64,000 nt of DNA, from positions 868,001-932,000 of the forward strand of contig NZ_NEVM01000002.1 in assembly GCF_002261225.1 (NCBI RefSeq), given 5' to 3'. This DNA is from Bordetella genomosp. 10. Its GTDB lineage: Bacteria; Pseudomonadota; Gammaproteobacteria; Burkholderiales; Burkholderiaceae_B. Shown piece by piece: positions 1 through 64,000 of the stretch (position 1 is its first letter; each line of letters starts with the position of its first letter). The notes beneath the pieces were generated by a model. That model searched no databases and was not told where the DNA came from. It saw nothing but the letters and a program-made list of their open reading frames with translations. The position numbers and the translations under genes were made by a program.

Positions 1-11
1 GCCGATGGGCA

Positions 12-25
12 TTGATGTAAATCAA
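12..25. promoter_or_regulatory. Perfect FNR/ANR box
   Basis: The sequence TTGATGTAAATCAA matches the FNR/ANR consensus TTGAT-N4-ATCAA at every defined base. It lies beyond the 3' end of the leftward export operon, so it probably serves a promoter for a gene left of the window. It directly abuts a TetR-type operator at 26-47. The consensus is established; the target gene is inference because it is out of view. Confidence 0.7.
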
Positions 26-47
26 TTACCGACCCCCGGGTCGTTAG
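26..47. promoter_or_regulatory. Second TetR-type operator, near-copy of the one at 6658-6681
   Basis: Arms TTACCGACC and GGTCGTTAG flank a 4-base spacer. The 6659-6680 site has arms TTAACGACC and GGTCGTTAA with the same spacer length. Only one base differs in each arm, and the TCGAGCC that follows on the right is also shared. The likeness suggests the same TetR protein binds both places. The adjacent FNR box suggests a doubly controlled promoter facing left. Confidence 0.5.
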
Positions 48-131
48 TTCGAGCCGGGGCCGCGCCGGGCAGGTTCATGGCCCCGATTTCATGGCCTCAT
101 TCCATGGGAGCGAGCCCGTCGGACGGCCGGA

Positions 132-1256
132 TCAGGCCATCTGGCTGATCGTACGCCGGAAACGGGCCAGGGACAGGCCGAACAGCGCGCAGCCGATGGC
201 GAACAGGCTGAGGAAGGTTTTCCAGACCACGTCCAGGCCGGCGCCGCGGAACAGGATCGCCTGCCCGAGTTCGACGAAATGGGTGGTCGGCGCGACGAGC
301 ATGAGGGTCTGCACGATTTCCGGCATGCTTTCCCGGGGCGTGTTGCCGCCCGACAGCATCTGCAAGGGCAGCAGCACCAGCATCATGAGCAGGCCGAACT
401 GCGGCATGCTGCGCGCCAGGGTCGCCATGAAAATGCCCATGGACGTCGTCGCGAACAGGGACAGCGCGGCGCCGGCCAGGAATAGCGGGATGGAGCCCTC
501 GATCGGCACGCCCAGCAGCCCCTTGATCACGAACAGCAGGGAGCATGCGGCGGCGGCGAGCACGACCAGTCCCATGGACCAGACCTTGGCGATCATGATC
601 TCCGCCGGGGTGACCGGCATGACCAGCAGGTGCTCGATGGTGCCGTGCTCGCGCTCCCGGATCAGGGCCGCGCCGGTCAGGATGATGGACAGCATCGTGA
701 CGTTGTTGATGATGTCCATGAGCCCGCCGAACCAGCTTTTCTCCAGGTTCGGGTTGAAGCGCGCGCGCAGGGCCAGGTCGATGGGCAGCGTGCCGGCGCT
801 GCGATAGCGCTGGACGAACTCGGTGACCTCGCCCGAGACGATCTGCTGGATATACCCGCTGCCCGTGAATGCCTGGCTCATCCGGGTGGCGTCCACGTTG
901 AGCTGGATCTCGACGTGGCGGCCCGCCAGCAGGTCGCGTTGGAAGTCGGGCGGAATATTCAGGACGAAGGTGTAGTCGCCGCGATCCATGCCGGCATCTA
1001 TTTGCTGGGACGTGATCATCGCCGGCATCAGGAACTGCGGCGGAAAGAAGGCCGACGCAATCCTGGCGGAAACCGCCGAGTTGTCCTCGTCGACGATGGC
1101 GATCGGCGCGTTGTGCAGGGTTTCCGGCAGCGCCGTCGCGTTGGTGTAGACGGACACCGTGAAGGTGTAGACGATCAGCACCAGCATCGTGGGATCGCGC
1201 AGCAGGCTCCAGAATTCCTTGCGGCCCAGGCGGAGGATGTTCAGGACGCGGCGCAT
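132..1256 (-). CDS. ABC-2 type transporter permease (YhhJ-like)
   Basis: Inner-membrane permease of 374 residues with the ABC-2 layout: one N-terminal membrane helix at about residues 22-45, a long extracytoplasmic segment to about 180, then a block of five or so hydrophobic helices to the C-terminus. It is the last gene of a four-gene leftward operon. One base separates it from the fused ATPase-permease upstream. In the E. coli yhiI-rbbA-yhhJ cluster the equivalent gene has the same place. It probably pairs with the permease half of the upstream protein to form an export channel. The substrate is unknown; drugs or other hydrophobic compounds are plausible given the TetR regulator. Confidence 0.88.
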   Translation of the reverse strand: MRRVLNILRLGRKEFWSLLRDPTMLVLIVYTFTVSVYTNATALPETLHNAPIAIVDEDNSAVSARIASAFFPPQFLMPAMITSQQIDAGMDRGDYTFVLNIPPDFQRDLLAGRHVEIQLNVDATRMSQAFTGSGYIQQIVSGEVTEFVQRYRSAGTLPIDLALRARFNPNLEKSWFGGLMDIINNVTMLSIILTGAALIREREHGTIEHLLVMPVTPAEIMIAKVWSMGLVVLAAAACSLLFVIKGLLGVPIEGSIPLFLAGAALSLFATTSMGIFMATLARSMPQFGLLMMLVLLPLQMLSGGNTPRESMPEIVQTLMLVAPTTHFVELGQAILFRGAGLDVVWKTFLSLFAIGCALFGLSLARFRRTISQMA

Positions 1257-1257
1257 G

Positions 1258-4023
1258 TCAGCTATCCTGTTTCTTGAGCAGCGCGATCGCCGCGCCGACG
1301 ATCAGCGGGATGGCGAGCAGCAGGGGCAGGAATTCGCCGGCCAGGTCGGAAAAGCCCAGCGCCTTGCTGAAGATGCCGCGGCTGATGATGAACATATGGG
1401 TGGCCGGGTACAGGTTGCCGATGACGTGGCCCGCGCCTTCGAGCGAGGACACGGGATCGGTCAGGCCGGCGAACTGGATGGCCGGGACCATGGTGCCTAT
1501 CATGGCGAAGAACATCGCGGCGATCTGGCTGCGGGTGACCGCCGACGCCAGCAGCCCCATGCCGGTGGCGATGATGCTGAACAGGAACGCGGCCAGCAGC
1601 AGCACCGGGTAGCTGCCCGTGACCGGCACGCCGAAGACGGTGACGGCCAGCAGGCTCATCATCAGGAAATTGACCATCGCCAGCGCGATGTAGGGCAGTT
1701 GCTTGCCGAGCAGGAATTCCGTGCGCGTGATGGGGGTCACGTAGAGATTGATGATGGAGCCCAGCTCCTTCTCCCGCACCACCGCCAGCGCGGTGAGCAT
1801 GGCGGGCAGCATCAGCAGCAGCAAGGGCACCACGGCCGGCACCATGGCCGGGAGGCTGCGGACGTCCGGGTTGTAGCGGAAGCGCGTCTGCATGCCGAAC
1901 TGCGGCTCGGCCGCCTCGCCCAGCCGTTCGCGCGCCTGCTGGGCCAGCCAGAGCTGGTGGATGCCTTGCACGTAGCCGCGGACGGTCTCGGCGCGCGAGG
2001 GCATGGCGCCGTCGATCCAGGCGCCGATCTCGACCTGCTTGCCGCGCAGGGCGTCGCGCGCGAATCCCGGCGGGATCTCGATGGCCAGCGTCAGCTCGCC
2101 GCTGCGCATGCGGCGGTCCAGGTCGGCATAGTCGGCGATGGGCGGCTGCTCGATGAAATAGCGGGAGCCGGACAGGTTGAGCGCGAAGTTCCGGCTGAGG
2201 GTGGTCTGGTCGCGGTCCAGGACGGCATAGCGCAGGTCTTCCACGTCCATGCTGATGCCGAAGCCCATCACGAACATCAGGATCACCGAACCGAGCAGGG
2301 CCATGGTGGCGCGCACCGGATCGCGCCGCAGCTCCAGCGCTTCGCGCCAGGTGTAGGTGAGCAGGCGCGGCAGGCTGAAGGCCCGGCGGCGGGCGGGGGC
2401 GGCGGGCGCCTGGTTCGCCTTGGGCGTTTCCTGGGTGGTTTCTTCAGTGCTTTCTTGAGTGCCTTCCTCGGCCGCCGCCGCGCCGCCCGCCTCGACGAGG
2501 TAGCCGATGAAGGCTTCTTCCAGGTTGGCGGCGTTGCGCTTCCTGACCAGGTTGGCGGGGCTGTCGCTGTCCAGCACCTTGCCGGCGTGCATCATGGACA
2601 TGCGGTCGCATCGCGCGGCTTCGTTCATGAAGTGCGTCGAGATGAAGATGGTCACCCGGTCGCGGCGCGACAGCGTGACGAGCAGGCGCCAGAAGCCGTC
2701 GCGGGCGACCGGGTCGACGCCCGAGGTGGGTTCGTCCAGGATGAGGATTTCGGGCTTGTGCACCATCGCGACCGCCAGCGACAGGCGTTGCCGCATGCCC
2801 AGGGGCAGGGCGTCCGGCAGGCTGTCGAGCACGCCGCCCAGGCCGAAGCGTTCGACCATCTCGGCCACGCGCGCCTGCAACTGGTCCTCGGGCACGTGAA
2901 AGAGCTGCGCGTGCAGCACCAGGTTTTGCCGCACGGTCAGTTCGCCGTACAGGGAGAAGGCCTGCGACATGTAGCCCACCCGCCGGCGCGTGTCGATGTC
3001 CCGCGAATCGACCTCGCGCCCGAACAGCCAGGCCTTGCCCTCGCTGGCGGGCAGCAGGCCCGTCAGCATTTTCATGGTGGTCGACTTGCCGCAGCCGTTG
3101 GACCCCAGGAAGCCGAAGATCTCGCCGCGGCGGATGCGGAAACTGACGTGATCGACGGCCACGAAGTCGCCGAAGCGCATGGTCAGGTCCCTGGCCTCGA
3201 TCGCCACGTCGTCGCCGTCTTCCTCCAGGGGCGGGATGCGCACGGGCTCGTAGCCTTGCCGCTTGGCTTGCGGCAGCAGGCGGATGAAGGCGGTTTCCAG
3301 GGAGTCCGCCTGCGTCTGCGCCAGCAGTTCCGCCGGCGAGCCCGTGGCGAGCACCTTGCCGTCGTCCAGGGCGACCAGCCAGTCGAAGCGCTGCGCTTCG
3401 TCCATATACGCGGTAGCGACGACCACGCTCATGCCCGCCCGGCTCCGCCGTATCCGGTTGATCAGGTCCCAGAACTGCGCGCGCGCCAGCGGGTCGACGC
3501 CGGTGGTCGGCTCGTCGAGGATGAGCAGGTCGGGGTCGTGGATCAGCGCGCAGCACAAGCCCAGTTTCTGCTTCATGCCGCCGGACAGCTTGCCCGCCGG
3601 CCGGTCCAGGAAGGGATGCAGTCCCGTACTTTGCGTCAGGTCGTCGATGCGCCGGCGGCGTTCGGCCTCGTCGTGGCCGAACAGCCGGGCGAAGAACTGC
3701 AGGTTCTCCTCCACCGACAGGGTCGGGTACAGGTTCTTGCCCAGGCCTTGCGGCATGTACGCGATGCGCGGGCAGACCGCGTCGCGATGCGATTTGGCCG
3801 CCATGTCGCCGCCCAGCGCATGCACCGTGCCTTCCTGTATCGCGCGCGCGCCCGCCAGCAGCGACAGCAGGCTGGATTTCCCCACGCCGTCGGGACCGAG
3901 CAGGCCGACCATCCGGCCCGCCGGAATGCCCAGGGTCACGTCGTCCAGCGCCACCGTCTTGCCGTAGCGCAAGCGGACGCCGCGCAGGCTGGCGATCTCC
4001 GGGGATCGAGGGTCCGCCGCCAT
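1258..4023 (-). CDS. Fused ABC exporter: two ATPase domains plus ABC-2 permease (RbbA-like)
   Basis: A 921-residue fusion. The first ATPase domain (about 10-240) has Walker A GPDGVGKS at 43-50, signature LSGGM at 146 and Walker B LLILDE at 166-171. The second (about 270-500) has Walker A GSNGCGKS at 308-315 and Walker B LILDE near 427, but its signature reads LPLGM instead of LSGGQ. A Glu/Thr-rich linker (about 513-545) leads into an ABC-2 permease half with one early helix, an extracytoplasmic domain and several C-terminal helices. The architecture matches E. coli RbbA/YhiH. The gene sits 3 bases after the HlyD adaptor and 1 base before the second permease. The adaptor and outer-membrane factor in the operon point to export rather than the ribosomal role reported for RbbA. 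Confidence 0.9.
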
Positions 4024-4026
4024 GGC

Positions 4027-5106
4027 TCAGTCCGGCACGCGCGAGGCCAGCGACGCGGGCCAGGGCGCGTTGGCGTCCAGCTTGACCCAGGCCACGCCGG
4101 GCAAGCCGGTCTTTACCTGCGTCAGGTGCCGTTCGAGCAATTCGCGGGAAATCTGCGCCTTGACCCGGAACATCAGTTTCTGGCGTTCGGACGCCGTTTC
4201 CACCGTCTTGGGCGTGAACTGGGCCGTGTTCGCGACGAAGGAAACCTTGGCCGGAATGACGTATTGGGGCGCCGCATCCAGGACGATGCGCGCCTCGGCG
4301 CCGAGGGCGATGCGGCCGGCGACGGTTTCCGGCAGGAACAGGGTCATGTACACGTCGGAGAGGTCGACCAGGTTGAGGACCTTGCCGCCGGCGGCCAGCA
4401 CCTCGCCCGGCTGGGCGACCCGGAACTGGATCCGGCCGTCGCGCGGCGAGCTGAGCACGCTGTCGGCGAGGTCGGCCTGGATGCGCGCGACGGTGGCCTC
4501 GGTCGCGGTGACGCGGGCCGCCGCGCCGACTTGCTGGGCCTTGGCCGCCTCGACCGCGGCCTGGGCCGCGACGACTTGCGCCTGGCTGGCGTTGACGGCC
4601 GCCTGGGCGCTGCGCACGCGAGCCCGGTCGTCGTCCAGTTCCTGCTGCGACGAGGCGCCTTCCCGGGCCAGGGTCTCGGAACGGGCGAGCCGCCGCCGGG
4701 CGGCGTCCAGTTCCGCGCGGCGTTGTTCCGTATTGGCCTGGCTCGCCGCGACGTCGCTTTGCCGCAGGGCGACCTGGGCGCGCGCCGCGGCGACGGCGTG
4801 CAAGGCTTCCTGGCTGTTGGCCTTCGCTTCTTCGTACTGGGCCTGCAAGGTGTCGACCTGCATGCGCGCCAGCGGCTGCCCGGCCTTGACGAAATCGCCT
4901 TCGTTGGCAAGCACCTCCTGTATGCGGCCGGCGAGCTTGGTCGAGATATCGATTTCGGTGGCTTCGATGCGGCCGTTGCCGCTGGCGAATCCCGCGCCGG
5001 GCCCGTCGTCCGGCAGGCCTTTCCACGCGTACCACCCGCCCGCAAGCGCGGCGAGGACGGCGATCGCAATAATCGGCTTCCGGTATCGGGATAGGGAAAT
5101 GGTCAT
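4027..5106 (-). CDS. HlyD-family periplasmic adaptor (YhiI-like)
   Basis: A 359-residue membrane-fusion protein. An N-terminal helix (about 10-27) anchors it in the inner membrane. A split lipoyl motif follows (ISTKLAGRIQEV and later SPRDGRIQFRVAQPGEVL), separated by a long Ala/Gln/Arg-rich coiled coil at about 85-215. The C-terminal beta-barrel carries LFLPETVAGRIALGAEARI. Such adaptors join an inner-membrane transporter to an outer-membrane channel. Here the partners are the ABC proteins downstream and the NodT-type channel 10 bases upstream, giving a complete tripartite exporter. Confidence 0.9.
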   Translation of the reverse strand: MTISLSRYRKPIIAIAVLAALAGGWYAWKGLPDDGPGAGFASGNGRIEATEIDISTKLAGRIQEVLANEGDFVKAGQPLARMQVDTLQAQYEEAKANSQEALHAVAAARAQVALRQSDVAASQANTEQRRAELDAARRRLARSETLAREGASSQQELDDDRARVRSAQAAVNASQAQVVAAQAAVEAAKAQQVGAAARVTATEATVARIQADLADSVLSSPRDGRIQFRVAQPGEVLAAGGKVLNLVDLSDVYMTLFLPETVAGRIALGAEARIVLDAAPQYVIPAKVSFVANTAQFTPKTVETASERQKLMFRVKAQISRELLERHLTQVKTGLPGVAWVKLDANAPWPASLASRVPD

Positions 5107-5116
5107 GAAGGGCGCC

Positions 5117-6592
5117 TTAGCGGGAGTCGGATTGGGCGGGCGGGTCGATGGCGCCGCCGCCCAGCGCGGCGTACAGCGTCACGTTGCTCGACAGCAGGCC
5201 GCGGCGCACCTGCACCAGTTGTTGTTGCGCCTCGAGCAGGTCGCGCTGGGCGTCGAGGACTTCGAGATAGGCCGCGGCGCCGCTGTCGTAGCGGAGCTGC
5301 GCGAGCCGCGCGCGTTCGGTCTGCACCTCCAGCGTGGCGCGTTGGATGCCGACCTGTTCGGCCAGCCAGCGCCGGTCGGAAAGGGCGTCGGCGACTTCGC
5401 GGAAGGCGGTCTGGATGGTCTTTTCGTAGTCGGCCACGGCCTCGTTGGCGCGGGCCCGGGCCAGGTCCAGGTTGGCGCTGCGCTGCCCGCCGTCGAACAG
5501 CGGCAGGGCAAGCGTGGGCGTGAACGACCAGGCCCGGCTGCCGTGTTTGAACAGGCCGTCCAGTTCGGCGCTGGCGGTGCCGAAATCCCCCGTCAGCGCG
5601 ATGCGGGGAAAGAAGGCCGCGCGCGCGGCGCGGATGTTGGCATGGGCGGCCTGCAACGCGTGTTCGGCGGCGGCGATGTCCGGCCGGGAGACCAGCAGGT
5701 CGGCGGGCAAGCCTGGGCGCAGCGGCCGGAACACCGCGTCGTCGGATTGCGCCGGGACGGGCAGGGCTTCCAGCTCGTCGGCGCTGCCCACCAGCAGGCC
5801 CAGCGCATGCGCCTGGTTGGCGCGGCTCTGCGCCAGTTGCACCCGCAGCGCCTGCGCCTGGCGCAGCAGCGTGTCGACCTGGGTGAGGTCCAGCTTGGAG
5901 ATCGAGCCGACTTCGTAGCGGCGGGTGAAGATGCGCAGGGACTCCTGGCGGCTGGCGACGGTGCGGTCGGCCAGCGCGATACGCTCGTCGAGTTCGCGCA
6001 ATCCGAGATACCCGTTCGCGACCTGGCCGATGAGCGATACCCGTATGGCGGACTGCGCCGCGCGCGTGGCCAGGAAGTCCTGCAGGGCCGCGTCCTTGAG
6101 GCTGCGGACGCGGCCCCAGAGGTCCAGTTCCCAGGTGGTGAGTCCGACCGACAGGCCGTAGGTGCTTGCCGTGACGGGACGGCCGGTGAGGTTCAGGTCG
6201 CCCGGCACGCGCGACCGGGTCGCCTGCGCGTCGCCCTCGATTTGCGGGAACAGCGCCGAGCGCTGGATGCCGTAGGCGGCGCGGGCCTGTTCCACCCGCG
6301 ACACCGCCGCGCGCAGGTCGCGATTGTTGTCCAGGGCTTTTTCGATGAGGGATTGCAGCCGCGCGTCCGTGAAGAAGCCGCGCCACGGCAGGTCGGCGGC
6401 CGCGGCGGTCTCTTGCGGGGTTGCCGCGGCTTGCGGCGCGTTGGGATCGGCGGTGTCGGCCGGCCACGCCGCTTGCACCGGCAAGGGCGGCGGGGCGGGC
6501 GGCGCGGACGAGATGCACCCCGAAAGAAGTGTGGCGGCCAGCACGGCGAAGAACTGCCTGCGTGCGCCTTGCAAGTCACCGCGCATCGTCAA
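5117..6592 (-). CDS. Outer-membrane efflux lipoprotein, NodT/OprM family
   Basis: A 491-residue outer-membrane factor. The N-terminus has a lipoprotein signal ending in LLSGC, followed by a Pro-rich stretch and PWRGFFTDARLQSLIEKAL, typical of NodT proteins. Two repeats of long alpha-helical OEP domain follow, the second near GLPADLLVSRPDIAAAEHAL. It is the first gene of the leftward export operon and faces the divergent TetR gene across 198 bases that hold the operator. A NodT-type factor serving an ABC-2 exporter is less common than one serving an RND pump, but the tight operon leaves little doubt about partnership. Confidence 0.92.
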   Translation of the reverse strand: MTMRGDLQGARRQFFAVLAATLLSGCISSAPPAPPPLPVQAAWPADTADPNAPQAAATPQETAAAADLPWRGFFTDARLQSLIEKALDNNRDLRAAVSRVEQARAAYGIQRSALFPQIEGDAQATRSRVPGDLNLTGRPVTASTYGLSVGLTTWELDLWGRVRSLKDAALQDFLATRAAQSAIRVSLIGQVANGYLGLRELDERIALADRTVASRQESLRIFTRRYEVGSISKLDLTQVDTLLRQAQALRVQLAQSRANQAHALGLLVGSADELEALPVPAQSDDAVFRPLRPGLPADLLVSRPDIAAAEHALQAAHANIRAARAAFFPRIALTGDFGTASAELDGLFKHGSRAWSFTPTLALPLFDGGQRSANLDLARARANEAVADYEKTIQTAFREVADALSDRRWLAEQVGIQRATLEVQTERARLAQLRYDSGAAAYLEVLDAQRDLLEAQQQLVQVRRGLLSSNVTLYAALGGGAIDPPAQSDSR

Positions 6593-6617
6593 TGGACCCT
6601 GGGAGAAAAGTGCTTGG

Positions 6618-6651
6618 GATCGGTGTTCATCTTTCGATCGGTATTCATCTT
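6618..6651. repeat. Tandem direct repeat with 18-bp period in the efflux promoter region
   Basis: GATCGGTGTTCATCTT at 6618-6633 is repeated as GATCGGTATTCATCTT at 6636-6651, with 15 of 16 bases identical and an 18-base offset. It lies between the outer-membrane factor start (6592) and the TetR palindrome (6658-6681). It could be a simple duplication or a second tandem protein site. Confidence 0.6.
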
Positions 6652-6657
6652 ACCTTA

Positions 6658-6681
6658 CTTAACGACCCGTTGGTCGTTAAG
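6658..6681. promoter_or_regulatory. TetR operator, 10-bp perfect palindrome
   Basis: CTTAACGACC and its exact reverse complement GGTCGTTAAG are separated by 4 bases. The site lies in the divergent region between the tetR-type gene (start 6791) and the efflux operon (start 6592), the classic place for a TetR autoregulatory operator. That this TetR binds it is inference. Confidence 0.75.
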
Positions 6682-6790
6682 GTCGAGCCATGCGCAAAGG
6701 ATAAAATCCGATGGCGCCGAATCCGGGAGGCGGGCGCGCTGGCCGCCTCCTTGTTGGTTTCGCGCATCCACATGCGGAGACATGGTCCCT

Positions 6791-7459
6791 ATGAGCAAAG
6801 CCACCAGCCCGGCGCCGCGCAAGCGCGTCCGGCTATCGCCCGAAATCCGCAAGGAGCAGATCCTCGACGCCGCGCTGGTTGAGTTCGGCGCGCACGGCTT
6901 TTCCGCCACCTCGATCGACAGGATCGGCGCGCGCGCGCAGCTTTCCAAGGCGGGCGTCTACGCGCACTTCGCCAGCAAGGACGAGATTTTCGAGACCCTG
7001 CTGATGCGATCGCTCACGCCTTCGTTCGCGGCGCAGGACTGGTGCCCCTCGCCGGCGCGGCCGCTGGAAGCCATCGTCGATACCTACATCGATTCCTCCT
7101 ACGACCGGTTCAAGGAGCCGCGCGTCGCGGCGGTGCTGCGCCTGCTGATCGCCGAGAGCGGGCGCATGCCGCAGCTCGTGCGCCGCTGGCGCGGCGAAGT
7201 GCTCCAGCCTTACCTGGACCAGCAGCAGAAGATGATCGACCGTTGCGTGGCGCAGGGCGCGGTGCGGCCGGGCCCGTTGACGGATTTCTTCGATATCGTG
7301 GTGGCTCCTGTCGCGCAAGCGTGGATGATGTTCCTGGTTTTCGGCGATGACTTTCTTCGGCGCGACCTGAAAAAGCTCAAGGAAGCGCACCGTAAATTAC
7401 TGCTGGATACCCTGCGCCTGCCCGAGCCGGCGCCGGCGCGCCGAAGAAAGCGGGCATGA
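6791..7459 (+). CDS. TetR/AcrR-family repressor of the divergent efflux operon
   Basis: A 222-residue regulator. Residues about 20-65 form the TetR helix-turn-helix (RKEQILDAALVEFGAHGFSA, then SKAGVYAHFASKDEIFE). The C-terminal ligand domain is all-helical and ends in a basic tail RRRKRA. The start at 6791 is preferred because GGAGA at 6776-6780 is 10 bases away; an in-frame ATG at 6782 lies only 1 base from it. It presumably represses the leftward exporter through the 24-bp palindrome upstream, and perhaps also the promoter at the left edge of the window that carries a near-copy. Confidence 0.92.
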   Translation: MSKATSPAPRKRVRLSPEIRKEQILDAALVEFGAHGFSATSIDRIGARAQLSKAGVYAHFASKDEIFETLLMRSLTPSFAAQDWCPSPARPLEAIVDTYIDSSYDRFKEPRVAAVLRLLIAESGRMPQLVRRWRGEVLQPYLDQQQKMIDRCVAQGAVRPGPLTDFFDIVVAPVAQAWMMFLVFGDDFLRRDLKKLKEAHRKLLLDTLRLPEPAPARRRKRA

Positions 7460-7481
7460 GCGCGGAGGGCGCGTCGCCATG

Positions 7482-8213
7482 TCACGCGCCTTGCACCGCG
7501 ATTCCCGCCAACGCCGGTATGTCGGCAAGGACGACGGAACGCGGGCTTTTGCGGGCGATGGCGCCTGCCTGCTCCAGCGCGAGCAAGGCCCTGCTGACGG
7601 ATTCGGTCGAGAGCCCGAGATAGTCGGCGATGTGGTGCCGCGCCATGGGCAGCGTCAACTCGTTTCCATCGCTCATGCCTTCCGGGTAGGCTTCCTTGAT
7701 CCACAGCAGGAAGCTGGAGACGCGCGCCGCGGCTTCGTTCAAGGACACGGTCAGCGTATGGTACTGGGAACGTCGAAGGTCATGGCACAGCTTGGACAGC
7801 AGGCCGAAATCCAGCTTTGGATCGCGAACCAGCGCATCCCGCAGCGCGTTGACCGGAATCTGGTAGGCGACCAGCGGGGTCAGCGATTGCGCGTTCGATA
7901 CGTAGGCGCCGTTTTCGGCCAACCCGACCAGGTCGTGGGGGAACAGGAAGGCCGTAACGCGCTTGGATCCATTCGACATCGAGTGGTACGTTTCGGCGAC
8001 ACCGCTCACGATGTTGTAGATGTACCGGGCCTCGCTCCCTTTCGTATAGAGCTCGGTGTACTTGGGAAGACGGATCAGGCGCGATACCTTGATCAGCGCT
8101 TCCTGCTCGGCGGACGACAATAATTGAATCGCTTCTCCCGCGGCGCCTTTCATGAAAGGCACCGCCTTGATGGAGGGGCGATAGTCCGTGGCTGCCGGCC
8201 CACGCTCCGTCAT
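7482..8213 (-). CDS. Crp/Fnr-family regulator without iron-sulfur cysteines (FixK/DNR-like)
   Basis: A 243-residue regulator with a cyclic-nucleotide-type beta-barrel (about 40-150, with the GSEARYIYNIVSG turn) and a C-terminal winged helix (about 165-240). The recognition helix LSTESVSRALLAL has the Glu, Ser and Arg spacing by which FNR reads TTGAT half-sites. The only cysteine is in LCHDL of the linker region, so the N-terminal 4Fe-4S cluster of true FNR is absent. A perfect TTGAT-N4-ATCAA site lies 60 bases upstream of the ATG, suggesting autoregulation or control by a genuine FNR. It is convergent with the TetR gene. Confidence 0.88.
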   Translation of the reverse strand: MTERGPAATDYRPSIKAVPFMKGAAGEAIQLLSSAEQEALIKVSRLIRLPKYTELYTKGSEARYIYNIVSGVAETYHSMSNGSKRVTAFLFPHDLVGLAENGAYVSNAQSLTPLVAYQIPVNALRDALVRDPKLDFGLLSKLCHDLRRSQYHTLTVSLNEAAARVSSFLLWIKEAYPEGMSDGNELTLPMARHHIADYLGLSTESVSRALLALEQAGAIARKSPRSVVLADIPALAGIAVQGA

Positions 8214-8272
8214 TCTGCTGACCCCGGTTCATGAACAAACGCCGCATCATACAGCGCCGCCCGGATTCGTCC

Positions 8273-8286
8273 TTGATTCAAATCAA
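8273..8286. promoter_or_regulatory. Perfect FNR box upstream of the Crp/Fnr gene
   Basis: TTGATTCAAATCAA matches TTGAT-N4-ATCAA exactly. Its centre is about 66 bases before the regulator's ATG on the minus strand, a distance that fits activation from around -41 with a short leader. The upstream gene on the same strand ends at 8371, so this 157-base gap is the regulator's own promoter region. Confidence 0.75.
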
Positions 8287-8370
8287 TGCAAAGAATCTTC
8301 GCTTGTCCTTGCTCCCGCCGCGGTCCGGGGCATCGGTCCGGGCCGGCTTTGCGCGGCGGGCGCCGGACGC

Positions 8371-9489
8371 TCACGCGCCGGCGATCCAGCGGGCGATTTC
8401 CGGCCAGTGCTCCTTCAGGGTGCGGGAGCCCATGAACAGGCCGATGTGCCCGCCCGGCACCGTCTTGGAGACGATGCGCGCCGGCGCCGTGCCGATGTAC
8501 TTCTGCGCGTCCAGCACCTGTTCCGGCGTGGTGATGTCGTCCTCGGCGCCGGCCAGCAGATAGGTGGGGCAGGTGATGGCGTGCAGGTCCAGTTGGCGGC
8601 CCAACGCGACGAAGCGGCCCTTGGCCAGGCGGTTCTCCTGGAAGATCTGCGCGATCACCTGCAGGTACCAGCGGCCGGGCAGGTCGAGCGGATTCTCGTA
8701 CCAGCTTTCGAAGACTTCTTCCTTGGCCAGGTAGGCGGGGTCGTCGATGTGCTCGTACAGGTCGATGTGCTTCTGTACGTAGTGCTCCACCGGATGCATG
8801 TTCTTCCAGCCGCGCAGCATGAACTTGCCCAGCATCAGGCCGCCGCCCAGGCGGACCAGGTCCTCGTAGAAGGACAGCGGCGATTCGTGCGCCATGCGCT
8901 TGATGGGGCCGTTGCCGGCGTCGGTGTCGATGGGCGAACCGGCCAGGACCAGCTTGTTGACCTTTTCCGGAAAGCGGGCGGCGATCATGGCGGAGGTCCA
9001 GCCGCCCTGGCACAGGCCCACGAGGTTGACGCGCCCGCCCAGGTCGTCGATGGCCACGACGAGTTCTGCCAGGTAGTTGTCCACCTCCAGGTCCTTCATG
9101 TCCAGCGTGGCGGATTTCCAGTCGGTCAGGGCCACGTGGCCGACGCCGTTGGCCAGCAGGGTCTCGACCAGGCTCTGGCCCTTGCGGTAGTCGGCGATCA
9201 TCGCGGTGTGGCCGGCATAGGGCGCGGCCACCAGCGTGGGCAGGCCCTCGCCGGGCTTGCCGTAGTCGCGCAGGACCATGGTGCGCAGGTCCAGCCGCGG
9301 ATGGCTATGGTTGGCGAGCCTGGGCTTGAGCGTGGTGCGGATCTTCACCTCTTCGCCGATGAACTTGAGGTTCTTCGCGTACAGCTCGCGCTCCTCGTCC
9401 ATCAGGGTCTTGGCCATGGCCATCGGCCAGAAGGCCGGCACGCACAGCATGGCGAGTTCGGAGGCTTGGACGGAAGATTTTGCGGTCAT
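8371..9489 (-). CDS. PhaC-like alpha/beta-hydrolase-fold protein
   Basis: A 372-residue protein with the fold and triad of PHA synthases/depolymerases. A Cys nucleophile lies in the elbow GLCQGG (Cys160), with Asp318 in GAEDDITTP and His348 in PGGHIGLF. A Cys in the elbow is typical of PhaC, but the length is well short of class I synthases (about 560-600), so polymer synthesis is not assured. It begins 16 bases after the MaoC-phosphotransacylase gene and is surely cotranscribed with it. The pair suggests handling of 3-hydroxyacyl-CoA and acyl phosphates under low oxygen. Depolymerase or acyl-CoA hydrolase are alternatives. Confidence 0.82.
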   Translation of the reverse strand: MTAKSSVQASELAMLCVPAFWPMAMAKTLMDEERELYAKNLKFIGEEVKIRTTLKPRLANHSHPRLDLRTMVLRDYGKPGEGLPTLVAAPYAGHTAMIADYRKGQSLVETLLANGVGHVALTDWKSATLDMKDLEVDNYLAELVVAIDDLGGRVNLVGLCQGGWTSAMIAARFPEKVNKLVLAGSPIDTDAGNGPIKRMAHESPLSFYEDLVRLGGGLMLGKFMLRGWKNMHPVEHYVQKHIDLYEHIDDPAYLAKEEVFESWYENPLDLPGRWYLQVIAQIFQENRLAKGRFVALGRQLDLHAITCPTYLLAGAEDDITTPEQVLDAQKYIGTAPARIVSKTVPGGHIGLFMGSRTLKEHWPEIARWIAGA

Positions 9490-9505
9490 GGGCGTTCCAT
9501 TGCGG

Positions 9506-10894
9506 TCAGGCCGCGGCCTGGTGATGCGCCAGCAGCAGGGCGATGGCGCAGGATCCCAGCCGCGCCAGGGTCTCGTCGGCGCGGCTGGTCAGGATGATGG
9601 GCACGCGCGCGCCCAGCACGATGCCGGCGATCTGCGCGCCGGCGAGGTATTCGAGCTGCTTGGCCAGCATATTCCCCGCCTCCAGGTCCGGCACCACGAA
9701 GATGTCCGCGCGGCCGGCCACGGGCGAGTGGATGCCCTTGGTCGCCGCCGCCGCGGCCGAGACGGCGTTGTCGAAGGCGAGGGGGCCGTCGAGGATGCCG
9801 CCGGTGATCTGCCCGCGGTCGGCCATCTTGCAGAGCGCGGCGGCGTCCAGCGTGGAGCGCAGCTTGCCGGTGACGGTTTCCACCGCGGACAGGATGGCGA
9901 CGCGGGGTTGCGCGATGCCCAGGGCGTGGACCAGGTCGATGGCGTTCTGGATGATGTCGCGCTTGTCCTCCAGCGTCGGCGCGACGTTGATCGCCGCGTC
10001 GGTGACGAACAGGGGCCGCGGGTAGGCCGGCGCGTCGATGGCGAAGACGTGGCTGATGCGCCGCGCCGTGCGCAGGCCGTCGGCGCCGCTGACCACGGCG
10101 CGCATCAGTTCGTCGGTGTGCAGCGAGCCCTTCATCAAGGCCTGCACCTTGCCCGCGCGGGCCATGAGGACGGCCTGTTCGGCGGCGGCTTCGCTGTGCT
10201 CGGTGGGCACGATTTCGTAGGGGCCAAGGTCGATGCGGGCGCGCTCGGCGGCGGCCTGGATCTTCGCCAGCGGCCCGACCAGCACGGGCGTGATGAGCTT
10301 GGCGCGGGCCGCCTCGATGGCGCCGACCAGCGACGGCGTGTCCACCGGATGCACGACGGCCGTGCGCAGGGGCGGCAGCTCGCGGGTCAGGGCGATGAGG
10401 CGTTCGTAGCCGCGGCCGCGCTGGACCAGTTCGACGTCGGGCAGGGCGGCGCGCGGGCGCGAGACCTTTTCCGTGGGCGCGGCCACCTGGACCGTGCCCG
10501 TGATGACGTCCTCGCCGTTCTGGTTGACGGCGCGGCAATCCAGCGCGACGCGGTGCGTGGCGTCGTCCTTGTCGGTGACGCGCACCGACACCGTGATCGC
10601 GTCGCCCACGGCGATGGGCCTGACGAAACGCAGTGCCTGCTCCAGGAACATCGTGCCCGGCCCCGGCAGGCGCGTGCCCAGCACGGTGGAGAGCAGCGCC
10701 TCCGCCCACATGCCGTGCGCCACGGTGGCCTGGAACTGCTCGCTGTGCGTCACGCCTTCGTCCAGGCTCATGGGCGCGGCGTCGCCCGCCATGACGGAAA
10801 AGAGCTCGATATCGCGATGCGAAAGCGTGCGCGCGAGGCTCGCCGAGTCGCCGATGCGCAGCTCCGCATACGTGCGATTCTCTATCCGGTCCAT
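9506..10894 (-). CDS. Bifunctional MaoC-like hydratase / phosphate acyltransferase
   Basis: A 462-residue fusion. Residues about 10-140 form a MaoC hot-dog domain (VAHGMWAEALLSTVLGTRLPGPG), which in this family hydrates enoyl-CoA. Residues about 150-460 form a phosphate acetyl/butyryltransferase domain, with VLGARVPIILTSRADE near the C-terminus. Such proteins are annotated as bifunctional enoyl-CoA hydratase/phosphate acetyltransferase. The second activity would turn acyl-CoA and phosphate into acyl phosphate for ATP synthesis, but no acetate kinase gene is in this window. A promoter with an FNR-type box lies upstream, matching a microaerobic role. Confidence 0.9.
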   Translation of the reverse strand: MDRIENRTYAELRIGDSASLARTLSHRDIELFSVMAGDAAPMSLDEGVTHSEQFQATVAHGMWAEALLSTVLGTRLPGPGTMFLEQALRFVRPIAVGDAITVSVRVTDKDDATHRVALDCRAVNQNGEDVITGTVQVAAPTEKVSRPRAALPDVELVQRGRGYERLIALTRELPPLRTAVVHPVDTPSLVGAIEAARAKLITPVLVGPLAKIQAAAERARIDLGPYEIVPTEHSEAAAEQAVLMARAGKVQALMKGSLHTDELMRAVVSGADGLRTARRISHVFAIDAPAYPRPLFVTDAAINVAPTLEDKRDIIQNAIDLVHALGIAQPRVAILSAVETVTGKLRSTLDAAALCKMADRGQITGGILDGPLAFDNAVSAAAAATKGIHSPVAGRADIFVVPDLEAGNMLAKQLEYLAGAQIAGIVLGARVPIILTSRADETLARLGSCAIALLLAHHQAAA

Positions 10895-10991
10895 GGCATT
10901 CTCCCTGGGCGCCCGTCCATGGCGGACAGGATGACACTGATCGATGCCGTCGATATTACATGCGTATGCTGCGCCGCATCACCCCTTGCGC

Positions 10992-11005
10992 TTGACCTGG
11001 ATCAA
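10992..11005. promoter_or_regulatory. FNR/ANR box upstream of the phosphotransacylase operon
   Basis: TTGACCTGGATCAA matches TTGAY-N4-ATCAA, a form well known from ANR-controlled promoters in pseudomonads. The centre is about 104 bases from the hydratase/phosphotransacylase ATG (minus) and about 142 from the thioesterase ATG (plus). The first is the likelier target, given the regulator gene in the same cluster. Confidence 0.65.
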
Positions 11006-11140
11006 GAGAGCGGGAGATCGGCCTCAAGGCCTTGGCGCCGCCCTGACTTGGCCCTGAAGACGGCATGGCGGCGGCCGGGGGCGGCGCGGTATGCGCATAA
11101 TATCGTCCGCATCCATGACCAACCCCATTTCAGGCGCCGC

Positions 11141-11944
11141 ATGAAAAACCAGAATGCTTCCCGGCCTTCATCGTATTTCGAATCGGTGGGCGCGTCGCGC
11201 TTCGTGCCGACGCTTCACGTGGGCGGCGGGTGGAATCCCGCCGAGCAGCATATCGCGCCGGCGCTGGGCCTGTTGGCCCATCTGGTGGAGACGCACCGCG
11301 ACGCGCGCCGCCAGGACGGCTTGCAGATCGGGCGGGCCAGCTACGACATCTACGGCACGCTGCCCATGGAGGCGTGCGACGTGGAGATCGAGGTCATCCG
11401 GCCCGGCCGGACCATCGAGCTGGTGGAGGCGCGCCTGAGCCATGAAGGCCGCGTGGGACTGACGTTGCGGGCGTGGCTCATGGCCGCGATGGACACCGAG
11501 GCGCTGGCGGGCGATCCCTTTCCCCGGCTGCCGGCGCCGGACGACCTGCCGCCCTGGGACATGACCGGCGTCTGGCCGGGCGGCTACGTTCGCAGCCTGC
11601 AACTGCGCCGCGCCGAGGCGGTTCCGGGCGCCGCGACCTACTGGGTCGATACGGACGTGCAGCTCCTGGCGGGCGCCAGCCCCAGTCCGACGGCCAGGCT
11701 GCTGGGCCTGCTCGACACCGCCAACGGCGTCAGCCCGCGCGCGCATCCCAAGGACGTGGCCTTTCCGAACATAGACCTGACGGCCCATCTGCTGCGGCAG
11801 CCGGTGGGCGGCTGGGTCGGCTTCGACACCAAGGTCGGCTTCGGTCCCGCCGGGCTGGGCGTGACCCACAGCATCGTCCACGACGCGCGGGGGCCGGTGG
11901 CCGTGCTGAGCCAGTCCCTGACCGTGCGGCCGAGGACGGCGTGA
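11141..11944 (+). CDS. TesB-like acyl-CoA thioesterase family protein
   Basis: A 267-residue protein with a double hot-dog appearance. The N-terminal half reads FVPTLHVGGGWNPAEQHIAPALGLLAHLVE and has IGRASYDIYGTLP, typical of the TesB-like thioesterase family (4HBT_3). The C-terminal half has ANGVSPRAHPKDVAFPNIDLT and GWVGFDTKVGFG, the second-repeat motif that normally carries the catalytic Asp. It is divergent from the phosphotransacylase operon across 246 bases. A CATAAT at 11096-11101 may be its -10. The substrate is not readable from sequence. Confidence 0.8.
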   Translation: MKNQNASRPSSYFESVGASRFVPTLHVGGGWNPAEQHIAPALGLLAHLVETHRDARRQDGLQIGRASYDIYGTLPMEACDVEIEVIRPGRTIELVEARLSHEGRVGLTLRAWLMAAMDTEALAGDPFPRLPAPDDLPPWDMTGVWPGGYVRSLQLRRAEAVPGAATYWVDTDVQLLAGASPSPTARLLGLLDTANGVSPRAHPKDVAFPNIDLTAHLLRQPVGGWVGFDTKVGFGPAGLGVTHSIVHDARGPVAVLSQSLTVRPRTA

Positions 11945-12074
11945 TCGTCTGAATCCGCCGCGGACCTGGCCGCGTAGCGAACCACCGGACCACCGGACCA
12001 GCGCACCGCGAGGCGCCTGTCGGCAGGACGGGTGCAGGGGCAGGGCCGGCCCAGGCTTACCGCCCGGATTCCTC

Positions 12075-13163
12075 TCAGGTCCCCTTCACCCGCTTCCCGC
12101 CCTGGATTTCGAACCAGTGCAGTTCGTGCCGGCCGTCCGGGCCGATGTTCAACTGGTCGCCGGCCTTGATGACCGCTTCCTGCATCTGCCGGGTCGTGCA
12201 GCGCACCACCACGGCGGCCTTGCCGCAACGGCAATGCACCAGTTGCTCGGACCCCAGCGTCTCGACCATCTCCACCTCGACCCGCATGCCGGGCGAGTTC
12301 AGCACCATGTGCTCCGGGCGCATGCCCATGACGATGTCGCGGCCGCGCACGGCGCCCGGCACCGCGGTGGGCGGAATCGCCAGGTCCAGGCCGTCCTCGG
12401 TCTTCAGCGTGCCGTCGCCGTGCGCGTGCACGTTGATCAGGTTCATCGGCGGCGAGCCGATGAAGCCGGCGACGAAGGTGGAGGCCGGCTTCTCGAACAC
12501 TTCCATGGGCGTGCCGATCTGCTCCGGGATGCCCTTGTTCATGACGATCATGCGGTGCGCCAGCGTCATCGCTTCCACCTGGTCGTGGGTCACGTACAGG
12601 CTGGTGGTGCCCAGGCGGCGATGCATCTTCAGCAGTTCCAGGCGCATCGCCACGCGCAGCTTGGCGTCCAGGTTGGACAGCGGCTCGTCGAACAGGAAGA
12701 CCTTGGGCTCGCGCACGATGGCCCGTCCCATGGCCACGCGCTGGCGCTGGCCGCCGGACAACTGGCGCGGGCGGCGCTCCAGCAGCGGGCCGAGTTCGAG
12801 GATCTGCGCGGCGGCCTCGACCCGCTTGCGGATCTCGTCCTTGGGCATCTTGCGGATCTTCAGGCCGTAGGCCATGTTCTGGAACACGCTCATGTGCGGA
12901 TACAGGGCGTAGTTCTGGAACACCATGGCGATGTCGCGCTCGGCCGGCTCCAGGTTGTTGACCTCCTTGCCGTCGATCTCGATGGAGCCGCTAGTGATCT
13001 CCTCCAGGCCGGCCACCATGCGCATCAGCGTGGATTTGCCGCAGCCCGACGGCCCGACGATGACGACGAACTCGCCGTCCATGATGTCCATGTCGATGCC
13101 GTGGATCACCGGCACGTTGCCGGCGTAGGTTTTCTTGACGTTGCGGAAGCTGAGAGTAGCCAT
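12075..13163 (-). CDS. ugpC: sn-Glycerol-3-phosphate ABC transporter, ATP-binding subunit
   Basis: A 362-residue MalK/UgpC-type ATPase. It has Walker [10 protein letters not shown]-loop [10 protein letters not shown], signature [19 protein letters not shown], Walker [12 protein letters not shown] and the C-terminal regulatory OB-like region ([11 protein letters not shown]). The length matches UgpC. It ends the ugpBAEC operon; a 62-base gap separates it from ugpE. The operon lacks ugpQ, the glycerophosphodiester phosphodiesterase found in E. coli. Confidence 0.93.
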
Positions 13164-13225
13164 ACGATTGTTCGCTGGGTTGTAGCGGGATCAGAGGGGC
13201 AGGGCGCGGAGCGGACGCGGGCGCG

Positions 13226-14077
13226 TCACTTCTCCGTGTCGACCAGGCCCTTGACGAACCATTTCTGCATGAGGATCACGACCAGCACGGGCGGCAGCAT
13301 GGCCAGCATGGCGGTCGCCATGGTGAGATTCCATTCCGTCACACTGTCGCCGCCGCTGACCATGCGCTTGATGCCGATCACCACCGGGTACATGTCTTCC
13401 TTGGTCGTGATGAGCAGGGGCCACAGGTACTGGTTCCAGCCGTAGATGAACTGGATGACGAACAGCGCGGCGATGCTGGTCTTCGACAAAGGCAGCAGCA
13501 CGTCGCGGAAGAAGCGCATGGGGCCGGCGCCGTCGATGCGGGCGGCTTCCACCAGTTCGTCCGGCACGGTCAGGAAGAACTGGCGGAACAGGAAGGTGGC
13601 GGTGGCCGAGGCGATCAGCGGCAGCGCCAGGCCGGCGTAGCTGTTGAGCAGCCCCAGGTCGGCGACGACCTTGTAGGTGGGCGCGATGCGCACTTCCACC
13701 GGCAGCATCAGCGTGACGAAGATCATCCAGAAGAAGAACATGCGGAAGCGGAAGCGGAAATACACCACCGCGAAGGCCGACATCATCGAGATCACGATCT
13801 TGCCGATGGAAATCGACAGCGCCATGACCAGGCTGACGTACATCATGCGGGCCACCGGCGTGCCGCTGGAGCCGCCGCCGGAGCCGGAGAACAGCGCCTG
13901 CATGTAGTTGCTGACCAGGTGCGAGCCCGGGATCAGCGACATGGGCGCGGACGCCACCTCCTGCGCGGTCTGCGTGGACGCGACGAAGGTGACATAGAGC
14001 GGGAATGCCACCACGGCCACGCCGCAGAGCAGGATTGCGTGGGCCAGGACATCCAGCCAGGGACGGCGCTCAACCAT
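13226..14077 (-). CDS. ugpE: sn-Glycerol-3-phosphate ABC transporter permease
   Basis: A 283-residue inner-membrane permease with six hydrophobic helices. The ABC coupling loop reads [26 protein letters not shown], matching the EAA motif of the MalG/UgpE class. The first helix ([20 protein letters not shown]) is followed by a periplasmic loop. It starts 21 bases after ugpA and works as the heterodimer partner of UgpA. Confidence 0.93.
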
Positions 14078-14098
14078 ATGCCTAATGCCTCGGAAAAA

Positions 14099-14980
14099 TC
14101 AGTACTGGACCTTGCGGTCGATGTAGCGGAACTGGACCACGGTCAGGATCACGACGATGAACATCAGGATCACCGACTGCGCGGCCGACGAGCCCAGGTC
14201 CAGGCCGACGAAACCGTCGCGGTACACCTTGTAGACCAGGATGGAGGTGGAGGTGCCGGGGCCCCCCTGGGTGGTGGTGTCGATGACCGCGAAGGTGTCG
14301 AAGAACGCATAGATGACGTTCACCACCAGCAGGAAGAAGGTGGTGGGCGACAGCAGCGGGAAGACGATGCTCCAGAAGCGGCGCGTGGGCGAGGCGCCGT
14401 CGATGGCGGCCGCCTCGATCAGCGAGCGCGGGATGGACTGCAGGCCGGCCAGGAAGAACAGGAAGTTGTAGGAGATCTGCTTCCACACCGCCGCGATCAG
14501 CACCAGGATCATGGCCTGGTTGCCGTCCAGGCGCGGATTCCAGTCCACGCCGACGTTGCGCAGCGCCACGGCCAGGATGCCCACCGCCGGCGAGAACAGG
14601 AACAGCCACAGCACGCCGACGACGGCGGGCGCCACGGCGTAGGGCCAGATCAGCAGGGTCTTGTAGACGGCGGCGCCCTTGATCACGCGGTCGGCCATCA
14701 CGGCCAGCAGCAGCGAGACGGCCAGGCCGACGAAGGCCACCAGCACGGAGAACACCGCGGTGGTCTGGAAGGAATTGAGGTATTCGCCCTGCCTGAACAG
14801 GTCGGCGAAGTTGGCCAGGCCAACGAATTCCGACGACAGGCCGAAGGCGTCCTCCAGGCGCATGGACTGCCACATGGCCTGTCCCGCGGGGAGGAAGAAA
14901 AATACGATGGTGATGATCAACTGCGGCGCGAGCAGCAGGTAGGGCAGGGTCTTGTGGCCGAATACGACGCGTTTTTCCAT
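14099..14980 (-). CDS. ugpA: sn-Glycerol-3-phosphate ABC transporter permease
   Basis: A 293-residue MalF/UgpA-class permease. The start [20 protein letters not shown] is chosen because it aligns with the usual UgpA N-terminus, although the reading frame stays open further upstream. The EAA loop reads [24 protein letters not shown], and [10 protein letters not shown] precedes the last helices, as in UgpA. It lies between ugpB (262-base gap containing a hairpin) and ugpE. Confidence 0.92.
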
Positions 14981-15212
14981 GGGGCGAGCTATGCCTTGCC
15001 CACGATGCGGGGGCATCGCGCGCGGGGTAACAAACGTGTAATGGTCCTGGCGCGGCGCGTTCGGACCACCGGGAAAGCATCCAGACAAACGACGCAATGC
15101 GGATTGCCGGGCCTGCCTGCAATCCGCATGGACTCGATGAAGCATCGGGGGTCGGGCGAAGCCACGGCCTCACGCCGATCCCGACCGTATCCCTGACTGT
15201 ATCTGTACGCAT

Positions 15213-15234
15213 GCCCGGGCGTTCCCGCCCGGGC
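15213..15234. promoter_or_regulatory. Strong hairpin between ugpB and ugpA
   Basis: GCCCGGGCG and CGCCCGGGC form a perfect 9-bp stem with a 4-base loop directly after the ugpB stop codon. On the minus strand there is no T-run after the stem. It may act as a 3'-end stabiliser that keeps the binding-protein transcript more abundant than the permease transcript rather than as a full terminator. The remainder of the gap shows nothing I can assign. Confidence 0.55.
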
Positions 15235-15242
15235 AAAACGCG

Positions 15243-16556
15243 CTACTTTACACTTTTTTCGAACTTTTCGAGCAACTCGTTGCCGCGCTTGGTGGCGTTG
15301 GCCAGGCCGTCCTTGGCGCTTTCCTTGCCGGAGACGATGCGCTCGATTTCGGCGTCCTCGATCTCGCGGATCTGCGGCAGGAAACCCAGGCGCACGCCGC
15401 GCGACTGCGCGGTGGTTTCCACGTTCAGTTCCTTGACGCCGACGTCGGTGCCCGGGTTCTGGGCATAGAAGCCGGACTTCTCGGTCAGCTCGTAGGCGGC
15501 CTTGGTGACGGGCACGTAGCCGGTCTGCTGGTGCCACTTGGCGGCCACTTCCGGACTGGCGAGGAACTTGAAGAACTTGGTCACGCCCTTGTAGACGGCC
15601 GGCGACTTGTTGCCGAACACCCACAGCGAGGCGCCGCCGATGATGGTGTTCTGCGGGGCGCCCTTGACGTCCGCGTAGTAGGGCACGGTCGAGGTGCCGA
15701 ACTGGAACTTGGCGTTCTTGATGATGTTGGCGCGCAGGCCGCTGGAGCCGGTGATCATGGCGCACTTGCCCGAGATGAAAAGGGCGTTGGGATCGTCGCC
15801 GCGGCCGCCGTACATGAACTCGCCGTCCTTGGCCAGTTGGGCCAGGAATTCCAGGTGGCGCTGGTGCAGGGGCGAGTCGATGGCCAGGCGCGCGTCCAGG
15901 CCGCCGAAGCCGTTGTCCTTGGTGGCGTAGGGCACGTTGTGCCAGGCCGAGAAGGTTTCCAGTTGGACCCACGACGGCCACGAGGTCGTGTAGCCGCATT
16001 CCTGGCCGGCGGCCTTCAGCTTCTTGGTCGCCTCGGCCAGTTCCTGCCAGGTCTTGGGCGGCTTGTCGGCGTCCAGGCCGGCCTTCTTGAAGGCGTCCTT
16101 GTTGTAGTACATGACCACGGTCGAGCTGTTGAAGGGCATCGACACGAGCTTGCCGTCGGCGGAGGAGTAGTAGCCGCCCACGGCGCCGATGAAGGCCTTG
16201 GGATCGATCGGATCGCCGGCTTCCTCGGACATCTGCTGCACCGGCTTGATGGCGCCCTTGGCGTACATCATCGTGGCGGTGCCGACTTCGAAGACCTGGA
16301 GGATATCGGGGGCGTTGCCGGCGCGGAAGGCGGCGATGCCGGCGTTCATCGATTCGCCGTAGTTGCCCTTGTAGACGGCCTTCACGACGTAGTCGGATTG
16401 GCTCTTGTTGAACTGGTCGACCATTTCGTTGACGCGGTCGCCCAGCGCTCCTTCCATGGAGTGCCAGAACTGGATTTCAGTGGCGGCGTGGGCCGACGAC
16501 GCGCCGAACGCGGCGATCAGGGCCGCCGCCGCGAGGGCGAGACGGTGGGAGCGCAT
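15243..16556 (-). CDS. ugpB: sn-Glycerol-3-phosphate-binding periplasmic protein
   Basis: A 437-residue extracytoplasmic binding protein with a clear Sec signal (LALAAAALIAAFGASSAHA, cleavage after AHA). The mature start ATEIQFWHSMEGALGDRVNE is typical of UgpB (family 1 solute-binding). SGLRANIIKNAKFQFGTSTV and the conserved TGYVPVTKAAYEL fit glycerol-3-phosphate or glycerophosphodiester binding. It is first in the ugpBAEC operon, with a possible Pho box 79-94 bases upstream. Confidence 0.93.
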   Translation of the reverse strand: MRSHRLALAAAALIAAFGASSAHAATEIQFWHSMEGALGDRVNEMVDQFNKSQSDYVVKAVYKGNYGESMNAGIAAFRAGNAPDILQVFEVGTATMMYAKGAIKPVQQMSEEAGDPIDPKAFIGAVGGYYSSADGKLVSMPFNSSTVVMYYNKDAFKKAGLDADKPPKTWQELAEATKKLKAAGQECGYTTSWPSWVQLETFSAWHNVPYATKDNGFGGLDARLAIDSPLHQRHLEFLAQLAKDGEFMYGGRGDDPNALFISGKCAMITGSSGLRANIIKNAKFQFGTSTVPYYADVKGAPQNTIIGGASLWVFGNKSPAVYKGVTKFFKFLASPEVAAKWHQQTGYVPVTKAAYELTEKSGFYAQNPGTDVGVKELNVETTAQSRGVRLGFLPQIREIEDAEIERIVSGKESAKDGLANATKRGNELLEKFEKSVK

Positions 16557-16634
16557 GGGTATTTCCTCCTAAAGTACTCAAATGTGCCGCCTGAGGGGTT
16601 TCCTCGGCGAAGCACGACACCATATGAATTGTTT

Positions 16635-16650
16635 GTGACGAACTCGTGAC
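16635..16650 (-). promoter_or_regulatory. Possible Pho box of ugpB (11-bp direct repeat)
   Basis: On the minus strand GTCAC occurs twice exactly 11 bases apart (AGTCACGAGTT then CGTCACAAACA), 79-94 bases before the ugpB ATG. PhoB sites are built of 11-bp direct repeats with a TGTCA-like core, and ugp is a known Pho-regulon operon in E. coli. The match to the core is partial. Confidence 0.35.
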
Positions 16651-16810
16651 TGTTACACCGGCCGGGAGGCCTGTCAAATTCGGACTCTCCCTGAGAGGAT
16701 CTGGAACAACGGCAACACCGGCCCTAGCAACGGCCCGGACAATGGCCCACTTCGGGAACCCGCCCATCTTCCCGCCCACTTCCCTGTGCCGCGCTATTAC
16801 AATCGCGCCC

Positions 16811-17662
16811 ATGGACACGCACATCACCCCCGACAGCCGCTTGCGCGTCGCCTTCATCGGCGCCGGCAACATGGCTACCGCCCTGGCCACCGGCATGGCC
16901 GGCCGCCTTTGCCCCGCCGGCCAGATCCACGCCGTCGACCTCAATCCGGACAGCCACGCGGCCTGGCAGGCCCGCGGCGCCACCACCGCGACGGCGCCGG
17001 ACGAGACGCTGTCCCAATGCAACGTCTGGTTCTTCGCCGTCAAGCCGCAATACATGCGCGACGCGGTGCGGGCCTGCCAGCCCTGGCTGCGCCCCGGCAC
17101 GCTGGTCGTCAGCGTGGCCGCCGGCCTGCGCGGCGACGTGCTGGCCGCCTGGCTGGGCCAGGACGGACAGCCCTACGACAAGATCGTGCGCTGCATGCCC
17201 AACACCCCGGCCCTGGTCGGCGCGGGCGTGACCGGCATGCTGGCCCTGGCCGGGGTCGGCGCGGCCGACCGCGAGCTGGCGCAGACCATGCTGAGCTCGG
17301 TCGGCCACGTCGTCTGGGTGGACGACGACGCCGCCATCGACGCCGTGACGGCGCTGTCCGGCAGCGGGCCGGCCTACGTGTTCCGCTTCCTGGAAGCCTT
17401 GATCGCCGGCGGCGTGGCGGTGGGCCTGGACGAGGAACAGGCCAAGGCGCTGGCGCTGGGCACCTTCGAGGGCGCGGCCAAGCTGGCGCGCGAATCGGCC
17501 GATTCGCCGTCGGTGCTGCGCGAGCGGGTGACCTCCAAGGGCGGCACCACCGCCGCCGCGCTCAAGGTCTTCGACGACGGCGACCTGATGGGCCTGGTGG
17601 CGCGCGCCATGGCGGCCGCCGCCCAGCGCTCGCGCGAACTGGCGCAGGAGTTCGGCAAGTGA
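16811..17662 (+). CDS. proC: Pyrroline-5-carboxylate reductase
   Basis: A 283-residue cytosolic enzyme that reduces pyrroline-5-carboxylate to proline with NAD(P)H. The N-terminal Rossmann motif is RVAFIGAGNMATALATGM, CMPNTPALVGAGVTGM lies mid-protein, and the C-terminal signature is ALSGSGPAYVFRFLEA followed by VTSKGGTTAAALKVF. The ATG at 16811 agrees with the usual length. A TACAAT at 16798-16803 lies only 7 bases before it, so if that is the -10 the mRNA would be leaderless. The stop overlaps the next gene's GTG. Confidence 0.95.
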   Translation: MDTHITPDSRLRVAFIGAGNMATALATGMAGRLCPAGQIHAVDLNPDSHAAWQARGATTATAPDETLSQCNVWFFAVKPQYMRDAVRACQPWLRPGTLVVSVAAGLRGDVLAAWLGQDGQPYDKIVRCMPNTPALVGAGVTGMLALAGVGAADRELAQTMLSSVGHVVWVDDDAAIDAVTALSGSGPAYVFRFLEALIAGGVAVGLDEEQAKALALGTFEGAAKLARESADSPSVLRERVTSKGGTTAAALKVFDDGDLMGLVARAMAAAAQRSRELAQEFGK

Positions 17663-18336
17663 CGCAGGCAAGCCGGGGGCGCGAGGCCCCGGCCCTGGGG
17701 GCTTCCCCGCCGTCTCTGTTTTCCCGCCGCCTGTCCAGCCTGTTCGGCGTGGCCCCGGCCGGCGACGGCCGCGCGGCGCGCTTCGAGCGCATGGGCGGCC
17801 TGCAATTCTTCGTGGCGGTGCTGTGCATGGGGCTGGTGGTGGTCGGCTCCAATATCCTGGTGCAGATACCGCTGAATCACTGGCTGACCTGGGGCGGCCT
17901 GTCCTATCCGCTGGCTTTCCTGGTCACCGACGTGCTGAACCGCCGTTTCGGCCCGCTGGCGGCCCGGCGCGTGGCCTGGGTCGGCTTCGCCGCCGCGCTG
18001 GCGGTGTCTACCTGGCTGGCCTCGCCGCGCATCGCGCTGGCCTCCGGCGTGGCCTATATCTGCGCCCAATTGCTCGACATCCAGGTGTTCGACCGCCTGC
18101 GCGACCTGCGCTGGTGGCGTGCGCCGCTGGTGTCCGGCGTGCTGGGCGCCTTGCTCGACACGGCCCTGTTCTTCAGCGTCGCCTTCGCGGCGACCGGGGC
18201 GCCGTGGGTGACCTGGATGCTGGGCGACGTCGCGGTCAAGCTGGCGGTCAATATCAGCATGCTGGCGCCGTTCCGCGCCCTGATGTGGAACCTGGCGCGC
18301 CCCGCCGCCACGAACGGGACTCCTGCGTCGCCCTGA
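17659..18336 (+). CDS. VUT family membrane protein (YhhQ-like queuosine precursor transporter)
   Basis: A 225-residue protein with about six membrane helices. GGLSYPLAFLVTDVLNRRFGP near residues 75-95 and YICAQLLDIQVFDRLR are hallmarks of the VUT/YhhQ family, which imports preQ0/preQ1 in E. coli. The start is taken as GTG in a GTGA overlap with the proC stop. A downstream ATG at 17791 (residue 45) would drop a Ser/Arg-rich tail and give a more typical length. It is probably cotranscribed with proC. Confidence 0.78.
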   Translation: MTQASRGREAPALGASPPSLFSRRLSSLFGVAPAGDGRAARFERMGGLQFFVAVLCMGLVVVGSNILVQIPLNHWLTWGGLSYPLAFLVTDVLNRRFGPLAARRVAWVGFAAALAVSTWLASPRIALASGVAYICAQLLDIQVFDRLRDLRWWRAPLVSGVLGALLDTALFFSVAFAATGAPWVTWMLGDVAVKLAVNISMLAPFRALMWNLARPAATNGTPASP

Positions 18337-18720
18337 GGATGGCGAGGCGGGCGCCAGGCGCCGGCTCGTTTACGGCAAAGACCCGGATCGGACTCCCGGG
18401 CCTTTTGCTTTTTGCGTGCCTTTTATCGCGCCGATGGCGGTGGTTTTTTGCCGCCGGGCCGCCCCAAGGCAAAAACGCCCCCTCGGGGGGCAGCAAGCGG
18501 CGTAGCCGCGCGGCGTGGGGGCATTTTTTCCTCATTCATATTCGGACCTGGGGAATACACGCAGTGACAGCCTGACGGCTTGCTTTCAGAATGGCTGCCA
18601 CGTCGTGTTTTGCCTCAGAGTTTTGCCCAAGAAGCCGGTGACGCGCGATGCGACGGGGGGATCACCAATCCCGCCCGACGTCATGTGCCGAGCCGCTCAA
18701 CCCCTCGCGGAGACCCTCGC
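18337..18720. other. 384-base intergenic region before livJ
   Basis: No gene is visible. The region holds one copy of a dispersed GC-rich repeat with a terminator-like tail (18444-18528), then about 190 bases up to livJ that must contain the livJ promoter. I could not pick out a convincing -35/-10 pair. GGAG at 18709-18712 is a plausible ribosome-binding site for livJ. Confidence 0.5.
18444..18528. repeat. Dispersed GC-rich repeat, copy A, with terminator-like hairpin
   Basis: The segment opens with TTTTTTGCCGCCGGGCCGCC and continues into AAAAACGCCCCC, a small hairpin, then GGGGGCATTTTTT, so the A-run/GCCCCC and GGGGGC/T-run can pair over the whole unit. The opening 20 bases recur exactly, inverted, at 43456-43475. 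It lies after the proC-VUT pair and could serve as a bidirectional terminator. I recall similar elements in Bordetella and Achromobacter, but this is from memory. Confidence 0.6.
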
Positions 18721-19836
18721 ATGAAGTTGTTGAAACGCGTTACCCCCCTGGCGCTGGCCCTGGGGGCCCTTACGCTGGCCGGCGCCGTGCATGCCGCCGA
18801 TACCATCAAGATCGGCATTCCGCAGCCCATGACGGGCCCCAACACCCAGTACGGGGACCAGATCCAGGCGGGCGCGCTGACCGCCATCGAAACCATCAAC
18901 GCCAAAGGCGGCGTCAAGGGCAAGAAGCTCGAACCCATCCTCATCGACGACGGCTGCGAACCGAAGCAGGCCGTGCCCGCCGCCAACCGGGTGGTGAACT
19001 CGGGCGCCAAGTTCGCCGTCGCCCACGCCTGCTCCGGCGTCACGGTGCCGGCGGTCAACGTCTACGAGCAGGAAGGCATCGTCGCCATCACCCCGGGCGC
19101 CACCTCGCCCCTGGTGACCGACACCACCAAGCCCAAGATGTTCTTCCGCACCATCGGCCGCGACGACCAGCAGGGCCCGTTCGCCGCCAACTACATCGCC
19201 AAGAACGTCAAGCCCAAGAAGGTCGCCGTGCTGCACGACAAGCAGACCTACGGTTCGGGCGTGGCCACCCAGGTCAAGGACACCCTGGTCAAGGACGGCG
19301 TGAACGTCGTCATGTTCGAGGGCATCAACGTCGGCGACAGCGATTACTCGGCGGTCATCACCAAGCTGAAGTCGCAGGGCGTGGACTTCGTCTACTTCGG
19401 CGGCTACCACCCCGAACTGGGCCTGCTGCTGCGCCAGTCGCGCGAACAGGGCCTGAACGTGCAGTTCATGGGGCCGGAAGGCACCGCCAACCAGGACCTG
19501 GTGGCCATCGCCGGGCCGGCCATCGACGGCCTGCTGGTGACGCTGCCGGCGGACTTCACCAAGCTGCCGGGCAACGAGGGCATCGTGAAGGCCTTCCGCG
19601 ACAAGAAGCGCGACCCGGACGGCGCCTTCCAGATGCCCGCCTACGCGGCGGTGCAACTGATCGCCGACGGCATCGAGGCGGTGGGCGAGGACCCCGTCAA
19701 GGTGGCCGACTACCTGCACAAGCACAGCTTCGACACGTCCATCGGCAAGGTCGAATACGACGCCAAGGGCGATTTGAAGAACTTCGAGTTCGCGGTGTTC
19801 AAGTGGGACAAGGACGGCAAGAAGACCCAGCTCTGA
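18721..19836 (+). CDS. livJ: Branched-chain amino-acid binding protein (LivJ/LivK)
   Basis: A 371-residue periplasmic receptor. A Sec signal (LALALGALTLAGAVHAA) precedes the mature start DTIKIGIPQPMTGPNTQYG, the family-6 (Leu/Ile/Val-binding) opening. FAVAHACSGVTVPAVNVYEQ and VAVLHDKQTYGSGVATQVKD are the usual ligand-lobe motifs. It is the first gene of a complete livJHMGF set and is separated from livH by 102 bases with a hairpin. Confidence 0.93.
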   Translation: MKLLKRVTPLALALGALTLAGAVHAADTIKIGIPQPMTGPNTQYGDQIQAGALTAIETINAKGGVKGKKLEPILIDDGCEPKQAVPAANRVVNSGAKFAVAHACSGVTVPAVNVYEQEGIVAITPGATSPLVTDTTKPKMFFRTIGRDDQQGPFAANYIAKNVKPKKVAVLHDKQTYGSGVATQVKDTLVKDGVNVVMFEGINVGDSDYSAVITKLKSQGVDFVYFGGYHPELGLLLRQSREQGLNVQFMGPEGTANQDLVAIAGPAIDGLLVTLPADFTKLPGNEGIVKAFRDKKRDPDGAFQMPAYAAVQLIADGIEAVGEDPVKVADYLHKHSFDTSIGKVEYDAKGDLKNFEFAVFKWDKDGKKTQL

Positions 19837-19887
19837 TGCCGATCGCTCCCGCACGGGCGGGGTTTCCACCGAAGTAAATCCAGGTTT

Positions 19888-19917
19888 CCGGCTCCGGGGG
19901 CGTTTTACCGGGGCCGG
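19888..19917 (+). promoter_or_regulatory. Hairpin between livJ and livH
   Basis: CCGGCTCCGG and CCGGGGCCGG can form a 10-bp stem (one G-U pair) around a 10-base loop. A stem here, without a T-run, is often a partial terminator or RNA-end protector that makes the receptor transcript exceed the membrane components. Confidence 0.5.
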
Positions 19918-19938
19918 ATCCATTTGGAGCACGCGTGA

Positions 19939-20864
19939 ATGTCTGACCTTCTTCCGCAACTGACGCAGCAGTTCTTCAACGGGCTGTCGCTGGGCGCCAT
20001 CTATGCGCTGATCGCCATCGGCTACACCATGGTGTACGGCATCATCGGCATGATCAATTTCGCGCACGGCGAGATCTACATGATCGGCGCCTACGTCGGC
20101 CTGGTGACGCTGACGGCCATCGGCACGCAAAGCGGCATGCCGGTCTACCTGCTGGTGGCCGCCATGCTCATCGTCGCCATGGCCGTGACCGGCGCCTACG
20201 GTTTCGCCGTGGAGCGCGTGGCCTACCGGCCCTTGCGCGGCAGCCCGCGGCTGGTGGCGCTGATCTCCGCCATCGGCATGTCCATCTTCCTGCAGAACTG
20301 GGTGGCGCTGGGGCAGGGCGCGCGCGACATGGCCGTGCCCAACATCCTGTCGGGCGCGCTGCAATTCCACATGGGCACCAATTTCGACGTCACCATCCCG
20401 TATTCGCGCGTGATGATCATCGTGGTGACCGTGGTGCTGATGGTCGCGCTGTCGCTGTATATCCGCCATTCGCGCATGGGCCGCGCTTCGCGCGCCTGCT
20501 CGCAGGACATGCACATGGCCAACCTGCTGGGCATCGACACCAACCGGGTGATCTCCTTCACCTTCGTGCTGGGCGCCATGCTGGCGGCCGTGGGCGGGGT
20601 GCTGGTCGCCGTGACCATCGGCAAGCTCAATCCCTTCATCGGCTTCATCGTCGGCATCAAGGCCTTCACGGCGGCGGTGCTGGGCGGCATCGGCAGCATT
20701 CCCGGCGCCATGCTGGGCGGCGTGCTGCTGGGCCTGGTGGAAACCTTCGCCGCGGCCTATCTGTCGTCCCAATACAAGGACATCGTCGCGTTCCTGCTGT
20801 TGGTGTTGATCCTGCTGTTCCGTCCCACCGGCCTGTTGGGCAAACCCGAGGTGGAAAAAGTCTG

Positions 20865-20865
<1 letters not shown>
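19939..20865 (+). CDS. livH: Branched-chain amino-acid ABC transporter permease
   Basis: A 308-residue polytopic permease. [35 protein letters not shown] near the N-terminus is the LivH signature. [18 protein letters not shown] and FVVLGGIGS-like [17 protein letters not shown] motifs follow. Its TGA overlaps the ATG of livM by one base. Confidence 0.95.
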
Positions 20866-23565
<2,700 letters not shown>

Positions 23566-23592
23566 GGGGAGCGGGGCGCGGCCGCGCCGCGG

Positions 23593-24336
23593 TCAGGCGG
23601 TCTTGCGGCCGGCCCCCATGTCTTCCTGGTAGCGCTGGATCGCGGCCAGGGCCAGGGCGTCGATGGAGTCGGTCAGGGGCACGCTGAACTCGCCGCGGCG
23701 GTCGTGCGGGATGGCCAGGGGCAGCTCCGTGCAGCCCAGGGCCACCGCCACCGCGCCGCGCGCCGCCAGGGCGCGGATGCAGGCGGCCGCCGGCTCGAAG
23801 GACTCGGCCAGGCGGTTGGCCTTGACGGCGGCGATGGACGGCGTGCAGTACGCCGTCATTTCTTCCTCGGTCGGCACCACGCATTCGTAGCCGTGGCGCT
23901 CCAGGTGGCGCTGGTACAGGCCCATGCGCAGCGTGCCCTCGGTGCCCATCAGGCCGATGGGGCCGCCGTGGATGCCGCGCCGGCGCAGGTCTTCCACCAC
24001 CGATTCGATGATGTGCAGCACCGGCGCCGGCGAGGCCGCCACCAGTTCGTCGTACCACAGGTGGGCGGTGTTGCAGGGAATGGCGATCAGCCGCGCGCCG
24101 GCGCCGTTCAGCAGCGCGATGCCGCGCGACATGGCGGGCAGGGGATCTTCGCCGCCGGCCAGCTTGGCGGCGGTGCGGTCGGGGACGCGGGGATCGTTCA
24201 CCAGCAGGGCGGGAATGTGGTCCTGGTCGCGCGCGGCCGGGGTGAGGGCCACCAGCCGTTCGGCGAAGGCGGCGCCGGCCATGGGGCCCATGCCGCCGAG
24301 GATGCCCAGGTAGAGGCCGGATATAGCGTTGGTCAC
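23593..24336 (-). CDS. Aspartate/glutamate racemase family protein
   Basis: A 247-residue enzyme of the cofactor-independent Asp/Glu racemase family. The N-terminus LGILGGMGPMAGAAFAERL is the family opening. The two catalytic cysteines lie in AIPCNTAH and ALGCTELPL, so it should be active. It is last in a leftward set with a D-aminoacylase and a Bug receptor; the likely job is to convert the freed D-amino acid to its L form. The exact substrate (Asp, Glu or other) is not readable. Confidence 0.88.
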   Translation of the reverse strand: MTNAISGLYLGILGGMGPMAGAAFAERLVALTPAARDQDHIPALLVNDPRVPDRTAAKLAGGEDPLPAMSRGIALLNGAGARLIAIPCNTAHLWYDELVAASPAPVLHIIESVVEDLRRRGIHGGPIGLMGTEGTLRMGLYQRHLERHGYECVVPTEEEMTAYCTPSIAAVKANRLAESFEPAAACIRALAARGAVAVALGCTELPLAIPHDRRGEFSVPLTDSIDALALAAIQRYQEDMGAGRKTA

Positions 24337-24412
24337 GAAAAATACTCCGATATATGCAGGGTTCCGGTCCTCGGTCGGGCCGGGGCGGCGACAGGGCCGC
24401 GGGCCGGGGGGC

Positions 24413-24438
24413 GGTATCAGGCGCCGGTATCAGGCGCC
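24413..24438. repeat. 13-bp tandem duplication carrying a stop codon
   Basis: GGTATCAGGCGCC occurs twice in direct succession. The second copy contains the stop codon of the D-aminoacylase gene and the first contains a spare TGA in the same frame distance. It is probably a recent slippage event with no coding effect. Confidence 0.6.
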
Positions 24439-25884
24439 GGCCTTTCCGCGGCGCGCGGGCGCCAGCACCTGGCCGGGCCGGGCCGTGCCCGCCGCGCCGT
24501 CGGCCCACACGCGCCGGCCGTTGACCCAGACCCCGTGGATGCCCTGGCTGGCCTGCACCGGCGCCTCGAAGGTGGCGCGGTCGCCGACCCGTTCGGGATC
24601 GAACAGGACCAGATCCGCATAATAGCCCGGCCGCAGCAGTCCGCGCTCGGCCAGGCCGTAGTTGCGGGCCGCCAGGCCGGTCATCTTGTGCACCGCGGCT
24701 TCCAGCGTCAGGACGGACTGTTCGCGCACCAGGGTGCGCAGCACGTTGGTGAACGTGCCCCATTGGCGGGGGTGCGGATGCGGGTCGAAGGGCAACCCGT
24801 CCGAGCCCACCATGGCGGCCGGGTGCGCCATGATGCGGCGCACGTCCTGCTCGTCCATCAGGAAGTAGATGGCGCCGGCGGGCGCCAGCTTTTCCAGCAA
24901 CTGCTGCTCGTCCAGGCCCAGCTCGGCCATCAGGTCGGCGAAATCGCGTCCCTTGGCCGGCGGATGGCCCTTGGACCAGGTGATCATGGTGCGGCGCGCG
25001 ATGCGCACGCGGTCCAGGCGCAGCATGGTGGACGTCGCGGGATAGGGGTGGCAGTCCAGGCAGACCGGTTGCAGCGGGGCCGCGCGGTCTATCATCGCCA
25101 GCGTTTCGACCGAGCGGCCGTGGTTGGCCTGGCCGGCCAGCTTGTGGTGCGAGAAGACCACCAGGCAGTCCAGCGCGCGGCCGATGTCCAGGGCTTCCTG
25201 CATGGCCGGCACGATCTGGTCGGTTTCGTCGCGCAGATGGGTGGCGTACAAGCCGCCGCGCGCGCGGATGGGCGCGCCCACGGCCATGATTTCCTCGGTC
25301 GGCGCGTGCGCCGCCGGCGGATAGAAGGTGCCGGTGGACATGCCGAAGGCGCCGGCCTGCAAGGCTTCTTCCATCATCGCCTGCATGGCGGCGATCTCCG
25401 CCGGCGTGGCGGCGCGCTGGGTGTCGTCCATGGCGGCCACGCGCAGCGTGGTGTGGCCGACCAGGGGAATGACGTTGACGGCGGCGGGCGTCGCGCGCAG
25501 GTCCGCGATCCAGTCGGCGAAACGCGGGTAGCGGAACAGTTCGGGCGGCCCCAGCAGGTCCAGCGGCTGGGGGACCTGCGCGCGCACCAGCGGCGCCAGG
25601 CTGATGCCGCAATTGCCGGTCACCACCGTGGTGATGCCCTGCGAGACCTTGGGCGTCATGTCGGGATGCGCCAGCAGATAGCCGTCGTCGTGCGTGTGGG
25701 AGTCGATGAAACCCGGCGCCACAGCCAGGCCCGAGACGTCCAGGCGCGGCGCCGTCGCGTCGGGAAAGCGGCCGACGGCGGCGATGCGTTCGCCGGCGAT
25801 GGCGACGTCGGCCGTGTAGCGGCCGGCGCCGCTGCCGTCGACGACGAGGGCATTGGCGAGGATGAGGTCGGGTTGCTGCTGCAT
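24430..25884 (-). CDS. N-acyl-D-amino-acid deacylase (D-aminoacylase)
   Basis: A 484-residue amidohydrolase-superfamily enzyme. The metal site opens with GFIDSHTHDDG, and TTVVTGNCGISLAP carries the conserved Cys ligand of D-aminoacylases. FGMSTGTFYPP, then HLRDET and SHHKLAG supply further His positions. The C-terminus has the conserved RGLLRPGYYADLVLFDPE. It would cleave N-acyl-D-amino acids in the cytoplasm. Gene order Bug receptor, deacylase, racemase fits uptake, deacylation and racemisation. Confidence 0.9.
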   Translation of the reverse strand: MQQQPDLILANALVVDGSGAGRYTADVAIAGERIAAVGRFPDATAPRLDVSGLAVAPGFIDSHTHDDGYLLAHPDMTPKVSQGITTVVTGNCGISLAPLVRAQVPQPLDLLGPPELFRYPRFADWIADLRATPAAVNVIPLVGHTTLRVAAMDDTQRAATPAEIAAMQAMMEEALQAGAFGMSTGTFYPPAAHAPTEEIMAVGAPIRARGGLYATHLRDETDQIVPAMQEALDIGRALDCLVVFSHHKLAGQANHGRSVETLAMIDRAAPLQPVCLDCHPYPATSTMLRLDRVRIARRTMITWSKGHPPAKGRDFADLMAELGLDEQQLLEKLAPAGAIYFLMDEQDVRRIMAHPAAMVGSDGLPFDPHPHPRQWGTFTNVLRTLVREQSVLTLEAAVHKMTGLAARNYGLAERGLLRPGYYADLVLFDPERVGDRATFEAPVQASQGIHGVWVNGRRVWADGAAGTARPGQVLAPARRGKAGA

Positions 25885-25960
25885 GGCGTTCCGTGTATTC
25901 CCTGGGATGGCGCCGCGGCCGGGCGGCGGGGCGCGCGGTCGCGGCGCGGCTGGCGGCGTA

Positions 25961-26974
25961 TCAGTCCAGTTTCTCGATGTGGGCCGACTCGATGATGTCG
26001 TGCCACTTCCTGGTTTCGCTGTCGATCAGTTGCTTGAATTCCGCGGGGCTGCCGCCGGCGGGCACGGCGCCCAGCGTGGCCAGGCCGTCGAGCACTTCCT
26101 TGGACTGCAGCGCGGCGTCGATCTCGCTGTTGATCCTGGCGACCACGTCGGCCGGGGTGTGCGCCGGCGCCACCACGCCGCCCCAGGCCACGGTCTCGTA
26201 GCCCTTCAAGCCGGACTCGTCCAGGGTGGGCACGTCGGGGAACAGCGCTAGGCGCTTGAGGCTGCTGACGCCCAGCGCGCGCACCTTGCCGCTCTTGACC
26301 AGCGGGCCGGCTTCCGAGGAGTTGGCGAACAGGTAGTCGATGCGGCCGCCCAGCAGGTCCTGGATGGCGGCGGGGCCGCCGTTGTACGGGATGAACATGA
26401 CGTCGATCTTCGCCATGCTCTTGAACAGCTCGCCGCCCATGTGGCCGGTGGTGCCCACGCCCGGCGCGCCGTAGGACAGGCGGCCCGGCCGCTTGCGGGC
26501 CAGGTCGATCAGCTCCTGCACGCTGTGCGCGGGCGAGTCGGCGGGCACGATCAGCACGTTGTACAGGTCGAACATGTGGGCGACCGGCGTCAGGTCCTTG
26601 TCGACGTCGTAGGGCAGCGACTTGAACAGCGAGCGGTTCACCGCCAGGGTGTTGATGTTGCCGTAGCCGATGGTGTAGCCGTCCGGGGCGGCGCGCTTGA
26701 TCAGGTTGATGCCGATGTTGCCGGCGGCGCCGGGACGGTTTTCGACGATCACCGAGCCGTTCACCTGCTTGGCCAGTTGCGTCGTCACCAGGCGCGACAG
26801 CACGTCCGGCGAGCCGCCGGCGGCGGAAGGCACGATGAAGGTCACGGGATGGTCGGGCCAGTTGCCGGCGCCGTGGGCGGCGCCGGCTGCACACGCCAGC
26901 GCCAGGGTGGCGCCCAACAGGCGGAATGCGATCGAAGGACGGAAGACGGATGGGCGGAAGGACGGTTGCGGCAT
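25961..26974 (-). CDS. Bug-family (TctC) periplasmic receptor
   Basis: A 337-residue tripartite-tricarboxylate receptor. The ATG giving MPQPSFRPS is chosen because it is preceded by GGGGAAA and yields a normal signal peptide (RLLGATLALACAAGAAHG). The mature part opens NWPDHPVTFIVPSAAGGSPDV, with NRPGAAGNIGI and SYGAPGVGTTGHMGGELFKS, all Bug hallmarks. No TctA/TctB membrane genes are nearby, as is usual for the many orphan Bug proteins of Bordetella. It heads the operon opposite a LysR gene. Confidence 0.9.
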   Translation of the reverse strand: MPQPSFRPSVFRPSIAFRLLGATLALACAAGAAHGAGNWPDHPVTFIVPSAAGGSPDVLSRLVTTQLAKQVNGSVIVENRPGAAGNIGINLIKRAAPDGYTIGYGNINTLAVNRSLFKSLPYDVDKDLTPVAHMFDLYNVLIVPADSPAHSVQELIDLARKRPGRLSYGAPGVGTTGHMGGELFKSMAKIDVMFIPYNGGPAAIQDLLGGRIDYLFANSSEAGPLVKSGKVRALGVSSLKRLALFPDVPTLDESGLKGYETVAWGGVVAPAHTPADVVARINSEIDAALQSKEVLDGLATLGAVPAGGSPAEFKQLIDSETRKWHDIIESAHIEKLD

Positions 26975-27129
26975 GAAGGTTTCCCCTGGGTTTCTGCGGC
27001 TGAGGACGTCGTTGCGTAGCGCGGCGTGCCGCTTCGGTCCTTGGTCGTGGACCTGGCGGCGAGCCGGTGTGGCGCGTGACGTTTTGTTGGAGACAGGGCG
27101 GCAGACTAGCACCGGGCAGCGGGAAGCCG

Positions 27130-27158
27130 CATATCAAAAAATATGGAAAACCTATAAT
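27130..27158 (+). promoter_or_regulatory. LysR divergent promoter: inverted repeat plus TATAAT
   Basis: CATAT-N6-ATATG at 27130-27145 is a perfect inverted repeat of the size LysR proteins bind. A consensus -10 TATAAT lies at 27153-27158, 42 bases before the LysR ATG, so the repeat covers the -35 region. Negative autoregulation and control of the divergent Bug operon are likely, by analogy with LysR systems. Confidence 0.5.
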
Positions 27159-27200
27159 CCGCCGTTATCGTGAAACGACTGAAAAAGGGGAGGCGGCACG

Positions 27201-28199
27201 ATGCCCGACACCGCCGATGCGCCGCGCGAAGACGGCCTGGATGATGACGATTCGGCCGACGCGGCCGGGAGCGGCACGCGGCCGCCGTTGAACCTGCGCC
27301 AGATCGAGGTTTTCCGCGCCATCATGCTGACCGGCTCGATCAGCGGCGCCGGCCGCATGCTGCACGTGTCGCAGCCGGCCATCAGCCGCGTGCTGGCCTT
27401 GACGGAAAGCCGGCTGCGCTTTCCGCTGTTCGAGCGCAGCCGCAGCCGGTTGGCGCCCACCGCCGAGGCGCGCCGCCTGTTCGCGGAGGTCGAGCAGGTC
27501 TATGGCGGCATTCAACGCGTCAATGAACTGGCCGCCAACCTGGCGCAGGCCGGCGCCGGCGCGCTGCGGGTGATTTCCAGCGCCAGCTTCGGCCAGCGCA
27601 TGGTGCCGCAAGCCCTCGCCGTGCTGCGGCAGGGACGCGGGCAGGCGAGGGTGGACTATCGGAGTTCGACCTACGACGAACTGGCGGGGCACTTTCTCAG
27701 CGGGCAGGCCGACATCGCGGTGTCCATGCGGCCGCCGGTCCATCCCAACCTGGTTTCGGTGGAGCTGGGTCGCAGCGAGGTGGTGTGCGTCATGCCGAGC
27801 GATCATCCGCTGGCTCGCTGCCAGGCCGTCGCGCCGGCGGATTTCGCCGCGGGGGCGTGGATAGGTTATCCGGCCGACGCGCCCCTGGGGCGCGTGCTGA
27901 CCGCTTACCTGGGCTATGCGCCGAACCGCACGCCCGCGGCCATCGAAGTGCATTCGCCCGTGACCGCGCTGGCGTTCGTCCAGCAGGGGCTGGGGCCGGC
28001 GCTGGTGGATAGCTGGTGCGTGGGACCGCGGACGCGGGCGGGACTGGCCGTGCGTCCCATCGTTCCGCCCGCGCATATCGGCATTTGGGCCACGTATTCG
28101 GAATTGCAGCCATTGCCCTTGATGGCCAGGCGCTTTCTCGCGGCGTTGAAGAAGGTGCTCCAGGACGAGCCGGGGCCGTCGTTCGAGGACGAGGATTGA
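27201..28199 (+). CDS. LysR-family regulator of the D-amino-acid cluster
   Basis: A 332-residue regulator. An acidic N-terminal tail of about 30 residues precedes the winged helix-turn-helix LNLRQIEVFRAIMLTGSISG with MLHVSQPAISRVLALTE. The C-terminal domain has the periplasmic-binding fold (LRVISSASFGQRMVPQALAV). It is divergent from the Bug receptor-deacylase-racemase operon, whose control is its most probable job. The acidic extension is unusual in length but is fully in frame after GAGG at a suitable distance. Confidence 0.9.
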   Translation: MPDTADAPREDGLDDDDSADAAGSGTRPPLNLRQIEVFRAIMLTGSISGAGRMLHVSQPAISRVLALTESRLRFPLFERSRSRLAPTAEARRLFAEVEQVYGGIQRVNELAANLAQAGAGALRVISSASFGQRMVPQALAVLRQGRGQARVDYRSSTYDELAGHFLSGQADIAVSMRPPVHPNLVSVELGRSEVVCVMPSDHPLARCQAVAPADFAAGAWIGYPADAPLGRVLTAYLGYAPNRTPAAIEVHSPVTALAFVQQGLGPALVDSWCVGPRTRAGLAVRPIVPPAHIGIWATYSELQPLPLMARRFLAALKKVLQDEPGPSFEDED

Positions 28200-28275
28200 A
28201 GGGCGCGCCCGGCCGGGCGCGGGATCCCATTCCCATGGATTGGACAGATAGCCGCCATGAGACTACCTTACGTGG

Positions 28276-29535
28276 ATGCCTTCATCCGCCTCGCCCGCCG
28301 CACAGACCGAATCCGTTCCCTATCTGCGGCGCGGCACCGCGGCCTTCCGCCGCGCCAATTGGGCGCTGTTCGCCGCCGGCTTCTCGACCTTCTCGCTGAT
28401 GTACTGCGTGCAGCCCTTGCTGCCGCTGTTCGCCGAGCATTTCAACGTCTCGCCGGCGCAGAGCAGCCTGTCGCTGTCCCTGACCACGGGCCTGCTGGCC
28501 CTGGCCATCTTCCTGGTCGGCTTCTGGTCCGGCCGCCTGCCGCGCAAGCCCGTGATGGCGGCCTCGCTGTTCGCCTCCGGCGTGCTGACGCTGGCGGTGG
28601 CCGCGACGCCGGACTGGCACGCGCTATTGGCCGTGCGCGCCCTGCAAGGCCTGGTGCTGGGCGGCGTGCCGGCGGTGGCCATGGCCTACCTGGCCGAGGA
28701 AGTGTCTTCGTCCGATCTCGGTTTCGCCATGGGCCTGTACATCGGCGGCAGCGCTTTCGGCGGCATGATGGGGCGGGTGATCACCGGCCTGCTGGCCGAT
28801 CATGGCGGCTGGCGCCTGGCGCTGGTCGTCGTCGGCGCGGTGGGCGTGCTGGCGGGCGTGCTGTTCGTGCTGGCGCTGCCGGCTTCGCGCCATTTCAAGC
28901 CGCAGCGCGGCGGCGGTTGGGCGGCGGCGCGCCAGGGCTTCGCCACGCACCTGGCCGACGCCAATCTGCTGTCCCTGTTCGCGCTGGGCTTCCTGTTGAT
29001 GGGCAGCTTCGTCACCATCTACAACTACGCCGGCTTTCGCCTGCTGGCGCCGCCGTATTCCCTGAGCCAGAGCGTGATCAGCGCGATCTTCGCCGTCTAT
29101 GTGGTGGGCATTTTCGCGTCCGCGCTGTTCGGCCGGCTGGCGGACCGCTACGGACGCGGCGCCATGCTCTGCATGGGCGTGGGCACCATGCTGGCGGGGC
29201 TGCTGTTGACCCTGGCGGCCAACCTGGCCGTCATGGTGGCGGGCGTGGTGGTGCTGACCTTCGGCTTCTTCGCGTCCCATTCGGTGGCCAGCGGCTGGGT
29301 CGGCCAGTTGGCGCGCGGCTACAAGGCGCAGGCCGCGTCGCTCTACCTGCTGGCGTATTACCTGGGCTCCAGCGTGCTGGGCTCGGTCGGCGGCAAGTGC
29401 TGGGAATGGGCCGGCTGGGCCGGCGTGGCCGGCCTGATCGGCGCCTTCCTCGCGGTCTCGGTGGCGTTGAGCGTGCGCCTCCACCTCGTCACGGGCCAGG
29501 GCCGCGGCGTGGTGGCGGGGGAACGGGCTTCGTAG
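28276..29535 (+). CDS. MFS transporter (YnfM-like)
   Basis: A 419-residue major-facilitator protein with about twelve helices. The first reads WALFAAGFSTFSLMYCVQPLLPLFAEHF, the usual opening of the YnfM/YgaY-type exporters. GFWSGRLPRKPVM fits the loop 2-3 motif and LADRYGRGAM the loop 8-9 motif. It follows the LysR gene by 76 bases and may be cotranscribed. The substrate is unknown. Confidence 0.88.
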   Translation: MPSSASPAAQTESVPYLRRGTAAFRRANWALFAAGFSTFSLMYCVQPLLPLFAEHFNVSPAQSSLSLSLTTGLLALAIFLVGFWSGRLPRKPVMAASLFASGVLTLAVAATPDWHALLAVRALQGLVLGGVPAVAMAYLAEEVSSSDLGFAMGLYIGGSAFGGMMGRVITGLLADHGGWRLALVVVGAVGVLAGVLFVLALPASRHFKPQRGGGWAAARQGFATHLADANLLSLFALGFLLMGSFVTIYNYAGFRLLAPPYSLSQSVISAIFAVYVVGIFASALFGRLADRYGRGAMLCMGVGTMLAGLLLTLAANLAVMVAGVVVLTFGFFASHSVASGWVGQLARGYKAQAASLYLLAYYLGSSVLGSVGGKCWEWAGWAGVAGLIGAFLAVSVALSVRLHLVTGQGRGVVAGERAS

Positions 29536-29570
29536 CGTGTCCCGCGCGGCGCGCACCGCGCGGGACACGC
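29535..29570. terminator. Bidirectional terminator-like hairpin
   Basis: A perfect 15-bp stem (GCGTGTCCCGCGCGG and its complement) with a 6-base loop lies between the convergent MFS and DUF423 genes, starting with the MFS stop codon. No T-run follows on either strand, so it may stop transcription weakly or only protect the 3' ends. Confidence 0.6.
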
Positions 29571-29574
29571 CGCC

Positions 29575-29955
29575 TCAAGCCGTCGGCCCGCGCCAGGCGG
29601 CCAGGGCCACCAGCAGCCAGCCCGCCAGGAATCCCAGCCCGCCGATGGGCGTGATGGCGCCCAGCCAGCGCACGTTGCTCAGGGCCAGCACATACAGGCT
29701 GCCGCTGAAGATCTCGATGCCGGCGAACATCAGCCAGCCGGCGCCGGTCAGCAGCGACGAGCCGAAGCGCGGCGCCAGCGCGGCGATGGCCAGCAACCCC
29801 AGGCCATGCGCCATCTGATAGGTCACCCCCGTCTGCCAGATCGCCAGCATCTCCGCGCTGAGCCGCGCCTTCAAGCCATGCGCCCCAAACGCCCCGGCGG
29901 CCACGGCGACGAACATATTCAGCGCGCCCAACAGCGCAAAAATCCGGTCGGTCAT
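29575..29955 (-). CDS. DUF423 family small membrane protein
   Basis: A 126-residue protein with four hydrophobic helices. MTDRIFALLGALNMFVAVAAGAFGAHGLK is the family signature opening, and TGVTYQMAHGLGLL and FAGIEIFSGSLYVLAL follow. The start is set by the family's usual length; the frame extends further upstream (next ATG 15 bases earlier). Family function is not established. Confidence 0.85.
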   Translation of the reverse strand: MTDRIFALLGALNMFVAVAAGAFGAHGLKARLSAEMLAIWQTGVTYQMAHGLGLLAIAALAPRFGSSLLTGAGWLMFAGIEIFSGSLYVLALSNVRWLGAITPIGGLGFLAGWLLVALAAWRGPTA

Positions 29956-30058
29956 GATAGTCGGCGTCATCCCAGGCAAGTAGAACCCCCGGCATCCGCG
30001 CCGAGGCGTTTTGATTGTAGGCGCAGACAAGGTGTCCCGCGCCGCCCGCTCACGCGCC

Positions 30059-31309
30059 TCAGCCCGTTTCGGGCGTGACGTTGTGCAGCGATCGCAGCCG
30101 CCGCAATTCCGGGTAGCGCCACATCCATATCGCGGCGACGGCGATGGTGCCGACGCCGCCCAGGACGACGGCGGGGACGGCGCCGGTCAGGGAGGCCATG
30201 ATGCCGGCGCGGAATTCGCCCATCTGGTTGGACGTCCCGATGAACAGCATGTTGATGGCGCTGACCCGTCCCAGCATTTCGTTGGGCGTGTTCAACTGGA
30301 CCAGGGACGACCGGACCACCACGCTGATGGAGTCGGCCGCGCCCAGCACCATCAGGGCGACGATGGAGACCGGTATCGAGGTCGAGATGCCGAACACCAT
30401 GGTGGCGATGCCGAAGGCGAACAGCGCGCCGAACAGCGTCATGCCGATATTGCCCGTCAGGTTCTTGCGCCCCAGCACCAGCGCCATGCTGACCGCGCCG
30501 ACGGCCGGCGCCGCGCGCAGCATGCCCAGCGCCCAGGGGCCGGCGTGCAGGATGTCCTTGGCGAAGATGGGCAGCAGGGCCGTGGCGCCGCCCAGCAGCA
30601 CGGCGAACAGGTCCAGCGTCAGCGTGCCCAGCAGGATGCGGCGGCTGGCGATGAAGGTAAAGCCCGCGAACAGCGTGCGCCAGGTGGTGGGCTCCTTGCG
30701 CGACGGCAGGCCCTCGGTCTTCAGCGTGAGCATGGAAAGCAGGGCGACGAAATAGCAGGCGGCGGTCAGGGCGTAGACCCAGCCCGCGCCCAGCGCATAG
30801 CCCACGCCGCCCAGCGCCGGCCCGGCGATCTGGGCGATCTGGTTGGACGAGGCCGACATGGCGGTCGCGCGCGGAATCAGCACCCGCGGCACCACGGCCG
30901 GGATCAGCGTGGGCATGGTGGGGGATTCGAAGGCGCGCGACGCGCTCATGACGATGATGCAGGCGTAGACCACGTAGTGGTTGGCCTCGCCGGCGAGCGA
31001 CACGGCCGACAGCACGGACGCGGACAGGGCCTCGACCGTCAGGCAGACCGCCAGGATCTTGCGCCGGTCGTAGCGGTCGGCCACGTGCCCCACCACCAGG
31101 GTCAGCAGCAGCATGGGCAGGAACTGCGCCAGCCCGATCAGGCCCAGGTCCATGGCGCTGCCGGTGAGGGCGTAGATCTGCCAGCCGACGGCGACCGAGA
31201 CCATCTGGTAGGCGAGCGAGGCGCCGAAGCGGGAAAGAAGGAAATGCGCGAAGGCGGGCCGCGTGACCAATGGAGCGTCAGCGTTGTCGGTTTCTGGCGT
31301 ACTGGCCAT
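30059..31309 (-). CDS. MFS transporter (EntS/MFS_3-like)
   Basis: A 416-residue major-facilitator protein. FLLSRFGASLAYQMVSVAVGWQIYALTGS and GHVADRYDRRKILAVC match the MFS_3 class that includes enterobactin exporter EntS. RATAMSASSNQIAQIAGPALGG and FGISTSIPVSIVALMVLGAADSISVVVR are also typical. There is no siderophore synthesis gene near it, so the substrate is open. It diverges from the duplicated-permease ABC gene. Confidence 0.87.
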   Translation of the reverse strand: MASTPETDNADAPLVTRPAFAHFLLSRFGASLAYQMVSVAVGWQIYALTGSAMDLGLIGLAQFLPMLLLTLVVGHVADRYDRRKILAVCLTVEALSASVLSAVSLAGEANHYVVYACIIVMSASRAFESPTMPTLIPAVVPRVLIPRATAMSASSNQIAQIAGPALGGVGYALGAGWVYALTAACYFVALLSMLTLKTEGLPSRKEPTTWRTLFAGFTFIASRRILLGTLTLDLFAVLLGGATALLPIFAKDILHAGPWALGMLRAAPAVGAVSMALVLGRKNLTGNIGMTLFGALFAFGIATMVFGISTSIPVSIVALMVLGAADSISVVVRSSLVQLNTPNEMLGRVSAINMLFIGTSNQMGEFRAGIMASLTGAVPAVVLGGVGTIAVAAIWMWRYPELRRLRSLHNVTPETG

Positions 31310-31678
31310 CTGGGGGGCGTGAACGATGCGTAAAAATGTGAAGGCTGGGATCGTATACCAAAACGTCCGGCAGCCCCCGCATAAGCATCTTTCCTCCAGG
31401 GTCCATTCAGGCGTTTTTCAAGCGGAAATTCAGCCGTTTTTCATGCGCCGCCGCTCGCCGGCACGGCGGCGTGGCGCATTAGCCGCAACGGCAGCGGCAA
31501 GGCAGATTTTTGAATGGACTATGACAGCGCCACCATGCTAATTTGCGCACGCCCTAGGGGTTTACGCGGACATGCGCGTGCAATGTGCACGTGGCTGCGC
31601 ATGCGGCGTCCAACCCGGGCGGAACGGATCCGGCGCAGGTCGGGTATTTGTTTAAGCAGCCTCGCGCCGGAGCCCGGC
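31310..31678. other. 369-base divergent intergenic region
   Basis: It separates the leftward MFS gene from the rightward ABC permease. It contains a 17-base direct repeat (31408-31447) and otherwise no supported gene. A 71-codon open frame (31326-31541) shows no recognisable features. Promoters for both flanking genes should lie here, but I could not assign -35/-10 elements with confidence. Confidence 0.5.
31408..31447. repeat. Tandem direct repeat CAGSCGTTTTTCAWGCG, 23-bp spacing
   Basis: CAGGCGTTTTTCAAGCG (31408-31424) and CAGCCGTTTTTCATGCG (31431-31447) match at 15 of 17 bases, with start points 23 bases apart, close to two helical turns. That phase suggests two copies of one protein site. 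No regulator gene is adjacent to suggest which protein. Confidence 0.5.
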
Positions 31679-33409
31679 ATGCATCCTTTCTTCGACATCC
31701 GGCGCCTGGAGCGCCTGCCCGGCACCCGTCCCAATCGTTGGGACTGGCTTTTGTTGCCGCTCGTCCTGGGTTTCCTGGTGATCCTCGCCTTCGGCGCCAA
31801 GGAGATGGCCACGCCATACTCCGTCGGCCAGCAACTGCCGATTTCGCTGGATCCCGCCTACCTGCCTTATTACCTGCTGCGGACCACGCTGCGCATGTTC
31901 ATCGCGCTGGCCGTGTCGCTGGCGTTCAGCTTCGTCTTCGCGGCCGTGGCGTCGAAATCGCGCACCGCGGAGAAGATCCTGGTGCCGATGGTGGACATCC
32001 TGCAGTCCATCCCCATCCTGGGCTTCCTGTCGATCACGGTGACCGGCTTCATCGCGCTGTTCCCGGGCCGCCTGCTGGGCGTGGAATGCGCGGCCATCTT
32101 CGCCATCTTCACTTCCCAGGCGTGGAACATGGCGCTGAGCCTGTACCAGTCCATCCGCACCGTGCCCTCGGAACTGAACGAGGCCGCGCGCGTCTTCCGT
32201 CTGAGCGGCTGGCAGCGTTTCTGGCGCCTGGAGCTGCCGTACGCCACGCCCGCGCTGCTGTGGAACATGATGCTGTCGATGTCGGGCGGCTGGTTCTTCG
32301 TGGTGGCCTCCGAGGCCATCACCGTGTCCAACCAGGACATCAAGCTGCCCGGCATCGGTTCCTATATCGCGGCGGCCATCGACCAGCAGGACCTGCACGC
32401 CATTTTCTACGCCATCATCGCCATGGCGGTGGGCATCCTGCTGTACGACCAGTTGTTCTTCCGCCCGCTGCTGGCCTGGGCCGACAAGTTCCGCTTCGAG
32501 GACACGCAGGGCAACACCGCCCAGCAATCCTGGGTGCTGGACCTGCTGCGCCGCGGCCGGCTGACCCGCGCCCTGTCGCTGGGCCTGGCGCAGCGCGGCG
32601 AACGCGCCCTGGGCTGGTTCCGCCGCGGCTATGACGGCACCTCGGTGCGCGCCCGCGTCCGCGCCGTCAACCCGCTGCGCGAGCGCATGGTCGACGCGCT
32701 GCTCACGGCGCTGGCCCTGCTCGCCGTCTGGCGCCTGGCCGTCTTCGTGCACGCCGAAGTGGGCTGGTCCGAAGCCCTGCGCGTGCTGGGCCTGGGCGGC
32801 ATCACGCTGGTGCGGGTGATGGTGCTGATCTTGCTGGCGTCGCTGATCTGGGTGCCGCTGGGCATCATGATCGGCCTGCGCCCGCGCCTGTCGCAGCGCA
32901 TCCAGGCGCTGGCCCAGTTGCTGGCGGCGTTCCCGTCCAACCTGCTGTTCCCGCTGGCGGTGGTGGCCATCGTCGCCTTCGACCTGAACCCGGAAGTCTG
33001 GCTCAGCCCCTTGATGATTTTCGGCACGCAGTGGTACATCCTCTTCAACGTGGTGGCCGGCGCCAGCACCATTCCCAGCGAATTGCGCTATGCCGCCGAC
33101 AACCTGGGCCTGAAGGGCTGGCTGAAGTGGAAGCGCTTCTACCTGCCCGCCGTGTTCCCCAGCTTCGTCACCGGCGCCATCACGGCCAGCGGCGGCTCCT
33201 GGAACGCCAGCATCGTGTCCGAGGTCGTGACCTGGGGCAAGACCACGCTGACGGCGACCGGCCTGGGCGGCTATATCGCCGAGATGACCGAAAAAGGCGA
33301 TTTCCCGCGCATCGCGCTCGGCATCGGCGTGATGTGCATCTTCGTGATGGGACTGAACCGGTACTTCTGGCGGCGCCTGTATTTGCAGGCCGAGAAGTGG
33401 AGCCGGTAG
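31679..33409 (+). CDS. ABC transporter permease, duplicated (two permease domains in one chain)
   Basis: A 576-residue inner-membrane protein made of two NitT/TauT-like permease domains in tandem. The first (about 70-260) has the coupling loop ELNEAARVFRLSGWQRFWRLELP, and the second (about 385-570) has ELRYAADNLGLKGWLKWKRFYLP. A basic cytoplasmic linker joins them. One chain therefore makes the whole channel, as in the duplicated anion-type permeases. Downstream is its ATPase; no binding protein is visible, so either it is encoded elsewhere or the system works without one. Confidence 0.85.
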   Translation: MHPFFDIRRLERLPGTRPNRWDWLLLPLVLGFLVILAFGAKEMATPYSVGQQLPISLDPAYLPYYLLRTTLRMFIALAVSLAFSFVFAAVASKSRTAEKILVPMVDILQSIPILGFLSITVTGFIALFPGRLLGVECAAIFAIFTSQAWNMALSLYQSIRTVPSELNEAARVFRLSGWQRFWRLELPYATPALLWNMMLSMSGGWFFVVASEAITVSNQDIKLPGIGSYIAAAIDQQDLHAIFYAIIAMAVGILLYDQLFFRPLLAWADKFRFEDTQGNTAQQSWVLDLLRRGRLTRALSLGLAQRGERALGWFRRGYDGTSVRARVRAVNPLRERMVDALLTALALLAVWRLAVFVHAEVGWSEALRVLGLGGITLVRVMVLILLASLIWVPLGIMIGLRPRLSQRIQALAQLLAAFPSNLLFPLAVVAIVAFDLNPEVWLSPLMIFGTQWYILFNVVAGASTIPSELRYAADNLGLKGWLKWKRFYLPAVFPSFVTGAITASGGSWNASIVSEVVTWGKTTLTATGLGGYIAEMTEKGDFPRIALGIGVMCIFVMGLNRYFWRRLYLQAEKWSR

Positions 33410-33432
33410 GCGCGGCGGGACATATATGAGGT

Positions 33433-33514
33433 CGCCGCGCGCTGGCGCGGCGGATGCGCCGCCCCGGCAAGGGGCGGCGGCTTGGATAAAGGCGGGGCGG
33501 CCATGCGGGCCGCC
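33433..33514 (+). promoter_or_regulatory. Three consecutive GC hairpins between permease and ATPase genes
   Basis: Perfect stems lie at 33433-33452 (8 bp, loop 4), 33458-33478 (8 bp, loop 5) and 33496-33514 (7 bp, loop 5). None has a T-run. Three stems in a 122-base gap inside one operon suggest control of the relative amounts of permease and ATPase mRNA. Confidence 0.5.
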
Positions 33515-33531
33515 GGCAAGGGAGTAGGGCG

Positions 33532-34851
33532 ATGAACGGCAAAGCCAGTTTCCTGCTGGACCTGAGCGGGGTCAGCAAGATGTTCCAGACGGCGGACGGC
33601 ACCAACCGCTCGGTGCTGGAGGGCGTGGATTTCCAGTTGCGCGACGGCGAGATCGTGGCCTTGCTGGGCAAGTCCGGTTCGGGCAAGTCGACGCTGCTGC
33701 GCATCATGGCGGGCTTGATTCCCGCCGACCAGGGCCAGGTCAAGTACCGGGGCCAGCCCCTGTACGGACCGGCCTCGGGCGTGGCCATGGTGTTCCAGTC
33801 CTTCGCGCTGTTTCCCTGGCTGACCGTGCGGCAGAACGTGGCCCTGGGCCTGGAGGCGCAGGGCGTGCCGCTGGCCGAGCGCGAGCAGCGCGCCGAGGCG
33901 GCGCTGGAACTGATCGGGCTGGCCGGCTTCGGCGGCGCCTTGCCGCGCGAACTGTCGGGCGGCATGCGCCAGCGCGTGGGCATCGCGCGCGCCCTGGCGA
34001 CCGACCCCGACGTGCTGCTGATGGACGAGGCCTTTTCAGCGCTGGACGTGCTGACCGGCGAGACGCTGCGCGACGACATGCTGGAGCTGTGGGACGAGCG
34101 ACGCATCAGCACGCGCGGCATCCTGGTGGTGTCGCACAACATCGAGGAAGCGGTGATGATGGCCGACCGCATCCTGATATTCGCCAGCGACCCGGGCCGC
34201 GTGCGCGACGAGATCCGCGTGCACCTGCCGCGCCCGCGCAACGCCGAGTCGGCCGAGGTGCGCGCGCTGGTCGACCAGGTCTACGGCCTGATGACGGCGC
34301 GTCCCGCGCCGGCGACCGCGGCCGGCGCGCCGGCGCAGGAAGTGCACCACGGCTACCGCCTGCCCGACGCCAACGTCGGCCGCATGGAGGAAGTGCTGGA
34401 GCTGCTGGCCGAGCCGCCGCTCAACGGCCGCGCCGACCTGCCGCGCCTGGCCGAGGAGGCCGGCCTGCCGGACGAGGAACTCTTCCCCGCCTACGAAGCC
34501 CTGGGCCTGCTGGGCCTGGCGCTGGTCGAGCATGGCGACATCACGCTGACGGCCGCCGGCCGCCGCTACGCCGCCGCCGACCAGCAGGAACGGCAGGCGC
34601 TGTTCGGGCGCCAGTTGGTGGCGCACATCCCGCTGGCGGCCAACATCCGCCATTCGCTGGAGCAGGAGGCCACGGGCGAATTGCCGGAGAGGCAGTTCCT
34701 GGAGATGCTGGAGGAATTCCTCAAGCCCGACGAGGCCGAGCGCGTGCTCAAGGTGGCGGTGGAATGGGGCCGCTACGGCGAGGTCTACGGCTACGACTAC
34801 CATACCGGCCGCCTGCACCTGCCGACCACGCCGGGCGGTGAGGCGGACTGA
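33532..34851 (+). CDS. ABC transporter ATPase with C-terminal AAA-associated domain
   Basis: A 439-residue protein. The N-terminal ATPase (about 1-250) has Walker A GKSGSGKS, Q-loop FQSFALFPWL, signature LSGGMRQRVGIARALA and Walker B LLMDEAFSALD, of the nitrate/sulfonate class. The extra C-terminal part (about 285-430, NVGRMEEVLELLAEPPLNGR) looks like the helical AAA-associated domain found on a subset of these ATPases. Its role is not known to me; sensing of a cytoplasmic ligand is possible. It pairs with the duplicated permease upstream. Confidence 0.87.
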   Translation: MNGKASFLLDLSGVSKMFQTADGTNRSVLEGVDFQLRDGEIVALLGKSGSGKSTLLRIMAGLIPADQGQVKYRGQPLYGPASGVAMVFQSFALFPWLTVRQNVALGLEAQGVPLAEREQRAEAALELIGLAGFGGALPRELSGGMRQRVGIARALATDPDVLLMDEAFSALDVLTGETLRDDMLELWDERRISTRGILVVSHNIEEAVMMADRILIFASDPGRVRDEIRVHLPRPRNAESAEVRALVDQVYGLMTARPAPATAAGAPAQEVHHGYRLPDANVGRMEEVLELLAEPPLNGRADLPRLAEEAGLPDEELFPAYEALGLLGLALVEHGDITLTAAGRRYAAADQQERQALFGRQLVAHIPLAANIRHSLEQEATGELPERQFLEMLEEFLKPDEAERVLKVAVEWGRYGEVYGYDYHTGRLHLPTTPGGEAD

Positions 34852-34863
34852 CGCCCGCGGGCG

Positions 34864-36018
34864 TCAGCGCGCCGCCACCAGCCGGATGCGCGTGATCTCC
34901 GAGGGCGCGCCGACGCGCTTGGGCGGGCCCCAGTAGCCGGTGCCGCGGCTGGTGTAGACCCATAGCCGCCCCAGGCGCCGCAGGCCGGCCGTGAAGGGCT
35001 GCTGCAGGCGCACGAAGAAATTCCAGGGCAGGAACTGCCCGCCATGGGTATGGCCGGACAACTGCAGCGTATAGCCCGCCGGCTCGGCGGCGAAGGCCGT
35101 GCGCGGCTGGTGCGCCAGCAGGATGCGCACGTTGGCGTCCGCCGGCGCGCCGGCCAAGGCCTTTTCCGGGTCGCTTTGCTGGGACGGATCGTAGGCGCCG
35201 GCGCCGTAGTCGGTCACGCCGGCCACGACCAGCCGCGCGCCCTCGTGCTCGATGACCACGTGGCGGTTCAGCAGCACGTTCAGGCCCAGGCGTTCGAATT
35301 CGGCCACCCAGGCATCGACGCCGGAGTAGTACTCGTGATTGCCGGTTACCAGGTAGGCGCCGTGGCGCGCCTGCAGCCGGGCCAGGGGCCGGGTGTGCGC
35401 CGACAGGCGCGCCACGCTGCCGTCCACCACGTCGCCGGTGACGGCGATGAGGTCGGCCTGCAAGGCATTGACGGCGTCGACGATGGCGTCCACGTAGCGC
35501 CGCTTGATGGTCGGGCCCACGTGCACGTCGGTGATCTGGGCGATGGTGAAGCCCTGCAGGGCGGGCGGCAGCCCGGGAATCGGCACGTCCACCGGGCGGA
35601 CCGGCGCGCGCCGGCGGGCGTTGTACAGGCCGACCAGGCTGCTTCCCAGGGCCAGCAGGGGCACGGCGATGGCGGTATCGGCCAGAGTGCCGGCGCCGGG
35701 CAGGGCGCGGCCGCTCACCGCGCCGGCGACCCATATCGACAGCAGGAACAGATCGCGCAACAGGGTCAGGACGAACAGCGAGGAGAAATACCCCATCAGC
35801 AGCAGGCCTATCCAGCCGAAGACCTCCGAAAACCAGCGCGGCAGGCGGCGGCTGAGGAAGCCGGCCGGGATCACCAGGCAGGACAGCAACAGGAAGATGA
35901 CGGCGCCCCAGCGCGCGGCGGGGCTGACCGGGGCATCGGGAATCAGGCGGGCGCCGACATAGGCATGGGCCAGGATGCCGACGCAGATGATGCGGATGAG
36001 GAAGAGATAGCGACGCAT
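34864..36018 (-). CDS. Membrane-anchored metallophosphoesterase
   Basis: A 384-residue protein. Four or so membrane helices fill residues 1-130, then a calcineurin-like phosphoesterase domain has the metal motifs ITDVHVG, GDVVDG, GNHEYY and SGHTHGGQ. The layout resembles YkuE/YpbG-like UDP- or lipid-phosphoesterases at the membrane. The start MRRYLFLIRI is chosen because it places the first helix normally. It diverges from the DedA-rhodanese gene. Confidence 0.9.
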   Translation of the reverse strand: MRRYLFLIRIICVGILAHAYVGARLIPDAPVSPAARWGAVIFLLLSCLVIPAGFLSRRLPRWFSEVFGWIGLLLMGYFSSLFVLTLLRDLFLLSIWVAGAVSGRALPGAGTLADTAIAVPLLALGSSLVGLYNARRRAPVRPVDVPIPGLPPALQGFTIAQITDVHVGPTIKRRYVDAIVDAVNALQADLIAVTGDVVDGSVARLSAHTRPLARLQARHGAYLVTGNHEYYSGVDAWVAEFERLGLNVLLNRHVVIEHEGARLVVAGVTDYGAGAYDPSQQSDPEKALAGAPADANVRILLAHQPRTAFAAEPAGYTLQLSGHTHGGQFLPWNFFVRLQQPFTAGLRRLGRLWVYTSRGTGYWGPPKRVGAPSEITRIRLVAAR

Positions 36019-36194
36019 GGCGTTCCCTGCTCGAATCGAATGGTTGCCGGTTGAAAATCCGCCGGCGCGCCCCCAATTATGCGGTATGGTGGCGGCGTGC
36101 CCTGGCGCGCGCCCGCGCGCGCCGCCATGCGCGGCCGGCGCCGGCGTCGACAGACCCGGGCCGGCCGCGGGCATTGAAGAATATCGGGATTGCC

Positions 36195-37166
36195 GTGAAA
36201 GATATCCAGACCCTGTTGCATGACTACGGCCCGCTGCTGGTTTTCGCCAATGTCCTGCTGGAGCAGGCGGGGCTGCCGCTGCCGGCCTATCCCATCCTGG
36301 TCGTCGCCGGCGCCATGGTGATGCATGGCGACCTGGCGTGGCAGGCGGTGCTGCTGGCCGCGGCGGCCGGCGGGCTGATCGCCGACACCGCGTGGTATCA
36401 CGGCGGCAAGCGCTACGGCGCCGGCCTGCTGGCCACGGTCTGCCGCGTCTCCCTGTCGCGCGATTCCTGCATCCGCCAGACGCAGTCGCTGTACCTGCGC
36501 ACCGGTCCCGCCATCCTGCTCGTGGCCAAGTTCCTGCCGGGCGCCAGCGCCTTGTCGACGGTGATGTCCGGCCTGACCCGCCTGCCGATGCGCCGTTTCC
36601 TGGCCTTCGACGCGGCGGGCACGCTGCTGTGGGCCGGCTCGGCCATGATCGTCGGCGCGGCGTTCAACGACATGCTGGGACAGGTGCTGGACACGCTGGG
36701 CCGCTATGGCGCCTACGGCCTGGGCGCGCTGGGCGCGGCGTTGGCCCTGTACCTGGCCTACCGCCTGTTCCGCCGCCGGTTCACGATAGCCCGCCTGAGC
36801 CACGTGCCGCGCGTGACGCTGGACGAGCTGGACGCCTGGCAGGCGGCCAGGGAGGAAGGCTGCGAGGTCGTGCTGCTGGACGTGCGGGGCAGCGGCGAGA
36901 ATCCCTTGCCGGGCGCGATCATGTTCGATCCGCGCGATCCCATCGCCACCCGGCCGCCGGCGTGGCCGCTGGATGCGCGCATCGTCGTGTATTGCGCCTG
37001 CCCGGACGAAATCTCCGCGGCCTACCTGGCCGCCAGGCTGAAGAAGGCCGGCTACCGCAATGCCTGGGCGCTGGCTGGCGGCTACAACGCCTGGCTGGAA
37101 CGCAGCCGGCGCCAGGAGGCCGCCAACGACAGCGACGCCGGCGTCAGCGCGGCGCCGGCGGCGTGA
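36195..37166 (+). CDS. DedA-family membrane protein fused to a rhodanese domain
   Basis: A 323-residue fusion. Residues 1-195 are a DedA/SNARE-associated membrane domain (VLLEQAGLPLPAYPILVVAGA and AKFLPGASALSTVMSGLTRL). Residues about 205-305 are a rhodanese domain with a Cys at 267 in VYCACPDEIS, where the active-site thiol belongs. The start is taken as GTG at 36195; an in-frame TTG seven codons earlier is possible. DedA proteins are linked to lipid flipping and proton-motive force; why a sulfur-carrier domain is attached is unclear. The stop overlaps the recombinase start by one base. Confidence 0.85.
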   Translation: MKDIQTLLHDYGPLLVFANVLLEQAGLPLPAYPILVVAGAMVMHGDLAWQAVLLAAAAGGLIADTAWYHGGKRYGAGLLATVCRVSLSRDSCIRQTQSLYLRTGPAILLVAKFLPGASALSTVMSGLTRLPMRRFLAFDAAGTLLWAGSAMIVGAAFNDMLGQVLDTLGRYGAYGLGALGAALALYLAYRLFRRRFTIARLSHVPRVTLDELDAWQAAREEGCEVVLLDVRGSGENPLPGAIMFDPRDPIATRPPAWPLDARIVVYCACPDEISAAYLAARLKKAGYRNAWALAGGYNAWLERSRRQEAANDSDAGVSAAPAA

Positions 37167-38125
37167 TGGCGGATACCCCGGCCCAGGCCGCGCCGGACGG
37201 CGCGGCGCAGACCCCCTCCATCCAGAGCCGCACCGACGTCGATCCCGGCATCGCGGATTTCCTCGACGCGCTCTGGCTGGAGGACGGCCTGGCGCGCAAC
37301 ACCCTGAACGCCTACCGCAACGACCTGGCCAGCTTCGACGTCTGGCTGCGCGGCCACGCCGGCCGCGGCCTGACGCAGGCGCGGGCCGGCGACATCGAGT
37401 CCTGGTTCGCCGCCGTGCACCGCGATACCCGCCCGACCACCGCCAACCGGCGCCTGGCCGCCTTGCGGCGCTATTTCCAATGGGCCATGCGGGAGCGCCT
37501 GGTCGCCGAGGATCCCTGCCTGGCGGTGCGGTCGGCCAAGCAGCCCATGCGCAGCCCCAAGACGCTGAGCGAAGCCCAGGTCGAGGCGCTGCTGGCCGCG
37601 CCGCAACCCTTGACGGAGCTGGGCCTGCGCGACAAGGCCATGCTGGAGACCTTGTACGCCACCGGCTTGCGGGTCTCCGAGCTGATCGGCCTGTCATTGC
37701 TGGACGTCAACCTGAACGAGGGCGTGGTGCGCGTGGTGGGCGGCAAGGGCGGCAAGGACCGCCTGGTGCCGCTGGGCGCCGAGGCCGCGCACTGGGTCGA
37801 CCGCTATGCGCGCGAGGCGCGGCCGCTGCTGGCCAAGGGACGGCCGTCGGATGCGCTGTTCCTGACGGTGCGCGGCGAGGGCATGCATCGCCAGAATTTC
37901 TGGCTGATCATCGGCCGCTATGCGAAGGAGGCGGGCATCCACGCACCCATCTCCCCGCACGTGCTGCGCCATGCCTTCGCCACGCATTTGGTGAACCACG
38001 GGGCCGACCTGCGGGTGGTGCAACTGCTGCTGGGCCACGCGGATATCTCGACCACGCAGATCTATACGCACGTGGCGCGGGAGCGCCTGAAGGTCCTGCA
38101 CGCGCAGCACCATCCGCGCGGTTGA
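37166..38125 (+). CDS. xerD: XerD-type tyrosine recombinase
   Basis: A 319-residue recombinase. The N-terminal SAM-like DNA-binding domain is about 27-115. The catalytic set is complete: Arg169 (TGLRVSEL), Lys194 (GGKGGKDR), His265 and Arg268 (SPHVLRHAFATHL), His291 (LLGHADIST) and Tyr300 (TQIYTHV). The length fits XerC/XerD, and the sequence and housekeeping neighbours favour chromosome dimer resolution rather than an integrase; the N-terminal extension of about 25 residues is slightly long. XerC is the alternative identity. Confidence 0.88.
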   Translation: MADTPAQAAPDGAAQTPSIQSRTDVDPGIADFLDALWLEDGLARNTLNAYRNDLASFDVWLRGHAGRGLTQARAGDIESWFAAVHRDTRPTTANRRLAALRRYFQWAMRERLVAEDPCLAVRSAKQPMRSPKTLSEAQVEALLAAPQPLTELGLRDKAMLETLYATGLRVSELIGLSLLDVNLNEGVVRVVGGKGGKDRLVPLGAEAAHWVDRYAREARPLLAKGRPSDALFLTVRGEGMHRQNFWLIIGRYAKEAGIHAPISPHVLRHAFATHLVNHGADLRVVQLLLGHADISTTQIYTHVARERLKVLHAQHHPRG

Positions 38126-38142
38126 GGCGGCGCGGCCGCCTT

Positions 38143-38922
38143 TCAGCGCGTCTTGCGAAAAGTCAGGTTCAATCTCACCGCGCCGGTGGCGGGATGATGC
38201 CCCTCGGCCAGCGGCGCGACGCCGTGGAAGGCCAGCCGCGACGGCCCGCCCCAGACGGCGACGTCGCCGTGTTGCAAGGGATAGCGGCGCGGACGCTCGC
38301 TGCGCAGCAGGCCGCCGAACAGGAAAATCGCCGGCAGCCCCAGCGATACCGAGACGATGGGCGCCGCGAGATCCAGCTCGTCGCGGTCCTGGTGCAGGGT
38401 CAGCCGGGCGCCGGGACGGTACAAGTTCATCAGGCAGGCCTGCGGCGCGAAGTCCGGATAGCCGGCGCGGGCGGCGGCCTCGCGCGCCACCTCCAGGAAA
38501 ACGGCGGGCATGGGCGGCCAGGGCCGGCCGCTGGCGGGATCGACGGGGTCGTAGCGATAGCCGCGCCGGTCCGACACCCAGCCCCATTCGCCGCAATTGG
38601 TCATGGCCACCGACATGGTCTGGCCGCCGGGCGTGACCAGATGGCGCATCGGCGCGGCGGCGACCACCTCGCGCGCGGCCGCCAGCAGGGCCTCGGCGCG
38701 GGCGCAGGCGTGGCGGCGCAGCAGCACGGCGCCGGGCGCGATGGCTTCATCCCACGGCGCTTCCGCTTCCGGATCGCCGAAAAGGTGGCCGGAGAGATGG
38801 CCGGCGCCGGCCGCCTCGGGCATGGACGGGTCCCGCGCGCGGCCGTCCGCCGGCGCGCGGCCCGCGGACGGGGCCGCGTCCTGGCCGGCAGAGCAGGGGC
38901 GGGAGGGGCGAAGGGCAGGCAT
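38143..38922 (-). CDS. alkB: AlkB-type DNA dealkylating dioxygenase
   Basis: A 259-residue Fe(II)/2-oxoglutarate dioxygenase. The metal triad is His177 and Asp179 (LHQDRDE) plus His233 (RLAFHGV), and the 2-oxoglutarate Arg pair lies in RLNLTFR at 250-256. MSVAMTNCGEWGWVSDRRGYRY matches AlkB substrate-loop positions. It is longer than E. coli AlkB because of a Pro/Ala-rich N-terminal tail, so an internal ATG at residue 34 is a possible true start. It repairs 1-methyladenine and 3-methylcytosine in its well-studied relatives. Confidence 0.92.
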   Translation of the reverse strand: MPALRPSRPCSAGQDAAPSAGRAPADGRARDPSMPEAAGAGHLSGHLFGDPEAEAPWDEAIAPGAVLLRRHACARAEALLAAAREVVAAAPMRHLVTPGGQTMSVAMTNCGEWGWVSDRRGYRYDPVDPASGRPWPPMPAVFLEVAREAAARAGYPDFAPQACLMNLYRPGARLTLHQDRDELDLAAPIVSVSLGLPAIFLFGGLLRSERPRRYPLQHGDVAVWGGPSRLAFHGVAPLAEGHHPATGAVRLNLTFRKTR

Positions 38923-39042
38923 GGACCGATTTTAAGGCGGACAACCCTGCTTGCCGCTCCGGCTTTTGCGGCCGGTTGACGGACAGCCCGGTAAAATGCG
39001 CTTTATCCGGTACCTCCGGTTCCGCTTCAATAGGTTGTCGCC

Positions 39043-39717
39043 ATGAGCAAAACTTCCTCCTTTCCCGACCGTCTTTTCTCGGGCTACCAGGCCTTTCTCA
39101 GCGGCCGTTTCCCGGCCGAACGCACCCGCTTCCGCCAGTTGGCCGAAAAAGGCCAGAACCCGGAAATCATGGTGATCGGCTGCTGCGATTCGCGCGTGGC
39201 GCCCGAGTTGATCTTCGATGCCGGTCCCGGCGAGATGTTCGTGCTGCGCAACGTCGCCAACCTGGTGCCGCCCTACCAGCCCGATTCGCACTACCACGGC
39301 ACCAGCTCGGCCATCGAATTCGCCGTCAACGGCTTGAACGTCAAGCACATCGTGGTGATGGGCCATGCGTCCTGTGGCGGCATCCGTTCCTATTACGACG
39401 ATGCCGAGCCGCTGGCCAAGGGCGACTTCATCGGCAAGTGGATGTCGCAGATCAGCGGCACCGCCAACCAGTTGAAATTCTCGGGCAAGGACCGCGCCGG
39501 CGACCTGCGCCTGCTGGAACTGGCAGTGGTCGAACACAGCCTGCAGAACCTGATGACCTTCCCCTATATCCGCCAGCGCGTGCAACGCGGCGAGCTGGAG
39601 CTGCACGGCGCCTATTTCGGCGTCGCCACCGGCCTGCTGTTCGTGCGCGACCCGGAAAGCGGAGAATTCCATCCCTGCGGCGAGGCCCCCGTGCCGCAGG
39701 ACGGCGAGGCCGCATGA
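39043..39717 (+). CDS. can: Beta-class carbonic anhydrase
   Basis: A 224-residue beta-carbonic anhydrase. Zinc ligands are Cys48 in CDSR, then His108 and Cys111 in GHASCGG, with the Asp-Arg dyad in CDSR, so it should interconvert CO2 and bicarbonate. The length and the final YFGVATGLLFVRDPESGEF are normal for the class. TAAAAT at 38992-38997 may be its -10. The ATGA overlap with a MetQ-like gene is unusual. Confidence 0.94.
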   Translation: MSKTSSFPDRLFSGYQAFLSGRFPAERTRFRQLAEKGQNPEIMVIGCCDSRVAPELIFDAGPGEMFVLRNVANLVPPYQPDSHYHGTSSAIEFAVNGLNVKHIVVMGHASCGGIRSYYDDAEPLAKGDFIGKWMSQISGTANQLKFSGKDRAGDLRLLELAVVEHSLQNLMTFPYIRQRVQRGELELHGAYFGVATGLLFVRDPESGEFHPCGEAPVPQDGEAA

Positions 39718-40550
39718 CGCGGCATGGGCGCATCCGCCGCAGCGTGCTGGCCGCCCTGGGCGCGGCCGCCGCGCTGCCCCTGCCGGCCATGCGGCCGGCG
39801 CGGGCGCAGAATGCGCCGCTGCGCATCGGCGTGATCCCCAGCATCGCCAACGAGGCCACCGAAATCGCCATCGACCAGGCCCGCGCGCAGGGGGTGCAGG
39901 CCAGGCTGGTCGAACTGGCCGACTGGGTGATGCCCAACCTGGGCGTCGCCGAAGGCTCGCTGGACGTGAATTACTTCCAGCACGCGCCTTTCCTCGACCT
40001 GTTCAACAAGAGCCGCGGCCAGAACCTGGCGCCCATCGCCTACGGCTACTCCACCACCATGGGCCTGTTTTCCCGCAAGCTCAAGCGCGGCGACGCCATG
40101 CCGCACGGCGCCTCCATCGGCATCCCGGCCGATCCGGTGAACACGGGCCGCGCGTTGTTGCTGTTGCAGTCCATGGGCCTGATCCGGCTGCGGGCGGGCG
40201 TCGAGGAGAAAGCCACGCTGCTGGACGTGACGGACAATCCGCGCAAGCTGAAGTTCGTCTCCATCGAGGGCGCGCAGGCCGCGCGCACCTTCGACGACGT
40301 CACCGCCTCCGTCACCTACACGACCTTCGCCCGGCATGGCGGCCTGGATGAAAAGGACGGCCTGGCCTTCGACAACGGCGACCCCGCCAACGTGCGCCGC
40401 TACGCCATCCGCTGGGTGACGCTGCCCGAACGGGCCGAGGATGCGCGCCTGCTGAAGTTCATCGCCATCTACCAGCAGTCGCCCGAGGTCAAGGCGACGC
40501 TGCGCCGCCTGTACGGCGACCTGATCGAATTTCCCTGGGAGTCGGCGTAG
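39714..40550 (+). CDS. MetQ/NlpA-family binding protein without lipobox
   Basis: A 278-residue solute-binding protein of the MetQ/NlpA family (LRIGVIPSIANEATEIAIDQ, then VNYFQHAPFLDLFNK). The N-terminus RIRRSVLAALGAAAALPLPAMRPARA ends in an AXA site and has no cysteine, so it is probably a soluble periplasmic protein instead of a lipoprotein. No MetN or MetI gene is near. It overlaps the carbonic anhydrase stop by 4 bases. The ligand could be methionine or another small amino acid. Confidence 0.85.
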   Translation: MTRHGRIRRSVLAALGAAAALPLPAMRPARAQNAPLRIGVIPSIANEATEIAIDQARAQGVQARLVELADWVMPNLGVAEGSLDVNYFQHAPFLDLFNKSRGQNLAPIAYGYSTTMGLFSRKLKRGDAMPHGASIGIPADPVNTGRALLLLQSMGLIRLRAGVEEKATLLDVTDNPRKLKFVSIEGAQAARTFDDVTASVTYTTFARHGGLDEKDGLAFDNGDPANVRRYAIRWVTLPERAEDARLLKFIAIYQQSPEVKATLRRLYGDLIEFPWESA

Positions 40551-40593
40551 GCAGGTAGCCGGGTAGGGCGCGCGCGGCGCGCGCCCGTCCTGC

Positions 40594-41697
40594 CTACTCG
40601 TCTTCGGGCGGCGGCAGGTTGCCGGCGTCCAGCACTTCGCCCGAGGGCAGCGATTGGCCGTCGGAGGCGAACAGGTCCCACACGGCGGTGAACAGCGCCG
40701 CCACCAGCGGCCCGATGACGAAGCCGTTCAGGCCGAACAGCGCCATGCCGCCCAGGGTGGAAATCAGGACCAGCCAGTCGGGCAGCTTGGTGTCCTTGCC
40801 CACCAGGATGGGCCGCAGGATGTTGTCCACCATGCCGATGACCAGCACGCAGAAGGCGGTCAACCCTACGCCTTGCCAGATCGCGCCGGTCAGCAGGAAA
40901 TAGGCCGCCACCGGCACCCAGATCAGCGCCGCGCCCACGGCCGGCAGCAGGGACAGGAAACCCATCAGCACGCCCCACAGCAAGGCGCCCTGGATGCCCA
41001 GCACCCAGAACGCCAGGCCGCCCAGCAGCCCCTGGGTCGCCGCCACGGCGATATTGCCCTTGACGGTCGCGCGGATCACCGTGGTGAACTTGCGCGCCAG
41101 GTGCTGCTTGTAGGCTTCGCTCATCGGGATGGCCTGCGTGACCCGGCGCGCCATCGAACTGCCGTCGCGCAGCAGGAAAAACAGCAGGTAGAGCATGATG
41201 CCGAAGCTGATCACGAACTGGAACGTATCCTGGCCGATGCTGAACGCCTTGGTCGCCAGGAACTGGCTGGCCTGCACCGCGCCGGCGCTGAGCTTTTGCT
41301 GCAGGCTGCGTATGTCGGCAAGGTCGTAGCGGTCCAGCAGGCTATGCACGGAGGGCGGCAGGGCGGCCACGGCGCGTTCGAAATAGGCGCCGAAGTTCAG
41401 GTCGCCGGATTTGACCTGCTGGTACAGCATCGTGCCTTCCTGCACCAGCGAGCCCGTGATGACCACCACGGGCAGGATGGCCAGCACGATACACAGCAGC
41501 AGGGTGATGAGCGCGGCGAGATTGCGCCGCTTGCCCAGCGCGGCCACCAGCCGCCGCTGGAGCGGCGCGAAAATGATGGCGAGGATGGTGCCCCAGAAGA
41601 TCGCGCCGTAGTAGGGCCACATGATCCAGCCGAAGGCGATGGATACGGCGATCAGCAGGGCGAGGAAGGTACGGTAATGCAGGGTGGTCGAATTCAT
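40594..41697 (-). CDS. AI-2E family (PerM-like) membrane protein
   Basis: A 367-residue membrane protein. The N-terminal pair of helices ([31 protein letters not shown]) and the later [21 protein letters not shown] and [36 protein letters not shown] are the classic AI-2E/PerM blocks. The start is set at the ATG giving [11 protein letters not shown]. Family members are proposed small-molecule or sodium-proton carriers; the name does not prove autoinducer transport. Confidence 0.88.
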
Positions 41698-41909
41698 GGG
41701 GTTCCCGGGAAGGTGGCCCGTCGCATGCGCGCGGGCGCGGGGGCGGGGCGGGCGGCCATGGGGCACATCATGCCATTAAATGGGGACTTGCCGTCTGCCC
41801 GGCGGGCGGATATCGTTCGCGGCGGACTGGCGCGCCGGCCGCCTTCGATGGATACTGGCGGGTGGTCGCCGTGCCGACCGATGCCAGGACCGATTACGCG
41901 GAGATACAA

Positions 41910-42314
41910 ATGAGCGACGCGGTGGAGCTGAAGGGAATTGGCCTGAAGGTCACTTTCCCCCGCATGAAAATCCTCGACCTGTTCCGTAACAGCGAACAGC
42001 GTCACCTCAGCGCCGAGGACGTGTACCGGCTGCTGATCAACGATGGCGTGGAAATGGGCCTGGCGACAGTGTATCGGGTGCTCACGCAGTTCGAGCACGC
42101 CGGCCTGCTGCAACGCAGCCAGTTGGGCGGCAACAAGGCCGTCTACGAACTGAACGACGGCGAACGCCATCACGGCCACCTCGTCAGCACCACGACGGGC
42201 GAGGTCCGGGAATTCTACGACCCGCAGATCGAGAAGCGGTTGCAGAAGATCGCCGACGAAATGGGCTATACGCTGACGGACCACACGATCACGCTCTTCG
42301 GCGCGCCGAAGTAG
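41910..42314 (+). CDS. fur: Fur-family repressor with no cysteine residues
   Basis: A 134-residue Fur protein. [12 protein letters not shown] and [16 protein letters not shown] form the winged helix, and HHGHLVST is the hinge motif. The length matches Pseudomonas-type Fur, and no Cys occurs anywhere, so both CxxC structural zinc sites are absent. The first CxxC position reads VSTTTGEV. His and Glu residues of the regulatory iron site remain ([13 protein letters not shown]), with Gly for the usual Asp. The ATG at 41910 is preceded by GGAGATACAA. It may be the main Fur or a paralogue; other Fur genes could lie outside the window. Confidence 0.88.
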
Positions 42315-42331
42315 GGCGCGGGGCGGGGCGT

Positions 42332-43240
42332 TCAGGCCGCGGCCGCCTGCCCGCCCTCCGCGGCCATGGCGAAAAAGCGCGCCAGCAGTGGCGACGCGTC
42401 GTCGGCCCGGTGCGCCAGCAGGATTTCGCTGGCGGCGTCGTCCGTTTCCAGGCGCCGGTAGACCACGCCGGGAATTCCTGTCTTGGCGTAGGTTTCGGGC
42501 AGGACGGAGACGCCCATCCCGGCCGCCACCAGGCCGATGATGGTGGCGCCTTCGCGCGCATCCTGGCCGACGTGGGGCGCGAATCCCGCGCGGCTGGCCA
42601 GGACCGTGACGTGTTCGAACAGGCCGCAGCCCAGGCCGCGCGGAAACAGGATGAAGGTCTCCTCCGACAGCGCGGCCAGCGGCAAGGGCGTATCTTCCCC
42701 GGCCAGGCGATGGCGGGCGGGCAGCACCGCCACGAGACGGTCCCGCCACAGCCGCAGCACGCGGATCCCGGGCGGCGGGCAGAACAGGATGGACGGGCGC
42801 AGGAAGCCCACGTCGATGCTCTTTTCCGCCAGCGCCTGCAATTGCTGGCCGGTGGACATGTGGATGAGGTCGGCGCGGGCGGCGGGATGGCGGCCGCGGA
42901 AGTCCTGCACCATGCGCGGAAACGCCTCGAACATGGGCACCGAGGCGGTGAAGGCGATGCGGATCTCGCCCGCCTCGCCGCGTATCGCCTGGCGCACGAC
43001 GTCGCCGGCGCGTTCCAGGTGCTGGAGCGCGCGGCGGGCCTGCTCCAGGAACAGGCGGCCGGCCTCGGTCAGCGCGACGTTGCGCTTGTTGCGGGCCAGA
43101 AGCTCCGTCCCTAATTCATCTTCCAGTGCCTTGACCTGCATGCTGAGCGGCGGCTGGCTGATGTGCAGGCGGCGGGCGGCGGCGCTGAAACTCAGCTCTT
43201 CCGCGACGGCGACGAAATAGCGCAACTGGCGAAAATCCAT
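42332..43240 (-). CDS. LysR-family regulator
   Basis: A 302-residue LysR protein. The N-terminal helix-turn-helix is MDFRQLRYFVAVAEELSFSA with ARRLHISQPPLSMQVKALED. The effector domain starts IRIAFTASVPMFEAFPRMVQ. It resembles the CatM/BenM/CynR-type class by this opening, which is a weak assignment. It diverges from the Bug receptor at 43500 across 259 bases, the usual LysR/Bug arrangement. It converges with the Fur gene. Confidence 0.9.
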   Translation of the reverse strand: MDFRQLRYFVAVAEELSFSAAARRLHISQPPLSMQVKALEDELGTELLARNKRNVALTEAGRLFLEQARRALQHLERAGDVVRQAIRGEAGEIRIAFTASVPMFEAFPRMVQDFRGRHPAARADLIHMSTGQQLQALAEKSIDVGFLRPSILFCPPPGIRVLRLWRDRLVAVLPARHRLAGEDTPLPLAALSEETFILFPRGLGCGLFEHVTVLASRAGFAPHVGQDAREGATIIGLVAAGMGVSVLPETYAKTGIPGVVYRRLETDDAASEILLAHRADDASPLLARFFAMAAEGGQAAAA

Positions 43241-43408
43241 GGGTATATATCCCGAGTTATCTGGAAAGCCTATTAATCGGCGCTGGAAAAAGTATTGGAC
43301 GATATCAGTCAGTGGGGGGCACTATCAAGCCCGACGAAAAAGGCCGGGCGCAAGCCTCGGTACCCATCCAGGGCGTAGCGGAACCGGCTTTGCCGGTCCG
43401 CCAACGCC

Positions 43409-43476
43409 GCCCCCTCGAGGGGGCCCGCGAAGCGGGTACGGGGTGGGCTTCCCTTGGCGGCCCGGCGGCAAAAAAA
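43409..43476. repeat. Dispersed GC-rich repeat, copy B (inverted)
   Basis: Read on the minus strand it begins TTTTTTGCCGCCGGGCCGCC, the same 20 bases as copy A at 18444-18463, then continues AAGGG to a 16-bp palindrome GCCCCCTCGAGGGGGC (43409-43424) preceded by a CCCGC-GAA-GCGGG stem. It lies just before the Bug receptor gene, so its orientation relative to coding is opposite to copy A. Confidence 0.6.
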
Positions 43477-43499
43477 CCCTGACTTACGGAGACGAAAGC

Positions 43500-44495
43500 A
43501 TGCTACGCAGCCACGCGCTCGCACGAATCCTTCGCGGCCTCGGCCTGGCCACCGCCCTGGTCGCCGCCGGCGCGCCCGCCCTGGGCCATGCCGAGGACGC
43601 CTATCCTTCCAAGCCGATCCGTGTCGTGGTGCCCTATGCGCCCGGCGGCGCGGTCGACATCGTCACCCGCCTGGTCACGCAGAAGATGGGCGAGACGCTC
43701 AAGCAGAGCATCGTGGTCGACAACCGCCCCGGCGGCGCGACGAATATCGGCATGGACCTGGTGGCGCGCGCGCCGGCCGACGGCTACACGGTGTTGACCT
43801 CGTCGCCGTCGCTGGCCAGCAATGCCTCGCTGTTCGCCAAGCTGCCTTTCGATCCGTCCAAGGACCTGGCGCCGGTCGGCGCCATCGGCTACGCCCCCCT
43901 GGTGGTGGTGGTCGCCGCGGACTCGCCGTTCAAGACCTTGAAGGAAATGATCGACTACGCCAAGGCCAATCCGACCAAGCTGACCTTCGGCACGGCCGGC
44001 AACGGCAGCTCCGGCCACCTGGCCAGCGAACTGCTGAAGGCGGCCGGCCAGTTCAACGCGCTGCACGTGCCCTACAAGGGCGGGGCGCCGGCCATCACCG
44101 ATCTGCTGGGCGGCCGCATCTCGTTCATGGCGATCAACCCGCTGGAAGTCATCGCCCATATCAAGTCGGGCAAGATGCGCGCGCTGGCCGTGATGGACGA
44201 CAAGCCGGCGTCGCTGCTGCCCGACGTTCCCACCGTCAAGTCGCTGGGCCTGGAGAACGCCGAAGCCACCGTGTGGTGGGGCCTGAACGTGCCCAAGGGC
44301 ACGCCGGCGCCGGTGGTCGAAAAGCTCAATACGGCCTTGAACCAGGCGCTGGCCGATGCCACCGTGAAGAGCCGCCTGGCCGAACTGGGCGCCTCGGCCA
44401 CGCCGGGCACGGCCGCCGACTTCGGCAAGTTCGTGGAGACGGAAACCGCCAAGTGGTCGCAAGTCATCAAGGCGGCGCACATCCAGGCGGACTGA
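43500..44495 (+). CDS. Bug-family (TctC) periplasmic receptor
   Basis: A 331-residue receptor with signal RILRGLGLATALVAAGAPALGHA and mature start EDAYPSKPIRVVVPYAPGGA. NRPGGATNIGMDLVARAPADGYT and LTFGTAGNGSSGHLASELLK are Bug signatures. It diverges from the LysR gene at 42332-43240 and ends before a strong terminator. As with the other Bug gene there are no TctAB partners in view, and the ligand cannot be read from sequence. Confidence 0.92.
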   Translation: MLRSHALARILRGLGLATALVAAGAPALGHAEDAYPSKPIRVVVPYAPGGAVDIVTRLVTQKMGETLKQSIVVDNRPGGATNIGMDLVARAPADGYTVLTSSPSLASNASLFAKLPFDPSKDLAPVGAIGYAPLVVVVAADSPFKTLKEMIDYAKANPTKLTFGTAGNGSSGHLASELLKAAGQFNALHVPYKGGAPAITDLLGGRISFMAINPLEVIAHIKSGKMRALAVMDDKPASLLPDVPTVKSLGLENAEATVWWGLNVPKGTPAPVVEKLNTALNQALADATVKSRLAELGASATPGTAADFGKFVETETAKWSQVIKAAHIQAD

Positions 44496-44550
44496 CGCGG
44501 GATCGATTCGAATGATGCGCGACCGCCCCGGCGGTCGTCATCGGTGTGGC

Positions 44551-44578
44551 GGGGCGGCTTCGGCCGCCCCGTGTTTTT
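44551..44578 (+). terminator. Rho-independent terminator
   Basis: GGGGCGGC-TTCG-GCCGCCCC forms a perfect 8-bp stem with a stable TTCG tetraloop and is followed by GTGTTTTT. It lies 55 bases after the Bug receptor stop and separates it from the chromate transporter promoter. Confidence 0.85.
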
Positions 44579-44672
44579 AAGCCGGCGTGGTCGATGCGAG
44601 TGTGGCCTGGTTGCCGCTGCCGGGTGCGTCGCAGCATCGATTTTCCGGCGCGGACGTCGAAAGCGAGTCGGG

Positions 44673-44695
44673 GGTCTTATATAATACATAAGACC
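44673..44695. promoter_or_regulatory. Perfect palindrome enclosing a TATAAT, before the split chromate transporter
   Basis: GGTCTTAT-N7-ATAAGACC is a perfect 8-bp inverted repeat. TATAAT at 44680-44685 lies across its left arm and spacer, so a protein bound here would cover the -10. TCGAAA at 44657-44662, 17 bases upstream, may be a weak -35. The ATG of the first chromate-transporter gene is 37 bases downstream of the palindrome. Repressor identity unknown. Confidence 0.6.
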
Positions 44696-44732
44696 TATTT
44701 CTCTTCTCCGACCGAGCAAGGAAGCCGCCGGC

Positions 44733-45302
44733 ATGAGTACCGCAGCCCATATCCCGGATGCCGAACTGGCGCCGCCCCCCACGTTGAACCAGTTGTTCTG
44801 GGGGTTCTTCGTCCTCGGCATGACCGCCTTCGGCGGCGCGCTGCCCCTGGTCAGGCGCATGGTGGTGGAGAAGCACCGATGGCTGTCGAGCGAGGAATTC
44901 ACGACCATGCTGGGCCTGTGCCAGTTCCTGCCCGGCGGCAACATCATGAACCTGGCGGTGGCGCTGGGCATGCGCTTTCGCGGCGTGATCGGCGCGGTGC
45001 TCGCGTTGACGGGCTTCGTGCTGGTGCCGACCATCGTCGTGCTGGCGCTGGGCGTGGTCTATGCCCACTATCAGCACGATCCGCACGTGCGCCACCTGTT
45101 CGCCGGCCTGGCCGCCGCCGCCGCGGGACTGGTGCTGTCGATGGCCTTGAAGATCGGCAAGCCCATCCTCAAGAACGCCTGGGGCGCGGTGATCGTGGTG
45201 GCCTGTTTCATCGCCATCGCCGTGCTGCGCCTGCCGCTGGTGCCGACCATGCTGGTGCTCACGCCGCTGAGCATCTTCGGCACCTGGAGGCTGCGCAAAT
45301 GA
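44733..45302 (+). CDS. Chromate transporter, N-terminal-type half (short ChrA)
   Basis: A 189-residue membrane protein of the CHR family. NQLFWGFFVLGMTAFGGALPLV and LGLCQFLPGGNIMNLAVALGMRF carry the conserved family blocks. Short CHR proteins work as pairs, and the second half follows with an ATGA overlap. The pair would export or import chromate or another oxyanion; no ChrB or other resistance gene is near. It starts after a palindromic promoter. Confidence 0.87.
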   Translation: MSTAAHIPDAELAPPPTLNQLFWGFFVLGMTAFGGALPLVRRMVVEKHRWLSSEEFTTMLGLCQFLPGGNIMNLAVALGMRFRGVIGAVLALTGFVLVPTIVVLALGVVYAHYQHDPHVRHLFAGLAAAAAGLVLSMALKIGKPILKNAWGAVIVVACFIAIAVLRLPLVPTMLVLTPLSIFGTWRLRK

Positions 45303-45838
45303 GCTCGGTGGCGCAGACCCTGCTGGATCTCTTCACGCTGTTCACCCAGTTGGCGCTGATTTCCTTCGGCGGCGGCATGACCATCCTGCCGGAAATGCAG
45401 CGCCAGGTGGTGGACGTGCATCACTGGATGACGGCGGAGACCTTCACCTCGCTGTTCGCGCTGGCGCAGGCGGCGCCGGGCCCCAACCTGATGATCGTGC
45501 CGCTGGTGGGCTGGCACGTCGCGGGCTGGGCCGGCATGCTCGTCTCCAGCATCGCCAAGTTCGTGCCGCCGGCGCTGGTGACCATCCTGGTCTTGCGGCT
45601 GTGGGACAAGTTCAAGGACCGGCCCTGGCGCATCGTGGCGCAGCAGGGCATTTTCCCCATGACGGTGGGGCTGGTGGCGGCCAGCGGCGTGTTGATCACC
45701 ATGGCCTCGGTAAGCAACGTCCTGCTGCTGGTCATCGCGGCGGCGTCCACGCTGCTGGGATGGCGCACGAAGCTGCATCCGCTGTGGCTGCTGCTGGGCG
45801 GCGCGGTGGCCGGCCTGGTCTTCGGCGGGCTGTTCTGA
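45299..45838 (+). CDS. Chromate transporter, second half (short ChrA)
   Basis: A 179-residue membrane protein. LFTQLALISFGGGMTILPEMQRQVVDVHHWMT and FALAQAAPGPNLMIVPLVGW are CHR-family motifs matching the first gene, with which it overlaps by 4 bases. Together they form the two antiparallel halves of a split ChrA. Confidence 0.87.
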   Translation: MSSVAQTLLDLFTLFTQLALISFGGGMTILPEMQRQVVDVHHWMTAETFTSLFALAQAAPGPNLMIVPLVGWHVAGWAGMLVSSIAKFVPPALVTILVLRLWDKFKDRPWRIVAQQGIFPMTVGLVAASGVLITMASVSNVLLLVIAAASTLLGWRTKLHPLWLLLGGAVAGLVFGGLF

Positions 45839-45869
45839 TTGATTTTGCGTGACGGCGACGCGTCGCGGG

Positions 45870-45891
45870 ACGTAAAGCGAACGTAAAATAA
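45870..45891 (+). promoter_or_regulatory. 11-bp tandem direct repeat before the PhyH gene
   Basis: ACGTAAAGCGA is followed directly by ACGTAAAATAA; both share ACGTAAA with an 11-base period, the spacing used by OmpR/PhoB-type regulators. TAAAAT within the second copy may be a -10, 36 or so bases before the ATG at 45927. Confidence 0.3.
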
Positions 45892-45926
45892 CCAAGCCGC
45901 TTTTTATCCCCCGCCAGGCAGTATCC

Positions 45927-46700
45927 ATGTCGCCGCTGAATGCCTCCCAGATCGAAACCCTGCGCCAGCAGGGTTTCGTCATCGCCAAGCAGTTCCTTTC
46001 CCCCGAACGCCGCGCGGCCTTGCGCCGATTGTCCGAGACGCAACTGGCGCAGGCACGGGCGCCGCTCGAATACGAGGCCGACCTGCGGTATCCGGGCGCG
46101 CCGTCTTCGCGCAACGCCGAGGGCGGCGGCACGGTGCGGCGCCTGCTGGATGCCTATGCGCGCGACCCCGCCTATGCGGCATGGGCCGCCGACCCGGCGA
46201 TCGCGGCGTCGTTGCAGGCCTATTTCGGCGAGCCCGTCGTCCTGTCGCGCGCGCATCACAACTGCGTCATGACCAAGCATCCGCGCTACGGCAGCCTCAC
46301 GGGTTGGCATCGCGACATCCGCTATTGGTCCTTCGACAAGGAGGACCTGGTGTCCACCTGGCTGGCGCTGGGCCGCGAGACCAGCCATAACGGCGCGCTG
46401 TGGCTGGTGCCCGGTTCCCATGCCATGGACCTGGCGCCGGAGCGCTTCGACGCGGTGCAGTTCCTGCGCGAGGACCTGCCGGAAAACCAGGCCTTGATCG
46501 CCCAGGCCGTGTCGCCCGAGCTGGAGCCGGGCGACGTGTTGTTCTTCCACTGCCGCACGCTGCACGCCGCCGGGCGCAACCAGAGCGACGAGGTGAAGCT
46601 GTCGGTGGTGCATACCTATCACGGCGCCGGCACGCGGCCGCGCCCCGGCACGCGTTCGGCCGGCAAGCCGGAAGTGCCGCTTGCTGTCAAACAATCGTGA
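45927..46700 (+). CDS. Phytanoyl-CoA dioxygenase (PhyH) family protein
   Basis: A 257-residue Fe(II)/2-oxoglutarate oxygenase. It has metal motif GWHRDIRYW (His-x-Asp), then VLFFHCRTLHAAGRNQSDEVKLSVVHTY, which carries the distal His and 2-oxoglutarate-binding basic residues. NGALWLVPGSH is the usual connecting motif. Substrates of bacterial PhyH proteins are varied, from lipids to antibiotics. It lies between the chromate pair and the ABC transporter, with no obvious pathway link. Confidence 0.85.
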   Translation: MSPLNASQIETLRQQGFVIAKQFLSPERRAALRRLSETQLAQARAPLEYEADLRYPGAPSSRNAEGGGTVRRLLDAYARDPAYAAWAADPAIAASLQAYFGEPVVLSRAHHNCVMTKHPRYGSLTGWHRDIRYWSFDKEDLVSTWLALGRETSHNGALWLVPGSHAMDLAPERFDAVQFLREDLPENQALIAQAVSPELEPGDVLFFHCRTLHAAGRNQSDEVKLSVVHTYHGAGTRPRPGTRSAGKPEVPLAVKQS

Positions 46701-46754
46701 AACCTAAGCCGCGCCTTGCGGTCATACCCGCTGACAAGATTTCGGGATGACACG

Positions 46755-48515
46755 ATGAATTCAGCCTCCATTCAGGCAAGGGGCGGCGACGCGGGCCCGG
46801 CGCGGCCCGGCGCGTGGGCCTTGATCAAACCGTACTGGTTTTCCGAGGAGCGCCACCGCGCGCGCGGCATGCTTTTGCTGGTGGTGCTGCTGAACCTCGG
46901 CATCGTGTACGTCAACGTCCGCATCAATACGTGGTTCGCCAGCTTCTACGACGCCATCGAGAAGCACAATTTCCCCGCCTTCAAGCACCTGCTGCTGGTG
47001 TTCACCGTGCTGGCGTTCCTGTTCATTTTCATGTCCACGGCGCAGATCTACGTGCGGCAGGGGCTGGAGTTCCGCTGGCGGCAATGGCTGACGGACGTCT
47101 ACCTGGCGCGCTGGCTGCGCGGCGACACCTACTATCGCCTGGAACGCGACCATACCTTCGACAACCCCGACCAGCGTATCGCCGAGGACCTGCGCAGCCT
47201 CGCCTCCAACACGCTGGCCCTGTCGCTGGACCTGCTGTCCACGGTGGTCACCTTCTTTTCCTTCGTCACCATCCTCTGGATCCTGTCCGGAACCCTCAGC
47301 TTCACCTTGTTCGGCCATGGCGTGGGCATTCCCGGCTACATGGTCTGGGTGGCCATCCTGTATGCCGTCGCCGGCTCGTGGATCATCCAGAAGGTCAGCG
47401 GCGGACTGGTCGGCGTCAACTACAGGCAGCAGCGCGTGGAGGCGGATTTTCGCGTGCTGCTGGTGCGGCTGCGCCAGAACGCGGAGCAGATCGCCTTCTA
47501 CGAAGGCGGCGCCATCGAAGGCGCCCGCGCGCGCGTGGCCTTCGGCGCCATCCGCGCCAACTGGCGCGAAGTCATGCGCTACACCAAGCGCCTGATGCTG
47601 GCCAGCTCCATCTACGGCCAGGCGGCGCTGATCTTCCCCATGATGGCGGCCGCGCCGCGCTATTTCGCCGGCGCCTTCACCATCGGGGTGCTCATGCGGC
47701 TGAACGACGCCTTCGGCCAGGTCAGCAACGCCTGTTCGTGGTTCATCAACAGTTATTCGACGCTGGCCGACTGGCGCGCCACGGTGAACCGTCTGCGCGA
47801 ATTCAGTTGGCGTCTGGACGAGCCGGAAGCCAGCGGGCTGCGGCTTGCCGCCGGCGCCGAGGTGCGCGCGTCCGGCCTGCGGGTCAACCGGCCCGACGGC
47901 CGCCCGCTCGCCGTGCCGGGGGACTTCGCCATCCAATCGGGAGAGCGCTGGCTGGTGCGCGGGCCGTCCGGCAGCGGCAAGAGCACGCTGCTGCGGACGC
48001 TGGCGGGGCTGTGGCCCTATGCCGACGGCGAGGTCACCATGCCCGGGCGCGGCGGGGCGGGGCAGTCGCGGCTGGCGCTGTTCCTGCCGCAGGTCAGCTA
48101 TGTGCCGGACGGCGAGTTCAAGGATGCGCTGTGCTATCCCGACCACGCCCAGGACCACGACGACGCCGAGTGCGCGCGCGTCTTGCGCGACTGCCGGCTG
48201 GAGGACTACGTGGAGCTGCTGCACGCCCGCGATGCCTGGAGCCAGCGCCTGTCGCCCGGCGAGAAGCAGCGCCTGTCGTTCGCGCGCGCCTTGCTGCTCA
48301 AGCCGGCGTACCTGTTCCTGGACGAGGCGACGTCCTCGCTCGACGGCGATATGGAAAGCGAGCTGTACCAGGCGCTGGTGCGGCAACTGCCGGAGACCGC
48401 CATCGTCAGCGTGGCGCATCGCGATGCGCTGGCGCGCTTCCATACGCATGAACTGCGCGTGGGGCCGCGGGCCGGCGTGGGCGATCCGGCGGGAATGGCG
48501 CACGCCGTGGCGTGA
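46755..48515 (+). CDS. SbmA/YddA-like ABC transporter (membrane domain plus ATPase)
   Basis: A 586-residue half-transporter. Six helices in residues about 35-330 form an ABC_membrane_2-type domain (YVNVRINTWFASFYDAIEKHNF and FRWRQWLTDVYLARWLRG), and the C-terminal ATPase has Walker A GPSGSGKS, a degenerate signature LSPGEKQRLSFARA and Walker B YLFLDEATSSLD. The class includes YddA and BacA-like peptide or vitamin transporters. The protein probably works as a homodimer. It follows the PhyH gene by 54 bases. Confidence 0.87.
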   Translation: MNSASIQARGGDAGPARPGAWALIKPYWFSEERHRARGMLLLVVLLNLGIVYVNVRINTWFASFYDAIEKHNFPAFKHLLLVFTVLAFLFIFMSTAQIYVRQGLEFRWRQWLTDVYLARWLRGDTYYRLERDHTFDNPDQRIAEDLRSLASNTLALSLDLLSTVVTFFSFVTILWILSGTLSFTLFGHGVGIPGYMVWVAILYAVAGSWIIQKVSGGLVGVNYRQQRVEADFRVLLVRLRQNAEQIAFYEGGAIEGARARVAFGAIRANWREVMRYTKRLMLASSIYGQAALIFPMMAAAPRYFAGAFTIGVLMRLNDAFGQVSNACSWFINSYSTLADWRATVNRLREFSWRLDEPEASGLRLAAGAEVRASGLRVNRPDGRPLAVPGDFAIQSGERWLVRGPSGSGKSTLLRTLAGLWPYADGEVTMPGRGGAGQSRLALFLPQVSYVPDGEFKDALCYPDHAQDHDDAECARVLRDCRLEDYVELLHARDAWSQRLSPGEKQRLSFARALLLKPAYLFLDEATSSLDGDMESELYQALVRQLPETAIVSVAHRDALARFHTHELRVGPRAGVGDPAGMAHAVA

Positions 48516-48693
48516 AAGGAACGGCAAAGGGCGGCGGGTAGGCGGGGCCGCGCGTGGGGCGGGCAAGGAACGGCGGCGGGGGCTGCCGCTACTTAGCTAC
48601 GTTATCCAAAACAAGCATGACGTCAGGCAAAAGAAGAATCCCGGGGCAGCGCGGCAACGGTTGCTAAACTCGATTGCCGCGTCACCAACGCCC

Positions 48694-51342
48694 ATGCCCA
48701 TGAACCTGCCAGGCCCCAAGCGGAAGCGGTTGCCGCTCATTCTCGTCCTTGTCCGCCTGGGTGTTTGCCTGCGTATTTGCCTCTTCGCCTGCTTCACCGC
48801 TTGCCTGGGCTTGTCTGTGCATGCGTCCATGGCGCATGCGTCCGCTGACCGCGGTGAGATCGTGACCGTTGCGGCGCGCGGCGGCGAGGCGTCCTTGCTC
48901 GCACGCAACGATGCCATGGCCGCGCCGGCGGCGCACGAGGCGGCGGCCGTTCCGGCGCCGAACGCCGCCGTTCCCGTCCCGGTCATGAACGGTCCCGGAC
49001 CGCTGCGGGACCAGGCCATTCCGGTGGCGGTGTTCTGGCGCGAGATCTTTCCGGCCATGCTGCTGGTGCTGGCCTTCGCGGTGGTGCTGTCGCTGGCCTA
49101 CGTGCAGTTGCGGCGCGAAGTCGCGCGCCGGCGCGCCGCGGAATTGCGCCTGGAGGCCGCGCGCGACCTGGCCGACAGCGCCTCGCTGGCCAAGGCGTCC
49201 TTCTTCGCCACCATGAGCCATGAGATCCGCACGCCGCTCAGCGGCATCATCGGCATGCTGGACCTGCTGCGGCGCGGGGCGATGGACGACGACCAGCGCC
49301 AGATGATGGCCGCGGTGGACACCGCCGCCAATGCCTTGCTGCAGATCCTCGACGACGTGCTGGATTTCTCCAAGGCCGAGGCCAACCGCATGAGTCTGGA
49401 GTCCGTGCCCGTCGATTTGCGGGCCATGGTCCATAGCGTGGTCATGGTGATCGGCGAGCCGGCGCGGCGCCGCGGCGTGCGCACGATGCTGCGCGTCGAT
49501 CCCAACGTCGGCAGCGAGGTGCGGGGCGATCCGCTGCGCATCCGGCAGATCCTGTCCAACCTCATGAGCAACGCGGCCAAGTTCACCCACCAGGGGCAGG
49601 TGACGCTGGCGGTGTCGGTGGATCGCAGCGGCGCCGGCGAGCAATGGCTGCGGTTCAGCGTCAGCGATACCGGCATCGGCATTCCCCACGCCAAGCTGGC
49701 GCAGGTCATGGCGCCTTATCGCCAGGCCGATGGCGCCACCAGCCGGCGCTATGGCGGCACGGGCCTGGGACTGTCGGTGTGCAGCCGGCTGGCCGCGCTG
49801 ATGGGCGGCGCCATCACCTTGAACAGCATGCCGGGGCGCGGGACCACGGCCACGTTCACCTGCCGCTTCGCGGTGACCGCCGGTCCGCCGGCGCCGGCGG
49901 TCGCGTTGGAGCTGGATATCGACAGCATCGCCAACCGCGTGGACAGGCCGCCTCGGCGTCATCAAGTGGTCGCGGCGCGCGCCGGCGCCGGGGCCAGGGC
50001 GCATGCCGGGCCTGGGACGTTGGGGCAGGGGACGCTGGGGCAGGGGATGCCGGGCCAGGCGACGCCGCGGCCGGGGCTCGCGTTGGCCGCGCCCGTGAGA
50101 GGCGGCGAGCCTGGGGCCGGCGCCGACAATGCCGAGGCCGGCGCGGCGCGATCAACGGGTATGGCGTTGTCGGCTGGCGTTGCGCCATCGGCGGGTGCGA
50201 AGTCGTCGACCGGTGCGGCGTCCTTCAACGATGCGGTGTCGTCGGTCAACGCGACCTCATCGGCCGGTGCCGCGTCATCGGCTGACGCGACTGCATCGGC
50301 TGGTGTAGCGTCATCGACCGGCACGATGCCATCGGTTGGCGCGGCATCGGCGACCGGCGTGGCGGCGGGCGGCGTGCCTCGCATCCTGGTGGTGGATGAC
50401 CATGCGATCAATCGCGAAGTGGTGCGGCGCCAGTTGGTGGCATTGGGGTATGCCTGCGACGTGAAGGAGGACGCGCCATCGGCGCTGGCGGCCTTGCGGC
50501 ACGGCGGCTACGCGCTGCTGCTGACCGATTGCCAGATGCCGCCGATGAACGGCGGCGAATTGGCGCGTGCCTGGCGCGACATCGAGGCATCGCGTGGCGC
50601 GAAACAACGCATGCCCATCGTGGCCATGACCGCGACGGCCGAGCGGGCCTTGCCCGCCGCCGCGATCTGCGAGGCGATCGATGCCTGCCTGTACAAGCCG
50701 GTAAAACTGGACGCCTTGCGCGAAATGCTGACGGAATGGGTGCCGGCGCCGGTTGGGCTTTCCGGCGCCGCGCCTGCGTCGAACGCATCGAATTCATCGG
50801 ACGCATCGAATGTATCGAATGTATCGGGCGCGTCAGGCGCGTCGAGCGGGCCAGGTGGGTCGGGCGTAGCGGGTGGATCGAACACAGAGGCGTCGGGCGC
50901 ATCGAGTGCGCCAGGCTCCTCAGCCACATCAGGCGCCGGCGGGGCGGCGTCGGCCGCCGGGGCCGCGCCGTTGCAGGGGCTGGATCTCGATGGCTTGCGG
51001 GCGCAGTTCGGCGATGCCTTGGCGGCGCGGCGATTCGCGCTGCAGTCCTTGCAACTGTTGCGCGACGACCTGGCGCAGGCGCGCGGTCCCTTGTGCGCGC
51101 AGTTCTATGGCCAGGTGGCGCGCTGGCTGCACCGCAGCGTGGGGGCGCTGAGCATGCTGGGGCATTGGCCCGTGGTCGCCGATTGCACCCAGTTGGAGAA
51201 AGCTATGGAGCAGGCCATCGCCGAACCGGACAAGGCCGCGGACCGCGCCGAATTGCTGTCTCGCCTGGCGGCGGTGCTGCGCGACTTCGAGGACACCTTG
51301 CGGGAAATCGAACGGGAATTGCATACCCGGACGCCGGCCTGA
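48694..51342 (+). CDS. Hybrid sensor histidine kinase (BvgS-like core, no Venus-flytrap domains) with repeat linkers
   Basis: An 882-residue hybrid kinase. A first membrane helix (about 14-40) and a short, Ala-rich periplasmic part of about 70 residues precede a second helix (about 112-132). HisKA has His176 in SHEIRTPLSG, then a HATPase with DTGIGIP and GGTGLGLSV. A low-complexity linker (484-555) of hexapeptide repeats leads to a receiver with Asp568/569, phospho-Asp612 and Lys668. A second linker (695-730) of tripeptide repeats leads to an HPt domain with His813 in LHRSVGA. BvgS has the same His-Asp-His core but with two Venus-flytrap and a PAS domain, absent here. No response-regulator gene is adjacent. 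Confidence 0.9.
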   Translation: MPMNLPGPKRKRLPLILVLVRLGVCLRICLFACFTACLGLSVHASMAHASADRGEIVTVAARGGEASLLARNDAMAAPAAHEAAAVPAPNAAVPVPVMNGPGPLRDQAIPVAVFWREIFPAMLLVLAFAVVLSLAYVQLRREVARRRAAELRLEAARDLADSASLAKASFFATMSHEIRTPLSGIIGMLDLLRRGAMDDDQRQMMAAVDTAANALLQILDDVLDFSKAEANRMSLESVPVDLRAMVHSVVMVIGEPARRRGVRTMLRVDPNVGSEVRGDPLRIRQILSNLMSNAAKFTHQGQVTLAVSVDRSGAGEQWLRFSVSDTGIGIPHAKLAQVMAPYRQADGATSRRYGGTGLGLSVCSRLAALMGGAITLNSMPGRGTTATFTCRFAVTAGPPAPAVALELDIDSIANRVDRPPRRHQVVAARAGAGARAHAGPGTLGQGTLGQGMPGQATPRPGLALAAPVRGGEPGAGADNAEAGAARSTGMALSAGVAPSAGAKSSTGAASFNDAVSSVNATSSAGAASSADATASAGVASSTGTMPSVGAASATGVAAGGVPRILVVDDHAINREVVRRQLVALGYACDVKEDAPSALAALRHGGYALLLTDCQMPPMNGGELARAWRDIEASRGAKQRMPIVAMTATAERALPAAAICEAIDACLYKPVKLDALREMLTEWVPAPVGLSGAAPASNASNSSDASNVSNVSGASGASSGPGGSGVAGGSNTEASGASSAPGSSATSGAGGAASAAGAAPLQGLDLDGLRAQFGDALAARRFALQSLQLLRDDLAQARGPLCAQFYGQVARWLHRSVGALSMLGHWPVVADCTQLEKAMEQAIAEPDKAADRAELLSRLAAVLRDFEDTLREIERELHTRTPA
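50143..50358 (+). repeat. In-frame 18-bp minisatellite, 12 units, encoding hexapeptides
   Basis: Twelve consecutive 18-base units, each coding a degenerate hexapeptide of the form x-x-S-S-x-G (for example ATSSAG, AASSAD, VASSTG). Units vary in sequence but keep the period exactly. They make the linker between the kinase and receiver domains (residues 484-555). Because the unit is a multiple of three, copy-number change would alter only linker length. Confidence 0.8.
50776..50883 (+). repeat. In-frame 9-bp minisatellite, 12 units, encoding tripeptides
   Basis: Nine-base units such as GCATCGAAT and GTATCGAAT repeat twelve times, coding tripeptides ASN, SSD, VSN, VSG, ASG and so on (residues 695-730). 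They form the linker between receiver and HPt domains. Several neighbouring units are identical or differ at one base, so recent slippage is likely. Confidence 0.75.
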
Positions 51343-51385
51343 GCGCCTCAGGGACTAGCACCCGCCGCAGCGGCTTCCACCTGGT

Positions 51386-52777
51386 TTACAACCAGCTCGT
51401 ATCGCCCCAGGGACTGAGCAGGCCCGTCACCGAGGCGACCGATCCGTCGGGCAGGCGCACGGCGGAGCCGTTCAGCTCCACCTCGTGGTATTGCCGGTCG
51501 GCGCACAGCAGCCGCGCGCGCAGGCGGCGCGCGGCGTCCGGCTTGCCGGTGCTCTCCACCCACGCCAACAGCCGCGCCCGGTCGTCCTCGTGGACGTAGG
51601 ACAGCCATTGTTCGACCGTCGTATCCGGTTGGCAGGCCGGCCCGTAGGGCGAGGGGAAGTCCCCCAGCCAGATCACCCGCCGGGTATCCGGAAAGAACTC
51701 CCAGGCCAGGTGATGGCTGGTGCGCAGGGCCGACTGGAGCTGCTGCTTCCAGGCCACGGCTTCGCGCGTCGCGCGTTCCCGGTCGGCGCTGAGCGCGCCG
51801 AGCAGCAGGCTGAGCAGGGCGGCCGCGCCCAGGAACCCCTGTATCGCCACCAGGGGCACGCCGCCCGCTCCGCCATAGGGCCCCAACCCGCTCAGGGTGT
51901 ACGAGCCGGTGACGATGGCCAGCCCGGTGACCACCAGCGTGCAGCCCGCCTGGCCCCACGCCACCGCGACGAAGGCGAGGAACACGAGCGGCGCGTAGGT
52001 GAGGTCCGCGGCGGGCCGGCCCTGCCACAGCCAGTCCGACCATTGCTTGTTGAAGACCAGCGTGGTGCCGGCGAGCAGGGCGAAGGCGGCGGCCAGCCCC
52101 AGCCAGAGGTAGCGCAGGTCCTGCTCGGCGAAAGCCTGCGCGCGCCAGTTCGACCAGGCGACCACCAGCGGCGTGGCGATCAGGCAGCCGACGAAGGCGG
52201 CCTGCGTCCAGATATACCAATGCTGCGTGTCGATGCCGTGATCGACGGCGTGCAGCCCCTGGGCCACCAGCCAGCCCCCCGCCACCGAGGCGGCGGCCAG
52301 CGGCACGATGAACCACAGCACGCTGCCGACGCGCGCGAGGCTGCGCCGGTCCACCGTGCCCCAGCGCCAGACCGCGGCGACGGCGCCGCAGAGCGCCAGG
52401 TCGCCGGCGGCGAAGACGAGGGCCGCGGGCAGGCCGCGCTGGGCGACCAGGACGCCGCTGGCGACGTGCAGGGTGGCCGCCAACGCCATCCAGCCCGGCC
52501 AGCGGCGCGGGCAGCTCAGCATCAGCGCCGCCAGCAACAGGCCGGCGGGCGGCCACAGCAGGGTGGACATCGTCACCGCGTCGCGGTCGCGCATGCAGAG
52601 CACGGCCAGCAGCCCGTAGGCGAGCACGAAAGCGAAGCGGAGAAGGAAAGCGTTGCGCGCCACGTTGGTGGATGTTGGCGTCACGTGGGCGAAGATCGTG
52701 AGAGAAAAAAGCAAGATACCGAAGCGTTGCGCGCATGGCAAGCATCGGCGGCGCGACGATGCAGGATTCCAAAACAT
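51386..52777 (-). CDS. MASE1-PAS sensory protein without output domain
   Basis: A 463-residue protein. Eight or so membrane helices (about 20-335) look like a MASE1 sensor domain (LLWPPAGLLLAALM; GYAPLVFLAFVAVAWGQAG-like blocks). The C-terminal part (about 350-455) looks like a PAS domain, with WVESTGKPDAARRLRARL and GSVASVTGL. MASE1 proteins usually carry GGDEF, EAL or kinase domains; none follows. The start is uncertain: ATG at 52777 or GTG at 52684. It ends 43 bases from the hybrid kinase, facing it, and may pass a signal by protein contact, but this is inference. Confidence 0.78.
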   Translation of the reverse strand: MFWNPASSRRRCLPCAQRFGILLFSLTIFAHVTPTSTNVARNAFLLRFAFVLAYGLLAVLCMRDRDAVTMSTLLWPPAGLLLAALMLSCPRRWPGWMALAATLHVASGVLVAQRGLPAALVFAAGDLALCGAVAAVWRWGTVDRRSLARVGSVLWFIVPLAAASVAGGWLVAQGLHAVDHGIDTQHWYIWTQAAFVGCLIATPLVVAWSNWRAQAFAEQDLRYLWLGLAAAFALLAGTTLVFNKQWSDWLWQGRPAADLTYAPLVFLAFVAVAWGQAGCTLVVTGLAIVTGSYTLSGLGPYGGAGGVPLVAIQGFLGAAALLSLLLGALSADRERATREAVAWKQQLQSALRTSHHLAWEFFPDTRRVIWLGDFPSPYGPACQPDTTVEQWLSYVHEDDRARLLAWVESTGKPDAARRLRARLLCADRQYHEVELNGSAVRLPDGSVASVTGLLSPWGDTSWL

Positions 52778-52922
52778 CCTATGAAAGGGTGTTTATAGGC
52801 GGGGATGTTTGTTTATGGAACTTACAATGGCCGACCGGTACAGCGGCGCATTTCGCGGCGCCATGGCCGGTCCCGGGTTCCCATTCCACCGCCGGCGCCG
52901 CGCGGCGATATCCAAGGACGAC

Positions 52923-54770
52923 ATGCTGCATCCGACCCGATTCCTTTCCCCGGCCAGGCCGCCGTGCGCGGCCCGGGGGCGCATCGCGCGCGCGCTGGCG
53001 GCGCCCCTGGCGGCCGCGGTCCTGGCCGGCATGGCGGGCGGCCTGCCGGCGGCGCCGGCGCGGGCCGCGTCGCTGCCCGCCGTCGAGGCGCGCCACGGCA
53101 TGGTGGTCAGCTCGCAGGCGCTGGCGGCGCGCGTCGGGGTGGACATCCTCGAGCAGGGCGGCAACGCCATCGACGCCGCGGTGGCGGTGGGCTATGCGGA
53201 AGCCGTGGTCAATCCCTGCTGCGGCAATATCGGCGGCGGCGGGTTCATGACGCTGCACCTGGCGGACGGGCGCGATCGCTTCATCGATTTCCGCGAAACC
53301 GCGCCGGCGGCGGCGCGGCCGGATATGTACCAGGACGCCGGGGGACGGCTGGTTCCCGGCGCCAGCCTGTACGGTTATCGCGCCGTGGCGGTGCCGGGCA
53401 CGGTCCTGGGGCTGGACACGGCGCAGCGGCGCTACGGCCGGCTGACGCGCCTGCAGGTGATGGCGCCGGCCATCGCGCTGGCGCGCGACGGTTTCGTGCT
53501 CACGCGCGCCGATACCGACATTCTCGACGTCGGCGTGCGGCATTTTCGCCAGGACGCGGAAGCGGCGCGCATTTTCCTGCGTGCCGACGGCAGCCCCTTG
53601 CAGCCCGGCGACCGGCTGGTGCAGACGGACCTGGCCCGCACGCTGCAGGCGATTGCCGAGCAGGGGCCCGACGCCTTCTACCAGGGCCGCATTCCGGCGG
53701 CGGTCGAGGCCGCGTCGCGCGCCGGGGGCGGCGTGATCGCGGCGGCGGACTTCGCCGCCTATCGCGCGGCGGGCGTGGGCGATACGCCGCCGCTGCGCTG
53801 CGCCTATCGCGGCTACGTCTTCGTCTCGGCGCCGCCGCCGAGTTCCGGCGGCACGACGCTGTGCCAGATCCTCAACGTCCTTTCCGGCTATGACCTGCGG
53901 GCCATGGGCTACGGGTCGGCCCAATCGGTCCACGTCATGGCGGAGGCGATGCGCCATGCCTATCTGGACCGCAACATGCTGCTGGGCGATCCCGCCTTCG
54001 TCGACAACCCCCTGGCGCATCTGCTCAGCGCTTCGTACGCGGCGCGGATACGCGAGCGCATCGAGCCGGACCGTGCGACGCCGTCCGCCGCGCTGGCGCC
54101 GGGCGTGGCGCCGCACGAAAAGCCCGAGACCACGCATTATTCCGTCATCGACAAGGACGGCAACGCGGTGTCCACCACCTATACGATCAACGGCCGCTTC
54201 GGCGCCACGGTGATCGCGCCGGGCACGGGTTTCTTCCTCAACGACGAGATGGACGACTTCACCACCAAGGCCGGCGCCCGCAATCTGTTCGGCCTGGTGC
54301 AGGGCGAGCGCAACGCCATCGCGCCGGGCAAGCGGCCGCTGTCGTCGATGGCGCCCACGCTGGTGACCTGGCGCGGCAAGCCGTACATGGTGCTGGGCTC
54401 GCCGGGTGGATCGCGCATCATTACCATCATCCTGGAGACGGCGCTCAACATCATCGACTACGGCATGACGCCGCAGGAAGCGGTGGACGCGCCGCGCGTG
54501 CATCACCAATGGCTGCCCGATGAGATCTACTACGAGAAGTACGGCCTGTCGCCGGACACGCTGGCCGTGCTGCGCGGCATGGGCTACCGCATGGTCGAGC
54601 AAAGCCCGTGGGGCGCCGCCGCGCTGATCCTGGTGGGCCTGCCGGGCCTGAGCCACGCGCCGGCGTCGAGTTCGGGCAACGACGCGGGCGTCTCGGGGGC
54701 CGTGCGCGAAGGCTATCTGTACGGGGCCAACGACGCGCGGCGACCGGCGGGCGCGGCGATCGGTTATTGA
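52923..54770 (+). CDS. ggt: Gamma-glutamyltransferase
   Basis: A 615-residue periplasmic enzyme. The signal peptide is long (about residues 1-47), and SSQALAARVGVDILEQGGNAIDAAVAVGY is the family opening. The autoprocessing nucleophile is Thr403 in the run ETTHYSVIDKDGNAVSTTYT; GSPGGSRIITIILETALN is also conserved. The precursor cuts itself before Thr403 into two subunits. It cleaves glutathione and transfers gamma-glutamyl groups. The start at 52923 is preferred because AAGGACG precedes it. The 145-base gap upstream holds AAACATCC and GGATGTTT arms 23 bases apart. Confidence 0.93.
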   Translation: MLHPTRFLSPARPPCAARGRIARALAAPLAAAVLAGMAGGLPAAPARAASLPAVEARHGMVVSSQALAARVGVDILEQGGNAIDAAVAVGYAEAVVNPCCGNIGGGGFMTLHLADGRDRFIDFRETAPAAARPDMYQDAGGRLVPGASLYGYRAVAVPGTVLGLDTAQRRYGRLTRLQVMAPAIALARDGFVLTRADTDILDVGVRHFRQDAEAARIFLRADGSPLQPGDRLVQTDLARTLQAIAEQGPDAFYQGRIPAAVEAASRAGGGVIAAADFAAYRAAGVGDTPPLRCAYRGYVFVSAPPPSSGGTTLCQILNVLSGYDLRAMGYGSAQSVHVMAEAMRHAYLDRNMLLGDPAFVDNPLAHLLSASYAARIRERIEPDRATPSAALAPGVAPHEKPETTHYSVIDKDGNAVSTTYTINGRFGATVIAPGTGFFLNDEMDDFTTKAGARNLFGLVQGERNAIAPGKRPLSSMAPTLVTWRGKPYMVLGSPGGSRIITIILETALNIIDYGMTPQEAVDAPRVHHQWLPDEIYYEKYGLSPDTLAVLRGMGYRMVEQSPWGAAALILVGLPGLSHAPASSSGNDAGVSGAVREGYLYGANDARRPAGAAIGY

Positions 54771-54808
54771 AATACAGAATTTGAAGTACGGGATTTGAAA
54801 TACAGGAT
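54767..54808 (+). repeat. 14-bp tandem repeat, three copies, at the ggt stop
   Basis: TTGAAATACAGAAT, TTGAAGTACGGGAT and TTGAAATACAGGAT follow each other without a gap, and a fourth partial copy TTGAA begins at 54809. The first unit carries the TGA of ggt. The block ends about 20 bases before the slyX ATG, so it forms nearly the whole leader between the two genes. Confidence 0.8.
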
Positions 54809-54828
54809 TTGAACCAGAGTACGGCCAC

Positions 54829-55050
54829 ATGGAAAACATTCAGGAATTGACGCGTCGCATCGACGAATTGGAAATCAAGGCATCGTTCGCCGACGACATG
54901 CTGGAGCAGCTCAACCAGGTCATCCTGCGCCAGCAGCGCGAGATCGACGGCCTGGCCCGCCAACTGGCGGACATGCGGCAGCAGGTGGACCAGGCCGGCA
55001 GCGGCACGACGCTGGCCAGCCTGCGCGACGAGATCCCGCCCCATTATTGA
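54829..55050 (+). CDS. slyX: SlyX family protein
   Basis: A 73-residue all-helical, coiled-coil-prone protein (LTRRIDELEIKASFADDMLEQLNQ and LRQQREIDGLARQLADMRQQV). The C-terminal IPPHY is the usual SlyX ending. Function is not firmly known. It follows ggt by 58 bases, nearly all of them the 14-bp tandem repeat. Confidence 0.88.
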   Translation: MENIQELTRRIDELEIKASFADDMLEQLNQVILRQQREIDGLARQLADMRQQVDQAGSGTTLASLRDEIPPHY

Positions 55051-55065
55051 AGATGGGCTCGACGT

Positions 55066-55101
55066 GTCGATGCTGTCGATGACGTTGATGGCGTTGATGG
55101 C
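55066..55101. repeat. 9-bp tandem repeat, four copies
   Basis: GTCGATGCT, GTCGATGAC, GTTGATGGC and GTTGATGGC follow each other between slyX and the SDR gene. The unit resembles the 9-bp units in the hybrid kinase only in length. No coding role is evident. Confidence 0.6.
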
Positions 55102-55271
55102 GCCCGCGAGCGAAGCCCGGTGTTTTCGTTCAAGACGCCCTTGAACGAGCCCGCCGCCGCGCCCGCTCCGCCGCCATCGGCATGCGCCCACGCGCCGGCG
55201 CCTTTTGCGTGTACGATCCCCTGCACGGCGGCGCTGCCGCACAGCGCGATACAACAACGGGTGGGCAGAGC

Positions 55272-56066
55272 GTGGATCTCGAATTGAAAGGAAAGGTGGC
55301 CGTCGTCACGGGCGGCAGCAGGGGCATCGGCCACGCGGTGGCGCGGGCCTATCTGGCGGAAGGCGTCAGCGTCGCCATCGTCGCGCGCGGCCAGGCGGGC
55401 CTCGACGAGGCCCAGGCCCAATTGGCGCCGCATGCGCAACGCGGCGCGCGGGTCATCGCCATCGCAGCGGACCTGACCGACGCCGCGCAGGCCGAACGCG
55501 CGGTCGCGCAGGCCGAGGCCGATCTCGGCCCCATCGATATCCTGGTCAACAGCGCCGGCGCCGCGCGCCGCTACGACCCCGATACGCTGGACGCGGAAAA
55601 GTGGCAGGCCGCGATGAACGCCAAGTTCTTCCCCTACGTCTACACGCAGGACGCCGTGCTCAAACGCATGCGCGGGCGCCAGCGCGGCAGCGTGGTCAAC
55701 ATCATCGGCAACGGCGGCAAGCAGCCTTCGGTGACCCACGTGGCGGGCGGCTCGGCCAACGCGGCGCTGATGCTGTCCACCATCGGCCTGGCGCAGCATT
55801 ATGCGAAGCTCGGCATCCGCATCAACGCGATCAATCCCGGGCCCACTTATACGGGCCGCGTGGACCAGGCGCTGGAGGTGGAATCCAAGCGCCTGGGCAT
55901 CAGCAAGGAACAGGCCTTGTCCGATGCCCAGGCGCGCATTCCCATGGGCCGCTACGGCAAGCCGGAGGAAGTCGCGGACGTCACGCTGTTCCTGAGCAGC
56001 GCGCGCGCCAGCTACGTCGTCGGCGCGGTCGTGCCCATGAACGGCGGCGTGACGCCGACGATGTGA
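55272..56066 (+). CDS. SDR-family protein lacking the catalytic Ser-Tyr-Lys
   Basis: A 264-residue short-chain dehydrogenase/reductase fold. The cofactor motif TGGSRGIG at 13-20 and NSAG at 93-96 are intact. At the place of YxxxK the protein reads GGSANAAL (residues 159-166), with Gly for Tyr and Asn for Lys, and Gly/Asn for the Ser near 146. It may bind a nucleotide but not reduce in the usual way. The start is a GTG at 55272; the frame also stays open upstream. I recall similar variants in some 3-oxoacyl reductase-like groups. Confidence 0.82.
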   Translation: MDLELKGKVAVVTGGSRGIGHAVARAYLAEGVSVAIVARGQAGLDEAQAQLAPHAQRGARVIAIAADLTDAAQAERAVAQAEADLGPIDILVNSAGAARRYDPDTLDAEKWQAAMNAKFFPYVYTQDAVLKRMRGRQRGSVVNIIGNGGKQPSVTHVAGGSANAALMLSTIGLAQHYAKLGIRINAINPGPTYTGRVDQALEVESKRLGISKEQALSDAQARIPMGRYGKPEEVADVTLFLSSARASYVVGAVVPMNGGVTPTM

Positions 56067-56070
56067 ACGC

Positions 56071-56095
56071 GGCGGGGCGGGGCGGCGGCCCCGCC
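56071..56095. terminator. Weak hairpin between the SDR and gabD genes
   Basis: GGCGGGGC and GCCCCGCC form a perfect 8-bp stem around a 9-base loop between two convergent genes. There is no T-run, so termination is possible but unproven. Confidence 0.4.
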
Positions 56096-56103
56096 CCCGT
56101 CCA

Positions 56104-57576
56104 TCACCCCGCGATGTCGATGCACAGGTACTTCAGCTCGACGTACTCCTCCAGCCCGTGGCGCGAACCTTCCCGGCCCAGGCCGGATTGCTTGACGCCG
56201 CCGAAGGGACCGACCTCGTTGGAGATGAGGCCGGTGTTGATGCCGACGATGCCGTATTCCAGGCCCTCGGATACGCGCCAGACGCGGGCGTTGTCGCGGG
56301 TGAAGAAATAGGCGGCCAGGCCGAAGATGGTGTCGTTGGCCATGGCCAGGGCTTCTTCCTCGGTGCGGAAGCGGAACAGCGGCGCCACCGGGCCGAAGGT
56401 CTCTTCCTGCGCGAACCGCATGGACTGCGTGACGTCGCGCACCACCGTGGGCTGGAAGAAGGTGCCGCCCAGCGCATGCGGCTGGCCGCCGGTGAGGATG
56501 CGCGCGCCGTGCTTGGCGGCGTCGTCGATATGTTCGCGCACCTTGGCCACGGCGTTCTCGTCGATCAGCGGCCCCTGGGTGACGCCGCTCTCGAAACCGT
56601 CGCCGACCTTCATCGCCTCGACCTTCTTCACCAGGCGCGCGGCCACTTCGTCGTAGACGCCGTCCTGCACGTAGATGCGGTTGGCGCAGACGCAGGTCTG
56701 CCCGGCGTTGCGGAACTTCGACGCGATGATGCCGTCGACGGCCTTGTCCAGGTCGGCGTCGTCGAACACCAGGAAAGGCGCGTTGCCGCCCAGTTCCAGC
56801 GACAGCTTCTTGATGGTGGGCGCGCACTGCGCCATCAGCTTGCGGCCGACCTCGGTCGAGCCGGTGAAGCTGAGCTTGCGCACCACGTCGCTTTCGCACA
56901 GGGCCGCGCCGATGTCGCTGGAACTGCCGGTGATGACGTGGATGACGCCGGCCGGCACGCCGGCTTCCTCGGCCAGCACGGCCAGGGCCAGCGCCGTCAG
57001 CGGGGTCTGCTGGGCGGGCTTGACGATCATGGTGCAGCCGGCCGCCAGCGCGGGGCCCAGCTTGCGGGTGATCATGGCGGCGGGGAAATTCCAGGGCGTG
57101 ATGGCGGCGCACACGCCGATCGGCTGCTTCAGCACCATCATGCGCTGGCCGCCCTTGGGGCTTTGCAGCACTTCGCCGTCCATGCGCTTGGCCTCTTCGC
57201 CGAACCACTCCAGGAACGAGGCGGCATAGGCGATCTCGCCGGCGGCTTCGGTGACCGGCTTGCCCTGTTCCGAGGTCATGATGGCGGCCAGGTCCTGCTG
57301 GTGCTGCATCATCAACTGGGCCCATTTCAGCAGGATGGCCGCGCGTTCCTTGGCCGGCCTGGCGGACCAGGCGGGCAGGGCGGCCTGGGCGCGGGCGATG
57401 GCGCGTTCCGTGTCGGCGCGGCCCAGCTTGGGCACGGAGACGATGGTCGCGCCGGTGGCGGGATTGGTGACGGGGATGCTGGGGCCGCTGCCCGCGCCCT
57501 GCCACTTGCCGTCGATGTAGCAGGCGTCGCGCAAGAGGTCGGGGCGTTGCAGTTTCTGGGTCAAGGATGTGGTCAC
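56104..57576 (-). CDS. gabD: NAD(P)-dependent succinate-semialdehyde dehydrogenase
   Basis: A 490-residue aldehyde dehydrogenase. The active Cys is in NAGQTCVCANR and the general base Glu in LELGGNAPFLVF. FTGSTEVGRKLM and TPWNFPAAMITRKLGPALAAGC are the GabD-type cofactor motifs. It would oxidise succinate semialdehyde to succinate in GABA or related catabolism. No gabT is adjacent. Other semialdehyde dehydrogenases (for example glutarate) are close alternatives. Confidence 0.9.
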   Translation of the reverse strand: MTTSLTQKLQRPDLLRDACYIDGKWQGAGSGPSIPVTNPATGATIVSVPKLGRADTERAIARAQAALPAWSARPAKERAAILLKWAQLMMQHQQDLAAIMTSEQGKPVTEAAGEIAYAASFLEWFGEEAKRMDGEVLQSPKGGQRMMVLKQPIGVCAAITPWNFPAAMITRKLGPALAAGCTMIVKPAQQTPLTALALAVLAEEAGVPAGVIHVITGSSSDIGAALCESDVVRKLSFTGSTEVGRKLMAQCAPTIKKLSLELGGNAPFLVFDDADLDKAVDGIIASKFRNAGQTCVCANRIYVQDGVYDEVAARLVKKVEAMKVGDGFESGVTQGPLIDENAVAKVREHIDDAAKHGARILTGGQPHALGGTFFQPTVVRDVTQSMRFAQEETFGPVAPLFRFRTEEEALAMANDTIFGLAAYFFTRDNARVWRVSEGLEYGIVGINTGLISNEVGPFGGVKQSGLGREGSRHGLEEYVELKYLCIDIAG

Positions 57577-57643
57577 GGTGCTCTCCTGTCGTTATGCACC
57601 GGACTATCGTAAGCGGGATTGGGCGCGCGGCCCAAGTCCCGCG

Positions 57644-59125
57644 TCAGGGCGCGGCGGGCGCGCCGCCGTTGTCGGCCACCGCCGGCGCGCTTTCCCAGTC
57701 GCCGCCCAGCGCCTTGACGAGGAAGACCGAGACCAGCATGCGCTGGCCGTCGAGCTGGGCCGCCTGCCGCTCGGTGTTCAGCACCGCCTGCTGCGCCGTG
57801 ATGACGTCCAGGTAGGTGGTGGCGCCGCCGGAATAGCGCGCGGTGGCCATGTCCAGCACCTTGCGGCTGTCGGCCACGGCGGTGCGCGCCTGGGCGCTGG
57901 CGCGCTCCAGCGCCGCCAGCCCGCTGATGCCGTCCTGCACTTCCTGCATGGCGACCAGCACCACGCGGCGGTAGTTCGCGGCGGTGGCCTGGTAGCCGGC
58001 GCGCGCGAAATCGACGTTGGCGCCGATGCGGCCGCCGTCGAACAGGGTCTGCGCCATCGACACGCCCAGGTTCCACAACGTGCTGGGGCCGTCGAACAGG
58101 GCGCCCAGCAGGCGGCTGTCCACGCCGTAGCCGCCATTGATCATGAAGCTGGGGTAGAAGGCGGCGCGCGCCACGCCGATCTGCGCGTTGGCCGCCGCCA
58201 TGGCGCGCTCGGCGGAGGCGACGTCGGGGCGGCGCTCCAGCACGTCGGAGGGCACGCCCAGCGGTATCGCGGGCGGCGTCATGTCGGTGACGGCGGGGGC
58301 CAGCTCGAATTGCGGCGCGGGCGTGCCGGTCAGGCTGGCGATGGCATGCTCGAACTGCGCGCGCTGGCGCGCCAGGACGTCGATCTGCGTCAGGGTGTTG
58401 TCGAGCAGGGCCTGCTGCTGCGCGACTTCCAGGCCGGAGGCCGCGCCGCCGTCGTAGCGCGCGGTGATCAGCTCCAGCGCGCGCCGTTGCAGGGCGACCG
58501 AGCGGCGCACCACGTCCATCTCGTTGTCCAGCGCGCGCAGGTTGACGTAGTTGGACGCGAGTTCGGCGGTCAGCACCAGGCGGGCGTTGCGCAGGTCGGC
58601 GGCCGACTGCTCCGCGTTGGCGCGGGCGGCGGCGACGGAATTGCGTACGCGGCCGAACAGGTCGACTTCATAGCTGGCGTTGAACGACAGGGTGTAGTCG
58701 TTCTGCACCGTTTCGTAGAGCGGCGAGTCGTAGCTGGTGAGCGGGCGGTTGCCGGAGATCTTCAGGCGCTGCACGCGGGCGTTGGTGCCTATGGTGGGGA
58801 ACAGGCCCGCCGTCGCGGCGGTGGCCTGGGCCCGCGCCTGCGCCAGCCGCGCGCCGGCGACCTCCAGGCTGGGGTTGGCCGCCAGCAGCTTATCCTGCAG
58901 GGCGTCCAGGGTCGGGTCGCGGTAGCGCAGCCACCATGCCCCCTTGGGCATGTCGTCGCGCGGCGTGGCGGTGCGCCAGGGCGCTTCCAGCTTCCAGCTC
59001 ACCGGCATGTCGGGCGCCGGCTGGTGGTACTCGGGCGCGAGGCTGCAGGCCGACAGGAGGAGGGCGCAGGCCAGGGGCAGGGCCTGCCTGGCCCGGCGCG
59101 ATGCCGTCGTCGGAACTCGGGTCAT
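57644..59125 (-). CDS. RND outer-membrane efflux lipoprotein, NodT/OprM family
   Basis: A 493-residue outer-membrane factor. A lipoprotein signal ends in LLSAC, followed by SLAPEYHQPAPDMPVSWK. Two OEP repeats are present, the second starting at VPSDVLERRPDVASAERAMA. It ends the RND operon and overlaps the adaptor by ATGA. It would form the outer-membrane channel for the pump. Confidence 0.92.
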   Translation of the reverse strand: MTRVPTTASRRARQALPLACALLLSACSLAPEYHQPAPDMPVSWKLEAPWRTATPRDDMPKGAWWLRYRDPTLDALQDKLLAANPSLEVAGARLAQARAQATAATAGLFPTIGTNARVQRLKISGNRPLTSYDSPLYETVQNDYTLSFNASYEVDLFGRVRNSVAAARANAEQSAADLRNARLVLTAELASNYVNLRALDNEMDVVRRSVALQRRALELITARYDGGAASGLEVAQQQALLDNTLTQIDVLARQRAQFEHAIASLTGTPAPQFELAPAVTDMTPPAIPLGVPSDVLERRPDVASAERAMAAANAQIGVARAAFYPSFMINGGYGVDSRLLGALFDGPSTLWNLGVSMAQTLFDGGRIGANVDFARAGYQATAANYRRVVLVAMQEVQDGISGLAALERASAQARTAVADSRKVLDMATARYSGGATTYLDVITAQQAVLNTERQAAQLDGQRMLVSVFLVKALGGDWESAPAVADNGGAPAAP

Positions 59126-60342
59126 TTGTCCAGGCCCTGGGCGGGAGCGGACGCGGCCACGCTCACCTGGTCGCCGTTGGCCAGCGAGTCGGCGGGGTTC
59201 AGCACCACGCGGTCGGTCGTCGTCACGCCCTCGGGCACTTCCACCGTCTGGCCGTAGTTGCGGCCCACCGTGACCTTGCGCAGGCTGACCTTGCCGGCGT
59301 CGTCGACCACGGCCACCAGCGCGCCTTCGCGGCGGAACATCAGCGCGTTGGCCGGCAGCACCAGCGCGTCGCTCGGCGGCAATTGCAGGTCCACCTGCAC
59401 GTACGCGCCCGGCAGCAGCACCTTGTCCGGATTCGGCAGGGAGATCTCCACCTGCATCGTGCGGGTGGCGAGATCGATGGAGGCGGCCGTGCGCGCGATC
59501 ACGCCCTTGAAATCCTGCCCGGGCAGCTCGGACTGCGTCACCACCACATGCTGGCCCGGCTTGACGCGCTGGGCGTAGCTCTGCGGCACGTTCAGGTACA
59601 CGCGCAGCGGATCGGTCTGCGACAGCACGAACAGCGGCCGGCCGCTGCCCGCGTCGATCAGGTCGCCGACGTCGACGTTGCGCCGCGTGATCACGCCGGC
59701 GAAGGGCGCCACGATGCGCTTGAAGCCTTCCAGTTGGCGCAGGCGCTGTTCATTGGCCTGGGCCGCCGCGTAGTTGGCGCGCGCCTGCGCGGCCGCGCCG
59801 CGCCTCTCGTCCAGGTCCTGCTGCGAGACCACGTCCTTCTGGCGCAGCGCTTCCCAGCGCGACTGCGTGCTGCGCGCCAGGTCCATGGCGGCGGCCGCCT
59901 GTTCGCGCGCGGCCACGGCCTGCGACAGTTGCTGGTCGATTTCCGGGGTCTCGATTTCGGCCAGGAGTTCGCCCTTCTCGACGCGGCTGCCGATGTCCTT
60001 GGTCCATCGCTTCAGGTAGCCGCTGGCGCGCGCCGACAGGGGCGATTGCACGTAGCCCTGCAGGGTGCCCGGCAGGGACAGCGTCTGGCCCTTGTCCGGC
60101 GCGGTCGGCATGGCGGTCTGCACGTACTGGATGGCGCGCTGGGCGGTGCCCTCGCGCAGCTCGCTGGCGTTATGCACGCGCGCGATGATGGTGCGCGCCG
60201 CGCCCACCGCCAGCAGCACCAGCACCACCAGCGTCAGCCAGCGCAGGCGGCGCGCGATGCGGTCGCGCGAGGGCAGGTCGGCTCCGCCGGCTTCGCCGGC
60301 CAGGGAATGGATACCGAGCGCGTGATGTCTTTCTTCCGACAT
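59122..60342 (-). CDS. RND periplasmic adaptor (membrane-fusion protein)
   Basis: A 406-residue adaptor. The first 30 or so residues precede a membrane helix (LTLVVLVLLAVGAARTIIA), so it is anchored by a helix, not a lipid. The lipoyl halves LSARASGYLKRW and APFAGVITRRNVDVGDLI enclose a hairpin of about 100 residues. The beta-barrel and membrane-proximal domains follow. It starts 3 bases after the pump gene. Confidence 0.9.
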   Translation of the reverse strand: MSEERHHALGIHSLAGEAGGADLPSRDRIARRLRWLTLVVLVLLAVGAARTIIARVHNASELREGTAQRAIQYVQTAMPTAPDKGQTLSLPGTLQGYVQSPLSARASGYLKRWTKDIGSRVEKGELLAEIETPEIDQQLSQAVAAREQAAAAMDLARSTQSRWEALRQKDVVSQQDLDERRGAAAQARANYAAAQANEQRLRQLEGFKRIVAPFAGVITRRNVDVGDLIDAGSGRPLFVLSQTDPLRVYLNVPQSYAQRVKPGQHVVVTQSELPGQDFKGVIARTAASIDLATRTMQVEISLPNPDKVLLPGAYVQVDLQLPPSDALVLPANALMFRREGALVAVVDDAGKVSLRKVTVGRNYGQTVEVPEGVTTTDRVVLNPADSLANGDQVSVAASAPAQGLDK

Positions 60343-60345
60343 GAA

Positions 60346-63300
60346 TCAGCTCTCCTGCCGCGCGGGGCCGGACGTGGTGGCGGGACCACCGGGGGTTGCG
60401 TCAGTGCGGGGCGGGCCGCGGCGCGCCGCGCGGGCGGCGGCGCGATTCGCCAGTCTGGTGTGGACGCCGGCGTAGACCACCGGCACGAAGAACAGGGTGG
60501 AGACGGTGGCGAACAGCAGGCCGCCGATGACGGCGCGGCCCAGGGGCGCGTTCTGCTCGGCGCCTTCGCCCAGGCCCAGGGCCATGGGAATCATGCCGAT
60601 GATCATGGCGAGCGCCGTCATCAGCACCGGCCGGATGCGGGTGGCGCCGGCTTCCAGTGCGGAGGCCAGGATGGTGGCGCCTTCCTCGCGCCGCTGGCGC
60701 GCGAAGGCGACCATCAGGATGGAGTTGGCGGTGGCCACGCCCATGGTCATGATGGCGCCCGTCAGCGCCGGCACGCTCAGCGTGGTGCCGGTGATGAACA
60801 GCATCCAGGCGATGCCGGCCAGGGCCGCGGGCAGGGCGCTGACGATGATCAGCGCGTCGATCCAGGACTGGAAGTTCACCACCACCAGCAGGTAGACCAG
60901 CACGATGGCCATGGCCAGCCCGACGCCCAGGCCCAGGAAGGACGATTGCATGGTCTGCACCTGGCCGCGGATCGCCAGCCGGCTGCCGCGCGGCAGCTTG
61001 GGCCGCAGCGCGTCGACCTCGCGCTCCACCTGCCCGGCGACGCTGGCCAGGTCGGTGCCCTGCACGCTGATGTAGACGTCGATGGCGGGCAGGATGTTGT
61101 AGCGCGACATGACGGCCGGCTGCCGCGACTGCGTCGCCTCGACCAGGTTGCCCAGCAACTGCGTGCTGCCGCCCGGCGTGCCGGCGCCCGCGCCGGTGGC
61201 GCCCACCGGCAGGTTGAGCAGGCGGTCCAGCGAATCGATGTTGTATTGCGGCGTCTGGGTGGTGACGTTGTAGACGACGCCGTTCTGCGGATTGAGCCAG
61301 AAGGCGGGCGAGGTCTGCGAACTGCCGGACAGGGCGATCAGCACGTTCTGGCCCACGTTGGCCGGGCTCAGGCCGACCTGCTGCAGGCGCGAGCGGTCCA
61401 TCTCCAGATTGACGGTGGGCAGGTCCAGGCGCTGGTGCACGTGGGCGTCGACGGCGCCGGGGATCTTGCGCACGGCCTTGACCAGTTCGGACGCCAGTTC
61501 CGCGTTGGCGGTGTAGTTCTGCCCGGTGAACTGCACGTTGATGGCGGCGGGCAGGCCGAAATTCAGGATCTGGGTGACGATGTCGGCCGGCTGGAAGAAG
61601 AACTCCACCCCCGGAAACCGGCGCGGCAGGTCCATGCGCAGCAGCGAGACGAATTTCTCGGTCGGGTCGTGGCCTTCGCGCAGGGAAATCAGGATTTCCC
61701 CATCCAGCGTGCTGAACGTGCCGGCATTGCTATACGAAAGGTTGATCCCGCTATTCGGGACGCCCAGGTTGTCGAGTATGGTCTCCAGTTGGTCCGCCGG
61801 GATCAGCGTGCGGATATGGCGTTCGACCTCGTCGGCCAGGCGCGCGGTCTCCTCGATGCGCGTGCCGGTGGGCGCGCGCATGTGCAGGCGCAACTGGCCG
61901 GCGTCCACGTTGGGGAAGAAATCGCGGCCCAGGAAGGGATAGAGCGCGCAGGAAAGCAGGCTGAAGCCGAGGAAGGCGAGGGCGAAGGCCTTGCGCCGCG
62001 ACAACTGCGCCGACAGGGCCAGGGTATAGGCGCGGCGCAGCAGCTCGAAACGGCGGTCGAAGGCGCGGTACAGGCGTTGCAGCAGGCTGTTGCTGCCCGC
62101 GGCGTCGCGATGGCCGGCCATGAGCAGCATCACCAGCGTCGGCACCAGGGTGCGCGACAAGATATAGGACGCGATCATGGCGTAGACCACCGCCTCGGCC
62201 AGCGGCACGAACAGGAAGCGCGCCACGCCGGACAGGAAGAACATCGGCACGAACACGATGCAGATGCACAGCGTGGAGACCAGCGCCGCGGTGCCGATTT
62301 CGTTGGCGCCGGTGAGGATGGCCTCCTTCAGTTCGGTGCCCAGGTGCAGGTGGCGCTCGATGTTCTCGATGGTGACGATGGCCTGGTCGACCAGGATGCC
62401 GACGGACAGCGCCAGGCCGCCCAGCGTCATCAGGTTCAGCGTCTCCCCGGTCATCTGCAGGACCAGGATGGACGCCAGGATGGACAAGGGAATGGTCAGG
62501 CCGATGATCAACGTGCTGCGCCAGTTGCCCAGGAACAGCAGCACCATGGCGGCGGTCAGCGCGGCGGCGATCAGCGCCTCGATGACCACGCCCTTGACGG
62601 CCGCCTTCACGAACACCGACTGGTCGAACAGCGGCGTCACCTTGACGTCGACGGGCAGCAACTGGACCGCCCGCGGCAGCATCTCGCGCAGGTTGTTGAC
62701 GATGTCCACCGTGGAGGCGCCGCCGTTCTTCAGCACCGACAGCAGCACGCCTCGCACGCCGTCCTGCCGCACCACGTTGGTCTGCGGCGTGAAACCGTCG
62801 CGCACGTAGGCGACGTCGTGCAGGTAGGTGGTGCCGCCGCCGGGGATGGAGCGGATCGGCAGGTTGTTCATCCCCGCCAGGGTGACCGGCGAGCTGTTCA
62901 TCTTGACCGAGTATTCGGTCTCGCCGAACTTCGCCGTGCCCGAGGGCAGGATGAGGTTCTGCGCGTTGATGGCGTTCACCACGTCGGACGACGACAGGCC
63001 GCGCGCCTGCAAGGCCTGCAGGTCCAGGTCCACCGAAATCACGCGCGTCTTGCCGCCGTAGGCGGCCGGCACCGCGACGCCGGGGATGGTGACCAGTTGC
63101 GGGCGCAACTGGTTCATGGCGACGTCGTACAGCGTCTGTTCGGGCAGGGTGGGGCTGGACAGGCCCAACTGGATCACCGGGATGCTGGAGGCCGAATACT
63201 TGATCACCAGCGGCGGCGTGATGCCGGGCGGCAACTGGCGCACCTGGGTCTGCTCGGCCGCCACGACCTGGGCGATGGCGGTCTGGATGTTGGCGGTGGG

Positions 63301-63591
63301 CTGGAAGAAAACCTTGATGACGCTGATCCCGGCCAGCGACGTCGATTCTATATGTTCGATATCGCTGACCGTGGTGGTCAGGCTGCGCTCGTTGGACGCG
63401 GCGATGCGCAGTCCCATTTCCTGCGCGGGCAGGCCGGTGTAGGTCCAGATGACGCTGATCACCGGAATATTGATTTCCGGGAAGATGTCGGTCGCCATGC
63501 GCAGCAGCGCGAACGGCGTTGCCAGGATGATCAGCAAGGCCATGACGATGAAGGTGTACGGGCGGCGCAATGCCAGTTGGACGGCTGACAC
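60346..63591 (-). CDS. RND efflux pump, HAE-1-like, with altered proton-relay residues
   Basis: A 1081-residue pump with twelve helices and two large periplasmic loops. In helix 4 the AcrB Asp-Asp pair is Asp402-Gln403 (VGILVDQAIVTIENIE), and the helix-10 Lys of AcrB (Lys940) is replaced by Ala in GVATANSILMVAFARQ. So energy coupling differs from AcrB. Related proteins with VDEAT in place of VDDAI exist in Burkholderiales. It is the first gene of the operon, before adaptor and outer-membrane factor, the reverse of the acrAB order. No TetR or MerR gene is adjacent inside the window. Confidence 0.9.
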   Translation of the reverse strand: MSAVQLALRRPYTFIVMALLIILATPFALLRMATDIFPEINIPVISVIWTYTGLPAQEMGLRIAASNERSLTTTVSDIEHIESTSLAGISVIKVFFQPTANIQTAIAQVVAAEQTQVRQLPPGITPPLVIKYSASSIPVIQLGLSSPTLPEQTLYDVAMNQLRPQLVTIPGVAVPAAYGGKTRVISVDLDLQALQARGLSSSDVVNAINAQNLILPSGTAKFGETEYSVKMNSSPVTLAGMNNLPIRSIPGGGTTYLHDVAYVRDGFTPQTNVVRQDGVRGVLLSVLKNGGASTVDIVNNLREMLPRAVQLLPVDVKVTPLFDQSVFVKAAVKGVVIEALIAAALTAAMVLLFLGNWRSTLIIGLTIPLSILASILVLQMTGETLNLMTLGGLALSVGILVDQAIVTIENIERHLHLGTELKEAILTGANEIGTAALVSTLCICIVFVPMFFLSGVARFLFVPLAEAVVYAMIASYILSRTLVPTLVMLLMAGHRDAAGSNSLLQRLYRAFDRRFELLRRAYTLALSAQLSRRKAFALAFLGFSLLSCALYPFLGRDFFPNVDAGQLRLHMRAPTGTRIEETARLADEVERHIRTLIPADQLETILDNLGVPNSGINLSYSNAGTFSTLDGEILISLREGHDPTEKFVSLLRMDLPRRFPGVEFFFQPADIVTQILNFGLPAAINVQFTGQNYTANAELASELVKAVRKIPGAVDAHVHQRLDLPTVNLEMDRSRLQQVGLSPANVGQNVLIALSGSSQTSPAFWLNPQNGVVYNVTTQTPQYNIDSLDRLLNLPVGATGAGAGTPGGSTQLLGNLVEATQSRQPAVMSRYNILPAIDVYISVQGTDLASVAGQVEREVDALRPKLPRGSRLAIRGQVQTMQSSFLGLGVGLAMAIVLVYLLVVVNFQSWIDALIIVSALPAALAGIAWMLFITGTTLSVPALTGAIMTMGVATANSILMVAFARQRREEGATILASALEAGATRIRPVLMTALAMIIGMIPMALGLGEGAEQNAPLGRAVIGGLLFATVSTLFFVPVVYAGVHTRLANRAAARAARRGPPRTDATPGGPATTSGPARQES

Positions 63592-63960
63592 GGCTTACAT
63601 CTTCCAGGGCGGGGGGAACGGCAGCTTCATGGTTACGGGCCCGGGCGGGGCGGTTCAGCGGATGATCGGGATATTGCGGACGTATGCCCGGGATGCCGTC
63701 GGGGGCCCTCCCGCCGCATGGCTCGAAGGGGATGCCCACCGCGGGGCCTGCGATATACGAAAAGTAACAACTATTCTTAGGGATCTTCCCGGGAAGCGCA
63801 AGAAGGGCAAACGCTATATCGGTATACCGTTGCATGCACGCGCGGGATAGGGTAAGGGGGCCGAGCCCCGAGCGCGGCCGCCGATGCTGCGTTGCAAAAA
63901 GCCCCTCAGGCGATGGTGGGTTAAGCTCTGGCCTCGTTCCTGTCAGCAGCCCATAACACC
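63592..63960. other. 369-base non-coding region upstream of the RND operon
   Basis: No supported gene. It should hold the promoter of the RND operon on the minus strand. A short CGGTATACCG palindrome lies at 63820-63829, in a relatively AT-rich stretch (about 63755-63840). I could not identify a regulator site with confidence. Confidence 0.4.
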
Positions 63961-64000
63961 ATGCCGCTTCCCTCACGCACCTTTATTGCAACCGTTGAAG
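63961..64000 (+). CDS. Possible start of an unidentified gene (partial)
   Basis: An ATG at 63961 opens a frame that stays open for 13 codons to the window edge (MPLPSRTFIATVE). No clear ribosome-binding site precedes it. Too short to identify; it may be chance. Confidence 0.25.
   Translation, partial: MPLPSRTFIATVE

Follow-up and report, generated by a model that had tools for sequence, protein, structure and literature searches.

Our analysis of a 64 kb stretch of Bordetella genomosp. 10 DNA (64,000 nucleotides, referred to here as the window) revealed a hybrid histidine kinase gene carrying twelve degenerate, in-frame 18-bp units in the linker between its ATPase and receiver domains. The array is real and strongly decayed, and the linker is likely a weakly constrained, disordered tether in which in-frame repeats arise and are lost again. 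The coordinates of the gene and its features are collected in Table 1.

The HisKA, HATPase_c and receiver domains of the encoded protein (P0001, the representative of a 90% cluster with 3 member sequences) all exceed the curated Pfam cut-offs. In the 28-member family described below, alignment showed H174 and D610 kept in every member and H811 in 27, the exception being one truncated protein. The Pfam Hpt model reached E 0.0011 and 19.6 bits on the C-terminal fragment, below its 24.6-bit cut-off, and E 0.015 and 15.9 bits on whole P0001, also below the curated cut-off; at E 0.1 it matched 6/28 family members. AlphaFold2 predicted the C-terminal domain as all-helical with ten-residue blocks at pLDDT 81–97, in a model that is modest overall (mean pLDDT 66.4, pTM 0.38) and has low stretches also in HisKA, where residues 167–181 fall below 50. 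A lysine usually stands three residues after the phospho-histidine of Hpt domains; in the 27 family members with H811 this position is V in 13, L in 13 and T in one. The best 50 rows of a structure look-up spanned the kinase and receiver only, contained no Hpt chain and were uninformative on Hpt. The candidate phospho-sites of an unorthodox hybrid kinase are all present (H174, D610 and H811), and P0001 resembles EvgS and BvgS in these three candidate sites and in a HisKA-HATPase-REC order followed by a putative Hpt. It differs from them in its sensory part: SBP_bac_3, the Pfam model used for a Venus flytrap, was absent from P0001 at E 0.1, PAS had no Pfam match in P0001, and the AlphaFold2 helix 109–172 joins the putative membrane segment to HisKA with no intervening domain. 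Since neither a Venus flytrap nor a PAS domain was found, the kinase is not BvgS in the strict sense. The original prediction had called it BvgS-type, which is a loose label for such a protein. Several relatives carry BvgS as an automatic name, and a solute-binding domain was detected in one of the 28 family members (P0028). A search of the window for a partner response regulator (family HMMs, E 0.01, ORFs of at least 60 residues) revealed no second receiver or kinase.

Table 1. Features of the hybrid kinase gene, in window coordinates
Feature	Position	Strand	Basis
Hybrid histidine kinase gene, 880 residues (P0001)	48700..51342	+	HisKA-HATPase-REC-Hpt-like
Hydrophobic N-terminal helix, residues 13–35; putative signal or first membrane helix	48736..48804	+	AlphaFold2
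Long helix, residues 109–172; putative membrane helix continuing into kinase dimerisation helix	49024..49215	+	AlphaFold2
HisKA domain, phospho-acceptor H174	49192..49383	+	Pfam (165–228), alignment
HATPase_c domain	49525..49866	+	Pfam (276–389)
HATPase-receiver linker, 170 residues	49870..50379	+	Length measurement, AlphaFold2
First quarter of linker, mostly common to the P0001–P0006 clade (VTAGPPxPAVxLDLDIDS...)	49870..50007	+	Alignment
Second in-frame array, same linker, 15 bp x 4.2 (GTLGQ)	50014..50076	+	
Main array, 12 x 18 bp, degenerate, each unit an in-frame hexapeptide	50143..50358	+	Tandem Repeats Finder, lag identity, codon shuffles
Unit 1 (AARSTG); counterpart AARSAG at the same place in Bordetella sp. 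LUAb4, 15/18 bases	50143..50160	+	
Higher-order 36-bp duplication linking units 7-8 with 9-10	50258..50339	+	Tandem Repeats Finder (x 2.3, 78%)
Receiver domain, D610	50383..50730	+	Pfam (562–677)
Receiver-Hpt linker, 81 residues; 9/18/27-bp repeat at 50775–50831	50743..50985	+	
9/27-bp array in receiver-Hpt linker	50775..50831	+	
Hpt-like helical domain, H811	50986..51327	+	AlphaFold2 helices 763–876; Pfam sub-threshold

The main array spans residues 482–553 of 880 in frame 0 of the gene with zero indels between units, which bears out the original prediction of twelve units in exact register, in frame and within the HATPase-receiver linker. Identity within the array was 0.566 at lag 18 (z 6.0), 0.650 at lag 36 (z 8.3) and 0.562 at lag 54 (z 5.1); codon shuffles had a mean of 0.385 +/- 0.03, and 0/5000 attained the observed value at any of the three lags. 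Chance periodicity was rejected on these shuffles and the array is confirmed as above chance. When codons were shuffled synonymously with the protein kept, the lag-36 value was equalled in 2/5000 shuffles, those of lag 18 and lag 54 in 603/5000 and 1015/5000, i.e., with no excess. The DNA-level signal beyond that of the protein therefore rests on lag 36 together with codon usage, and the 36-bp step that relates units 7-8 to 9-10 is the clearest DNA-level event. Tandem Repeats Finder reported within the array only this duplication and the segment 50257–50321 (18 bp x 3.6, 65% match). Serine is encoded in the array by TCN codons in 17/17 cases, against 14/27 in the parts of the gene used for comparison, i.e., from the start to the end of HATPase plus the receiver (Fisher p 0.0005), and glycine by GGT in 5/9 cases against 3/35 (p 0.005). 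It could be argued that there was no duplication at all, and that a biased, GC-rich, low-complexity linker has an 18-bp period by chance. The sequence is indeed GC-rich and the lag-18 signal is carried mostly by amino acids; however, the codon shuffles and a serine codon usage unlike the rest of the gene make this reading highly improbable. An assembly artefact is unlikely, as the longest exact repeat of the array, 9 bp, is too short to mislead assembly.

The most regular columns of the unit are G at position 16, T at position 10 and C at position 11, each in 11/12 units. The hexapeptides are degenerate, as the original prediction stated, but its full xxSSxG motif is found in only 3/12 units (AKSSTG, ATSSAG and VASSTG); more dependable features of the unit are an S as its fourth residue and, as its sixth, a small or turn residue that is most often G. 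The window showed no dispersed family of the unit: at up to 3 mismatches the unit consensus matched a single site, which lies within the array. Chance predicts 0.55 matches, and 34/100 shuffled sequences contained one or more. Repeats are concentrated in this gene: 3 of the 4 top-scoring arrays of the window, the main array included, fall within it, and its repeat-bearing receiver-Hpt linker of 81 residues compares with a family median of 26. The other two of these three arrays do not figure in the original prediction.

The units have diverged strongly. No two are identical, the best pair agrees at 15/18 bases, identity between units averages 0.589, and over 66 unit pairs pS was 0.52 and pN 0.36. 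Contingency repeats and other coding VNTRs consist of near-perfect, polymorphic, in-frame units that can change protein length, and impure repeats slip less often than pure ones. The present array shares with coding VNTRs the in-frame tandem units with their capacity to alter protein length, and differs in being decayed; near-identical units, which an active coding VNTR requires, were not found. Given the degenerate units, with a best pair of 15/18 and no exact repeat above 9 bp, active slippage of the 18-bp array is unlikely, and the proposal that it is an active slippage locus is not upheld.

To place these observations in a family context, 7990 candidates were scored in a protein search that returned 6907 matches, and the best 120 were taken on. 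Among the matches listed, the next homologue over the full length is 65% identical to P0001. In a tree of 119 of the best 120 (P0038 was left out; the midpoint root serves for drawing only, and there were long-branch warnings), the top 28 formed one group with support of 100/100, which consists of Bordetella and Achromobacter where names are given. The order of nine tested window genes is kept in the loci of Bordetella sp. LUAb4, Achromobacter sp. HZ34 and Achromobacter aloeverae, with one of the nine unmatched in A. aloeverae (the substrate-binding protein at 43239) and the dehydrogenase at 55182 matched only partly in LUAb4, at the locus end. The kinase cores of these three syntenic orthologues are 89.6–90.9% identical to that of P0001. 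A plasmid search matched, in the best 20 of 172 records, one dehydrogenase region only.

A DNA-level comparison did not find the 18-bp array in the three syntenic orthologues or in Bordetella sp. N. The original prediction had suggested counting units in related species; these four close orthologues lack the array rather than carry it in other copy numbers. With 7 mismatches allowed, the unit consensus had 15 in-frame matches in the window linker, 12 of them in one phase, a number that is high by construction as the consensus derives from this array; the six other genes compared at the DNA level had between 0 and 4 matches, which do not amount to a series. Unit 1 is the one exception: LUAb4 has its counterpart (Table 1), and P0002 carries AARSAG at the protein level in the alignment. 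The stretch of unit 1 is thus the probable ancestral seed of a private expansion. In LUAb4 a weak periodicity follows AARS (lag 9, z 3.0; lag 18, z 2.5), and it is possible that an older repeat was common to LUAb4 and the window.

Some other linkers of the family carry repeats of their own. The kinase-receiver linker of Bordetella sp. N contains a different, 12-bp array (x 5.5, 90% match, with exact repeats up to 20 bp), the LUAb4 linker has just 2.2 copies of an 11-bp unit, and Tandem Repeats Finder detected no array in the linkers of HZ34, A. aloeverae and B. genomosp. 9. By this program a strong linker array is present in 2/6 genes, those of the window and of Bordetella sp. N. At the protein level, where z is taken at each member's highest-scoring lag among at most 12, a linker period with z of at least 3.0 was observed in 9/28 members and no strong period in 19/28; besides P0001, z exceeded 4 in P0002, P0006, P0021, P0022 and P0024. 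Linker repeats are recurrent in the family, yet with 19 members lacking a strong period and a strong array in two of six genes, they are not the rule.

Linker length varies widely around a near-constant kinase. The kinase core has 241 residues in 26/28 members and 240 and 268 in the other two, and the kinase-receiver linker ranges from 41 to 170 residues (median 73.5, 28 members), with that of the window the longest. In a pair table without the truncated P0027, P0002 and P0003 have cores 98% identical and linkers of 159 and 132 residues, P0022 and P0024 cores of 98% and linkers of 65 and 79, and P0018 and P0021 cores of 93% and linkers of 49 and 119, which points to fast change between some near relatives. 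The linkers are equal in the closest pair, P0017 and P0020 (core 99.6%, 51/51), and in P0014 and P0024 (core 95%, 79/79), and five pairs with 93–96% cores differ by just 1 to 3 residues. Such close pairs with equal or near-equal linkers count against a fast free change of length.

A polymer estimate with assumed parameters gave an effective receiver concentration of ~0.5 mM for a 140-residue chain. With the same kind of assumed parameters, one added unit would change it by about -7%, removal of the 72-residue array would raise it 3.6 times, and linkers of 41 and 170 residues would span a 12-fold range. At ~7% per unit a single slip event would tune the relay only weakly; the large differences in linker length between lineages might matter. 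These values bear on the idea of the original prediction that the array is a length rheostat, in which in-frame 18-bp slippage alters the tether, tunes the phosphotransfer rate and generates heritable variation in output. A unit that is a multiple of three, a wide variation in linker length that extends to some near-identical cores, and three separate arrays in two relay linkers of one gene are all in accordance with it. Nevertheless, we consider it quite improbable, as slippage should be rare in an array so degenerate, the close orthologues are without the array instead of differing in unit number, and the estimated effect of one unit is small.

The linker is predicted to be an intrinsically disordered, low-complexity interdomain tether. 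In the AlphaFold2 model, pLDDT is almost wholly below 50 for residues 415–556 and secondary structure is absent from 416 to 560, with a short strand and helix predicted at 403–415. Q-linkers are flexible, variable, low-complexity interdomain tethers of bacterial regulators; the P0001 linker is similar in these respects, and is much longer, rich in Ala, Ser and Gly, and has a tandem periodicity. The residues A, S, G, T and P constitute 62% of the family linkers, against 43% of the inserts of more distant homologues (the cousins described below) and 30% of the cousins' receivers. Members of the close clade have the first linker quarter in common, so part of the linker is not free to change. It is conceivable, but in our judgement unlikely, that residues are selected, so that a Ser/Ala/Gly stretch is kept soluble and disordered, or binds the kinase, and composition matters instead of length. 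Consistent with this are the biased composition, the shared first quarter with its predicted strand and helix, and the excess of pS over pN; on the other hand, the linker of P0001 is only 0.38 to 0.50 identical to those of five close relatives, and a comparison of pN with pS says little when the 18-bp units are saturated. Against the main reading, pN below pS and the recurrent S at residue 4 could reflect selection on the residues.

The cousins of the family (P0029–P0120) suggest what may have occupied this place earlier. Their kinase-to-receiver stretch was measured by motif distance, which mixes true linkers with inserted domains, in 89/92 proteins (P0034, P0036 and P0109 excepted, none of them in the 86-row tree group below), and is 120–185 residues long in 66/89. 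A profile of these 66 inserts resembles receivers (HHalign probability 94.8%). The idea of the family linker as a remnant receiver found no support, as its HHalign probability was 0.1% against the insert of the cousins and 0.0% against receivers. The family sits in a supported group of 86 (100/99) that includes 55 rows with a 120–185-residue stretch and 3 with a short one. A fair reading is that a receiver-like domain may have been lost, with a variable tether coming after; the midpoint root and the long branches of the tree make this direction tentative. RcsC and ShkA are named among hybrid kinases in which a degenerate receiver is inserted after the kinase and ahead of the receiver proper (PMC9981736). 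Cousins of this kind, such as P0041, are grouped with the family in the tree and have a receiver-like insert, in contrast to the family linker. One may suppose further that the linker became a site of recurrent repeat birth, where an elastic tether replaced the folded receiver-like domain, new repeats reset its length in several lineages, and these resets were selected because they altered relay gain, but we regard this as decidedly unlikely.

A precedent for weak constraint on such linkers is available from BvgS. In the survey of 82 isolates, the linkers before the kinase are described as invariant except for one residue in Tohama I, and linker C, between kinase and receiver, as having 20% variable positions and changing faster than the domains (PMC2737282). 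Herrou et al. (2009) state there that linkers inside the relay are most likely not strongly selected (PMC2737282). Linker C has the same position and domain order as the P0001 linker; by the modelled domain limits of that study it has ~27 residues and varies by substitution, in contrast to the 170 residues, tandem repeats and interspecies length change of P0001 (PMC2737282). The present family extends the BvgS precedent from substitutions to length. The claim that length tunes output found no support, given ~7% per unit and a BvgS precedent that, as that article presents it, is one of weak selection (PMC2737282). A search of mainly open literature, mostly at the abstract level, showed no earlier description of tandem repeats in the linker between a kinase and its receiver, which is not proof of absence.

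We propose the following for the likely reading, a disordered tether under weak constraint. In relays of this type the phosphoryl group leaves the histidine of the kinase and reaches a separate regulator by way of the receiver and then Hpt, as described for EvgS (PMC4494823). In P0001 a disordered Ala/Ser/Gly tether between ATPase and receiver would keep the receiver near the phospho-histidine with no fixed length, and phosphotransfer across it presumably works. An ancestral AARSxG stretch may have been copied in 18-bp and then in 36-bp steps, of which only those that keep the frame would survive; the unit copies would have drifted apart afterwards, and some other lineages would have filled the same linker place with other repeats. 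We infer weak selection on linker length, and with length weakly constrained the array would mainly document how repeats arise and decay, rather than serve as a regulatory dial.

The family constitutes a natural length series, with a near-fixed catalytic core and tethers of 41 to 170 residues, and this series allows a direct test of the importance of tether length in a multistep phosphorelay. If length is irrelevant, the family would show clearly that a signalling protein can tolerate repeat expansion; if length matters, it would offer a new means of relay tuning.

The kinase-receiver linker of the Bordetella sp. N kinase carries its own in-frame array with a 12-bp unit (5.5 copies, 90% match), which differs from the 18-bp array of the window kinase P0001 and far exceeds it in purity. 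We consider this 12-bp array a better candidate than the 18-bp array for an active locus of length change. A 15-bp repeat was also observed in the linker of P0001, N-terminal to the 18-bp array. In P0041 and 65 other cousins among the matches listed, the position of the family's low-complexity linker between kinase and receiver is occupied by a degenerate receiver-like insert of 120–185 residues.

The receiver-Hpt linker of P0001 comprises 81 residues versus a family median of 26. The 9/27-bp repeat observed in this linker has longest exact repeats of 13 bp and is purer than the 18-bp array.

Repeats and neighboring gene in the window
Feature	Position	Description
15-bp in-frame repeat	50014-50076	GTLGQ GTLGQ GMPGQ; kinase-receiver linker
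18-bp array	50143-50358	kinase-receiver linker
9/27-bp in-frame repeat	50775-50831	SNASNSSDASNVSNVSGASGASS; receiver-Hpt linker
MASE1 protein gene	51386-52777	convergent with kinase gene; MASE1 and sub-threshold PAS_3 match
14-bp unit, three tandem copies	54767-54813	TTGAAATACAGGAT; spans the end of a gamma-glutamyltransferase-like gene and sequence directly after

The MASE1 gene adjoins the kinase gene in all three syntenic loci as well, and a search for an output domain in its protein found none. Tandem copies of the 14-bp unit are absent from these three loci, where only dispersed matches with 2–3 mismatches occur.

P0028, an 884-residue family member, contains a solute-binding (Venus flytrap-like) domain, which suggests that the sensor part of this kinase family has been lost or swapped.
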